Shown piece after piece: positions 1 through 52,240 of a stretch of DNA of 52,240 nt. Made by a program: the position numbers and the translations under genes. Positions within the stretch are counted from its first letter, which is position 1. The number at the start of each line of letters is the position of its first letter. The notes below the pieces were generated by a model, which was given only the letters and a program-made list of their open reading frames with translations, searched no databases and was not told where the DNA came from. The stretch is from Intestinibacillus massiliensis (GTDB taxonomy: Bacteria > Bacillota > Clostridia > Oscillospirales > Butyricicoccaceae): positions 377,362 to 429,601 of the forward strand of contig NZ_LT707060.1 of the NCBI RefSeq assembly GCF_900155735.1, written 5' to 3'.

Positions 1-2
1 GC

Positions 3-539
3 GGGGCGCTCGAGGCGCTGCGGTTCCTGGGCGGCGTGCTGGCGGATTGCCACGGCCGCGAGCTGGGCGTGGACTTTTCCGACGCGGTTTTCGGCGGTAC
101 GACCCATATCGGCGGCATGGCGCGCCTGGAGGATGGCGTATTGAACCAGTACCTCAATGTGCGCTATGGCACGGCGGTGGATGGGGCGGCCATCCGGGAA
201 CGCGTGCGCGAAACGGTGGCCGCGGCGGGCTTTGCCTGCGAGGTGCTGGACAACTGCGACCCGCGCTATATCGACCCGGAGCAGCCCATCGTGCGCACGC
301 TGGTGGACGTATGCAACCGCACGCTGGGCAAGGAGCTGCAGCCGTACACGATGGGCGGCGTCACCTACGCGCACATGATCCCCGATGCGCTGGCCTACGG
401 GCCGAACAGCAGCCAGCCAATCGCGGGCGAGCGCTTGGGCGGCGGCCACCAGTCGAACGAGGCGATCCGCATCTCCGACCTGCTGGACGGCATCCGCGTC
501 TACATGAATGCGCTCCTGGAGATCGACGGCAAGCTGTAA
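3..539 (+). CDS. M20-family dipeptidase, PepV/Sapep type (C-terminal part)
   Basis: The 5' end lies outside the window; the frame is open from base 3 to the TAA at 537-539. About 178 residues remain. They contain the end of the lid domain (FGGTTHIGGMARLEDG, then NQYLNVRYGT) and the end of the catalytic domain. The block GGVTYAHMIPDALAYGP resembles the GGGTYAR-type block of PepV-like dipeptidases. The late GGGHQSNEAI carries the His that serves as a zinc ligand in this family. The enzyme family cleaves dipeptides, often Xaa-His or D-Ala-type substrates, in the cytoplasm; the substrate cannot be told here. It ends some 180 bases before the next promoter and looks like the last gene of its operon. 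Confidence 0.85.
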   Translation, partial: GALEALRFLGGVLADCHGRELGVDFSDAVFGGTTHIGGMARLEDGVLNQYLNVRYGTAVDGAAIRERVRETVAAAGFACEVLDNCDPRYIDPEQPIVRTLVDVCNRTLGKELQPYTMGGVTYAHMIPDALAYGPNSSQPIAGERLGGGHQSNEAIRISDLLDGIRVYMNALLEIDGKL

Positions 540-552
540 GCACGGCGGCCTT

Positions 553-610
553 GCGCATGGTGCGGCGGGGAAGGCGTTTAACGCTTGCGTGTACCATGCG
601 CTTTCCCGCC
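553..610 (+). other. Structured RNA-forming segment downstream of the dipeptidase gene
   Basis: Two stems can be drawn. GCGCATGGT at 553-561 pairs perfectly with ACCATGCGC at 593-601. GGCGGGGAAG at 564-573 pairs with CTTTCCCGCC at 601-610 with one G-U. They interlock, so they form either a pseudoknot or two alternative hairpins. No T-run follows, so a classical terminator is not shown. From 611 to about 720 I see nothing recognisable. Confidence 0.35.
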
Positions 611-722
611 TCCTAGCGCGGCTGGCGCTTCGCCGTGGCCCCTGCCGGATACCGCTTGCTTTTCCGCTTTCATAAAGTTTTGCAGCACAAAAAACGGCTG
701 TTAAATTTATGCACTCTGACAA

Positions 723-751
723 TGGATACGGCTGTGCGAATTGTTTATACT
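723..751 (+). promoter_or_regulatory. Promoter of the antiterminator-ptsI transcript
   Basis: TGGATA at 723-728, a 17-base spacer and TATACT at 746-751. The predicted transcript starts near 758, just ahead of the RAT at 767, which is the arrangement expected for a BglG/LicT-controlled leader. The same -10 hexamer is used by the second RAT-controlled promoter at 8741. Confidence 0.6.
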
Positions 752-766
752 AATTAGAGAATAAAG

Positions 767-795
767 GGATTGTGACTGGTAATGCAGGCAAAACG
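767..795 (+). promoter_or_regulatory. Ribonucleic antiterminator (RAT) site in front of the antiterminator gene
   Basis: The 29-base segment starts GGATTGTGACTGG and ends GCAGGCAAAACG, close to the consensus RAT bound by BglG/LicT/SacY proteins (GGATTGTTACTG, then GCAGGCAAAACC). Its 3' part overlaps the 5' arm of the terminator at 787, so RAT folding and terminator folding exclude each other. It matches the minus-strand site at 8688-8716 at 25 of 29 positions, including an unbroken run from ACTGG to GGCAA. Confidence 0.85.
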
Positions 796-830
796 AAGGA
801 TTGGCTTATGCTTTCGTTTTGCCTTATTTT
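787..830 (+). terminator. Leader terminator controlled by the RAT
   Basis: GGCAAAACGAAGG at 787-799 pairs with CTTTCGTTTTGCC at 811-823 (13 pairs, one G-U), followed by TTATTTT. It lies upstream of the start codon at 848, so it would stop transcription before the gene unless the overlapping RAT is stabilised by an antiterminator protein. Confidence 0.85.
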
Positions 831-847
831 ATTTTAGGGGTAGCAGG

Positions 848-1699
848 ATGAAGATCGAGAAGGTTCTAAACAATAATGTTGCGGTGACCCGGAACGAACA
901 GGGGCGTGAAGTCATTGTGATGGGGCGCGGCCTGGCGTTCAAAGGGAAGCCGGGGGACGGGATCGACCCGGAAAAAATTGAAAAGACCTTCATCATCACG
1001 GATGAGGGCGTGGCGGATAAGTTCCAGCAGCTGCTGGCCAACATCCCGATGGCGCACATGCTGATGAGCGAACGCATTATCAATTACGCCAAGATCAAAC
1101 TGGGCAAGCGCCTGAACGACAGCATTTACGTCACGCTGCCCGACCATATCTCCACGGCCATTTACCGCTATAAGGAGGGCATCCTGCTCAAAAACCCGCT
1201 GATGTGGGATATCCGCCGCTTTTACCGGGACGAGTACGAGGTCGGCCGCAAGGCAAACCAGATCGTCCTGGAGGAGACCGGGGTCGAGTTCCTCGAGGAC
1301 GAGGCCGCGTTTATCGCCATGCACTTTGTCAACGCGCAGCTTGGCGAGCAAATGTCCAACGTGTATGATATCACCTATATCATGCAGGAGGTCTGCAACA
1401 TCGTAAAAAACAACTTCCAGATGGAGTTTGATGAGGATTCGCTGGATTATTACCGTTTTATCACGCACCTCAAGTTTTTCGCGCAGCGCCTGCGCAGCGG
1501 CACGCACTATGAGGACGACGATACCGAACTGCTCGAGGTCATCCGCTATAAGCACCGGGATGCGTACGAGTGCACGGAAAAAATCAAGGGCTTCGTGCAG
1601 GAAAAGTATAAATATGAGCTTGGCAGTGAGGAAATGCTATACCTGACCGTGCATATCGCGCGGCTTACCAGGAAAACTAACCGAAAGGGAGTGCAATAG
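848..1699 (+). CDS. LicT/GlcT-family transcriptional antiterminator
   Basis: 283 residues, close to the 277 of Bacillus subtilis LicT. Residues 1-55 are the co-antiterminator RNA-binding domain (MKIEKVLNNNVAV, then VVMGRGLAF-like VMGRGLAFKG). PRD1 spans about 65-170 and PRD2 about 175-280. The four regulatory histidines fall at 100 (LPDHIS), 159 (IAMHFV), 207 (ITHLKF) and 269 (LTVHIA), the same numbering as LicT. In that family the sugar-specific EII phosphorylates PRD1 and inhibits, and HPr phosphorylates PRD2 and activates; which holds here is inference. The start at 848 has AGGGG seven bases upstream; an earlier in-frame ATG at 782 lies inside the RAT and is rejected. The stop abuts the ATG of ptsI. 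Likely targets are its own leader and the nag operon leader at 8688. Confidence 0.93.
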   Translation: MKIEKVLNNNVAVTRNEQGREVIVMGRGLAFKGKPGDGIDPEKIEKTFIITDEGVADKFQQLLANIPMAHMLMSERIINYAKIKLGKRLNDSIYVTLPDHISTAIYRYKEGILLKNPLMWDIRRFYRDEYEVGRKANQIVLEETGVEFLEDEAAFIAMHFVNAQLGEQMSNVYDITYIMQEVCNIVKNNFQMEFDEDSLDYYRFITHLKFFAQRLRSGTHYEDDDTELLEVIRYKHRDAYECTEKIKGFVQEKYKYELGSEEMLYLTVHIARLTRKTNRKGVQ

Positions 1700-3364
1700 A
1701 TGGTAGAGATCAACGGGAAAGGCGTATGCGGCGGCGTGGCCTTTGGACCCATTTGCTTTTATCGCCGCGGCCAGGCGGACACTTCGCGCCATACGGTAGC
1801 GGACGCGCAGGCCGAGGTACAGCGCTTTGAGGCGGCGAAGGGCAAGGCGGTCGCCCAGCTTGGCGCGCTTTATGAAAAGGCGCTGCAGGAAGTCGGCGAG
1901 GAGGGCGCGATGCTTTTCCAGACGCACCAGCTCATGCTGGAGGACCTCGATTACTGCGAATCCATCACCGGGATGATTACGGATGAAAGCGTCAACGCGG
2001 AGTATGCCGTACAGCAGGCCGCGGACACCTTTGCGGATATGTTTGCCCAGATGGACGACGCTTACATGCAGGCGCGCGCGGCCGACGTGCGCGACGTGTC
2101 CGCCCGCGTGCTGGGGATCCTGACCGGCAGCGAGGGCGGCGGCATCCATTCCGATATCCCCGTGATCGTCGCGGCGGACGACCTGGCGCCGAGCGAGACC
2201 GTGCAGCTGGACAAGTCCAAGATCCTGGGCTTCATCACGCAGGGCGGCTCCGCCAATTCCCATACGGCCATCCTGGCGCGCACCATGGGCATCCCCGCGG
2301 TGATCGGCGCGGGCGACGCGCTGCAAGAGGCGTACGACGGCAAGCAGGCCGTGATCGACGGCTCCGCAGGCCAGGCGTTTATCGAGCCGGACGCGGAAAC
2401 CTCCGCGCGGCTGCATAAAAAACAGGACGAGGAGCGCGGTCAGAAGGCGCTGCTCGACCAGCTCAAGGGGCAGCCGAACGTAACGAAGGACGGCCAGGAG
2501 GTCATGCTGTATGCCAATATCGGCAGCCCGGCCGACCTCGACGCGGTGCTGGCAAACGATGCGGGCGGCATCGGCCTGTTCCGCAGCGAGTTCCTGTACC
2601 TGGAATCCAGCGATTACCCGGATGAGGAGACGCTGTTCCAGGCCTACCGCACGGTCGCGGAGAAGATGGGGGGCAAGCGCGTTATCATCCGCACGCTGGA
2701 TATCGGCGCGGACAAGCAGGCGGCCTACTTCAACCTGCCGCACGAGGAAAACCCGGCGATGGGCCTGCGCGCGCTGCGCATCTGCCTGACGCGCCCGGAA
2801 ATTTTTAAGACCCAGCTGCGCGCGCTGTACCGCGCTTCCGCCTTCGGCAAGGTCGCAATCATGCTGCCGATGGTCACCTCCGTGTGGGAAGTGCAGGAAT
2901 CCAAAAAGCTGGCTGAAGAGGTACGCGCGGAACTGCGCGCGGAAGGCGTGGCGTTCGCGGAGGACGTGGAACTCGGCATCATGATCGAGACGCCCGCCGC
3001 CGCCATGATCAGCGACCGCCTGGCGCAGGAGGTCGATTTCTTCAGCGTCGGCACGAACGACCTGACGCAGTATACGCTGGCGGTCGACCGGCAGAATGAT
3101 ACGCTTGGCCGTTTCTTTGACCCGCACCACCCGGCGCTGTTGCGCCTGCTCAAGATGACGGCGGACAACGCCCACAAGCACGGCATCTGGATGGGCATTT
3201 GCGGCGAGCTGGGCGCGGACCTCGACCTGACCGAAACGTTCCTGTCGATCGGCGTGGATGAGCTTTCGGTTTCGCCCTCGCGCATCCTGCCGCTGCGCAA
3301 GAAGGTGCGGGAGACCGAGGTTTCCGGCATCCGCGAAGGCATCCTTGCAGGGATTATGGCCTGA
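1700..3364 (+). CDS. ptsI: Phosphoenolpyruvate-protein phosphotransferase (PTS enzyme I)
   Basis: 554 residues, normal length. It takes phosphate from PEP and passes it to HPr in the cytoplasm. The N-terminal half carries the swivelling phosphohistidine domain with GGSANSHTAILARTMGIPAV, the active His being residue 188. The C-terminal PEP-binding barrel shows GGIGLFRSEFLYL, the magnesium-ligand block IMIETPAAAM and the catalytic-Cys block GICGELGAD. The ATG directly follows the TAG of the antiterminator gene, with AAAGGGAG as ribosome site inside that gene's end. The pair is therefore translationally linked and enzyme I is placed under the RAT-terminator switch. HPr is not next to it but lies in the minus-strand nag operon 4.4 kb away. 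A strong hairpin follows the stop. Confidence 0.97.
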   Translation: MVEINGKGVCGGVAFGPICFYRRGQADTSRHTVADAQAEVQRFEAAKGKAVAQLGALYEKALQEVGEEGAMLFQTHQLMLEDLDYCESITGMITDESVNAEYAVQQAADTFADMFAQMDDAYMQARAADVRDVSARVLGILTGSEGGGIHSDIPVIVAADDLAPSETVQLDKSKILGFITQGGSANSHTAILARTMGIPAVIGAGDALQEAYDGKQAVIDGSAGQAFIEPDAETSARLHKKQDEERGQKALLDQLKGQPNVTKDGQEVMLYANIGSPADLDAVLANDAGGIGLFRSEFLYLESSDYPDEETLFQAYRTVAEKMGGKRVIIRTLDIGADKQAAYFNLPHEENPAMGLRALRICLTRPEIFKTQLRALYRASAFGKVAIMLPMVTSVWEVQESKKLAEEVRAELRAEGVAFAEDVELGIMIETPAAAMISDRLAQEVDFFSVGTNDLTQYTLAVDRQNDTLGRFFDPHHPALLRLLKMTADNAHKHGIWMGICGELGADLDLTETFLSIGVDELSVSPSRILPLRKKVRETEVSGIREGILAGIMA

Positions 3365-3380
3365 TGGCCGGCAAATAAAG

Positions 3381-3413
3381 AAGCGCCCCCGTCCGATGGA
3401 CGGGGGCGCTTTT
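3381..3413 (+). terminator. Terminator after ptsI
   Basis: AAGCGCCCCCGTCC at 3381-3394 pairs with GGACGGGGGCGCTT at 3398-3411, giving 14 pairs around a three-base loop, then TT. The A-rich 5' flank (AATAAAG) could also let it work for the minus-strand gene that ends at 3428. Confidence 0.8.
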
Positions 3414-3427
3414 GTGATCGCCTGGGG

Positions 3428-3958
3428 TTATAGGCTTGCCTGCTTCGCGGCCTGCAGGAACTGGTAGAGGCACACGGTGATGATAATCGAGCACGCCACG
3501 CCGACCAGCGTCACGATCCACACGAGCGAGAAGCCCGGCATTGCGTAGGAGAGCATGGAGACGACCACGCCAACCACGCCGCTCAGGATGGAGACCGTAA
3601 AGCACTGCTGCATCCGCCCCTGCGGATAAGCCAGGCGGTGCGTGGCGGCCACTTCCTCAAAGCCGTAAAACAAGTGGTACATGGCGAGCAGGGACAGCAC
3701 CACCGATACGATCGGCAGGATAAGCGCGAGGAACGGGATGACCATGGCGAGCAGCACCAGTACTGCGGCAAAGACCGCGTAGACCTCAAACCGGAACGCG
3801 TCGTTCAGGTGCTGGTTCTCGCCGCTCAGGCGCTTGAGCGCGACAAGGCAGACAATCAAGCCGGCGAGGCTGCACAGGCCGCCCACCGTCGGGATATAGC
3901 CGCCAAAGGACGACAGCAGGAATCCGATAAAATATAGCTGGATATGCGAAGACAACAT
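3428..3958 (-). CDS. Small multi-pass membrane protein of unknown function
   Basis: 176 residues, very hydrophobic, with four or five likely membrane segments at roughly 5-22, 24-42, 57-80, 82-95, 118-140 and 145-165, some of them short. There is no signal peptidase site, no charged catalytic motif and no match to a family that I recognise. The start at 3958 has AAAGGAGGGG just upstream. A minus-strand TGCTATACT, an extended -10, lies at 4032-4039, without a clear -35. The gene is alone: it lies between the ptsI terminator and the long hairpin after nagA. It may be a read-through member of the nag operon, but the intervening hairpin argues against this. Confidence 0.75.
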   Translation of the reverse strand: MLSSHIQLYFIGFLLSSFGGYIPTVGGLCSLAGLIVCLVALKRLSGENQHLNDAFRFEVYAVFAAVLVLLAMVIPFLALILPIVSVVLSLLAMYHLFYGFEEVAATHRLAYPQGRMQQCFTVSILSGVVGVVVSMLSYAMPGFSLVWIVTLVGVACSIIITVCLYQFLQAAKQASL

Positions 3959-4071
3959 AGGGGTTCCCCTCCTTTTCGAGTATGCCGCCGGGCGGCCTGG
4001 GTACGCCCGGCGCGCCGCTTTCTTATTACCCAGTATAGCACAGGGATTGGGAAAAGGCGAGCGTAAGAATT

Positions 4072-4111
4072 GGGAAAGGCCCGGCCGCGCATTGGCGGCC
4101 GGGCCTTTCCC
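4072..4111 (-). terminator. Long hairpin after nagA
   Basis: GGGAAAGGCCCGGCCGC at 4072-4088 pairs perfectly over 17 bases with 4095-4111 around a six-base loop. On the minus strand it is followed by AATTCTTACG, only moderately T-rich. It closes the nag operon 44 bases after the nagA stop. Confidence 0.7.
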
Positions 4112-4154
4112 CTCATGGTTTGGCAGGGTGTATCAGGTAAAAGGGTAAAAAGGG

Positions 4155-5270
4155 TCAATTCAGGATTTCACCGCGCAGGATGACCTTTTCCAGGTGCAGG
4201 TCGCTGCCCAGCAGCACGAGGTTGGCAAACTTGCCCGCGTCGATACTGCCGTATGCGCCGTAAATCCCAATGGATTTGGCCGGGTTTACCGTTGCCGCCT
4301 TGACCGCGCTACCGAGCGGGACGCCCATTTTGTGCACCGCGGTGCGCAGGCAGTCGAGCAGGTTGGTGGCGGAGCCGGCGATGGTGCCGTCGTGCAGGGT
4401 CGCGCGGTTGCCGGTCACCGTGACCGCCTGGCCGCCGAGGGAATACTCGCCGTCCGGCAGGCCGGTCGCCATCATGCTGTCGCTGATGAGGACGACGCGG
4501 TCGTCCCCGAAAAGCTGGAACGTCGCGCGCACCACGCTCGGGTGGATATGCACGCCATCCGTGATCAGCTCGACGTGGCAGTGCGGCGCGTCGAACGCGG
4601 CGCCAATCACACCGGGGGCGCGGTGGGAGAATGGAGGCATGGCATTATATAGATGGGTCACATGCCGCGCGCCCCGGTGGAAGGCTTCACAGGCCGTCTC
4701 ATAATCCGCGGCCGTGTGCGCAATGGAAATCGTGACTTCGTCCTTGAGGTCGGAAATGGTTTCAAACGCGCCCGGCTCTTCCGGCGCGATATCGAGCAGC
4801 TTAACCAGCCCGCCCGAAGCCGCCTGCAGGCGGCGGAACATTGCCGTGTCCGGCTGGTGCAGGAACGCGCCGTTTTGCGCGCCCTTTTTGGCCATCGAGA
4901 TGAACGGGCCCTCCATGTTGATGCCGACGAGCGCGGCCTCGCCCGCGCCGGCCTCGTAGGACTTCGCCGTTTCGCAGATGGTTGCCAGCTTGTCCTCGGG
5001 ATAGGTCATGGTCGCCGGGCAAATCGCGGTCACGCCGCTTTTCGCCTCATAGGAGGCCATTGCGGAAATGGCCTCCGGGGTGCCGTCGCAGAAATCATAT
5101 CCCACACAGCCGTGGAAATGCACGTCTACAAGGCCGGGGATCGCGTAGCAGCCGCTGCCGTCGATAACCTCCCCCTCCGGGGAATCGACGAAGCGGTCGC
5201 CCGCGATATAGACGTCGCGCCGGACGAAGGTACCGTCCTCACGGAACACCTTGGCGTTTCGGATAATCAT
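4155..5270 (-). CDS. nagA: N-acetylglucosamine-6-phosphate deacetylase
   Basis: 371 residues. It removes the acetyl group from GlcNAc-6-phosphate, giving glucosamine-6-phosphate for NagB. It is an amidohydrolase barrel: the metal-binding pair is in DVHFHG (His51, His53), Glu120 is in NMEGPF, later histidines are in SIAHT and THLYNAM, and the catalytic Asp is in LISDSM. Substrate-loop residues appear in FSHRAPGVIG. The ATG at 5270 has AGGTGA upstream. It is the last gene of the minus-strand operon, 19 bases after nagB, and a 17-pair hairpin follows it. Confidence 0.96.
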   Translation of the reverse strand: MIIRNAKVFREDGTFVRRDVYIAGDRFVDSPEGEVIDGSGCYAIPGLVDVHFHGCVGYDFCDGTPEAISAMASYEAKSGVTAICPATMTYPEDKLATICETAKSYEAGAGEAALVGINMEGPFISMAKKGAQNGAFLHQPDTAMFRRLQAASGGLVKLLDIAPEEPGAFETISDLKDEVTISIAHTAADYETACEAFHRGARHVTHLYNAMPPFSHRAPGVIGAAFDAPHCHVELITDGVHIHPSVVRATFQLFGDDRVVLISDSMMATGLPDGEYSLGGQAVTVTGNRATLHDGTIAGSATNLLDCLRTAVHKMGVPLGSAVKAATVNPAKSIGIYGAYGSIDAGKFANLVLLGSDLHLEKVILRGEILN

Positions 5271-5289
5271 TTAAAACATCACCTGTTTC

Positions 5290-6021
5290 TCAGAGTTTGC
5301 ACCGCGAAAGCGCGGCTTCGTCCGCAACAACAATGACGTCGGGATGCATCTGCAGGATGGAGGCCGGGACGAGGGGCGTGACCGGGCCGAAGAACGCCTT
5401 GTAGACGATATCGGCCTTGTCTTCGCCGCTGACGGCGACCAGGACCTTGCGTGCGGACATGATGGTCTGGATGCCCATGGTATAAGCCTGGCGCGGCACG
5501 TCGGCCTCGCTTGCAAAAAAGCGCTTGTTGGCTTCGATGGTGCTCGCCGTCAGGTCGACGCAGTGGGTGCCCTTGGGGAATTCATCGGCCGGCTCGTTAA
5601 AACCGATATGGCCGTTATGCCCCATGCCGAGCAGTTGCAGGTCGATCCCGCCGGCCGCGCGGATTGCCGCGTCATAACGCGCGCATTCACGCTCCGCGTC
5701 CGGCTCGGAGCCGTCCGGGATGTCGGTGCGCTCGACCGGGATCCCCGCGCCGTCCATGAAGTTGTGGCGCATGAAGTAGAAGTAGCTCTGGTCGTTGTCA
5801 CGGGTCAGGCCGCGGTATTCGTCGAGGTTGAAGGTGCGGATTTCAGAGAAGTCCAGGTCGCCCGCGCGCCCCCACGCGATCAGCTGCTTATAAGCGCCGA
5901 TCGGGGTGGAACCGGTCGCCAGCCCCAGGATGGAGTCCGGCTTCAAAACGACCTGCGCCGCGATCACGCCGGCGGCCTTGCGGCTCATGTCCTCGTAGTC
6001 TTTTGTACGGATGATTTTCAA
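5290..6021 (-). CDS. nagB: Glucosamine-6-phosphate deaminase
   Basis: 243 residues from a TTG start at 6021, which matches the N-terminus of the family (MKIIRTKDYEDMS). AAAGGAGG lies ten bases upstream. A nearer ATG directly touches the ribosome site and is out of frame, so it is rejected, and the in-frame extension back to 6090 has no homology. It isomerises and deaminates glucosamine-6-phosphate to fructose-6-phosphate and ammonia. Motifs: the phosphate loop GLATGSTPIGAY, the catalytic base in FNLDEYRGL, and GMGHNGHIGFNEP with the ring-opening His. The Asn before GHI, instead of Asp, is usual among Firmicutes enzymes as I remember them. It is 171 bases downstream of the IIBC gene with a hairpin between, so expression may be set separately. 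Confidence 0.95.
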   Translation of the reverse strand: MKIIRTKDYEDMSRKAAGVIAAQVVLKPDSILGLATGSTPIGAYKQLIAWGRAGDLDFSEIRTFNLDEYRGLTRDNDQSYFYFMRHNFMDGAGIPVERTDIPDGSEPDAERECARYDAAIRAAGGIDLQLLGMGHNGHIGFNEPADEFPKGTHCVDLTASTIEANKRFFASEADVPRQAYTMGIQTIMSARKVLVAVSGEDKADIVYKAFFGPVTPLVPASILQMHPDVIVVADEAALSRCKL

Positions 6022-6126
6022 TGGAATGCATCCTCCTTTTCCTATACTTAAGATGTAGTGCATGGGGGATACGGCCTTAGTTTTGGCCACTTGCGCCGCT
6101 TTTATCCATGCTGCGTTCTGGAAGGA

Positions 6127-6156
6127 GGGGGCGGGCAGTTAATCCTGCCCGCCCCC
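6127..6156 (-). terminator. Hairpin between the IIBC gene and nagB
   Basis: GGGGGCGGGCAG at 6127-6138 pairs perfectly with CTGCCCGCCCCC at 6145-6156 around TTAATC. On the minus strand CTTCC follows, so only weak termination is expected. It may partly terminate, or protect the 3' end of the upstream message. The remaining 100 bases up to nagB hold no clear promoter. Confidence 0.6.
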
Positions 6157-6192
6157 TGGATGTGTGGTGGAACGAATCCCCTTCGGTTCCTA

Positions 6193-7656
6193 TTATAACA
6201 GCTTCTTGAACTCGTCTGCAACAAATTGTACCTGCGTGCCGACGATAACCTGGACCGAGCTCTTGCTCGGGCGGATTACGCCTGCAATGCCGGCAGCCTT
6301 GATTGCCTTTTCATCAACGGCGGTGTAGTCCTTGATTTCGAGGCGCAGGCGGGTGATGCAGTTGTCAACCGAGGTGACGTTCTCCTTGCCGCCGAGGCCG
6401 GCAAGGATCTGCTTGGCGATGGCGGTAAAGTCGTTGTTCGCGAGCTTTACGCTCTCCTCGTCCACGTCGTCGTCTTCACGGCCAGGGGTCTTGAGGTTGA
6501 ACTTCGTGATGACGAAGCGGAAGACCACATAGTACACGATGGCGACGACGATGCCGATCGGGATGATCAGCCACACCTTCTGCGCCAGCGGCAGGCGGGA
6601 AGACAGCAGCAGGTCAATGACGCCGCCCGAGAACGAGAAGCCTGCGCGCATGCCGAGTGCAACGGTGATACCGGCGGAGAGGCCGGCCAGCACGGCGTGT
6701 ACGACGTACAGTGCGGGAGCCAGGAACATGAACGAGAACTCGATCGGCTCGGTTACGCCGGTGAAGAACGAGCAGAACGCGGCGGACGCGAGCAGGCCCA
6801 TGACGATCTTCTTCTTATTGGGCTTGGAGGTGTGGTACATAGCGAGGCAGGCAGCCGGCAGGCCGAACATCATGAACGGGAAGAAGCCCGCCATGTACAT
6901 ACCGGTCTGGCCCAGGACGCCCGTGTTGCCCCAGAAGTTGGTCAGGTCGGCGATGCCCGCGACGTCGAACCAGAAGACCGAGTTCAGCGCGTGGTGCAGG
7001 CCGAATGGGATGAGCAGCCGGTTCAGGAAAGCGTAGATACCGGAGCCGAGCGCGCCCAGGCTGACGATGGCTTCGCCGACGGAAACGAGTGCGCTGTAAA
7101 CGACCGGCCAGATGAAGAACAGGATTGCCGCGGCGACAATGGAGAATACCGCGGTGACGATTGCGACCGCGCGTTTGCCGCTGAAGAATGCCAGGAAGTC
7201 CGGAAGTTTGGTGTTTTTAAACTTGTTGTAGCACGTAGCGCCGATCAGGCCTGCGATGATGCCGATAAACTGGTTTTCGATCTTGCCGAACGCGGGGTTG
7301 ACTGCGTCCGCGGCAACACCGGTCAGCGCGGCGATCGTGCCGGAACTGAGCAGCTTTGTGATCATCAGCCACGAGACCAGGCCGGCCAGGCCGGAGGTGC
7401 CTTCGTGGTCGTCGGCCATGCCGACTGCGACGCCGATGGCGAATAGCCACGCCATATTGTCAATGAGCGCGCCGCCCGCCTTGATCAAGAACGTACCGAT
7501 TACATATGCGGGGCCGCCGGCGACGAAGCCTGCGACCTCACCGGCCATGGCGGCCGGCGCCAGGATGTAGCCGATGCCCATCAGGATACCGGCAACCGGC
7601 AGACAAGCGACCGGCAGCATCAGGGATTTGCCTAGCTTTTGCAAATACTTTAACAT
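6193..7656 (-). CDS. nagE: PTS N-acetylglucosamine-specific IIBC component
   Basis: 487 residues. The N-terminal IIC domain, about 1-385, is a membrane transporter of the glucose/GlcNAc superfamily. It shows GLHHALNSVFWFD and the conserved FFTGVTEPIEFSF block, both typical of GlcNAc rather than glucose permeases. A charged linker with EDDDVDEE leads to the IIB domain, whose phosphorylated Cys433 is in VDNCITRLR. There is no fused IIA, which is supplied by the separate gene at 8079. The protein imports GlcNAc and phosphorylates it at C6. The ATG at 7656 has AAAGGGAGG upstream. Lying with nagA and nagB supports the substrate, though related amino sugars cannot be excluded. Confidence 0.93.
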   Translation of the reverse strand: MLKYLQKLGKSLMLPVACLPVAGILMGIGYILAPAAMAGEVAGFVAGGPAYVIGTFLIKAGGALIDNMAWLFAIGVAVGMADDHEGTSGLAGLVSWLMITKLLSSGTIAALTGVAADAVNPAFGKIENQFIGIIAGLIGATCYNKFKNTKLPDFLAFFSGKRAVAIVTAVFSIVAAAILFFIWPVVYSALVSVGEAIVSLGALGSGIYAFLNRLLIPFGLHHALNSVFWFDVAGIADLTNFWGNTGVLGQTGMYMAGFFPFMMFGLPAACLAMYHTSKPNKKKIVMGLLASAAFCSFFTGVTEPIEFSFMFLAPALYVVHAVLAGLSAGITVALGMRAGFSFSGGVIDLLLSSRLPLAQKVWLIIPIGIVVAIVYYVVFRFVITKFNLKTPGREDDDVDEESVKLANNDFTAIAKQILAGLGGKENVTSVDNCITRLRLEIKDYTAVDEKAIKAAGIAGVIRPSKSSVQVIVGTQVQFVADEFKKLL

Positions 7657-7685
7657 TGTGCGATTACCCTCCCTTTTTACTCTGT

Positions 7686-7704
7686 GCGCCGCAGTCCGCG
7701 GCGC
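7686..7704 (-). other. Hairpin between the HPr and IIBC genes
   Basis: GCGCCGC at 7686-7692 pairs with GCGGCGC at 7698-7704 around a five-base loop, about 30 bases upstream of the IIBC start. There is no useful T-run. It may trim or weaken IIBC expression relative to HPr. The rest of the 140-base gap shows nothing I recognise. Confidence 0.4.
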
Positions 7705-7796
7705 GGTGTGTCATGTTCCCCAGCGATACGCAAAGCCGGGGTACGTTTGAAACCCGTTCCACCCAACGAGATTCCTTCGGAAAATGGGGATGCTGT

Positions 7797-8054
7797 TTAT
7801 AGGTTGGCTTTGAGGAAGCTTTCCATACCTTCGGCTGCGGCGTCCTCGTCCGGGCCCTCGCAGGTCACGGTGATGGCCTGGCCGCCCTTGACACAAAGCC
7901 CCATGAGCGCCATGATGCGGCGCGCATCGGCCGACTTGGCGTCGGTCGCGATCGTGATCTTGCTTTCAAAGCCCTGCGCCGCCTTGACCAGCAGGCCGGC
8001 CGGGCGCGCGTGGATGCCGAGGGGGTCGGTGATCGTGTATTCTATGCGTTTCAT
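7797..8054 (-). CDS. HPr-family phosphocarrier protein lacking the Ser46 site
   Basis: 85 residues, normal length. His15 in PLGIHARPAG is intact, so it can carry phosphate from enzyme I to IIA. Counting from Met1, residue 46 is Arg (ADARRIMALMGL), whereas the Firmicutes regulatory form has Ser46 in a KSIMGVMSLG-like block. HPr kinase could not phosphorylate it there. It lies between the IIA and IIBC genes, so it is probably a dedicated carrier for this operon, and a second, Ser46-bearing HPr could exist elsewhere. If it is the only HPr, classical Ser46-P/CcpA catabolite repression would be missing. The gene follows IIA by 24 bases. Confidence 0.93.
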   Translation of the reverse strand: MKRIEYTITDPLGIHARPAGLLVKAAQGFESKITIATDAKSADARRIMALMGLCVKGGQAITVTCEGPDEDAAAEGMESFLKANL

Positions 8055-8078
8055 TGGCTGTCTATCCTTTCTCTGCAG

Positions 8079-8576
8079 TTATTTTTTTAAACGGATGAGC
8101 GGGTCAAGCTCGGCAACCGGGGAGCCCGTCACCGCGGAGACATCGGCGTAGTCGGAGGTGTTGCATATGACAACCGGGGTAATGATGTCATAGCCCGCGC
8201 CGGTGATTCCCGCGATGTCGAACTCCATTAGCAGGTCGCCTTTTTTGACCTGGTCCCCGTTTTTCGCATGGATTGTGAAGTGCTCGCCGCCCAGCTTGAC
8301 GGTGTCCAGCCCGACGTGGATGAGGATTTCCGTGCCCGCCGCCGCGCGGAGCGAAACCGCGTGGCCGGTGTCGAACATGGTCTCGACCGTGCCGTCGACC
8401 GGGCTGACGACCCTGCCCTTGCTCGGGCGGATGGCCGCGCCCTTGCCCAGGATCTCCTGGCCGAAGGTCGGGTCGCTGACTTCGGAAAGCGGTACGGCTT
8501 GGCCTTCTACCGGCGCGCCGACCGCTAGGCCGTCGTCGCCGCCGAGGCCGAGCTTTTCTTTCAATTTACCAAACAT
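8079..8576 (-). CDS. crr: PTS glucose-family IIA component
   Basis: 165 residues. It is a stand-alone IIA of the glucose class: a flexible 20-residue leader, then the beta-sandwich with SPVDGTVETMFDTGHAVSL (His72) and TEILIHVGLDTVKL (His87, the phosphorylated residue). It moves phosphate from HPr to the IIB domain of the GlcNAc transporter. It is the first gene after the promoter-RAT-terminator leader, and the ATG at 8576 has AAAGGTG about ten bases upstream. Its position suggests a role for the nag transporter, but Glc-class IIA proteins often serve several permeases. The symbol is given by homology only. Confidence 0.92.
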   Translation of the reverse strand: MFGKLKEKLGLGGDDGLAVGAPVEGQAVPLSEVSDPTFGQEILGKGAAIRPSKGRVVSPVDGTVETMFDTGHAVSLRAAAGTEILIHVGLDTVKLGGEHFTIHAKNGDQVKKGDLLMEFDIAGITGAGYDIITPVVICNTSDYADVSAVTGSPVAELDPLIRLKK

Positions 8577-8630
8577 CGTAATATCACACCTTTACAAAAT
8601 TCATGGGGTAGTTTTCCCCGGAATGCCATG

Positions 8631-8693
8631 AAAAAAACAAAAAAGACCAAATTTCATACGCCGCAGTTCCCTGCGCGTTCGAAATTTGGTCTT
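8631..8693 (-). terminator. Leader terminator of the nag PTS operon
   Basis: Read on the minus strand, AAGACCAAATTTC (8681-8693) pairs with GAAATTTGGTCTT (8643-8655), with further pairing possible inside the loop. TTTTTTGTTTTTTT (8631-8644) follows. It lies between the RAT and the IIA start codon, and its 5' arm overlaps the 3' end of the RAT by about six bases. Confidence 0.9.
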
Positions 8694-8716
8694 GCCTGCA
8701 TTACCAGTAACAACCC
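8688..8716 (-). promoter_or_regulatory. RAT antiterminator site of the nag PTS operon
   Basis: The minus-strand segment begins GGGTTGTTACTGG and ends GCAGGCAAGACC. It matches the LicT-type RAT consensus and the copy at 767-795 at 25 of 29 positions. It overlaps the terminator arm, so binding of the antiterminator would let transcription through into IIA, HPr, IIBC, nagB and nagA. Confidence 0.87.
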
Positions 8717-8740
8717 AAGTTGTTGTTAACTTATGGTTCC

Positions 8741-8769
8741 AGTATAATGGGCGGCCTGCCCGAAATCAA
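8741..8769 (-). promoter_or_regulatory. Promoter of the nag PTS operon
   Basis: On the minus strand, TTGATT at 8764-8769, a 17-base spacer and TATACT at 8741-8746. The predicted start lies close to 8734, about 18 bases before the RAT. The cutC stop lies 53 bases further upstream on the same strand, with no clear terminator between. Confidence 0.75.
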
Positions 8770-8821
8770 TAGCCAACCGTCACAGATAAAATTGTGAAAT
8801 TTCTGTGAACTTGCACAAAAG

Positions 8822-9580
8822 TCAGGCGCGGTATGCCGTTTGCAGCACGTCCGCCGCCGCGCGTACGGCTTCGGCGTCCGTACGCCATACCGCGTATTCG
8901 TCGAGTGAGGCCGCGCCCATGGACACCGCGGGGTTGCGCCAGCGCATCCCACTCTGCAGCACGGCTTTGCCGGACATGTGGAAATGCCGCGCGCCCATCG
9001 CCGCGGTGAAATCGCGGATGACCGCGGCGTTTACGCCCCCGCCGATCAGGATTTCCGGGGCGTCCCCGGCGCGTCCCAGCAATTCCTGGAGCAGGGCGCG
9101 CCCGCTGGAGCAGGCATTTTGCTGCCCGGACGTCAGGATGGTGGACACGCCGAGGGCGCGTGCGTCCTCCAGCGCGCGCAACGGGTCGGCGGCCATGTCG
9201 AACGCGCGGTGCAGCGTGACGGGGAGCCCGTCCGCCCGCTGTACCAGCGCCTGCATGCGGGGCATGTCGAGCGCGCCGTCCGCCGTCAGGCAGCCCACGA
9301 CCACGCCGTCCGCCCCGGCCTCGCGGAACAGCGAGACCTCCTCGAGCAGCACGGCAAATTCCGGTTCGCTGTATAAAAAGTCCCCGTAACGCGGCCGCAG
9401 CAGGACGCGCACAGGAAGGCGGCAGCGGCGGCGCACCTCGCGGAACAGGGCGAGGCTTGGGGAAAGCCCGCCGATCACCAGGCCGCTGCAAAGCTCCAGG
9501 CGGGTCGCGCCGCCCGCTTCGGCGGCAAGCGCGGATTCGACCGAATCGGCGCAGACTTCAAGGGTATATGGCTTATGCAT
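8822..9580 (-). CDS. cutC: CutC family protein
   Basis: 252 residues, full length for the family. The TIM-barrel CutC signature is clear: LEVCADSVESALAAEAGGA, RLELCSGLVIGGLSPS, then VLLRPRYGDFLYSE, LHRAFDMAADP and ILTSGQQNACSSG. The family was named for copper homeostasis, but that role is disputed and no biochemical activity is firmly known. Lying immediately upstream of an amino-sugar PTS operon on the same strand, it could instead act in carbohydrate metabolism; this is inference. The ATG at 9580 is preceded by GGAGGAT. Its promoter at 9716-9744 shares the -35 region with the divergent HD-domain gene, and a 130-base GC-rich leader without a recognised riboswitch separates promoter and gene. 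Confidence 0.93.
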   Translation of the reverse strand: MHKPYTLEVCADSVESALAAEAGGATRLELCSGLVIGGLSPSLALFREVRRRCRLPVRVLLRPRYGDFLYSEPEFAVLLEEVSLFREAGADGVVVGCLTADGALDMPRMQALVQRADGLPVTLHRAFDMAADPLRALEDARALGVSTILTSGQQNACSSGRALLQELLGRAGDAPEILIGGGVNAAVIRDFTAAMGARHFHMSGKAVLQSGMRWRNPAVSMGAASLDEYAVWRTDAEAVRAAADVLQTAYRA

Positions 9581-9715
9581 GGGAATCCTCCTTCTGCGGC
9601 TGCCGCAAAATACCGTTTCCCGGCAAAGGCGTGCCTGCCGACGGGGCTGATACCCCAGGCGCCCTCCGACGGTGTGGGCAACGGGTTGTTTGGCAGCCGT
9701 CCACCCGTTTTTGAT

Positions 9716-9744
9716 ATTATACCCGTTTCCCGCCCGGTTGACAA
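9716..9744 (-). promoter_or_regulatory. cutC promoter
   Basis: On the minus strand, TTGTCA at 9739-9744, a 17-base spacer and a perfect TATAAT at 9716-9721. Its -35 overlaps five of six bases with the -35 of the opposite promoter at 9738. Confidence 0.78.
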
Positions 9745-9766
9745 ACGGAAATCGCGGCGTTATGAT
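9738..9766 (+). promoter_or_regulatory. Promoter of the HD-domain gene
   Basis: A perfect TTGACA at 9738-9743, a 17-base spacer and TATGAT at 9761-9766. It overlaps back to back with the cutC promoter, so one polymerase at the shared -35 should block the other. Confidence 0.8.
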
Positions 9767-9794
9767 GGGGGCAGAAAAAAGGAGGCTATAACGT

Positions 9795-10367
9795 ATGGAT
9801 TTTACAAGGGGGCAGGCGTGGGGACTGCTGACGGAATATAATAAGGAGCCGTTCCATCTGCGCCACGCGCTGACGGTCGAAGGCGTGATGCGGTATTTCG
9901 CGCAGGCGCTCGGTTACGGCGGGGAAACGGATTTCTGGGGCATTGCCGGCCTGCTGCACGACCTGGATTTTGAACAGTTCCCGGAACAGCACTGCATCAA
10001 GGCGGCGGAACTGATGCAGGCGCGCGGGCTGGACGCGCGGCTGATCCATGCGGTCGTCAGCCACGGGTACGGCATCACGGCCGACGTGCGGCCGGAGCAC
10101 GAGATGGAGAAGGTGCTCTTCGCCACGGACGAGCTGACGGGCCTCATCGGCGCGGCGGCGCTCATGCGCCCCTCCAAAAGCGTGCAGGACATGGAGGCCA
10201 AGTCGGTCAAAAAGAAGTTCAAGGACAAGAAGTTCGCCGCGGGATGCTCGCGCGAAGTCATCCGGCAGGGGGCGGACATGCTGGGCTGGACGCTGGACGA
10301 GCTGGTAGAGAAGACGATCCTCGCCATGCGCGTGGACGAGCAGGCGATCAACAAGGCAATGGGATAA
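9795..10367 (+). CDS. HD-domain phosphohydrolase-like protein
   Basis: 190 residues. The metal-binding pattern of HD hydrolases is present: His24 (HLRHALTV), His55-Asp56 (GLLHDLDFE), His90 (VVSHGYG) and Asp112 (FATDELTG). Such proteins hydrolyse phosphoesters of nucleotides or related compounds in the cytoplasm; the substrate is unknown. The spacing resembles a widespread family of single-domain HD proteins often annotated as HDIG or hydrolase. The ATG has AAAAAAGGAGG upstream. It is a single-gene transcript between its own promoter and a hairpin, and divergent from cutC. Confidence 0.85.
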   Translation: MDFTRGQAWGLLTEYNKEPFHLRHALTVEGVMRYFAQALGYGGETDFWGIAGLLHDLDFEQFPEQHCIKAAELMQARGLDARLIHAVVSHGYGITADVRPEHEMEKVLFATDELTGLIGAAALMRPSKSVQDMEAKSVKKKFKDKKFAAGCSREVIRQGADMLGWTLDELVEKTILAMRVDEQAINKAMG

Positions 10368-10378
10368 CGGTTGCCGCG

Positions 10379-10411
10379 AAGGGGCGCGCCCAGGACGGGC
10401 GCGCCCCTTCC
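10379..10411 (+). terminator. Terminator after the HD-domain gene
   Basis: AAGGGGCGCGCCC at 10379-10391 pairs perfectly over 13 bases with GGGCGCGCCCCTT at 10397-10409 around AGGAC. The T-run is poor (CCCTG follows). Confidence 0.65.
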
Positions 10412-10501
10412 CTGTGCCATGGGTGAAAATATTTCCTCTCCGCCTTTGTAGTATCCCGGCGCGCCCCCGGCGTTTATAGGGTACAGACAGGAGGGAGGAC
10501 C

Positions 10502-11764
10502 ATGAAACGGACAAAAATACAGCGCAGGATCGTCGGGGCCTGCGCACTGGCCGTTTGCGCGGCCGCACTCGCGTCCGCGCTTTATAATGTGACGACGACG
10601 GCGGCGCCCGAGCAGGACGCGGTCGTCGAGGTCGTGGAAGGCGGGCAGGTCCCGGCGGGGGCGGTGCGCGCGGACGCGGCGTTTGTTTACCAGGACGGCC
10701 GGCTGGCCATGGCCGAGGCGCCGTACTTCGTGGGCGGGCGGCTGTATGTGGCGCGGGACGCGTTTGCCCGGGCGGCCGGGCGGGAAGGCGTGGCGGCGTG
10801 GCGGGAAAGCCGCCCTGCCTGCGGCATCAACGGGCGGATCTATGGTTCGCTTTATGATGTATGTGAGACGCTGGGGCTGTGGCCGGTGTTTGATACGGAT
10901 GCGCGGGCGGTCACGCTTTACCACGCGCCGCCGGAAACCGCGCCTGCCGCACAGGGCGCGGCGCAGGCGGCGTACCTGCGGCTGGAGGACATCGTCGCGG
11001 ATTACGGCATCAGCGGCCGCTTTGACGACGAGGGGCTGGAGAAGCTGCGCGCGCAGGCGGACTACCTGTACCGGCACGGGCAGCAATACTATATCGCCTG
11101 GATCCCGGTCTACGCCAACCCGCAGGAGGGTATCGTCAACGACCTGACCCGCAATTACAGCTTCTATAATGCGCAGTTCCTATATACGCTTGACTTTATG
11201 GCCGGGCACGGCGGCGAACTGGTCGCCCATGGGCTGACGCACCAGCAGGGGGATGAGATCAGCGCGGAAGGCACGGAGTTCGGCGACGAAACGCCGTTCT
11301 CCGAAAAGGAGGTGCGGCGGCGGATGGGACGCATCTTGGAGATCGCGGATACCTTGGGTTACGCGGTGCGCGCGTTCGAGTTCCCGCACTATGCGTCCAC
11401 ACCCGCGCAGGAGCGCATCGCGGCGGAGTATTTCGAGGTGATCTGCCAGCAGGATAAAAACACCCGGACGTTTGGCGGCATCGAGCAGGAACGCGCGGGC
11501 GCGCGCGAGGTGACCTACCTGCCCACGCCGCAGGATTACGTGAAGTTCGCGGAGCGCAAGGGCGAAATGCTGCAGGCGGTCAAGGCGGCGCCGCGCGGGA
11601 GGCTGGTCAGCCTGTTTTTCCATCCGTCGCTCGACCGGGACAGCCTGGCGTTTGCGGTGGATGGCGACGGCGTACGCACCTATGCCTATGCGGAGGGCGG
11701 GTTCCTGCCGCAGCTTCTCACGGTTTTGCGCGGCAAAAATCTGGAACTCGCCGTACTTGCTTGA
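10502..11764 (+). CDS. Secreted or membrane-anchored DUF2334/polysaccharide-deacetylase-like protein
   Basis: 420 residues. Residues 1-28 form a basic start and one hydrophobic segment, a signal anchor or signal peptide. Residues about 55-140 resemble the short copper-amine-oxidase N-terminal-like domain common on Firmicutes surface proteins: YFVGGRLYVARDAF, then GSLYDVCETLGLWPVFD. Residues about 155-420 look like the DUF2334 branch of the NodB fold: YLRLEDIVADYG with the metal Asp, AWIPVYANPQ, the His pair region ELVAHGLTHQQGDE, EFPHYASTP and FFHPSLDRD. The likely substrate is an extracellular polysaccharide, which I infer from the fold. AGGAGGGAGG precedes the ATG. No convincing promoter is visible in the 90-base gap before it. 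Confidence 0.78.
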   Translation: MKRTKIQRRIVGACALAVCAAALASALYNVTTTAAPEQDAVVEVVEGGQVPAGAVRADAAFVYQDGRLAMAEAPYFVGGRLYVARDAFARAAGREGVAAWRESRPACGINGRIYGSLYDVCETLGLWPVFDTDARAVTLYHAPPETAPAAQGAAQAAYLRLEDIVADYGISGRFDDEGLEKLRAQADYLYRHGQQYYIAWIPVYANPQEGIVNDLTRNYSFYNAQFLYTLDFMAGHGGELVAHGLTHQQGDEISAEGTEFGDETPFSEKEVRRRMGRILEIADTLGYAVRAFEFPHYASTPAQERIAAEYFEVICQQDKNTRTFGGIEQERAGAREVTYLPTPQDYVKFAERKGEMLQAVKAAPRGRLVSLFFHPSLDRDSLAFAVDGDGVRTYAYAEGGFLPQLLTVLRGKNLELAVLA

Positions 11765-11790
11765 CAGGCCGCCCGGCCGGGGGATATGAT
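11761..11790 (+). promoter_or_regulatory. Promoter of the sigma/anti-sigma pair
   Basis: A perfect TTGACA at 11761-11766 overlaps the stop codon of the upstream gene; an 18-base spacer and TATGAT at 11785-11790 follow. The start of the sigma gene is about 25 bases downstream of the expected transcript start. Confidence 0.75.
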
Positions 11791-11819
11791 GGAAGAAAAC
11801 AGGCAAGGGAGGGGGACGC

Positions 11820-12377
11820 GTGCTGATCTATTTAGCCGCGCTGGAAACAGAGGAGGAGCGCCGGTGCTTTTCCACGCTTTATGAGGAACACCGTTACCTT
11901 ATGCTGCACGTCGCCATGCGCGTGCTGAAAAACCAGGCGCTCGCGGAGGACGCCGTGCATAACGCCTTTTTGAAGATCATCGACTGTATGGGGCGCTTCC
12001 AGGGGCTTTCGCCCGAGCGCACCAAGGCGCTTGTGGTCGTGATTGCGCGGAACAAGGCGATCGACCTGTACCGGCACGAGCAGCGCCGCGCCGCCCTGCC
12101 GATCGAGGAAGAAATCCTGGACTGCGAGGCCGACCCCTCGTTTAGCCCGGCGCGGTACATGATCGAGCATGAGGATTACGATACGCTGACCGGGCTGATC
12201 TCGCGGCTCGGGGCGACCTATCAATCGACGTTTGAACTGAAATACATCGGCGGCTATAGCGACCGGGAAATCGCAGAACTGCTCGATACCACGCTCAAAA
12301 ACGTACAGGTGCGCCTGTACCGCGGCAAGAAGATGCTTGCCAAGCTGCTCCGGGAGGAGGTGAACCGGGATGTATGA
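11820..12377 (+). CDS. ECF-type RNA polymerase sigma factor
   Basis: 185 residues from a GTG at 11820 with GGGAGGGGG upstream. Region 2 lies at about 15-85 (FSTLYEEHRYLMLHVAMRVL, AEDAVHNAFLKI, then IARNKAIDLYR) and region 4 at about 125-180, with the helix-turn-helix GGYSDREIAELLDTTLKNVQ followed by RLYRGKKML. It directs RNA polymerase to a small regulon in response to an envelope or other signal. The next gene overlaps its last eight bases and encodes a membrane protein, the standard ECF/anti-sigma layout. Its promoter looks like an ordinary sigma-A site, so autoregulation is not evident. Confidence 0.92.
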   Translation: MLIYLAALETEEERRCFSTLYEEHRYLMLHVAMRVLKNQALAEDAVHNAFLKIIDCMGRFQGLSPERTKALVVVIARNKAIDLYRHEQRRAALPIEEEILDCEADPSFSPARYMIEHEDYDTLTGLISRLGATYQSTFELKYIGGYSDREIAELLDTTLKNVQVRLYRGKKMLAKLLREEVNRDV

Positions 12378-13362
12378 CAACCGCCTGGACGACGAGCTGT
12401 TTGAAGCGTTCCTGAAAAACGCGGTACGGGAAAACTGGGAAAAGGAAATGGGCGCCGTCCCGCCGCGCGAGGAGTTGCAGCGGCTGTATGCGTTTTCCGA
12501 CCGGTTTGACCGCCGCGTCCATGCCGCCGCGCGCCGCGATGCGCGCCGCCACAGGGCGCGCCGCATTTTCACGGCCACCGCGAAGGTCGCGATGGTGCTG
12601 CTCATGGTCTCCGGCGCGGCGTTCGGCACGCTGATGACCGGGCAGGCGGTGCGCGACGCGGTGTTTGACACCGTGGCGCAGCACTTTGAATCCCTGACCA
12701 AAATCCGCTGGCGCGACTCCAACTTTGAAGCCGCCGTGCGCGCCGCGCTCGGCAAGCCGGAGGGCGACATCTACTATTATGAGACCGAGACGCTGACCGA
12801 GCTGGACGCGACCGAGTACATCACCGGCTTTTCCGGCGTCCGCTCGCTCGAGGACCTCAAATACCTGCCGAACCTGACCTCGCTCAATGTATACGGCAAC
12901 CGCGTTGAGGACCTGGAACCGCTCAAGTATACGCCGCACCTGACCTTTTTGGTGCTGGGGGACAACCGCATCCAGGATATCACGCCGCTGGAGGGGCTGA
13001 CCGGGCTGACCTTCCTCAATATCGGCGGGAACGATATCTCCGACCTGTCGCCGCTGGAAAGCTTGACGAACCTGCGCCAGCTCGGCATGAGCAAAAACAA
13101 CATTTCCGATATCAGCGTCGTCGCGCGGCTGCCCAAGCTGGAGGAGCTGTATGTGCAGACGAATGATATTACCGACCTGTCGCCGGTCAAGGGGCTGGCG
13201 CGCCTGACCCGCATCAACTTTGAAAACAACCAGGTGTCCGACGTGTCCCCGCTCGCGGGGCTGGAAAACCTGGCCGAGATTAAGGCGGCCGGCAACCCGG
13301 TCGCCGACTGGTCCCCGCTCGCGGGGCTGCCGGAAGGCGTGCTCGCTACGGGCGGCCCCTGA
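12370..13362 (+). CDS. Putative membrane anti-sigma factor with leucine-rich-repeat ectodomain
   Basis: 330 residues. Residues 1-68 are cytoplasmic, highly charged and helical. A single membrane segment at about 69-90 (AKVAMVLLMVSGAAFGTLMT) follows an Arg-rich stop-transfer stretch, which predicts the N-terminus inside. Residues 110-145 form a linker. From about 145 to 320 there are seven or eight 22-residue internalin-type repeats of the form LxxLxxLxxLxLxxNxIxDLSP, for example LTFLNIGGNDISDLSP. The gene overlaps the ECF gene by eight bases, so coupled translation and direct binding are likely. No zinc anti-sigma motif is seen in the N-terminal part. The repeats would face outside and could sense a protein or wall ligand. 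The anti-sigma role is inferred from position and topology. A good terminator follows. Confidence 0.8.
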   Translation: MYDNRLDDELFEAFLKNAVRENWEKEMGAVPPREELQRLYAFSDRFDRRVHAAARRDARRHRARRIFTATAKVAMVLLMVSGAAFGTLMTGQAVRDAVFDTVAQHFESLTKIRWRDSNFEAAVRAALGKPEGDIYYYETETLTELDATEYITGFSGVRSLEDLKYLPNLTSLNVYGNRVEDLEPLKYTPHLTFLVLGDNRIQDITPLEGLTGLTFLNIGGNDISDLSPLESLTNLRQLGMSKNNISDISVVARLPKLEELYVQTNDITDLSPVKGLARLTRINFENNQVSDVSPLAGLENLAEIKAAGNPVADWSPLAGLPEGVLATGGP

Positions 13363-13375
13363 CGGAAAATGACAG

Positions 13376-13408
13376 AAGCGCCGCCCCGGGTAAGGGCGGC
13401 GCTTTTTT
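13376..13408 (+). terminator. Terminator after the sigma/anti-sigma pair
   Basis: AAGCGCCGCCC at 13376-13386 pairs with GGGCGGCGCTT at 13394-13404, followed by TTTT to 13408. Confidence 0.88.
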
Positions 13409-13421
13409 ACGCAGAAAAACC

Positions 13422-13449
13422 TTGCATTTTACGCACTTGAGTGTATAAT
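13422..13449 (+). promoter_or_regulatory. Promoter of the amino-acid ABC operon
   Basis: A perfect TATAAT lies at 13444-13449. The best -35 is TTGCAT at 13422-13427 with a 16-base spacer. The start codon is at 13495. Confidence 0.65.
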
Positions 13450-13494
13450 AATACTTGCTATCTAATTGCCAGAAGATTTGGAGGACAAAATTCA

Positions 13495-14346
13495 ATGAAA
13501 AAGAAGTTAGCTTTCCTGCTCGCCGGCGCGATGCTTATGACTGCGGCGCTGGCTGGTTGTGGCGGCGACAAGCCGGCGGACGACAGCGCGAATACCCCGG
13601 CGGATACGGCCCAGCAGGACACCCCGGCGGCCGATAACACGGCGGACGGCGGCACCCTGCGCATGCTGACGAACGCGGCGTTCCCGCCGTATGAGTTCGT
13701 GGACGACAGCGGCAACGTGGCCGGCATCGACGCGGAGATCGCGCAGGCGGTCGCCGACAAGCTGGGCATGAAGCTCGAGATTACCGACATGGCGTTTGAG
13801 TCCCTGATCGCGGGCCTGCAGTCCGACACGGGCGACATCGTGCTCGCGGGCATGACCGTCGACCCCGAGCGCGCGCAGAGCGTCGATTTTACCGACTCCT
13901 ATGCGACCGGCGTACAGGTCGTCATCGTGCCGGAAGGCGCGGAGGTCAAGGTGAATGAGGAGAAGGACGACGAGGGCAACACCGTCAAGTCCGTCGACCT
14001 GACCGGTATGAAGATCGGCGTACAGACCGGCACCACGGGCGACCAGTACTGCGCGGGCGACTACGGCGAGGACGCGGTACAGCGTTATGACAACGGCGCG
14101 CTGGCGGTTGCGGCGCTCGTCAACGGCCAGGTAGACTGCGTCGTTATCGACAACGAGCCGGCCAAGAGCTTTGTGGAGGCCAACAAGGGCCTGCAGATCC
14201 TGGACACCGCTTACACCGTTGAGGATTACGCGGCGGCGATCAAGAAGGGCAACACCGAACTGCTCGACAAGGTCAACGGCGCGCTCAAGGAGCTCAAGGA
14301 AGACGGCACGATCGAAGGGATCATCACCAAGTATATCCACGACTAA
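13495..14346 (+). CDS. Polar amino-acid ABC transporter substrate-binding lipoprotein
   Basis: 283 residues. A lipoprotein signal peptide ends in LAGC with Cys22 as the lipid anchor. A low-complexity linker rich in Asp, Thr, Pro and Ala runs to about residue 55. The family-3 solute-binding fold then follows: LRMLTNAAFPPYEFVDD, GIDAEIAQAVADKLG, SLIAGLQSDTGDIVLAGMT and GMKIGVQTGTTGD. It captures polar amino acids such as glutamine, glutamate or cystine outside the membrane for the permease and ATPase encoded next. The ATG at 13495 has TTGGAGGAC upstream; an earlier in-frame ATG at 13441 lies in the promoter and is rejected. An inserted acidic loop (NEEKDDEGN) is visible mid-protein. Confidence 0.94.
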   Translation: MKKKLAFLLAGAMLMTAALAGCGGDKPADDSANTPADTAQQDTPAADNTADGGTLRMLTNAAFPPYEFVDDSGNVAGIDAEIAQAVADKLGMKLEITDMAFESLIAGLQSDTGDIVLAGMTVDPERAQSVDFTDSYATGVQVVIVPEGAEVKVNEEKDDEGNTVKSVDLTGMKIGVQTGTTGDQYCAGDYGEDAVQRYDNGALAVAALVNGQVDCVVIDNEPAKSFVEANKGLQILDTAYTVEDYAAAIKKGNTELLDKVNGALKELKEDGTIEGIITKYIHD

Positions 14347-14357
14347 ACAGGGGCGAT

Positions 14358-14383
14358 AAGGGGACGGCGCAGGCCGCCCCCTT
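14358..14383 (+). other. Intercistronic hairpin, possible partial terminator
   Basis: AAGGGG-A-CGGC at 14358-14368 pairs with GCCG-C-CCCCTT at 14373-14383 with one mismatch, followed by CTTCC. It lies between the binding protein and permease genes, where such hairpins often keep the binding protein in excess. Confidence 0.5.
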
Positions 14384-14427
14384 CTTCCTATACAGACACA
14401 TACATACGGATTAAAGGGGGATACGCT

Positions 14428-15207
14428 GTGGGCGGAATCAATTTCGCGGATTGGCTGGCCGCGGGACCGGGCTGGCTTGCTACAATGCCGGAGTGGCTGC
14501 AAAACCTGTTTTTCCAGCTCTATCAGACGTTTATTTATCAGGATCGGTGGAAGTTTTTTACCAATGGTTTGAAGGTGACCATCCTCATCACGCTGGGCGC
14601 GCTGCTGCTCGGCGTCGTGATCGGCGTAATCATCGCGGTGATCCGCTCCGCGCACGACTCCAAACGCGGCACGCCGAATATTGTCCTGCGCATCGTAAAC
14701 GCCATCTGCAAGCTGTATTTAACCGTCATCCGCGGCACGCCAATGATGGTGCAGCTCCTGATCATGGGCTTTGTTATCCTAAAGCCGCGCGGGGATACGC
14801 AGATCGTGGTCACGGCAATCCTGGCGTTTGGCATCAATTCCGGCGCGTATGTGGCGGAAATCGTGCGCTCCGGCATTATGTCCATCAGCGCCGGGCAGAT
14901 GGAGGCGGGGCGGTCGCTCGGCCTGAACTACGCCAAGACGATGTGGTACATCATCATCCCGCAGGCGGTGAAGAATATCCTGCCCGCCCTCGGCAACGAG
15001 CTGATTACGCTGATCAAGGAGACTTCTATCGTAACGGTCATCGCTGGCCAGGATTTGACGAAAGCGGCGCAGGTCATTGTAACCAAAACCTATCAGCCGT
15101 ATGTACCGTATATCAGCCTTGCCATCATCTACCTGGTAATCGTGCTGATCCTCACCAAGCTGCTCGGACTGTTGGAAAGGAGGCTGCGCGCAAGTGATAA
15201 GCGTTAA
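14428..15207 (+). CDS. Polar amino-acid ABC transporter permease
   Basis: 259 residues from a GTG with AAAGGGGG upstream. The HisM/GlnP-type membrane domain has about five segments, starting near residue 45 ([17 protein letters not shown]). The EAA loop that contacts the ATPase is [20 protein letters not shown]. The block [17 protein letters not shown] is typical of the family. An amphipathic N-terminal stretch of about 40 residues precedes the first segment. The ATPase gene starts 14 bases before this stop, so translation is coupled. Confidence 0.95.
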
Positions 15208-15916
15208 AAACCTGCAAAAAAGCTTTGGCGACCATGAGGTGCTCAAGGGGATTGACGAAAATATCGAAAAGGGAGAAAAGGTCGTCATTATCGGGCCTTC
15301 CGGCTCGGGCAAGTCGACCTTCCTGCGCTGCCTCAACCTGCTGGAGGAGCCAACTGGCGGCGATATTGTCTTCGAGGGCATGAACATCACCTCCAAGGAG
15401 TGCGATATCAACCTGATCCGCCGCAAGATGGGCATGGTGTTCCAGCAGTTCAACCTGTTCCCGCACCTTTCGGTCAAGGACAACATCACGCTGGCGCCTG
15501 TCAAGCTCGGCATCATGAAGGCGGACGAGGCGGAAAAGCGCGCGCTGCAGCTCCTGGAGCGCGTCGGCCTGCCGGATAAGGCGGACGCCTACCCGGGGCA
15601 GCTTTCCGGCGGCCAGCAGCAGCGCATTGCGATCGCGCGTGCGCTTGCTATGAACCCGGATGTCATGCTGTTTGACGAGCCGACCTCGGCGCTCGACCCG
15701 GAAATGGTCGGCGAGGTGCTCGAGATCATGAAGGAACTGGCCGAGGACGGCATGACCATGGTGGTTGTGACGCATGAAATGGGCTTTGCGCGCGAGGTTG
15801 CCACCCGCGTGCTGTTTATGGACGGCGGCTACATTATGGAGCAGAACGGGCCGAAGGAATTTTTCGCAAACCCGCAAAACCCGCGCCTGAAGGATTTCCT
15901 GGCAAAGGTGCTGTAA
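15194..15916 (+). CDS. Polar amino-acid ABC transporter ATP-binding protein
   Basis: 240 residues from a GTG at 15194 inside the end of the permease gene, with AAAGGAGG upstream. All nucleotide-binding motifs are intact: Walker [11 protein letters not shown]-loop [11 protein letters not shown], signature LSGGQQQR, Walker [13 protein letters not shown] and the switch His in [10 protein letters not shown]. It is of the GlnQ/HisP type and drives uptake through the permease encoded upstream. It is the last gene of the three-gene operon, and a terminator follows at 15935. Confidence 0.96.
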
Positions 15917-15934
15917 AACAGGCGTATGTACACA

Positions 15935-15984
15935 GGGGGCAAGGGCGTCCGGGGCACCGGGGGCGCTTGCCCCCCGTTTTTTTT
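15935..15984 (+). terminator. Terminator of the amino-acid ABC operon
   Basis: GGGGGCAAG at 15935-15943 pairs with CTTGCCCCC at 15966-15974, with more pairing possible inside, followed by CG and eight T's to 15984. Confidence 0.85.
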
Positions 15985-16182
15985 GCAAAAAAATTTATCG
16001 CCCCGCATCCGTCCGGGCGGGGAAGCCGCCGCCGGCTACGCCGTATCCTGGGCGGCGCCACCGGTGTGCGCGGGCAGGCCGGACGGCGGGTTTACCCCCG
16101 CAACCCTTGCGCCGGCCAGTTTCCCGCCGCGTCGTTTTTCCGCGGGCAGGGTCGGTTTTGCGGGTTTTTTAGACGAAAAAAT
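15985..16182. other. GC-rich intergenic stretch without recognised features
   Basis: About 200 bases between the ABC operon terminator and the palindromic terminator before rpoB. Small GC-rich inverted repeats occur (for example CCCGC near 16003 and GCGGG near 16017). No ribosome site, coding homology or promoter is visible. Genes for L10 and L7/L12, usually found upstream of rpoB, are not here. Confidence 0.6.
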
Positions 16183-16212
16183 AAAAGCAGACGTTATAAC
16201 GTCTGCTTTTTT
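16183..16212. terminator. Perfect palindromic, probably bidirectional terminator before rpoB
   Basis: GCAGACGTTA at 16187-16196 is followed directly by its reverse complement at 16197-16206, flanked by AAAA and TTTTTT. It insulates rpoB from upstream read-through. Confidence 0.8.
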
Positions 16213-16226
16213 ATACAATAATATCC

Positions 16227-16256
16227 TTGACCCACACCACAAAATAATGGTATAAT
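16227..16256 (+). promoter_or_regulatory. rpoBC promoter
   Basis: TTGACC at 16227-16232, an 18-base spacer and a perfect TATAAT at 16251-16256. It gives a leader of about 150 bases before the rpoB start. Confidence 0.82.
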
Positions 16257-16292
16257 AAAACGCTTCACAAATTAAGGGATGTGCATAAATAC

Positions 16293-16307
16293 CTATCATT
16301 ATGATAG
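16293..16307. promoter_or_regulatory. 15-base palindrome in the rpoB leader
   Basis: CTATCATTATGATAG is a perfect odd palindrome about 30 bases after the expected transcript start. It could be a protein-binding site or a small hairpin. Its half site CTATCAT resembles that of the palindrome at 46266 next to the BlaI-type gene, but the spacing differs. Confidence 0.3.
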
Positions 16308-16412
16308 CACGCCTGATTCCCGGGCGCAAGAGGCAATTCGCAAAATTAACCACGCCTCCGGGCGTATCACATGAATACACTGAGCGGAAAGAAACGGAGT
16401 GATGGGTACAAC

Positions 16413-20147
<3,735 letters not shown>

Positions 20148-20174
20148 GGTTCGGGAAAGGAGCAACTTGAATCC

Positions 20175-23705
<3,531 letters not shown>

Positions 23706-23734
23706 AGCAGTATAACCGGTATTATTTTGGATAC

Positions 23735-23767
23735 AATAGGGGAATGGCCGCGTGCCGTTCCCCTATT
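23735..23767 (+). terminator. rpoBC terminator
   Basis: AATAGGGGAATGGC at 23735-23748 pairs with GCCGTTCCCCTATT at 23754-23767 (14 pairs, one G-U). The following ATTC is only weakly T-rich. Confidence 0.75.
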
Positions 23768-23830
23768 ATTCATCAGAGTGACGAAAAAACGCATAACCGG
23801 CAAAAACGCGTAAAATGTTTTGCGAAAAGC

Positions 23831-23859
23831 TTGACGGGGACAAAATCCGGGCGTATAAT
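23831..23859 (+). promoter_or_regulatory. Promoter of the L7Ae-like/str operon
   Basis: TTGACG at 23831-23836, a 17-base spacer and a perfect TATAAT at 23854-23859; the start codon is at 23890. Confidence 0.85.
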
Positions 23860-23889
23860 AAACAGGTATGCGGTATAGGAGGTCAATCT

Positions 23890-24153
23890 ATGCTTTCAGA
23901 ATTGCGCGCGGCGGCCAAAGTCGTCGGTGTAAAGCAGTCGAAAAAGGTCATCCGGGAAGGCGGCGCGGCGGCGGTTTTTGTCGCGGGCGACGCGGAAGAG
24001 CGGGTGACGCGGCCGATCCTTGAGCTTTGCCAGGAACTGGGGGTCCAAGTGACCGAGGTCCCGACGATGCAGGAGCTAGGGCGCGCTGCGGGCATTGATG
24101 TCGGCGCCGCTGTGGTCGTACAGGTCCAGGATACCGTAGGGAACGCTAATTAA
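23890..24153 (+). CDS. L7Ae/YbxF-like ribosomal or K-turn-binding protein
   Basis: 87 residues from the ATG at 23890, with AGGAGG close upstream; an in-frame extension to 23815 runs through the promoter and is rejected. The L7Ae fold signature is weak but present: VGVKQSKKVIREGG, AVFVAGDAEERVTRPILELC, then VPTMQELGRAAGIDVGAAVV. The family binds kink-turn RNA. In Bacillus the equivalent gene (ybxF/rplGB) sits at the same place between rpoC and rpsL, which supports the call. The stop codon lies within a small hairpin (TTAAGGGG at 24150, CCCCTTAA at 24163), a possible attenuator before rpsL. Confidence 0.88.
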   Translation: MLSELRAAAKVVGVKQSKKVIREGGAAAVFVAGDAEERVTRPILELCQELGVQVTEVPTMQELGRAAGIDVGAAVVVQVQDTVGNAN

Positions 24154-24203
24154 GGGGGAACGCCCCTTAATATAGAATATTTTATAAAGAAGGAGGAAAT
24201 ATA

Positions 24204-24623
24204 ATGCCAACCTTTAACCAGCTCGTACGCAAGGGCCGTGAGGCTGTCGTTACCAAGTCCACTGCACCGGCACTTCAGGTGGGTTACAACTCCCAGAAGA
24301 AGCAGGCAACCGATCAGTCCGCACCCCAGAAGAGAGGCGTGTGCACCACGGTTAAGACTATGACGCCGAAGAAGCCGAACTCTGCGCTTCGTAAGGTCGC
24401 CCGTGTCCGCCTGACCAATGGCATGGAGGTATCTGCCTACATCCCGGGTGTCGGCCACAACCTGCAGGAGCACTCTGTCGTTATGGTTCGCGGCGGTCGT
24501 GTAAAGGACCTGCCTGGCGTCCGTTACCACATCATCCGTGGTACCCTCGACACCCAGGGCGTTGCCAACCGTAAGCAGGCCCGTTCCAAGTATGGCGCGA
24601 AGCGCCCGAAGGCCGGCAAGTAA
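24204..24623 (+). CDS. rpsL: 30S ribosomal protein S12
   Basis: 139 residues. It takes part in the decoding centre of the small subunit. The conserved loops are [17 protein letters not shown] and [20 protein letters not shown]; the lysines whose change gives streptomycin resistance are unchanged. AAGGAGG precedes the ATG by six bases. It is the first ribosomal gene of the str operon (rpsL-rpsG-fusA-tuf). The 208 bases to rpsG are unusually long for this pair and contain a 7-pair hairpin, TGAACGG with CCGTTCA, near 24680-24700. No promoter is clear. Confidence 0.98.
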
Positions 24624-24831
24624 GCCGCCGGCTGTTACTGCTTTTTAAGTTGAACGAAGACAGTTTCAGCAAAGCAGCATGAACGGTGCGAAGCCGTTCA
24701 CCCGCTTTGTCCTGAGCGTTTTGATATAGATGGCTACCATCTTAGGAAACCTCGGACAGGCGCCACACGTAGGCTTTTATGAGCTTTCGAGTACCAATGA
24801 AATCATACTTTATATGAAGGAGGGAAGTAAA

Positions 24832-25302
24832 GTGCCAAGAAGAGGTAATATCCCGAAGAGAGACGTTCTGCCCGATCCGCTGTATAACTCCAAGCTCGTC
24901 ACCAAGCTGGTCAACTCGATCATGCTCGACGGCAAGAAGGGCGTATCCCAGAAGGTCGTTTATGGTGCTTTTGACATTGTCCGTGAAAAGATGGGCCGTG
25001 ATCCGTTAGAGGTGTTCACCGAAGCTATGGAGAACATCATGCCGTCGCTGGAGGTTAAGGCACGCCGTGTTGGCGGTGCGACCTACCAGGTCCCGATGGA
25101 GGTCCGCCCGGAACGCCGTCAGACCCTGGGTCTGCGCTGGATCACCAAGTATTCTCGCCTCAGAAGCGAGAAGACCATGCGCGAGCGCCTGGCTGGCGAA
25201 ATCATGGACGCCTGCAATAATCTGGGCGGCTCCGTCAAGAAGCGCGAGGATACACACAAGATGGCGGAAGCAAACAAGGCATTCGCGCACTATCGCTTCT
25301 GA
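24832..25302 (+). CDS. rpsG: 30S ribosomal protein S7
   Basis: 156 residues from a GTG at 24832, exactly the family length, with AAGGAGGG upstream. An in-frame ATG at 24730 would add 34 unrelated residues and is rejected. S7 nucleates the head of the small subunit by binding 16S rRNA and in many bacteria represses its own operon. Motifs: [30 protein letters not shown] and the C-terminal [14 protein letters not shown]. fusA follows after 42 bases. Confidence 0.98.
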
Positions 25303-25344
25303 TAACGCTCTGTGTAGCTTCAAGCTTACGAAAGGAGACCAAGT

Positions 25345-27450
25345 ATGCCTAGAGAGTATTCTCTTGAAAAAACCAGAAATATCGGTATTATGGCGCATAT
25401 CGACGCGGGTAAGACCACGACGACCGAGCGCATCCTGTATTATACCGGTGTAAACCATAAGATCGGCGATACCCACGACGGTACCGCCACCATGGACTGG
25501 ATGGAACAGGAGCAGGAGCGCGGTATCACGATTACCTCCGCTGCTACCACCTGCCACTGGGACGGCTCCCAGCACCAGTTCCCGGAGCACCGCATCAACA
25601 TCATCGACACCCCGGGCCACGTCGACTTTACCGTTGAGGTTGAACGTTCGCTGCGCGTCCTGGACGGTTCGGTGACCGTATTCTGTGCAAAGGGCGGCGT
25701 TGAGCCCCAGTCCGAAACCGTTTGGCACCAGGCGGACAAGTATAAGGTCCCGCGTATGGCGTTCGTCAACAAGATGGACATCATGGGCGCGGATTTCTTC
25801 AACGTTGTCGGCATGATGAAGGATCGCCTCAAGTGTAACGCGGTTCCGATCCAGCTGCCGATCGGCGCGGAGGACACCTTCAAGGGTATCGTTGACCTGA
25901 TGACGATGCGCGCGGAGGTTTACTACGACGACCTGGGCAAGGACGTCCGCGACGAGGACATCCCGGCCGACATGGCCGACCAGGCGCAGGAGTACCACGA
26001 CGCGATGGTCGAGGCGATCGCCGAGCTGGACGAGGACCTCATGATGAAGTACCTCGAGGGCGAGGAGATCACTGCGGCCGAGCTCAAGAAGGCGCTGCGC
26101 AAGGGCGTCTGCAACGTAGAGATCATCCCGGTGCTGTGCGGTACCGCATACCGCAACAAGGGCGTACAGATGCTGCTTGACGCGGTTGTCGAGTACATGC
26201 CCGCGCCGACCGATATCGCGGACATCAAGGGCGTCAACCCCAAGACCGGCGAGGAGGATTCCCGCCCGTCTTCCGACGACGCGCCGTTCTCCGCGCTCGC
26301 GTTTAAGATCGCGACCGACCCGTTTGTCGGCCGCCTGACCTTCTTCCGCGTGTATTCCGGCACGATCACGGCCGGTTCCTCGGTGCTGAACGCGACCAAG
26401 GACAACCGTGAGCGCCTGGGCCGCATCCTGCAGATGCACGCAAACCACCGTCAGGATATCGACGTGGTTTACTCCGGCGATATCGCCGCGGGCATCGGCT
26501 TCAAGAACACCACCACGGGCGATACCCTGTGTGATGAGAAGCACCCGATCATCCTTGAGTCCATGGAGTTCCCCGACCCGGTTATCCGCGTCGCGATCGA
26601 GCCCAAGACCAAGGCCGGCCAGGAGAAGATGGGCATCGCCCTGTCCAAGCTGGCGGAAGAGGACCCGACCTTCAAGACCTACACCGACGAAGAGACCGGC
26701 CAGACGATCATCGCCGGCATGGGCGAGCTCCATCTCGAGATCATCGTCGACCGCCTGCTCCGCGAGTTCAAGGTCGAGGCAAACGTCGGTTCCCCGCAGG
26801 TTGCTTACAAGGAGACCATCCGCCGCTCCGCGGACGTCGACCAGAAGTATGCACGCCAGTCCGGCGGTAAGGGCCAGTATGGCCATTGTAAGATCATTGT
26901 TGAGCCGAACGAGTCCGGCAAGGGCTACGAGTTCATCAACAAGATCGTTGGCGGCGCGATCCCGAAGGAATATATCGAGCCTGTCAACCAGGGTATCCAG
27001 GGCGCAATGCAGTCCGGTATCCTCGCGGGCTACCCGGTCGTTGACGTAAAGGTCACGTTGTATGATGGTTCCTACCATGAAGTCGACTCTTCTGAAATGG
27101 CATTTAAGATCGCCGGTTCCATGGCGTTCAAGGAAGCGATGAAGAAGGCCGACCCGGTACTGATGGAGCCCATCATGCAGGTTGACGTTATGGTCCCGGA
27201 GGAGTATATGGGCGACGTCATCGGCGACCTGAACTCCCGCCGCGGCCAGATCCAGGGCATGGAGCCGCGCGGCGGCGTCCAGGCCATCAGCGCAGCGGTC
27301 CCGCTGTCTGAGATGTTCGGCTATGCGACCACGCTGCGTTCGCGCTCCCAGGGCCGCGGCCAGTACACCATGCAGCCGAGCCACTACACCGAAGTGCCGA
27401 AGAGCATCCAGGAAAAAATTATCGATTCCCGCGCGAAAAACGATAACTAA
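25345..27450 (+). CDS. fusA: Elongation factor G
   Basis: 701 residues. This GTPase moves tRNAs and mRNA through the ribosome. GTP motifs: [14 protein letters not shown] in switch I, DTPGHVDF and NKMD. Domains II to V follow, including the domain IV tip region near [26 protein letters not shown] lies upstream of the ATG. It is cotranscribed with rpsG; tuf follows after 81 bases but has its own promoter. Confidence 0.98.
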
Positions 27451-27454
27451 ACTG

Positions 27455-27483
27455 TTGCATTTTCTAGGTAAATCCAGTAGAAT
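27455..27483 (+). promoter_or_regulatory. Internal promoter for tuf
   Basis: TTGCAT at 27455-27460, a 17-base spacer and TAGAAT at 27478-27483, all between the fusA stop and the tuf ribosome site AAGGAGG. Confidence 0.65.
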
Positions 27484-27531
27484 AAGCTTATCAGTGACTG
27501 TTGATTACACACACAAGGAGGATTCACTACA

Positions 27532-28734
27532 ATGGCAAAGGAAAAGTTCGAAAGAAATAAGCCGCATATTAACATTGGCACCATCGGCCACGTTGACCAT
27601 GGCAAGACTACGCTGACCGCGGCGATCACCAAGGTCCTGGCTATGGGCGGCGCTGCTGAATACCAGGCTTACGACGCGATTGACAAGGCTCCGGAGGAGA
27701 AGGAGCGCGGCATTACGATCAACACCGCGCACGTTGAGTATCAGACGGACGCGCGTCACTATGCGCACGTTGACTGCCCGGGCCACGCCGACTATGTTAA
27801 GAACATGATCACCGGCGCTGCGCAGATGGACGGCGCGATCCTCGTCGTTTCTTCCGCTGACGGCCCGATGCCCCAGACCCGTGAGCACATCCTGCTCGCC
27901 CGTCAGGTAGGCGTTCCCTATATCGTTGTTTTCATGAACAAGGTTGACCAGGTTGACGACGAGGAGCTGCTGGATCTCGTAGAGATGGAAATCCGCGAGC
28001 TGCTGTCCTCCTACGACTTCCCGGGCGACGACATCCCGGTTATCCGCGGCTCTGCGCTGAAGGTTCTGGAGTCCGACTCCAAGGATCCGTCCGCGCCGGA
28101 GTATGCTTGCATCCGCGAGCTGATGGACGCTGTCGACAACTATATCCCGACCCCGGAGCGTAAGGCTGACCTGCCGTTCCTGATGCCGGTCGAGGACGTA
28201 TTCTCCATCACCGGTCGTGGCACCGTTGCTACCGGCCGTGTCGAGCGTGGCCAGGTCAAGATGTCCGACGAAGTTGAAATCGTCGGCCTGATGGACGCAC
28301 CCCGCAAGACCGTTGTTACCGGTATCGAAATGTTCCGCAAGCTGCTGGACTACGCTGAGGCTGGCGACAACATCGGCGCGCTGCTCCGCGGCATCCAGAA
28401 GACCGAGATCGAGCGCGGCCAGGTTCTGGCTAAGCCCGGCACGATCCACCCGCACACCAAGTTCCGCGGCCAGGTTTACGTCCTGAAGAAGGAAGAAGGC
28501 GGCCGTCACACCCCGTTCTTCAACAACTACCGCCCGCAGTTCTATTTCCGTACCACCGACGTAACCGGTGTTATCGCGCTGCCGGAAGGCACCGAGATGT
28601 GCATGCCGGGCGATAACGTCGAGATGGACGTTGAGCTGATCACCCCGATCGCGATCGAGGAAGGCCTGCGTTTCGCTATCCGTGAGGGTGGCCGTACCGT
28701 AGGTTCCGGCGTTGTTATCAAGGTTAACGAGTAA
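27532..28734 (+). CDS. tuf: Elongation factor Tu
   Basis: 400 residues. It delivers aminoacyl-tRNA to the ribosome. GTP motifs: [28 protein letters not shown] and GSALK. Domains II and III are complete, ending [17 protein letters not shown] precedes the ATG. A strong terminator follows directly, and the S10 operon that follows tuf in many Firmicutes is not here. Codon use is more T-ending than in neighbouring genes, fitting very high expression. Confidence 0.98.
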
Positions 28735-28763
28735 TTTTTACGCGGAAACCGCATAACGGATTT

Positions 28764-28800
28764 AAAAAGCCCCGCCTGCTGATGCAGGCGGGGCTTTTTT
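28764..28800 (+). terminator. Terminator of the str operon after tuf
   Basis: AGCCCCGCCTGC at 28768-28779 pairs perfectly with GCAGGCGGGGCT at 28784-28795, flanked by AAAA and TTTTTT. Confidence 0.93.
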
Positions 28801-28889
28801 GCGCCTGTAACCCTTCCGCACGCACGCGGCGGGCGCGGCTAGGGGAACGCTTTGCCGCATCCGCGCATAGGATGTGCCAAGGAGGGATT

Positions 28890-29198
28890 ATGGTGAGTAT
28901 TTGGCTGCAATGTGTGATCGGCGCGCTCGCGGCGGTCGGGTTTATTTGCATTTTAAAAGCGGTCTATGATATAATCTTCACAGGTTATTATCGGGCGGCG
29001 GGGCGCAGCGAACTGTTCTTGTACGGCTGTGGCTCCGACCCGAAAACGGAACAGCTGCTGAACACGGCGGAACAGGTCAGGCGGCTCTATTTGCCCGGGC
29101 TTTCCATTATCTTTGTGGAGAACGGCGACGCCGACCCGGAACGGTTCAATTATGCAAAATCCATTGCCGAGCGCAGGGATATGGAATACATAGAATAG
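28890..29198 (+). CDS. Small single-pass membrane protein of unknown function
   Basis: 102 residues from the ATG at 28890, with AAGGAGGG five bases upstream; earlier in-frame codons run into the tuf terminator. One membrane segment at about 5-28 (LQCVIGALAAVGFICILKAV). The remaining 70 residues are soluble, with the pattern of an alpha/beta domain (LFLYGCGSDPKTEQLLN, then LSIIFVENGD). No family is recognised. It is 13 bases before recD2 and probably cotranscribed with it. Confidence 0.72.
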   Translation: MVSIWLQCVIGALAAVGFICILKAVYDIIFTGYYRAAGRSELFLYGCGSDPKTEQLLNTAEQVRRLYLPGLSIIFVENGDADPERFNYAKSIAERRDMEYIE

Positions 29199-29211
29199 CG
29201 GTGGGGAACGT

Positions 29212-31452
29212 ATGCAGGAATTTTATGGGGAGCAGGTCAGCATCTGCGGTACGGTCGCACAGATCGTCTTTCAGAATAAGGAGAACGGCTACGCCGTGCT
29301 GCGCGTGCTGACCGACGCGGAGGAGGAAGTCACGGCGACGGGCTGTATCCCGAACGTGGGCGTCGGCGAGGAGCTGGTGCTGACTGGGCAGTGGACAACG
29401 CACCCGAGCTACGGCGACCAGTTCGCGGCGGAGCTGTTCGAGCGTTCGCTGCCGACGACGGTGCGCGGCATTGCGGATTACCTCGCGTCCGGGCTAATCC
29501 GCGGCGTTGGGCCAAAGCTGGCCGCGAAGATCGCCGGCCGCTTTGGAGAGGACGCGTTCGACGTGCTGGCGGATACCCCGGAGCGGCTGACGGAAATCCG
29601 GGGCATCACCCCCCAGAAGGCCGAGGCCATCGGGCGGCAGTTCCAGGAGCAGGGCGAAATCCGGATGCTGATGGATTTCCTGACCGAACACGGCCTGCCG
29701 CTCAGCCTGACGGCGTCACTGTACAAGCGGATGGGGGCGGACGCCGTCGAGGCGCTGCATGAAAATCCGTACCTGCTGTGCGACGAATACTATAACGTGG
29801 ATTTCAAAATTGCGGACGGCCTGGCCGGGCAGCTCGGCCTGCCGCGCACCAGCCCGGAACGCGTTGACGCAGGGCTGCTGTACACGCTGACCTTCAACCT
29901 CGGCAACGGGCACACGTTTATCCCGGTCGAAAAGCTCGTCGCGGCGACGTGCGGCCTGCTGGCGGACGAGGAGGGATTTGACCAGGAGGGCGTCGAGCAG
30001 GGGCTAATCCGGCTCGAGGAGGCCGGGCAGCTGGTGCGCGAGCATATCTGCGGCCGCGACGCGGTCTACCTGCGGCAGATGCATGAGGCCGAAAGCTACC
30101 TTGCGGAAACGCTTGGGCGTATGGCGGCGCACAGCTATACGTATGACTTCGACGTGGACGAGCTGCTTGCCGCGCTCGAAGCCGGTTCCGAGCTGGAATA
30201 CGCGCCGCTGCAGCGCGAGGCGATCGCGACGGCGGCGAAGAACGGCCTTGTCATCCTGACGGGCGGCCCCGGCACCGGCAAGACCACGACGGTGCGCGGC
30301 ATGCTGCACGTATTCGAGGCGCTCGGGCTGACGATCCAGCTTGCCGCCCCGACCGGGCGCGCGGCCAAGCGCCTTTCCGAGCTGTGCGGTATGGAGGCGC
30401 GCACGATCCACCGCCTGCTGGAGGCCGGCTACGGCGCGGGCGGGCGGCTGGCGTTCCAGCGCAGCGCAACAAACCCGCTGGACTGCGACGTTGTGATCCT
30501 GGACGAGGTCTCCATGGTCGATATCGCGCTGATGCAGGCGCTCGTGGAAGCGCTGCCGCACGGCGCGCGCCTGGTGCTGGTGGGCGACGCCGACCAGCTC
30601 CCGCCGGTCGGCCCGGGCAACTTCCTGCGCGACCTGATCGCGTCCGGCAAGGTGCCGACCACGCACCTGACCGAAATCTTCCGGCAGGCGCAGCAGAGCG
30701 ATATCGTCATGAACGCGCATGCGATCAACGAGGGGCACGAGCCGCACGCCTCGGCGAAGGACGGCGACTTCTTCATAATGAAGAAGGCAGACCCAGCCGC
30801 GGTCATCCAGACCGTCGCCGAGCTGTGCCGCGAGCGCCTGCCGCGCTATTACGGCTTCAACCCGTCGCAAATCCAGGTGCTTGCCCCCGCCAAACGCCAG
30901 GGCGCGGGGACGTATGCGCTCAACCGGATGCTGCAGGAGGCGCTGAACCCGCCCGCCGAGGGCAAGGCAGAAAAGCGCTTCGGCGACACGGTCTTCCGCC
31001 AGGGCGACCGCGTCATGCAGGTGCGCAATAATTATGATATCCTGTGGGAGCGCGAGGACGGCAAGGAAGCCGGCAGCGGCATGTTCAACGGCGACGTTGG
31101 GGAGATCCTGCAGATTTTCCCGGCGCAGGAGTGCCTGCTCATCCGCTTTGACGACAAAATGGCCACGTATACCTTCGATATGCTCGGCGAACTGGAACTG
31201 GCTTACGCGATGACCGTGCACAAGGCGCAGGGCAGCGAGTTTGACGCGGTCATCGTCGCGCTGTCGTCCGGCGTGTCCCGCCGCCTGCTCACGCGCAACA
31301 TCCTTTACACGGCGATCACCCGCGCGCGGCGGCTGCTCGTGCTCGTGGGCAGCAGCGACGTGATCGCCTACATGGTACAGAACAACACCAAGGGCAGGCG
31401 CTACAGCGCGCTGCGCGCCCGCCTTGCAGCCGAGGGGGAGGAAGGCCGGTGA
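29212..31452 (+). CDS. recD2: RecD2-type ATP-dependent DNA helicase
   Basis: 746 residues, the size of Bacillus/Deinococcus RecD2. The N-terminal part has an OB-like domain (VAQIVFQNKENGYAVLRV) and two helix-hairpin-helix segments (GVGPKLAAKIAGRFG, ITPQKAEAIGRQF). The SF1B helicase core shows Walker A GGPGTGKTTT, APTGRAAKRLSE, Walker B VVILDEVSMVD, GDADQLPPVGPG and the motif VI block LYTAITRARRLLVLVG. It unwinds DNA 5' to 3' in repair and acts without RecB or RecC. It overlaps comFC by four bases. Confidence 0.95.
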   Translation: MQEFYGEQVSICGTVAQIVFQNKENGYAVLRVLTDAEEEVTATGCIPNVGVGEELVLTGQWTTHPSYGDQFAAELFERSLPTTVRGIADYLASGLIRGVGPKLAAKIAGRFGEDAFDVLADTPERLTEIRGITPQKAEAIGRQFQEQGEIRMLMDFLTEHGLPLSLTASLYKRMGADAVEALHENPYLLCDEYYNVDFKIADGLAGQLGLPRTSPERVDAGLLYTLTFNLGNGHTFIPVEKLVAATCGLLADEEGFDQEGVEQGLIRLEEAGQLVREHICGRDAVYLRQMHEAESYLAETLGRMAAHSYTYDFDVDELLAALEAGSELEYAPLQREAIATAAKNGLVILTGGPGTGKTTTVRGMLHVFEALGLTIQLAAPTGRAAKRLSELCGMEARTIHRLLEAGYGAGGRLAFQRSATNPLDCDVVILDEVSMVDIALMQALVEALPHGARLVLVGDADQLPPVGPGNFLRDLIASGKVPTTHLTEIFRQAQQSDIVMNAHAINEGHEPHASAKDGDFFIMKKADPAAVIQTVAELCRERLPRYYGFNPSQIQVLAPAKRQGAGTYALNRMLQEALNPPAEGKAEKRFGDTVFRQGDRVMQVRNNYDILWEREDGKEAGSGMFNGDVGEILQIFPAQECLLIRFDDKMATYTFDMLGELELAYAMTVHKAQGSEFDAVIVALSSGVSRRLLTRNILYTAITRARRLLVLVGSSDVIAYMVQNNTKGRRYSALRARLAAEGEEGR

Positions 31453-32096
31453 AGCTGATACGCGCCCTGTTCCCGCAGCGGTGCGTGCTGTGCCGCTGCC
31501 GCCTTGCAGCCAAGGGGGACGCGGTGCTGTGCCCGTCCTGCGCCGCGCAGGTGCGCACGGAGTACCGCACGCAGGGTCAGGTGCTGGTGGACGGGACGGA
31601 CGGCGCAGCCGCCGCGCTGCTCTACCGCGGGCGCGTGCGCGAGGCGATGCACCGCTACAAATTCAGCCGCGCCAAGGGCTATGCGCGGTGGTTCGCTGCA
31701 CAGCTCGCCCCGGTGGTCGGCGTATGGCTCGACGACTGGCGGCCGGACTGCGTGACCTATGTGCCGGTCGGCGCCGCGCGATATTGGGGGCGCGGGTACA
31801 ACCAAAGCGCGCTGGTCGCGCGCCGCATCGCCAAACAGTTCGGCCTGCCGTGCGTGCCGCTGCTGCGGAAGTCCGCATTTATTGGCCGTCAATCCGCCAA
31901 AAACCATGCACAGCGCAGCAAAAACGTGCAGCATGCCTTCCATTTGCGCAGAAACGCGCAAACAGCGGGGAAGCGCATCCTGCTGGTCGACGACGTGCTG
32001 ACCACCGGCGCGACGCTGTCCGCCTGCGCGCATGTGCTGCGGGAGGGCGGCGCCGAACGGGTTTTCGTTGTCGCAATGACAAAAACACCCGGTTAA
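31449..32096 (+). CDS. comFC: ComFC-like phosphoribosyltransferase-family competence protein
   Basis: 215 residues. A zinc-ribbon start has Cys12, Cys15, Cys28 and Cys31 (RCVLCRC, LCPSC). The phosphoribosyltransferase fold follows, with the conserved YVPVGAARYWGRGYNQSALVA-type block split by family spacing, and the PRPP loop LLVDDVLTTGATLSA. Family members assist uptake of single-stranded DNA during transformation and may have a repair role; no other competence gene is visible here. The start lies four bases inside recD2, so the two are coupled. Confidence 0.93.
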   Translation: MKLIRALFPQRCVLCRCRLAAKGDAVLCPSCAAQVRTEYRTQGQVLVDGTDGAAAALLYRGRVREAMHRYKFSRAKGYARWFAAQLAPVVGVWLDDWRPDCVTYVPVGAARYWGRGYNQSALVARRIAKQFGLPCVPLLRKSAFIGRQSAKNHAQRSKNVQHAFHLRRNAQTAGKRILLVDDVLTTGATLSACAHVLREGGAERVFVVAMTKTPG

Positions 32097-32149
32097 ACGC
32101 TGCAAATAAGGTGCAAAACAGGGAAATCTTAAAAAGATGCCCAGGCTAC

Positions 32150-32177
32150 TTGCAAAATAATTTATATCCGATATAAT
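32150..32177 (+). promoter_or_regulatory. Promoter of the mreB-like gene
   Basis: TTGCAA at 32150-32155, a 16-base spacer and a perfect TATAAT at 32172-32177; the gene starts at 32256. Confidence 0.65.
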
Positions 32178-32255
32178 AATGTGTAGTATGCCGCAGTGGC
32201 GGTTTTTTGCATTTGAGAAGGATAAATTTGTAGATAGATTGATTGAGGTGTCTGA

Positions 32256-33284
<1,029 letters not shown>

Positions 33285-33310
33285 TTTCACATCCTGTTGC
33301 TTGATAACAA

Positions 33311-33346
33311 CAAACGGCTGGAACCAATCGGTTTCCAGCCGTTTTT
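33311..33346 (+). terminator. Terminator after the mreB-like gene
   Basis: AAACGGCTGGAA at 33312-33323 pairs with TTCCAGCCGTTT at 33333-33344, followed by TT. It ends only 10 bases before the ribosome site of the next gene, so it would also cut read-through into it. Confidence 0.82.
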
Positions 33347-33363
33347 GCGTAAAGGAGGTTTTT

Positions 33364-34437
33364 ATGGGCTTGTTCGGATTTGGCAGGGACGCGGAACCGG
33401 AGCGGGAAATGCCCTCCGCGCTCCAGTCCGCGCGGGCGGATTATGGGGCGCTGCGGCAGTCGCTGCCGGACGCCCTGGTGCTGGCAGCCGCGGGGGAGAA
33501 CAAGGCGTTCCCCAAGGGGCAATACTATTTTGCGTGCACGGACAGGGAGTTCCTCTTCTTAGCGAAGGTGGCGGAGAACGAAGCTTCCGCCGAGCGTTAC
33601 CGTGCCTGCCGTATCAAGCGGTTTCCCCGGGAGGAGACGGCGGCCAGCAAGCCGCGCGTGGAAACAGGGCCTACGGCGCAGGATGGGCTGCTGCGCCGCT
33701 ATGCCGTGCAGCCGGTGACGCTGGTATTTGCCAACGGGCGGTTCGGCGAGGCCCGGTTTACCGCGGCGAACAACAAGACGACCGAACGCTTTTTGCAGGA
33801 TAACCTGCCGGGCTGCGCGCTGCTGCCGCTGTTCGACCGGTTTGACAGGCCGGAAAAGGCATATGAGGCAAGCTGCAAGAAGGGCGGCGGCCTGCTGCCG
33901 GACGGCACGGCGCTTGAAATCTGGCGCGAGGGGGAAAACTTGGTGCTGCTGCGCCGCCGGGTGGATTACTACAGCCAGGCAAACGAGTTCTGGTACGGTA
34001 CGCTACCCGTTGCGGACATCGTATATTTCCAGGAGAAGGGGCAAATCGATTACGAGACCAAAGTTTCCGGCGGCGGCGTTTCGATCGACCGCAGCGGGGC
34101 GATGTGGGGCGGCATGTTCAGCATGAACGCGAACGCAGGCATGCTGGAAAGCGCCGTGGTCAGCGAACCGATCCGCACCGAACGCATCGAGCACGATAAC
34201 CGCTATGTGGCGCTTGCGGTGCGGCAGGCCGGGGCAAAGGCGGAAATACAGTTCGGCTACGGGGCGCTGGCGGCCTTCCAGCAGATGATCCCGGAAAAAT
34301 CGTTTGAAGAGCGCATGCCTTCCCGCGAACCGACGGCGGCGGAACAGATCGAGATCCTGGCAAACGTCTGCGAGCGCGGCTATCTGACCCGTGAGGAATT
34401 TGAGGAAGCGAAGAAAAAGCTGCTGGCGAAACTATAA
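33364..34437 (+). CDS. SHOCT-domain protein of unknown function
   Basis: 357 residues from the ATG at 33364, with AAAGGAGG upstream. There is no signal peptide or membrane segment. Residues about 30-150 form a mixed domain with many aromatics (YYFACTDREFLFLAKVAE). Residues about 175-315 are beta-rich: LEIWREGENLVLLRRRVDYY, IVYFQEKGQIDYETKVSGGG, then a Gly/Met-rich patch GAMWGGMFSMNANAGM. The last 35 residues form a SHOCT motif (ILANVCERGYLTREEFEEAKKKLLAKL split over family spacing), an oligomerisation tail often found on membrane-stress or PH-like proteins. The middle part may be PH-like, by pattern only. Promoter not seen; it may rely on read-through from the mreB-like gene. Confidence 0.75.
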   Translation: MGLFGFGRDAEPEREMPSALQSARADYGALRQSLPDALVLAAAGENKAFPKGQYYFACTDREFLFLAKVAENEASAERYRACRIKRFPREETAASKPRVETGPTAQDGLLRRYAVQPVTLVFANGRFGEARFTAANNKTTERFLQDNLPGCALLPLFDRFDRPEKAYEASCKKGGGLLPDGTALEIWREGENLVLLRRRVDYYSQANEFWYGTLPVADIVYFQEKGQIDYETKVSGGGVSIDRSGAMWGGMFSMNANAGMLESAVVSEPIRTERIEHDNRYVALAVRQAGAKAEIQFGYGALAAFQQMIPEKSFEERMPSREPTAAEQIEILANVCERGYLTREEFEEAKKKLLAKL

Positions 34438-34471
34438 GGCCGGAAGGGGCTCATCCGGCTCAAGCAAACAG

Positions 34472-34504
34472 AATCCCCCTGCGCGGTATTGGCGCAGGGG
34501 GATT
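34472..34504. terminator. Bidirectional terminator between convergent genes
   Basis: AATCCCCCTGCGC at 34472-34484 pairs perfectly with GCGCAGGGGGATT at 34492-34504; GCTGCTTTTTT follows on the plus strand. It serves the SHOCT gene and probably the symporter gene ending at 34514. Confidence 0.8.
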
Positions 34505-34513
34505 GCTGCTTTT

Positions 34514-35842
34514 TTAGCGTTTGGCGTGCAGGTACTTCTGGGTTTCAAACTGTACGACCGGCGCGAGCGTCCACAGGCCGATGAGGTTGGGGAAGGCCAT
34601 GAGCGCGGCCGCCACGTCCGCGGCAAGCAGCAGCGTATCCAGCGGCAGGAAGGCGCTCAGCGCGACCGAGGCCGTGATCAGCGCGAGGTACAGCTTTGCG
34701 CCGCGCTCGTGCCCGGTGAGATAGCGTAGGCACGTAAGGCCGTAAAAGCTCCAGCCGATGATGGTCGAGAAGGCCAGGAAACAGACCGTAACGCAGATGA
34801 ACAGGCCTGCAAAGCTGCCGAGCGCGCCGCGGAAGGCCAATGTCGTCAGGGCTAGCCCCTGCGCGCCGCTGTCCAGCACGCCGGATACCAGGATGACGAG
34901 CGCCGTCAGTAGGCAGACGACGCAGGTGTCGACAAAGACCTCGACCGCGCCCAGCACGCCTTCTTCACAGGGGCTTTTGCTGTCCGCGCAGCCGTGCGCA
35001 AGCGGCGCGGAACCCATGCCGGCCTCGTTGGAGAACACGCCCTTGGCAAAACCGTCCGAAACGCACCGCGCCGTCAGGATGCCCAGCAGGCCGCCGCCGG
35101 CCGCGGCCGGCCGCATGGCGTCCGTCAGGATGAGCGCGAGCGAAGGCAGGATGCGGTCGCGGCCAAGCACCAGTACGGCGGCGCCGCCTGCGAGATAAAA
35201 CAGCGTCATGAGCGGCACGAGCACGGACGCGGTGCGCGCGATCAGCTTGCTGCCGCCATTGAGCACCGGCCAGGCGGCGAAAGCCACGATTACACCGACC
35301 AGCACAGGGGAGAGCGGCACGATGGCCGTCACCGCCGCCGTGATCGCGCCCGCCTGCGTCATGGCGCCGGTGCCGAGGGATGCGAGCAGGCAGCATACGC
35401 AAAACAGCTTTGCAAGCCCAGGGCGGTAGGCGCCGCGCTCCAGGTAGACCATCGGGCCGCCGAGCGGCACGCCGTCCTGCCGGATGCGGAAGCGGACGGA
35501 GAGCACGATTTCCGCGAATTTGGTCGCCATGCCGAAGAAGGCGGCCAGCAGCATATAGAACACCGCGCCCGGGCCGCCCAGCGTGATGGCCGCCGCGACG
35601 CCCGCCAGGTTGCCCACCCCGAGCGTGCCGCCGAGCGAGGTGAAGAGCGCCTGTAGCGGCGTGATTGCGGGCGCGCCCGCATCCTGCGTTTTGCGCCCGG
35701 CGCGAATCTGGCGGAGCAGGCTTTTGACGCACCAAAACTGCACGAAGCCGGAGCGCCACGACATATAAATACCGGTCAGCAGGATGAAAAGCACGGTGAA
35801 CGGCCCCCATAGCGCGTACCGGATCCGTATCAGTAATTCCAT
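34514..35842 (-). CDS. AGCS-family alanine/glycine:cation symporter
   Basis: 442 residues from the ATG at 35842, with GGAGGGG upstream; the in-frame extension on its 5' side overlaps tadA and is rejected. About eleven membrane segments. AGCS signatures: FTSLGGTLGVGNLAGVAAA, ITLGGPGAVFYML, and GVFSNEAGMGSAPLAHG. It takes up alanine or glycine with sodium or protons across the membrane. It is divergent from tadA across a 117-base gap whose plus-strand promoter is clear. On the minus strand only a weak -10 is visible there. It is a single-gene unit. Confidence 0.93.
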   Translation of the reverse strand: MELLIRIRYALWGPFTVLFILLTGIYMSWRSGFVQFWCVKSLLRQIRAGRKTQDAGAPAITPLQALFTSLGGTLGVGNLAGVAAAITLGGPGAVFYMLLAAFFGMATKFAEIVLSVRFRIRQDGVPLGGPMVYLERGAYRPGLAKLFCVCCLLASLGTGAMTQAGAITAAVTAIVPLSPVLVGVIVAFAAWPVLNGGSKLIARTASVLVPLMTLFYLAGGAAVLVLGRDRILPSLALILTDAMRPAAAGGGLLGILTARCVSDGFAKGVFSNEAGMGSAPLAHGCADSKSPCEEGVLGAVEVFVDTCVVCLLTALVILVSGVLDSGAQGLALTTLAFRGALGSFAGLFICVTVCFLAFSTIIGWSFYGLTCLRYLTGHERGAKLYLALITASVALSAFLPLDTLLLAADVAAALMAFPNLIGLWTLAPVVQFETQKYLHAKR

Positions 35843-35890
35843 AGACAACCCCTCCGCATTAAACCTATGCCGCGCGGATAGGGAACATGA

Positions 35891-35920
35891 TTGTCTGCAT
35901 CCCCTTAAATATGGTATACT
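35891..35920 (+). promoter_or_regulatory. tadA promoter
   Basis: TTGTCT at 35891-35896, an 18-base spacer and TATACT at 35915-35920; start codon at 35960. Confidence 0.68.
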
Positions 35921-35959
35921 AGGTATACAAACGGGAACGGATGGGACGAGGGGGATAAG

Positions 35960-36466
35960 ATGCAGGGTGAACAGGAAAAATTCATGAAAGCGGCGCTGCG
36001 CCTGGCGCAGAAGGCGGCGGACGAGGGCGAGGTGCCGGTCGGCTGCGTGGTGGTGTGCGACGGGCAGATTGTCGGCCGCGGGCGCAACCGGCGCGAAACC
36101 AAAAAGAACGCGCTGCACCACGCCGAGATCGAGGCGATCGGCAAGGCCTGCAAAAAGCTCGGGGGCTGGCGGCTACATCGCTGCGACCTCTATGTGACGC
36201 TGGAGCCTTGCCCGATGTGCACGGGCGCGATCATCAACGCGCGCATCCGCACGCTGTATTACGGCGCGCCCGACCCCAAAGCCGGTTCGTGCGGCACGCT
36301 GGTCGACCTGTTTTCGGTCGGGTATAACCACAAGCCCGAGGTCGTGCGCGGCCTGATGGGGGAGGAGTGCGCCGAGCTGCTGCGCCGCTTTTTCCGCGAC
36401 CTGCGTACACGGAAAAAGCGGGAACGGGAAGCGTGGAAGGAAAATGGGAACGCACAAGGCTGCTGA
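35960..36466 (+). CDS. tadA: tRNA-specific adenosine deaminase
   Basis: 168 residues. It converts A34 to inosine in tRNA-Arg. The zinc-deaminase motifs are complete: His54 with Glu56 in HHAEIEAI, and Cys84/Cys87 in EPCPMCTGAI. The tRNA-binding block LYYGAPDPKAGSCGT distinguishes it from guanine or cytosine deaminases. The C-terminal helix is basic (FFRDLRTRKKRE). The ATG has a short GGGGGATAAG ribosome site. The coding sequence runs a little past the usual end, with a tail of about 10 extra residues. Confidence 0.94.
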   Translation: MQGEQEKFMKAALRLAQKAADEGEVPVGCVVVCDGQIVGRGRNRRETKKNALHHAEIEAIGKACKKLGGWRLHRCDLYVTLEPCPMCTGAIINARIRTLYYGAPDPKAGSCGTLVDLFSVGYNHKPEVVRGLMGEECAELLRRFFRDLRTRKKREREAWKENGNAQGC

Positions 36467-36600
36467 CCGGCTATGCCGCGTGGCCGGTTACCGCGGCATG
36501 GCGGCAGCCGGTTTGGGCCGGAATCTGGAAGGGAAGGGAAAACCGTTACAAACTGCTAAAAAATTCTGCAAAAAAGCGTAGACAGAAACAACGTATCCCC

Positions 36601-36629
36601 TTGTGAAACTTACAGAAAACTGGTATGCT
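36601..36629 (+). promoter_or_regulatory. Promoter of the GGDEF/EAL gene
   Basis: TTGTGA at 36601-36606, a 17-base spacer and TATGCT at 36624-36629. It gives a leader of about 170 bases. From 36467 to 36600 I see nothing recognisable. Confidence 0.55.
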
Positions 36630-36752
36630 ATGGAATAAGGTATTGCGGCTTGCTGTCGCAGTAAAGGTTATTTCTTTCTTTAGCGCAGGAATATTTAAAA
36701 AATTGGCGGCTCCTGGCCATATTTGGCGGGGATGCCGACAGTGCTTTCCCGC

Positions 36753-36791
36753 CCTGCCGGCGCACGCTGCCGGCAGGTTTCAGTATTTTTT
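36753..36791 (+). terminator. Leader hairpin with T-run upstream of the GGDEF/EAL gene
   Basis: CCTGCCGGC at 36753-36761 pairs perfectly with GCCGGCAGG at 36769-36777, followed by TTTCAGTATTTTTT. It lies 16 bases before the start codon and after the promoter at 36601, so it looks like an attenuator. It is too far from tadA to be that gene's normal terminator. The leader lacks the conserved bases of the c-di-GMP-I riboswitch as I know it. Confidence 0.6.
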
Positions 36792-36807
36792 GGGACGGGG
36801 TGTTTGG

Positions 36808-39543
36808 ATGCAAAAGCGGATAATACCGGCTTTTTTAATGGTGGCGCTGCTGATCTGCGGCGTCGTATCGGTTTTTTCGATCGATAGGATGCAGGGTTAC
36901 GCGCGGGTCATCAACTATGCGGGCATCGTCCGCGGCGCGACCCAGCAACTGGCTAAGGAAGAACTGAACGGGCAGCCGAACGACGCGTTGATCGGCAAGC
37001 TGGACGCAATCCTGGCCGGGCTGCAGGGCGGGGAAAACGAGTACGATTTGTCCCGGATGGACAGCGGGGAATTCCAGGCGCTGCTGGAAGAGATGCAGGC
37101 CGCATGGGCAGGGATGAAGCGGGAAATCCGGCAAGTGCGCGCCGGCGGCGGCGGGGACGCCCTGTTCGCGGACAGCGAGGATTACTTTAACCTTGCCAAC
37201 CGGGCGGTGCACGCGGCGGAGGAGTATACCGCGGAAAAGGTACAGCAAACCGAGCAGGGGCTGTTGCTGCTGATCCTCCTGATTGTGGCAGCGGCGGTTT
37301 TGCTGATGTGGTACGGCACGGTGCAGTCCCGGCGGCGTGAAAAGCTGCAGGCCGAGGAGGACGAATACCTGCGTAAAAAGGAGTATCTCGACCGCATGTC
37401 GGAATCGCTCCGCGCACCCATGAATGATATTTCCGAGCTGCTGTATATTTCCGATGTGGAGAACTATGAGCTGCTTTTCCTCAATGAGGCGGGCAAGCGG
37501 ACTTTCGGCGTGACCGGCGATTTTTCCGGGCAAAAGTGTTATAAGGTCGTGCAGGGCATGGACGAGCCCTGCGCATTTTGCAACAACAGCAAGCTGAAAA
37601 TGGGCGAAAACTATACCTGGGAGCACACAAATACGCTGACAGGTGCGCATTACCTGCTGAAGGACCGCCTGGTGGAATGGGACGGGCGGATCGCCCGGAT
37701 GGAGTTGGCGTTTGATATGTCGGAAGCGGAGCGGCGCAAACAGTCCCTGCAAAGGGCGCTGGACGTGGAAAAGATGCTGGTGGACTGCGTCCGTACGCTC
37801 TACCAGAATACAGAGTTCCCCATCGCCGTTTCCCATATGCTGAAACAGCTCGGCGCGTTCCTGTCCGCCGGCCGCACCTATATCATGGTGCTGGAGGAAG
37901 ACGGGTACCTGCACCGGCAATTCGAGTGGTGCGCGGATGGCGTCGAAAGCGGGATGCATACCTCGCAGGTGACCCCGCATGTCGTGGTCGAGCGCTGGCT
38001 CCCGCACTTCCAAAAGGATGAGTGCATGGTGATCGGCGACGTGGCGCGGCTGCAGGAAGAATCGCCGGAGGAATTTGAACTGCTGCGCCGCCAGAACGTC
38101 TCGCGCCTGGTGGCCGCGCCGCTGGAGATGGACGGCAAGCTGGTCGGCTTCCTCGGGGTCGACAATCCCCCGCTGGACCGGCTGGAGCATATCGCACCGC
38201 TGTTCCAGACCTTGTGCTACTTCATTATCCTGGCATGGCAGCGGTCGGAGAGCGAGCAGGAACTTTCCATGCTCAGTTATTATGATACGCTGACAAAGTT
38301 TTATAACCGGAACCGCTACACGCAGGACACAGAGGCGCTGCGGTGCGCCGATGGGCCGGTGGGCGTGATCTACCTGGACGTCAACGGGCTTAAGGACATC
38401 AACGACCTGCAGGGGCACGCGTTCGGCGACAAGGTTTTGGTCCGGTGCGCGGATATGATGCGCGAGGTTTTCGAAGGCGCCGCCTTTTACCGCATTGGGG
38501 GGGATGAATTCGTCATTATTTCGACGGGCACCGGCAAGGCGGAGTTTGACGCCCGGGCGCGGGAACTGCGGCACCGCTTGCAGATGGACGAGCAGTGCAA
38601 TGCGGCGATCGGCGCGCGCTGGGAGGAGAGCACCGCGAACCTCCAGCAGGTAATCGCCGAGGCGGATGCGGAAATGTACGAGGACAAAAAGTCCTTCTAC
38701 CGGCAGAACCCCATGTCGAACCGGTACCGCCACGCCAACGACGAACTGCTGCGCCTGGCAGACCCCAAGGTGCTGCGGCAGGAGATCCTGAACAAGCAGT
38801 TTGTGGTGTACTTACAGCCCAAGGTCTCGTCCTCCGACGAGAGCACGCAGGGCGCGGAAGCGCTGATCCGCTACCGGCCGCGGCCGGATACGCTGGTGCT
38901 GCCGGGCAACTTCCTGCCGATGCTCGAGGAGCGGCGCGTCGTCAGCCAGCTTGATTTTTATGTATTCGAGTTCGTCTGCTCCAAGATGCGGGAGTGGGCG
39001 GAGGAAGGCAAGCAGGCTTGCCCGGTATCCGTCAATTTTTCCTGTTGCTCGCTCGCGCAGCCCGGCTTTGTCAAGAAGCTTGAAGCGATCTGCGGCAAAT
39101 ACGGGATTTCCAAGCAGCAGCTTGAAATTGAGATCACCGAACGCGGCCGTAATAAGGACGATGTGGATTTCAGGGGCGTCATCGGGCAGCTGCGCGCGGC
39201 GGGCTTTGTCGTGTCGATCGACGGGTTTGGGATCGAGACCTCGAACATGACGCTGCTGTCGGCGGTGGAATTTGACGTGCTCAAGCTGGACAAGAGCATG
39301 ATCGACGACGTCGACAGCAATCTGCGGACACGTGCGGTCATCGAGTCCATTGCCGGGATCTGCCGGAAGATGGGCATTAAGCTCGTGGCCAAGGGCATCG
39401 AGAGCAAACAGCAGCTTGTCGCGCTGCGCGAGAGCGGAGTGGAGCTGGCGCAGGGCTTCCTGTTCAGCAGGCCCATCCCGATCGAGGAGTACGAGACCGA
39501 ATACCTTAAGCGCAAGGCCGGGGACGCGCCCCTGGGAACATAA
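36808..39543 (+). CDS. Membrane PAS-GAF-GGDEF-EAL signalling protein with degenerate EAL domain
   Basis: 911 residues. Membrane segments at about 7-25 and 151-170 enclose a helical outside domain. PAS-like domain about 205-310 with a CAFCNN cysteine patch; GAF about 320-475; GGDEF about 485-630; EAL about 655-895. The GGDEF site is intact (LDVNGLKDINDLQGH and RIGGDEF, 563-568), but the inhibitory RxxD site is absent. The EAL motif (684-686), Asn743 and the Glu of EITER are kept. The usual DDFGTG reads DGFGIE at 805-810, and AEGVE reads AKGIE at 861-865, so phosphodiesterase activity is doubtful. I infer a c-di-GMP synthase with an EAL module that may only bind ligand. The start follows a weak GGGACGGGG site; an in-frame ATG at 36625 lies in the leader and is less likely. 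Confidence 0.88.
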   Translation: MQKRIIPAFLMVALLICGVVSVFSIDRMQGYARVINYAGIVRGATQQLAKEELNGQPNDALIGKLDAILAGLQGGENEYDLSRMDSGEFQALLEEMQAAWAGMKREIRQVRAGGGGDALFADSEDYFNLANRAVHAAEEYTAEKVQQTEQGLLLLILLIVAAAVLLMWYGTVQSRRREKLQAEEDEYLRKKEYLDRMSESLRAPMNDISELLYISDVENYELLFLNEAGKRTFGVTGDFSGQKCYKVVQGMDEPCAFCNNSKLKMGENYTWEHTNTLTGAHYLLKDRLVEWDGRIARMELAFDMSEAERRKQSLQRALDVEKMLVDCVRTLYQNTEFPIAVSHMLKQLGAFLSAGRTYIMVLEEDGYLHRQFEWCADGVESGMHTSQVTPHVVVERWLPHFQKDECMVIGDVARLQEESPEEFELLRRQNVSRLVAAPLEMDGKLVGFLGVDNPPLDRLEHIAPLFQTLCYFIILAWQRSESEQELSMLSYYDTLTKFYNRNRYTQDTEALRCADGPVGVIYLDVNGLKDINDLQGHAFGDKVLVRCADMMREVFEGAAFYRIGGDEFVIISTGTGKAEFDARARELRHRLQMDEQCNAAIGARWEESTANLQQVIAEADAEMYEDKKSFYRQNPMSNRYRHANDELLRLADPKVLRQEILNKQFVVYLQPKVSSSDESTQGAEALIRYRPRPDTLVLPGNFLPMLEERRVVSQLDFYVFEFVCSKMREWAEEGKQACPVSVNFSCCSLAQPGFVKKLEAICGKYGISKQQLEIEITERGRNKDDVDFRGVIGQLRAAGFVVSIDGFGIETSNMTLLSAVEFDVLKLDKSMIDDVDSNLRTRAVIESIAGICRKMGIKLVAKGIESKQQLVALRESGVELAQGFLFSRPIPIEEYETEYLKRKAGDAPLGT

Positions 39544-39580
39544 AAAACGGAGGATATGCATTTTGCATACCCTCCGTTTT
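39544..39580. terminator. Bidirectional terminator between the GGDEF/EAL gene and dnaJ
   Basis: AAAACGGAGG at 39544-39553 pairs with CCTCCGTTTT at 39571-39580; inside, TATGCA pairs with TGCATA. A- and T-rich flanks on both strands fit convergent use. Confidence 0.88.
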
Positions 39581-39581
39581 G

Positions 39582-40742
39582 TTATTCGCCCTTAAATGCG
39601 TCCTTGACCTTATCCCAAAAACCTTTGCGCGCGCTGTGGTTTTCGTCCGTTGCATTGGCTTCAAACTCGCGTAGCAAATCCTTCTGCTTGTCGGTCAGGT
39701 TCTTCGGCACCTCGATGTTGACGCGCACGTACTGGTCGCCGCGGCCGCGCCCGTTGACATTCTGGATGCCCTTGCCGCGCATGCGGAATACCGTGCCGGT
39801 CTGCGTGCCCTCGGGCACCTGGTATTCGATCTTGCCGTCGATGGTTGGCACCTGCAGGGTGTCGCCCAGCGCCGCCTGGGTGAAGGAAATCGGGATTTCG
39901 CAAATGACGTCCGAGCCTTCGCGCGTGAAGATCGGGTGCGGCCGGATGCCGACCGTCACGATCACATCGCCCGCGGGGCCGCCGTTCGCGCCCGCGCCAC
40001 CCTGGCCGCGGAGCTGGATGGACTGCCCGTCGTCGATACCCGCCGGGATGTGGACGGACAGCGTGCGGCTGCGGCGCAGCTTGCCATTGCCGCCGCATTT
40101 CTTACACGGCGTTTTGATGACCTTGCCGGTGCCGCGGCAGTTCGGGCAGGCGGACTGCGTCTGGAACATGCCGAGCGGCGTGCGCTGGGTCTGCGTGACC
40201 GAGCCGGAGCCGTGGCAGGTGGGGCAGGTCTCCGCGGACGTGCCCTTGGCCGCGCCCGAGCCGCCGCACTCCTCGCAGTTTTCAACGCGGTCGATCGTGA
40301 TTTCCTTGTCACAGCCGAACGCGGCCTCCTCGAAGGACAGCATGATGCTCTTGCGGATGCTTTCGCCGCGGCGCGGCGCGTTTTGCCGGCTTTGGCGGCT
40401 GCCGCCGCCGAACGCGCCGCCGAACATGCCATTCAGGATATCGCCCAGGTCGCCGAAGCCGCCCATATCGAAGCCGCCGAAGCCGCCCGCGCCCTGGCCG
40501 GCGCCGTAATTCGGGTCGACGCCCGCAAAGCCGAACTGGTCGTACTTCTGCCGCTTGGTGCCGTCCGACAGCACCTCGTAAGCCTCGGAGGCCTCCTTGA
40601 ATTTCTCCGCCGCCTCCGGGTTGTCTTTATTCACATCGGGGTGGTATTTCTTGGCGAGCTTGCGGTACGCCTTCTTGATTTCGTCGTCCGACGCGCCCTT
40701 GGAAATGCCCAGCACCTCGTAATAGTCTCTCTTGTCTGCCAT
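39582..40742 (-). CDS. dnaJ: Chaperone protein DnaJ
   Basis: 386 residues from the ATG at 40742, with GAGGTG upstream. J domain with HPD in [11 protein letters not shown], a Gly/Phe-rich stretch (about 75-115), four CxxCxGxG zinc repeats ([32 protein letters not shown]) and the C-terminal substrate domains. It delivers unfolded protein to DnaK and stimulates its ATPase. It is the last gene of the HrcA operon, and the dnaK-dnaJ gap of 124 bases holds a large palindrome. Confidence 0.97.
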
Positions 40743-40776
40743 TGGAATACACCTCAAAAAAGGAATGGACAGTACC

Positions 40777-40851
40777 GTAGGGCGTGACGTCCCCGGCGCG
40801 CCGCAGCCGGGAAAGCCCGTTATACGGCGGGCCGGGTTCGTCCCGCCCTAC
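40777..40851. repeat. 75-base imperfect palindrome between dnaK and dnaJ, REP/MITE-like
   Basis: The arms at 40777-40803 and 40825-40851 are 27 bases each and match as inverted repeats at 23 positions. They begin GTAGGGCG and end CGCCCTAC and surround a 21-base centre. No T-run follows. The shape resembles short GTAGGG-type palindromic repeats that I recall from gut Clostridia intergenic regions. I did not see a second copy in this window. In the operon message it would form a strong hairpin. Confidence 0.6.
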
Positions 40852-40866
40852 AAATCATGTCTTGGA

Positions 40867-42744
<1,878 letters not shown>

Positions 42745-42773
42745 TCAAAATATTAAAATGAATACCGGCGGCC

Positions 42774-43343
42774 TCAGTTTGCCACCTTGACCATGCTGTG
42801 CCGGATAACCCTGTCGTCGATCATAAAGCCGTGCTGGAACACCTCGGCGATCTCGTTTTCGCCAAAGCCCTCGTCCTCGACGTGCATCACGGCGTTATGG
42901 AGGTTGGGGTCGAAAGCCGTGCCCGGATCGTCCTCGATCTTCGTGACGTTCAGGCTGCGCAGCGCGTCGAGCAGCTGCTTATGGGTGAGTTCGACGCCCT
43001 TCTTGTATTCCGCATCCTCGGTTTCCACCGCAAGCGCGCGCTCCAGGTTGTCGAAGGTCGGCAGCAGCGCCTTGACGGCGTGGGATACCGCGTCCGCGTG
43101 TACGCCCTCGCGTTCGCGCTGGGAACGCTTGCGGAAGTTATCATATTCCGCGGCCATGCGCATGAAACGGTCGTTCAGGTCGTCATACTGCTTTTGCAGC
43201 GCGTCGAGCGCGCTGTCCGCAGCGGGCTCGGCGGCAGCCGGTTCGCCGCTTGCGGCCTCTGCAGCTTCCATATCTTTCATTTCGGCTTCGCAGGCGGCCT
43301 GCTCGGTTTCCGGAATTGCGTCTTCCGTCTTCTTTTTGGACAT
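42774..43343 (-). CDS. grpE: Nucleotide exchange factor GrpE
   Basis: 189 residues. An acidic, Ala/Glu-rich disordered N-terminus of about 45 residues, a long coiled-coil (DALQKQYDDLNDRFMRMAAE to about residue 90), and the beta-wing head ending FQHGFMIDDRVIRHSMVKVAN. It releases ADP from DnaK and acts as a thermosensor. It follows hrcA by 25 bases in the heat-shock operon. Confidence 0.96.
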   Translation of the reverse strand: MSKKKTEDAIPETEQAACEAEMKDMEAAEAASGEPAAAEPAADSALDALQKQYDDLNDRFMRMAAEYDNFRKRSQREREGVHADAVSHAVKALLPTFDNLERALAVETEDAEYKKGVELTHKQLLDALRSLNVTKIEDDPGTAFDPNLHNAVMHVEDEGFGENEIAEVFQHGFMIDDRVIRHSMVKVAN

Positions 43344-43368
43344 TCTGTATTCAGCCTTTCCAAGTTTA

Positions 43369-44409
43369 TTATGGATGTTCCTCTAAAAAGGTCTCTGCAA
43401 TCAATTTGTTCAGCCCCTTGGCAAAACGGGACAGCCGCGCCGACAGGCGGGCATAATCCATACGGGTCGGCCCGACAATGCCGATAACGCCCTGCCCAAA
43501 ATCGCCGATGCTGTACCTTGCGTAGATCATGGATGCGTCGGACAGCGGGTTTTCACCGTTTTCCGGCCCAATCATGATCTGCACGCCGTCGGTCTCTCCG
43601 CCGACGGGGATCAGGTGGCTGCGGTCGCTGCCGAGATAATCCAGCACCGCCTGCGCCTTTTGCGTGTCGCGGTATTCGGGATAGCGCAGCAGCTTGCCCG
43701 CGCCCTCGAGGTAGACCTCCTGGCGCCCTGTTTCCTCGATCAGCTCCGCGATATATTCGGCGACCGGCGCGAGCAGGGCGGTCAGCCCGGCGGCGCGGCG
43801 CACGATATCAAACCGCTCGGTGGTGATGCTGGACAGCGGGATGCCGGTCAGGGTCTGGTTGAGCACATAGGTCAGCAGCTCGGCCTCGTCTTTGCTAACG
43901 GGGGCGGCGGTGTGTACCATTTTATTTTTGACCGCGCCGGACTCGGTAACCACAACGATGACGAACATGTTCTGGTTGACCGCGATGATTTCAAATTGCT
44001 TGAGCGAGGTGCGCTGCATGACCGGCGTGGCCGCGACCGCGGTATATTCGGTCAGGTTTGCGATCAGCTTGCCGGCTTCCTGGATCAGTTTATCCAGCTC
44101 CCGCACCTTGAGCTGCATCATCTGGCGCAGCCCCGCGTCGTCCCCGGGTTCCGGCTCGCTGGTCGGCGCCATCAGCTCGTCGACGTACAGGCGGTAGCCC
44201 AGCGGGGAAGGGATGCGGCCGGCAGACGTGTGCGGCTTTTCCAGATACCCCAGTTCCTCCAGCTCGCTCATCTCGTTGCGGATGGTCGCGGGGGAAAAGG
44301 TGATGCCCGGACGCTGCGCAATGGTTTTGGAGCCAACCGGCTCGGCGGTTCGGATATAGTCGCCGATAATGGCTTTCAGGATCTGTTTCTTGCGATCGGA
44401 AAGCTCCAT
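43369..44409 (-). CDS. hrcA: Heat-inducible transcription repressor HrcA
   Basis: 346 residues. A winged-helix DNA-binding start (LSDRKKQILKAIIGDYI, GSKTIAQRPGITFSPATIRNEM, LGYLEKPHTSAGRIPS) followed by the GAF-like domain, with GVIGIVGPTRMDYARL near the end. It represses its own operon through the CIRCE element 25 bases upstream of its start and depends on GroEL for activity in known cases. It is the first gene of hrcA-grpE-dnaK-dnaJ. Confidence 0.97.
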   Translation of the reverse strand: MELSDRKKQILKAIIGDYIRTAEPVGSKTIAQRPGITFSPATIRNEMSELEELGYLEKPHTSAGRIPSPLGYRLYVDELMAPTSEPEPGDDAGLRQMMQLKVRELDKLIQEAGKLIANLTEYTAVAATPVMQRTSLKQFEIIAVNQNMFVIVVVTESGAVKNKMVHTAAPVSKDEAELLTYVLNQTLTGIPLSSITTERFDIVRRAAGLTALLAPVAEYIAELIEETGRQEVYLEGAGKLLRYPEYRDTQKAQAVLDYLGSDRSHLIPVGGETDGVQIMIGPENGENPLSDASMIYARYSIGDFGQGVIGIVGPTRMDYARLSARLSRFAKGLNKLIAETFLEEHP

Positions 44410-44433
44410 GTTGAAGGACCCCCTTCATTGCTT

Positions 44434-44460
44434 TTAGCACTCATCATCCCTGAGTGCTAA
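44434..44460 (-). promoter_or_regulatory. CIRCE operator of the heat-shock operon
   Basis: TTAGCACTC at 44434-44442 and GAGTGCTAA at 44452-44460 with a nine-base spacer: an exact match to the CIRCE consensus. It lies between the promoter and hrcA, so HrcA binding blocks transcription. Confidence 0.97.
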
Positions 44461-44464
44461 AGAT

Positions 44465-44493
44465 AATTTACCACCATGTGTGAAAGAAGTCAA
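44465..44493 (-). promoter_or_regulatory. Promoter of the hrcA operon
   Basis: On the minus strand, TTGACT at 44488-44493, a 17-base spacer and TAAATT at 44465-44470; CIRCE follows directly. Confidence 0.75.
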
Positions 44494-44529
44494 GGGGGAG
44501 GCTGTGAATATTTTGTGAATGTACAGAAA

Positions 44530-44578
44530 TGCGGCAAAAAGGGCAAAAAGCAGCAGCCCGGCCGGAGCCGGGCTGCTG
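44530..44578 (-). terminator. Terminator of the BlaI/M56 operon
   Basis: CAGCAGCCCGGC at 44551-44562 pairs perfectly with 44567-44578 around a four-base loop. On the minus strand CTTTTTGCCCTTTTTG follows. It lies about 56 bases after the stop of the metalloprotease gene. Confidence 0.85.
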
Positions 44579-44634
44579 TAACAGGGAAACAAGCGTGTCG
44601 GGAGGGATAGGGCTACGGGATGGCGCCGCCGCCG

Positions 44635-45810
44635 TTACTTGGCATCATCGGCGCGCTTCACGTTGACGACCGAGCCGTCCTTCAGCAGAAACTGTACCGT
44701 ACCGTCGTCCAGCACTTTCTTTTGGAAATCGTAATCGGCCGAGTACTCGATATTGGGGTTCTCGCCCTCCTTGCCGGTAAAGGTGAAGGTGGCGGCCATG
44801 GCCTTGTCGCTTTCTACGCCGTCTGCGGGGGGCGCCTGGTCGGTGTCGGCGAGCTTCATGGACATATAGCTGGCGGAAACTGGCTCTGCAGGGGTCTCCG
44901 GCGCGGGGGCGGCAAAGGCGGAAGTGGTGCCGAGGAGCATCACGCTGGCCAGCGTCAGGCCGGCGACCGAATATTTACGGGATGTCATAATACATTTTAT
45001 CCTTTCTTCAAGCGGGTGTTTACTAAGATGGCTAAAGAGCGGGGAAGCGGCGCTTTTGGATTCGGCAAAGCACAATAACGTCATGGCGTAGGCCTTGCGG
45101 GATTCGGGGCCGCCGCGGCGCACGACGGCGCGGTCGCAGGAAAGCTCGAGGTCGCGGCTGAACAGGTGCAGCAGCAGCCAGACGGCCGGGTTAAACCAGT
45201 GCGCGCACAGGGCGGCGGCGGCGACGAGCTTCCAGAGGCAGTCGAAGCGGCGGATATGGGTCATTTCGTGCGCCAGCACAAGGCGCAGCGCCCCGGCGTC
45301 CGCGTTCCGGAGCGCACTGGGCAGCAGGATGACCGGGCGCAGCACGCCATAGGTCACCGGGGAGGCGATGCGGTCGCTCATGCGCACGGAGACCGTGCGG
45401 CGCAGCGGGTACTCCTTTAATACAGGGGCGATATCGGCGTGCGCCGCGGGCAGGGACATGCGGAAAGTGCGGATTGCCCGCAGGTAGGCGATGGCCAGGT
45501 ACAGCGCGAGTATGATCCCGCCGGACAGGACGGCCCAGCCCCATGCCGGGAATACCGGCGCGGCTGCGGGCGCGGGGGACAGCGCCTGCAGGGCGTACAC
45601 GTGCTGTGCGGCGAACCGCCGGGACAGGTTGAGTACGCTGAGCGGCGACGGGAAGGAGGCCGGGATCAGCAGGCGGCAGAGCGCCGCGCCCCACAGCACC
45701 AGCCAATAGGATGGCGGCACCTTGTTGCGGAACAACGCGCGCAGCGCCGCCGTCGCGAGGACCAGCCCCCCGCCCATCAGGCTCATAGTTAAAAACTGCA
45801 CGGCTCGCAC
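44635..45810 (-). CDS. BlaR1/MecR1-like M56 membrane metalloprotease without penicillin-sensor domain
   Basis: 391 residues from a GTG at 45810, one base after the BlaI-type stop. About four membrane segments (near 8-26, 33-52, 90-110 and 285-302). The M56 protease loop has the zinc site HEMTH (181-185), with the third ligand Glu222 in ELSCDRAVV. BlaR1 has a large beta-lactam-binding C-terminal domain. Here only about 90 residues follow the last segment, ending in FLLKDGSVVNVKR, with no SxxK penicillin site. The family is activated by an outside signal and cuts or inactivates the partner repressor. The signal here is unknown. The tail may be the sensor. Confidence 0.88.
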   Translation of the reverse strand: MRAVQFLTMSLMGGGLVLATAALRALFRNKVPPSYWLVLWGAALCRLLIPASFPSPLSVLNLSRRFAAQHVYALQALSPAPAAAPVFPAWGWAVLSGGIILALYLAIAYLRAIRTFRMSLPAAHADIAPVLKEYPLRRTVSVRMSDRIASPVTYGVLRPVILLPSALRNADAGALRLVLAHEMTHIRRFDCLWKLVAAAALCAHWFNPAVWLLLHLFSRDLELSCDRAVVRRGGPESRKAYAMTLLCFAESKSAASPLFSHLSKHPLEERIKCIMTSRKYSVAGLTLASVMLLGTTSAFAAPAPETPAEPVSASYMSMKLADTDQAPPADGVESDKAMAATFTFTGKEGENPNIEYSADYDFQKKVLDDGTVQFLLKDGSVVNVKRADDAK

Positions 45811-45811
45811 C

Positions 45812-46171
45812 TCACTTTAATTCTTCAATCATGCGGCGCAGCTTGTCCAGCTCCTCCGGGGGCACCCGCCCGCCGTCGAGCAGCGAGGCGAACAGCGTCG
45901 CCGGGGAGCCGTCAAACAGCTTATCCATCAGGTCGTCGGCTTCGGCCTGGCGCGCCTGCTCGCGGGTCAGCAGGGCGCGGCAGTGGAAGCCTGGCTCGGT
46001 GCGCGCAATCACGCCTTTGTCAATGCATTTCTTAATCACGGTATAGGTTGTGTTCTTGTTCCAGCCGACCTCTTCCGCAAGCAGGACGGACAGTTCCTTC
46101 GCGGTCAGCTCGCCGTTGTCCCACAAGGCTTCCATGACCTTGCGTTCCGAATCAAAAAGCTTTTGCTCCAT
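45812..46171 (-). CDS. BlaI/MecI-family transcriptional repressor
   Basis: 119 residues. A winged helix at about 1-75 (DSERKVMEALWDNGELTAKEL, NKNTTYTVIKKCIDKGVIAR) and a helical dimer part at the C-terminus. Family repressors bind palindromic operators near their own promoter and are cut or removed by the partner M56 protease, encoded immediately downstream. Two palindromes with ACTAT half sites lie 73-112 bases upstream of the ATG. AAAGGAGTTAGGG precedes the start. No beta-lactamase gene is in the window, so the target may be wall or other stress genes. Confidence 0.93.
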   Translation of the reverse strand: MEQKLFDSERKVMEALWDNGELTAKELSVLLAEEVGWNKNTTYTVIKKCIDKGVIARTEPGFHCRALLTREQARQAEADDLMDKLFDGSPATLFASLLDGGRVPPEELDKLRRMIEELK

Positions 46172-46243
46172 GGTTTCCCTAACTCCTTTTTGGCGGCGGC
46201 CAGCCGTCCGTCCCCAGCGCTTGGGACGGGCTGCCGGCCTTGG

Positions 46244-46257
46244 ACTATTGCAATAGT
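46244..46257. promoter_or_regulatory. Palindromic operator candidate 1 for the BlaI-type repressor
   Basis: ACTATTGCAATAGT, a perfect 14-base palindrome upstream of the repressor gene. It shares ACTAT/ATAGT half sites with the second palindrome, whose centre is 24 bases away. Confidence 0.6.
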
Positions 46258-46265
46258 ATGGCTAT

Positions 46266-46283
46266 AGACTATCATGATAGTCT
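46266..46283. promoter_or_regulatory. Palindromic operator candidate 2 for the BlaI-type repressor
   Basis: AGACTATCATGATAGTCT, a perfect 18-base palindrome. A minus-strand TTGACG (46289-46294) lies directly upstream of it, so the palindrome covers the spacer and -10 region of the likely repressor promoter. Confidence 0.65.
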
Positions 46284-46429
46284 GGTTCCGTCAAGCGCTT
46301 TTTGCAAATTCATCAAACCTACACAGGAATTACACGGGAACGCCCTGCGGCTGCCGTCGGGGTACGCGCGTAAAATCCGAAAATTGGGGCTATCGTATGG
46401 CGGGATGCTGTGATAGGGGAGGCACAGCC

Positions 46430-46528
46430 GGGCGCGCGGGACGGCTGCCGGCCGCCGCACGCGCCCGTATTTAGTAAAACTGACGGGAATTTTGCCGCCA
46501 GCCGCCGATTTTGGTTGGGGGCGGCAAA
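46430..46528. other. Intergenic hairpins upstream of lepA
   Basis: In the 446-base gap between the repressor and lepA two inverted repeats stand out: GGGCGCG at 46430-46436 with CGCGCCC at 46460-46466, and TTTGCCGCC at 46491-46499 with GGCGGCAAA at 46520-46528. The second ends just before the lepA promoter. No coding sequence is convincing between 46284 and 46537. Confidence 0.4.
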
Positions 46529-46537
46529 GGAATCCCC

Positions 46538-46566
46538 TTGTAACGGGGCGGGAATTATGGTATCAT
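46538..46566 (+). promoter_or_regulatory. lepA promoter
   Basis: TTGTAA at 46538-46543, a 17-base spacer and TATCAT at 46561-46566; start codon at 46618. Confidence 0.65.
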
Positions 46567-46617
46567 GTTTATTACTTGTAAGGAGTAAATCCATCACTTT
46601 TTTTGAGGAGTAATAGC

Positions 46618-48426
46618 GTGAAGGATCAAAATAAGATTCGGAATTTTTCCATAATCGCGCATATCGACCATGGCAAGTCGACCCTGGCCGACCGCCTGCT
46701 CGAGCAGTGCAAGGCGGTTTCGCAGCGTGAAATGGAAGAGCAGCTGCTCGACAATATGGATCTGGAGCGCGAGCGCGGCATTACGATCAAGGCGCGCGCC
46801 GTGCGTATGGAGTATGAGGCCGACGACGGCGAAACCTATGAGATGAACCTGATCGATACGCCGGGGCACGTCGACTTCAACTACGAGGTCTCGCGTTCGC
46901 TCGCCGCTTGCGAAGGCGCGCTGCTTGTCGTCGACGCGGCGCAGGGCATTGAGGCGCAGACGCTCGGCAACACCTATCTTGCCATCGAGGATAACCTGGA
47001 AATCGTACCGGTGATCAACAAGATCGACCTGCCCGCCGCAGACCCCAAGCGGGTCAAGCAGGAGATCGAGGATATCATCGGCATCCCGGCCGAGGACGCG
47101 CCGGAAATTTCCGCGAAGATGGGGCTGAACATCCACGAGGTGCTCGAGCGCATCGTGCGCGATATCCCGTCCCCGTCCGGCGACCCGGAAGCGCCGCTGC
47201 GCGCGCTGGTCTTTGACAGCCAGTACGACCCCTACCGCGGCGTAATCGTCTATATGCGCCTGATGGACGGCCGCATCGCGCCGGGCATGAAGGTCAAGAT
47301 GATGGCCACGGGCGCGGAATTCCAGGTCATCGAATGCGGCTACATGCAGCCCCTCGGCCTTGCGCCGACGGAGGGGCTGTCCGCCGGCGAGGTCGGCTAT
47401 TTCAGCGCGTCCATTAAAAATGTCGCGGATACCCGCGTGGGCGATACCGTGACCGAGGCCGGCCGGCCGACCGCCGAGGCCCTCCCCGGCTACCGCAAGG
47501 TGCAGCCGATGGTCTATTGCGGCATCTACACGGAGGACGGCTCCAAATACCCCGACCTGCGCGACGCGCTGGAAAAGCTGCAGCTCAACGACGCGGCCCT
47601 GTCCTTCGAGCCGGAAAGCTCGATCGCGCTGGGCTTCGGCTTCCGCTGCGGCTTCCTCGGGATGCTGCACATGGAGATCATCCAGGAGCGCCTGGAGCGC
47701 GAGTTCGACCTCGACCTCGTGACCACGCTGCCCTCGGTCGTATATGAGATTATCAAGACCGACGGCACCGTCGTCCTGTGCGACAACCCGCACGATTACC
47801 CCGACCCGGTGCACATCGAGGAGGCGCGCGAGCCGTTTGTCAACGCGTCCATCATCACGCCGCAGGAGTTCGTCGGCAACATCATGCCGATGTGCCAGGA
47901 GCGGCGCAGCATCTTCAAGGACATGCAGTACCTCGACAGCACGCTCGTCGAGCTGCACTACGAGATGCCCATCAACGAAATCATTTACGACTTCTTCGAC
48001 GCGCTCAAGGCGCGCACGAAGGGCTACGCCTCGCTGGACTATGAGCTGTCGGAGTACCGCAAAAGCGACCTTGTCAAGGTGGACATGCTGCTCAACGGCG
48101 ACCAGGTGGACGCGCTGTCCTTTATCGCGCACCGCGAAAAGGCCTACAGCCGCGCGCGCCGCATCTGCGAAAAGCTCAAGGAGAACATCCCGCGCCAGCT
48201 GTTTGAGGTGCCCGTACAGGCCGCGATCGGCGGCAAGGTGATCGCCCGCGAAACCGTCAAGGCCGTGCGCAAGGACGTGCTGGCCAAGTGCTACGGCGGC
48301 GACATCACCCGTAAGAAAAAGCTGCTCGAAAAGCAGAAGGAGGGCAAAAAGAAGATGCGTACGCTCGGCACGGTGCAGATCCCGACCGAGGCGTTTATGG
48401 CGGTGCTCAAACTCGACGAGGAGTAA
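46618..48426 (+). CDS. lepA: Elongation factor 4 (LepA)
   Basis: 602 residues from a GTG at 46618, with GAGGAG seven bases upstream; an in-frame TTG at 46603 lies in the ribosome site. GTP motifs: [36 protein letters not shown] and NKIDLP. The C-terminal LepA-specific domain ends with [21 protein letters not shown]. It binds stalled or misassembled ribosomes; its proposed back-translocase role is debated. It is followed after 29 bases by hemW, a frequent Firmicutes pairing. Confidence 0.97.
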
Positions 48427-48455
48427 GCCGCAGGGGAGATCATCCGGGGGTTATT

Positions 48456-49628
48456 TTGAAGTATTCCAAGAGCCTGGGGCTGTATATCCATGTCCCATTT
48501 TGCGTTTCCATGTGTTATTATTGTGATTTTTACTCGCTCGGCGGCCGCGCCGCACAGATGGACGGCTATGTAAAGGCCATGTGCGCGCATATCCGCGATT
48601 ACGGCGCTCTGTGCGGCGGGTACAGTGTGGATACCGTGTACTTTGGCGGCGGCACGCCGTCTTTCCTCGGGGAAAAACGGCTGGCGAAACTGCTTTCCGA
48701 AATCGGGAAGCGGTTTTCCCTGTCGCGCAATGCCGAGATCACGGTCGAGGCCAATCCGGACAGCATGTCCCCAAAACTGCTGAAAAAGCTGAAAAAGGCC
48801 GGGGTGAACCGCCTGTCGGTCGGCATCCAGTCGGCGGACGACGACGAGCTCGCCATGCTCGGCCGCGTACATACCTTTGCGCAGGCGCAGGACGCCGTGC
48901 GCCGCGCGCAGGACGCGGGCTTCGACAACCTGAGCCTCGACCTGATGTACGGCCTGCCGGGGCAGGACACCGGCCGTTTCCTGCGTTCGGCCGAAGCCGT
49001 GCTGGCGCTACAGCCCGCGCACCTGTCCTGCTACGGGCTGAAGCTGGAACCCGGCACGCCGATGGCGCGGGATAACCCTGTGCTGCCCGACGACGACGCG
49101 CAGGCCGACCTGTACCTGGCGCTGTGCAACCGGCTGTGCGAGGCGGGGTTCGAGCACTACGAGGTTTCCAATTGGGCGCGCCCGGGACGGCGCTCCCGCC
49201 ATAACAGCAAATACTGGGATCTGTCGGAGTACCTCGGCCTGGGGCCCGGCGCCCATTCCTACCTCGGCGGGCGGCGGTTCGCTTTTGTCCGCGACCTCGA
49301 CGCGTATTGCGCCGGCGTCACCGGCGCGGGCGGCCCCATCGTGTTCGAGGAGGAGGACGTGCCGACCATGCGCCGGCACGGGGAATACCTGATGCTCCGC
49401 CTGCGCACGCGCGACGGCGTACAGGAGGAAACGTTCCAGCGCCTGTTCAGCCGGGACTTTGCGCCTTACGCCGCAAAACTCGCGCCGCTCGCGCAGCACG
49501 GGCTTGCCGCGCAGGAGCTGGGGCGCTGGCACCTGACGGAGCAGGGATTCCTGGTCTCGAACAGCATCATCAACGAGGTCCTGTCCGCGGACGACCCGGC
49601 GGAAGGGCCTGCCAATCTGGATTTGTAA
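48456..49628 (+). CDS. hemW: HemW-like radical SAM protein
   Basis: 390 residues from a TTG at 48456, with a GGGGG-rich ribosome site. The radical-SAM cluster is Cys16, Cys20 and Cys23 (CVSMCYYC). Further HemN/HemW blocks: DTVYFGGGTPSFL, ITVEANPDS, NRLSVGIQSADD, and the C-terminal HemN_C domain. It was long annotated as coproporphyrinogen III oxidase, but this small group acts as a heme-insertion or heme-chaperone protein, so the HemN name should not be used. Position after lepA supports this. Confidence 0.93.
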   Translation: MKYSKSLGLYIHVPFCVSMCYYCDFYSLGGRAAQMDGYVKAMCAHIRDYGALCGGYSVDTVYFGGGTPSFLGEKRLAKLLSEIGKRFSLSRNAEITVEANPDSMSPKLLKKLKKAGVNRLSVGIQSADDDELAMLGRVHTFAQAQDAVRRAQDAGFDNLSLDLMYGLPGQDTGRFLRSAEAVLALQPAHLSCYGLKLEPGTPMARDNPVLPDDDAQADLYLALCNRLCEAGFEHYEVSNWARPGRRSRHNSKYWDLSEYLGLGPGAHSYLGGRRFAFVRDLDAYCAGVTGAGGPIVFEEEDVPTMRRHGEYLMLRLRTRDGVQEETFQRLFSRDFAPYAAKLAPLAQHGLAAQELGRWHLTEQGFLVSNSIINEVLSADDPAEGPANLDL

Positions 49629-49646
49629 TTTTTAGGAGGAATAAAC

Positions 49647-49916
49647 ATGCGCGCAGTTATCACCGTGGTCGGTAAGGACCGCACCGGCATCATCGCCAAA
49701 ATTTCCGAAACCCTGTACGCCCACCAGGTCAATATCGTGGACATCTCCCAAAACGTCATGAGCGACATGTTCGCGATGGTCATGCTGGTCAATATCGACC
49801 GCTGTACCGTGGACTTTACGCAGCTTGCCGACCTGCTGGATCAGGACGGCGAGGCGCTCGGCATGAAGATCCACACCATGCATGAAGATATCTTCAACGC
49901 AATGCACAGGATTTGA
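49647..49916 (+). CDS. ACT-domain protein (UPF0237)
   Basis: 89 residues, a single ACT domain: [43 protein letters not shown] domains bind amino acids and tune enzymes. It is always found next to the UPF0210 protein in the genomes that I recall, here separated by ten bases, so the two probably act together. AGGAGGAATAA precedes the ATG. Confidence 0.92.
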
Positions 49917-49926
49917 GGGCGCGGCA

Positions 49927-51291
49927 ATGGCAATGATTAATACACACGACATTTTAGAGACCATCAAGATGATCGAGGAGGAACACCTCGACATCCGCAC
50001 GATCACCATGGGCATTTCGCTGCGCGACCTTGCGTCGGACGACATCGGCGTGCTGTGCGACAAGATCTACGAGAAGATCACCCGCCGCGCGGAGAAGCTG
50101 GTTTCGACGGGCGAGCAGATCGAGCGCGAGCTCGGCATCCCGATCATCCACAAGCGCATTTCGGTCACCCCGATCGCCATGATCGGCGCGACCACGACGG
50201 CCGGCAGCTATGTCCCGATCGCTCAGGCGCTCGACCGCGCCGCGGCGGCGACCGGCGTCAACTTCATCGGCGGCTTTTCCGCCCTGGTGCAGAAGGGCTT
50301 TGCCAAGGGAGACGAGATCCTGATCAACTCCATCCCGGAGGCGCTTGCGGTGACGAACAACGTCTGCGCGTCGGTCAACGTCGCGTCGACCAAGGCGGGC
50401 GTGAACCTGGACGCGATCGCGCTCATGGGGCGCATCATCAAGCAGACCGCGGAGCGCACGAAGGACAACCAGTCCCTCGGCTGCGGCAAGCTGGTCGTAT
50501 TCGCCAACGCGGTGGACGACAACCCGTTCATGGCGGGCGCGTACCACGGCATCGGCGAGCCGGAAACGGTCATCAACGTCGGCGTATCCGGCCCGGGCGT
50601 GGTGCAGTCGGCCATCCGCCGCGCGGGCGACTGCCCGATCAACGAGGTCGCGGAGATTATCAAAAAGACCGCGTTCAAGATCACGCGTATGGGGCAGCTT
50701 GTCGGCTCGATCGCGTCGGAGCGCCTGGGCGTGCCGTTCGGCATCGTCGATTTGTCGCTTGCGCCGACCCCGGCGATCGGCGACTCGGTCGCGCGCATCC
50801 TTGAGGAAGTCGGCCTGGAGACCTGCGGCTGCTGCGGCACGACCGCAATCCTGGCCATGCTGAACGACGCGGTCAAGAAGGGCGGCGTCATGGCGTCCTC
50901 GTCGGTCGGCGGCCTGTCGGGCGCGTTTATCCCGGTATCCGAGGACGAGGGCATGATTGCGGCGGTGCAGGCCGGCGTGCTCACGCTGGAGAAGCTCGAG
51001 GCGATGACGGCCGTTTGCTCGGTCGGCATCGACATGGTCGCCGTTCCGGGCGACACGACCGCGGAGGTCATTTCCGGCCTGATCGCGGACGAAATCGCGA
51101 TCGGCGTGGTCAACTCCAAGACGACCGCCGTGCGCGTCATCCCGGCCTATGGCAAGAACGTCGGCGACAGCGTCGAGTTCGGCGGCCTGCTGGGCACCGC
51201 GCCCATCATGCCGATCTCCACAAAGTCCCCAGCGAAGTTCATCCACCGCGGCGGCCGTATCCCGGCGCCGATCCAGAGCCTCAAAAACTAA
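49927..51291 (+). CDS. UPF0210 (DUF711, PFL-like) protein
   Basis: 454 residues from the ATG at 49927; a second ATG two codons on is possible. Blocks include [22 protein letters not shown]-like [45 protein letters not shown] and [14 protein letters not shown]. The fold is related to pyruvate formate-lyase, but the glycyl-radical motif is absent. Function is unknown. The conserved pairing with the ACT-domain protein suggests amino-acid-regulated metabolism. A 16-pair terminator follows. Confidence 0.92.
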
Positions 51292-51302
51292 ACGTATACG
51301 TA

Positions 51303-51339
51303 AAAAGGGCGCTGCTTCTTTGTGAAGCAGCGCCCTTTT
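51303..51339. terminator. Strong bidirectional-type terminator after UPF0210
   Basis: AAAAGGGCGCTGCTTC at 51303-51318 pairs perfectly with GAAGCAGCGCCCTTTT at 51324-51339 around TTTGT. Confidence 0.9.
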
Positions 51340-51432
51340 GGCAACCCCAAAGGTTTTGGCAACGTGGCAGCCTTTGGTATCGGCCAAACGCCGTCCCACG
51401 CTTATGGCACGCCGTACAAACGGCGCCCTTTT
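51303..51432. repeat. 130-base segment with 10-base terminal inverted repeats, MITE-like
   Basis: AAAAGGGCGC at 51303-51312 is repeated in inverted form, GCGCCCTTTT, at 51423-51432, besides the copy inside the terminator at 51330-51339. Inside are further inverted repeats: CCAAAGG (51347-51353) with CCTTTGG (51371-51377), and CGCCGT with ACGGCG near 51410-51425. The segment fills the whole gap between UPF0210 and the rubrerythrin gene. No transposase is encoded. Confidence 0.4.
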
Positions 51433-51443
51433 CAAAATGCATC

Positions 51444-51980
51444 TCAGTAGTTTTCTGCCAGGACTTCGAAATATGCCTGCGCGTGGTGGCAGAGCGGGCA
51501 GGCTTCGGGCGCGGCGGTGCCGGTGAACACATAACCGCAGTTCGAGCACACCCAGGACTGCTCCTGCGGCTTCTTGAAGACCTCGCCGTTTTCGATATTC
51601 TGGCGCAGGGCGTTGTAGCGCGCCTCGTGGCGGCGCTCGACGTCCGCCGTCATGCGGAAACGGTGCGCAATTGCGGAAAAGCCCTCTTCTTCGGCGATGT
51701 CGGCAAATTCCTTGTACATTTCCGTCCATTCGAAATGTTCGCCGCCCGCGGCCTCGTCGAGGTTGCAGTCGGTCTTGGGCACGCCGTCGTGCAGCAGCTC
51801 GAACCACTGGGCGGCATGCGCGCGTTCGTTGCCTGCGGTTTCGCAGAAGATGTCCGCGATCTGCTCGTAGCCGTCACGGCGCGCGCGGTCTTCAAAAATC
51901 CAGTATTTTTCAGCGGCCTGGGATTCGCCTGCATAGGCGGCCAGCAGGTTGGCTTCGGTGCGGGAGCCTTTGAGTTCCAT
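51444..51980 (-). CDS. Rubrerythrin-family protein
   Basis: 178 residues. The four-helix ferritin-like domain carries the diiron ligands in YAGESQAAEKY, NERAHAAQWF, IAEEEGFSAIA and DVERRHEARY. The C-terminal rubredoxin part binds iron with CSNCGYVFTG and CPLCHH. It reduces hydrogen peroxide in anaerobes. ACAGGAGGAATAAATT precedes the ATG. It starts three bases after the stop of the GerAB-like gene, so it is probably cotranscribed with germination genes, which is an unusual setting. Confidence 0.95.
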   Translation of the reverse strand: MELKGSRTEANLLAAYAGESQAAEKYWIFEDRARRDGYEQIADIFCETAGNERAHAAQWFELLHDGVPKTDCNLDEAAGGEHFEWTEMYKEFADIAEEEGFSAIAHRFRMTADVERRHEARYNALRQNIENGEVFKKPQEQSWVCSNCGYVFTGTAAPEACPLCHHAQAYFEVLAENY

Positions 51981-51983
51981 AAT

Positions 51984-52240
51984 TTATTCCTCCTGTAAGT
52001 GTTTCGTTCTTTCAGTATGGGCAGGTTTACGGGGAAATATTCCGGAAAACGCGGCGCGCAGGCCGGCGGCCGCCACGAGCAGCAGCACGGCCAGCCGCGC
52101 CAGCTCGCACACGGTCAGGCAGCCCGCGATGAGCGTTTCCGCGCGCTGGAAAAAGTCGCCGATCGCCACCAGGCCGGCGGACGCGTAGGTCGGATAGGGC
52201 ACGCGCGCCGCCGTATGCACGCCGAGCAGCATCAGGTTCC
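51984..52240 (-). CDS. GerAB-like endospore germination permease (C-terminal end)
   Basis: Only the last 85 residues are inside the window; the gene continues beyond 52240. One membrane segment is clear (about AVLLLVAAAGLRAAF), with another preceding it (TLIAGCLTVCELARL). The block YPTYASAGLVAIGDFFQRAE resembles the ISIGEFLERIE-type segment near the end of GerAB/APC-type germination permeases. The call is moderate because of the short length. The end HLQEE overlaps the ribosome site of the rubrerythrin gene. Confidence 0.55.
   Translation of the reverse strand, partial: NLMLLGVHTAARVPYPTYASAGLVAIGDFFQRAETLIAGCLTVCELARLAVLLLVAAAGLRAAFSGIFPRKPAHTERTKHLQEE

Follow-up and report, generated by a model that had tools for sequence, protein, structure and literature searches.

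In the model systems described for Firmicutes, a single HPr protein links sugar transport, via His15, to repression, via Ser46, and phosphate at one of these residues hinders phosphorylation of the other. Bacillus-type species also possess Crh, in which His15 is replaced by Gln and the retained Ser46 is marked, beside an HPr featuring both sites (PMC9631020). For B. subtilis, methylglyoxal synthase is described as a partner of Crh (PMC9631020). A Ser46-type regulator separate from the phosphotransferase system (PTS) was already published for Clostridium cellulolyticum, a species said to encode a Crh-like protein and neither an HPr ortholog nor a cognate PTS EII; CcpA homologues were proposed as its partners, and the relevant passages of that publication describe no carrier with Arg or Lys at position 46 (PMC3656788). 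For Thermoanaerobacterium saccharolyticum, another member of the Clostridia, HPr and Crh orthologues were reported together (PMC3526391). The family analyzed here shares this joint occurrence. It differs from T. saccharolyticum, the HPr of which was treated as possessing His15 as well as Ser46 and for which BLAST searches revealed CcpA homologues (PMC3526391). In addition, the PTS carriers of the family lack Ser46, in contrast to Bacillus HPr with its two retained sites.

The stretch of DNA analyzed in this study, referred to as the window, comprises 52,240 nucleotides of the Intestinibacillus massiliensis genome. It encodes an HPr of 85 amino acids on the minus strand (7797..8054), whose open reading frame (MKRIEYTITDPLGIHARPAGLLVKAAQGFESKITIATDAKSADARRIMALMGL..., read from 8054 to 7797) starts with ATG and is preceded by a plausible ribosome-binding site. 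The deduced protein matched the HPr profiles PF00381 (E-value 3.9e-29; 101 bits, cut-off 23) and TIGR01003 (85.3 bits, cut-off 47.9), and its motif GIHARPAG contains the active-site residues His15, Arg17 and Pro18. In the gap-free phmmer alignment with the solved E. coli HPr, Arg46 is located opposite the Ser of SAKSLF, and MAFFT alignments with B. subtilis HPr were likewise ungapped. The sequence-only reading, namely an HPr that retains His15 and features Arg in place of Ser46, is borne out by open reading frame, profile and ungapped alignment. The Ser46 typical of HprK-regulated Firmicutes HPr is replaced by Arg in this protein, and a Ser at a shifted position, named beforehand as the finding that would overturn the reading, was looked for and is excluded by the same alignment. 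Ser41, the nearest upstream Ser, was considered as a stand-in for Ser46 and rejected, since this position is occupied by Ser in just nine of the 70 family carriers without Ser46 and is not conserved.

In family profile, length, the HARPA motif around His15 and the position expected for it between Enzyme I and IIA, the window HPr resembles the HPr (ptsH) of Bacillus and Enterococcus. It is unlike these in its Arg at position 46, where Arg or Lys is the rule among its relatives, and the regulatory role is expected to be absent. Based on its residues and gene neighborhood, the protein is predicted to receive phosphate from Enzyme I and to transfer it to IIA; it would be able to carry phosphate and unable to take the Ser46 mark, in agreement with what had been claimed before. 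A comparable HPr is encoded by Lachnospira eligens ATCC 27750 (NC_012780.1), which shares 56.5% identity, possesses an intact His15 and Lys46, and adjoins Enzyme I; it differs in its fructose PTS context and in belonging to the order Lachnospirales.

The HPr gene is embedded in a cluster of minus-strand genes in the order IIA, HPr, IIBC, nagB and nagA, separated by gaps of 24, 140, 102 and 19 nt. Upstream of HPr, a glucose-family PTS IIA is encoded (8079..8576; PF00358, E-value 4.1e-50). Downstream are genes for a PTS IIBC of the N-acetylglucosamine type (6193..7656; TIGR01998, 623.7 bits, cut-off 553.2), the glucosamine-6-phosphate deaminase NagB (5290..6090; TIGR00502, 266.9 bits, cut-off 236.9), the open reading frame of which begins with GTG and the real start of which is probably located further downstream, and the N-acetylglucosamine-6-phosphate deacetylase NagA (4155..5270; TIGR00221, 315.1 bits, cut-off 225.65). 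Judged by order and spacing, these five genes likely form one cotranscribed operon. A promoter-like site before IIA (8741..8769, minus strand) matched the consensus at only 9 of 12 positions. About 4.4 kb from HPr and in opposite orientation, genes for a LicT-type antiterminator (848..1699, plus strand; NF046042, 392.5 bits, cut-off 300) and Enzyme I (ptsI, 1700..3364, plus strand; TIGR01417, above cut-off) were identified. This ptsI represents the single PF05524 match in the whole 2.84 Mb genome. Elsewhere in the window, genes for a GGDEF-EAL protein (36625-39543, plus strand) and a DUF711 protein (49882-51291, plus strand) were observed, as well as an open frame of 1470 codons (16299-20711, minus strand) opposite an rpoB-like ORF, which most likely results from codon bias. 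No tRNA genes were found within the window.

Both gene groups are preceded by a ribonucleic antiterminator (RAT) sequence, located at 767..794 (plus strand) before licT-ptsI and at 8689..8716 (minus strand) before IIA-HPr-IIBC-nagB-nagA. Both agree with the search pattern without mismatch, which is so by construction as the pattern was derived from these two sites after they had been spotted by eye. In 100 shuffles with up to three mismatches allowed, no match was obtained, an estimate that concerns the occurrence of two sites; with a looser pattern, matches were obtained at 11 of 231 loci, including two copies of the window locus (L002 and L039). Each RAT overlaps a terminator-like hairpin as deduced from sequence and folding, one with a T-rich tail in the licT leader (787..835, plus strand; z -2.11, five of 200 shuffles equally low) and one with a T run in the IIA leader (8638..8693, minus strand; z -4.52). 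A simple terminator scan restricted to positions 3300-9800 listed neither hairpin, and Rfam at the gathering threshold returned no match. The arrangement of a RAT overlapping a terminator is expected of leaders controlled by LicT, and binding of LicT to the two sites is predicted.

The deduced LicT contains seven His residues, including those at positions 100, 159, 207 and 269, which we take to be the PRD phosphorylation sites known from B. subtilis LicT. In B. subtilis, PRD2 of LicT is described to be phosphorylated by HPr (PMC7430163), and by this analogy the window HPr probably helps to control its own genes and the Enzyme I gene via LicT. In Enterococcus faecalis, NagY, an antiterminator of the BglG/SacY family, likewise acts together with a RAT-terminator leader on the N-acetylglucosamine PTS (PMC9981650). 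In contrast to the NagY system, the window features RATs in front of the Enzyme I and HPr genes themselves.

In order to place the window HPr among its paralogs, the complete genome was screened for further HPr genes, hprK and ccpA, as the sequence-only reading had proposed. The screening revealed four HPr-domain proteins, one HprK and no protein reaching the CcpA cut-off. Two of the HPr-domain proteins combine His15 with Arg46, namely the window HPr and L003, the gene of which follows just after the apparent end of a pfkB-type kinase gene, as judged by eye. A third protein (L001) possesses Tyr15 and Ser46 (GLYARPAT...VNAKSLLG) and is encoded between mutS2 and uvrC. The fourth (L004, L042:5820-6053) is a truncated HPr-like protein without His15, in which Ser46 lies within IDAKSIMGIFSLDL. 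Ser46 proteins lacking the His were also found in seven further genomes of the family, not all of them of the L004 form, and the L004-type truncated protein possibly represents a second HprK substrate.

The protein featuring Tyr15 and Ser46 follows the same logic as Crh, i.e., replacement of His15 and retention of Ser46, and it scored higher against solved Crh (75.8 bits) than against solved B. subtilis HPr (approximately 62-63 bits). Among solved structures, its best match is 3le1 (91.5 bits), which is related to HPr and features GLHARPA as well as Ser46. It is unlike Crh in having Tyr rather than Gln at position 15 and in the location of its gene beside mutS2 and uvrC. Assignment of L001 to Crh itself was rejected: PRK13782, presumably the Crh model, was the highest-scoring model and yielded 100.8 bits against a cut-off of 123.

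The single hprK gene of the genome (L005) encodes a protein matching TIGR00679 with 378.4 bits (cut-off 240) and possesses an intact Walker A motif (GDSGVGKS). It is located at 4808-5740 within L043:2947-6749, downstream of a phosphoglucose isomerase gene on the same strand; a ROK-family kinase gene follows about 70 nt downstream on the same strand if the ATG at 5808 is its start. These neighbors would link HprK to glucose entry independent of the PTS. The proposal that this lineage may lack HPr-based repression finds no support in this form: HprK possesses intact motifs, and L001 and L004 retain Ser46 while lacking His15. CcpA-dependent repression of the classical type may nevertheless be absent, since no recognizable CcpA was detected: none of the LacI-type proteins in the genome reached the TIGR01481 cut-off, the best (L006) scoring 196.5 against 442.35 bits. 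Among solved structures, L006 is nearest to CcpA. The CcpA residue contacting phosphorylated Ser46 is Arg304 in B. subtilis (PMC4591507), and the equivalent position, as assigned from a phmmer alignment, is occupied by Lys in L006 and by Arg in L007. Within the window, one cre-like site with at most one mismatch was found versus 1.78 expected.

The location of the window HPr among nag genes, together with the second HPr with His15 and Arg46 encoded in the same genome, is compatible with the proposal that it serves only the adjoining N-acetylglucosamine permease and that another HPr serves other permeases. On the other hand, only one Enzyme I was found, encoded at the same locus behind a matching RAT. 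Furthermore, in genome G001 of the same genus, one intact-His15 HPr was found, which possesses Lys46 and is encoded beside IIA and a glucose-family IIBC that is approximately 40% identical to the window IIBC. A dedicated nag carrier, as suggested earlier, agrees with the gene neighborhood; it is nevertheless considered unlikely, and less likely than a general carrier, to which the single Enzyme I behind a matching RAT and the single His15 HPr of G001 point.

For the family survey, HPr sequences were collected from 47 genomes of the same family (25 plus 22 more) and, outside the family, from another 15 genomes of the same order. In 11 genomes behind named loci, 30 of the 37 matches were also read; these genomes were reached via relatives of the window HPr, so that HPrs with Arg or Lys at position 46 are expected there by selection. 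One fragment row (G031:C1:630277) was left out, and G047, identical to G022 in contigs and places, was excluded from the counts. In total, the 47 family genomes encode 132 HPr-domain proteins; the truncated protein L121 of G010 with an aligned Tyr at position 15 was counted among those without His. Exactly one HPr with Tyr15 and Ser46 (motif VGLYARPAT) was present in each of the 47 genomes, and it was the only type present in 12 of the first 25. Alignment of position 46 across the family revealed Arg or Lys in 64 of the 73 HPrs with intact His15, the others featuring Asn (3), Gln, His or Tyr (one each) or Ser (3). Among the 70 without Ser46, Arg is present in 40 and Lys in 24. As judged from these alignments, the preference for basic residues exceeds chance, and Arg46 of the window HPr is part of a wider pattern rather than a one-off mutation.

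An intact His15 motif and Ser46 never occur in the same protein in 46 of the 47 family genomes. The exception is G010, the three intact HPrs of which account for all three Ser46 cases; it is also the one family genome in which HprK was not found (assembly of approximately 390 contigs), an absence that is unsure because the HprK searches can miss members. A further deviating protein, from G062, possesses His15 in the degenerate motif VFVHAQVAA together with Ser46. The occurrence of intact His15 also matches that of Enzyme I: an intact-His15 HPr was present in 31/31 family genomes with Enzyme I and in 1/16 without detected Enzyme I (G016, His15 and Arg46), counts that refer to related genomes rather than independent events and correspond to seven genera with and six without Enzyme I. 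Mean pairwise identity amounts to 84% for the 47 Tyr15 proteins versus 50% for the 64 carriers with Arg or Lys at position 46.

Gene context, read in flanks of up to 4 kb (median 1.5 kb for the Tyr15 proteins), also separated both types. All 47 Tyr15/Ser46 genes have mutS2 and/or uvrC within 1 kb and none has a neighbor matching the PTS/nag query, whereas mutS2 or uvrC adjoins none of the 70 His15 carriers without Ser46 and a PTS or nag gene of the window type was detected next to 29 of them. Such a neighbor is absent from the flanks read for the remaining 41 carriers; for 34 of these loci, 50 nearby ORFs on the same strand were analyzed, among which PTS EIIA_2 (7), PTS IIB (5) and EIIC (4) were represented. 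Many family carriers are not visibly located inside a PTS operon.

HprK was identified in 39 of the 40 genomes searched, a search that can miss members, as PF07475 missed the B. subtilis control and PF02603 detected only that of Lactococcus lactis. None of the 40 genomes contained a CcpA equivalog at the TIGR01481 cut-off (reporting limit E-value 1e-70). G003, G027 and G038 possess HprK as well as a Ser46 HPr, and a loose CcpA-profile search, which can miss distant members, returned no LacI-type candidate from these genomes. The absence of CcpA equivalogs and the number of cre-like sites in the window, which is not above chance, would suit a lineage devoid of HPr-based regulation, in which Arg46 represents a decayed regulatory site. 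However, HprK is widespread and intact by sequence in I. massiliensis itself, all 47 Tyr15 proteins possess Ser46, and the carriers without Ser46 feature Arg or Lys in 64 of 70 cases instead of random residues; decay is regarded as highly improbable. As judged from the deduced proteins, the lineage keeps the HprK/Ser46 branch on a Crh-like protein without the phosphate-carrying His. The bias towards basic residues could alternatively serve mainly to strengthen docking to acidic surfaces of Enzyme I and IIA, with escape from HprK as a by-product. A negative charge at position 46, as phosphoserine or Asp, weakens phosphate transfer from Enzyme I, which fits this explanation. Taken as the main role of the residue, docking appears rather doubtful; moreover, it does not conflict with a carrier that fails to respond to HprK, and both may apply together.

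The NAKSLLG core is shared by 21 proteins read from outside the family; the His15 motif is intact in 16 of them, and uvrC and/or mutS2 were located in the flanks of 16. They therefore probably represent the same gene, with Tyr15 having arisen within the line leading to the family. The active-site motif of this gene was also lost in other ways, namely by Arg15 in G026 and by HNRQ or HNKQ in G042, G044 and G049. Among the 13 genomes outside the family without detected Enzyme I, a full-length Ser46 HPr was present in 12 (G035 yielded a short match only), and 11 of these 12 proteins keep His15 (G025, G027-G030, G032, G033 and G036-G039). Hence, the disappearance of His15 is not accounted for by PTS loss alone.

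Two trees were calculated, from both of which truncated proteins were excluded. In the first, which includes long rows as well as columns 15 and 46, Tyr15 requires one change (support 71) and residue 46, coded in three states, six changes. The second, a quick tree of 82 columns from which columns 15 and 46 and seven long-branch rows were removed, requires two changes for Tyr15 and three for residue 46. A single origin of Tyr15 is considered likely from these topologies. In the second tree, Ser46 proteins (74 rows) and proteins without Ser46 (83 rows) are located on opposite sides of one branch (SH-aLRT 97), a split that may be partly an artefact as this branch meets the long row G031_L101. On this evidence, the window HPr appears to belong to a separate, older set of HPrs and not to be a recent mutant of a regulatory HPr. 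The set extends beyond the order, with His15 and Lys46 in the HPr of L. eligens and His15 and Arg46 in an HPr encoded by a Treponema metagenome-assembled genome (L028).

Based on residues, gene context and phylogeny, the window HPr is very probably a general PTS carrier of a clade with Arg or Lys at position 46 that is deaf to HprK, the HprK signal passing via a separate HPr with Tyr15 and Ser46. Enzyme I from the same locus would phosphorylate His15, and the carrier would pass the phosphate to the adjoining IIA and IIBC for N-acetylglucosamine uptake. It would also phosphorylate PRD2 of LicT, and antitermination by LicT would switch on licT-ptsI and IIA-HPr-IIBC-nagBA. HprK would be able neither to inhibit this carrier nor to convert it into a corepressor because residue 46 is basic. 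The HPr with Tyr15 and Ser46, the gene of which adjoins mutS2 and uvrC, is predicted to carry the HprK signal and to take no part in the PTS. The reciprocal loss, i.e., PTS carriers without Ser46, seems to be new here: among the literature matches listed (titles and beginnings of abstracts, with subscription literature mostly uncovered and novelty hence unproven), neither HPrs with Arg or Lys at position 46 nor a Tyr15 HPr are described.

More tentatively, the HprK/Ser46 relay could be detached from both sugar transport and CcpA, the conserved Tyr15 HPr, which occurs in all family genomes read irrespective of the presence of a PTS, reporting the metabolic state to a target other than CcpA and the carriers with a basic residue 46 being immune to HprK. 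Such a separation may have arisen repeatedly, since the active-site motif was lost in several ways in related genomes. For Staphylococcus aureus, HPr phosphorylated at Ser46 was suggested to act partly without CcpA (PMC7996215). The results raise the question of which role Ser46-phosphorylated HPr plays in cells that possess HprK and have neither Enzyme I nor a recognizable CcpA. Arg46 of the window HPr suggests that two HPr functions, transport and reporting of the energy state, are kept apart throughout the family, and a family distributing His15 and Ser46 to different proteins would represent a natural separation-of-function experiment.
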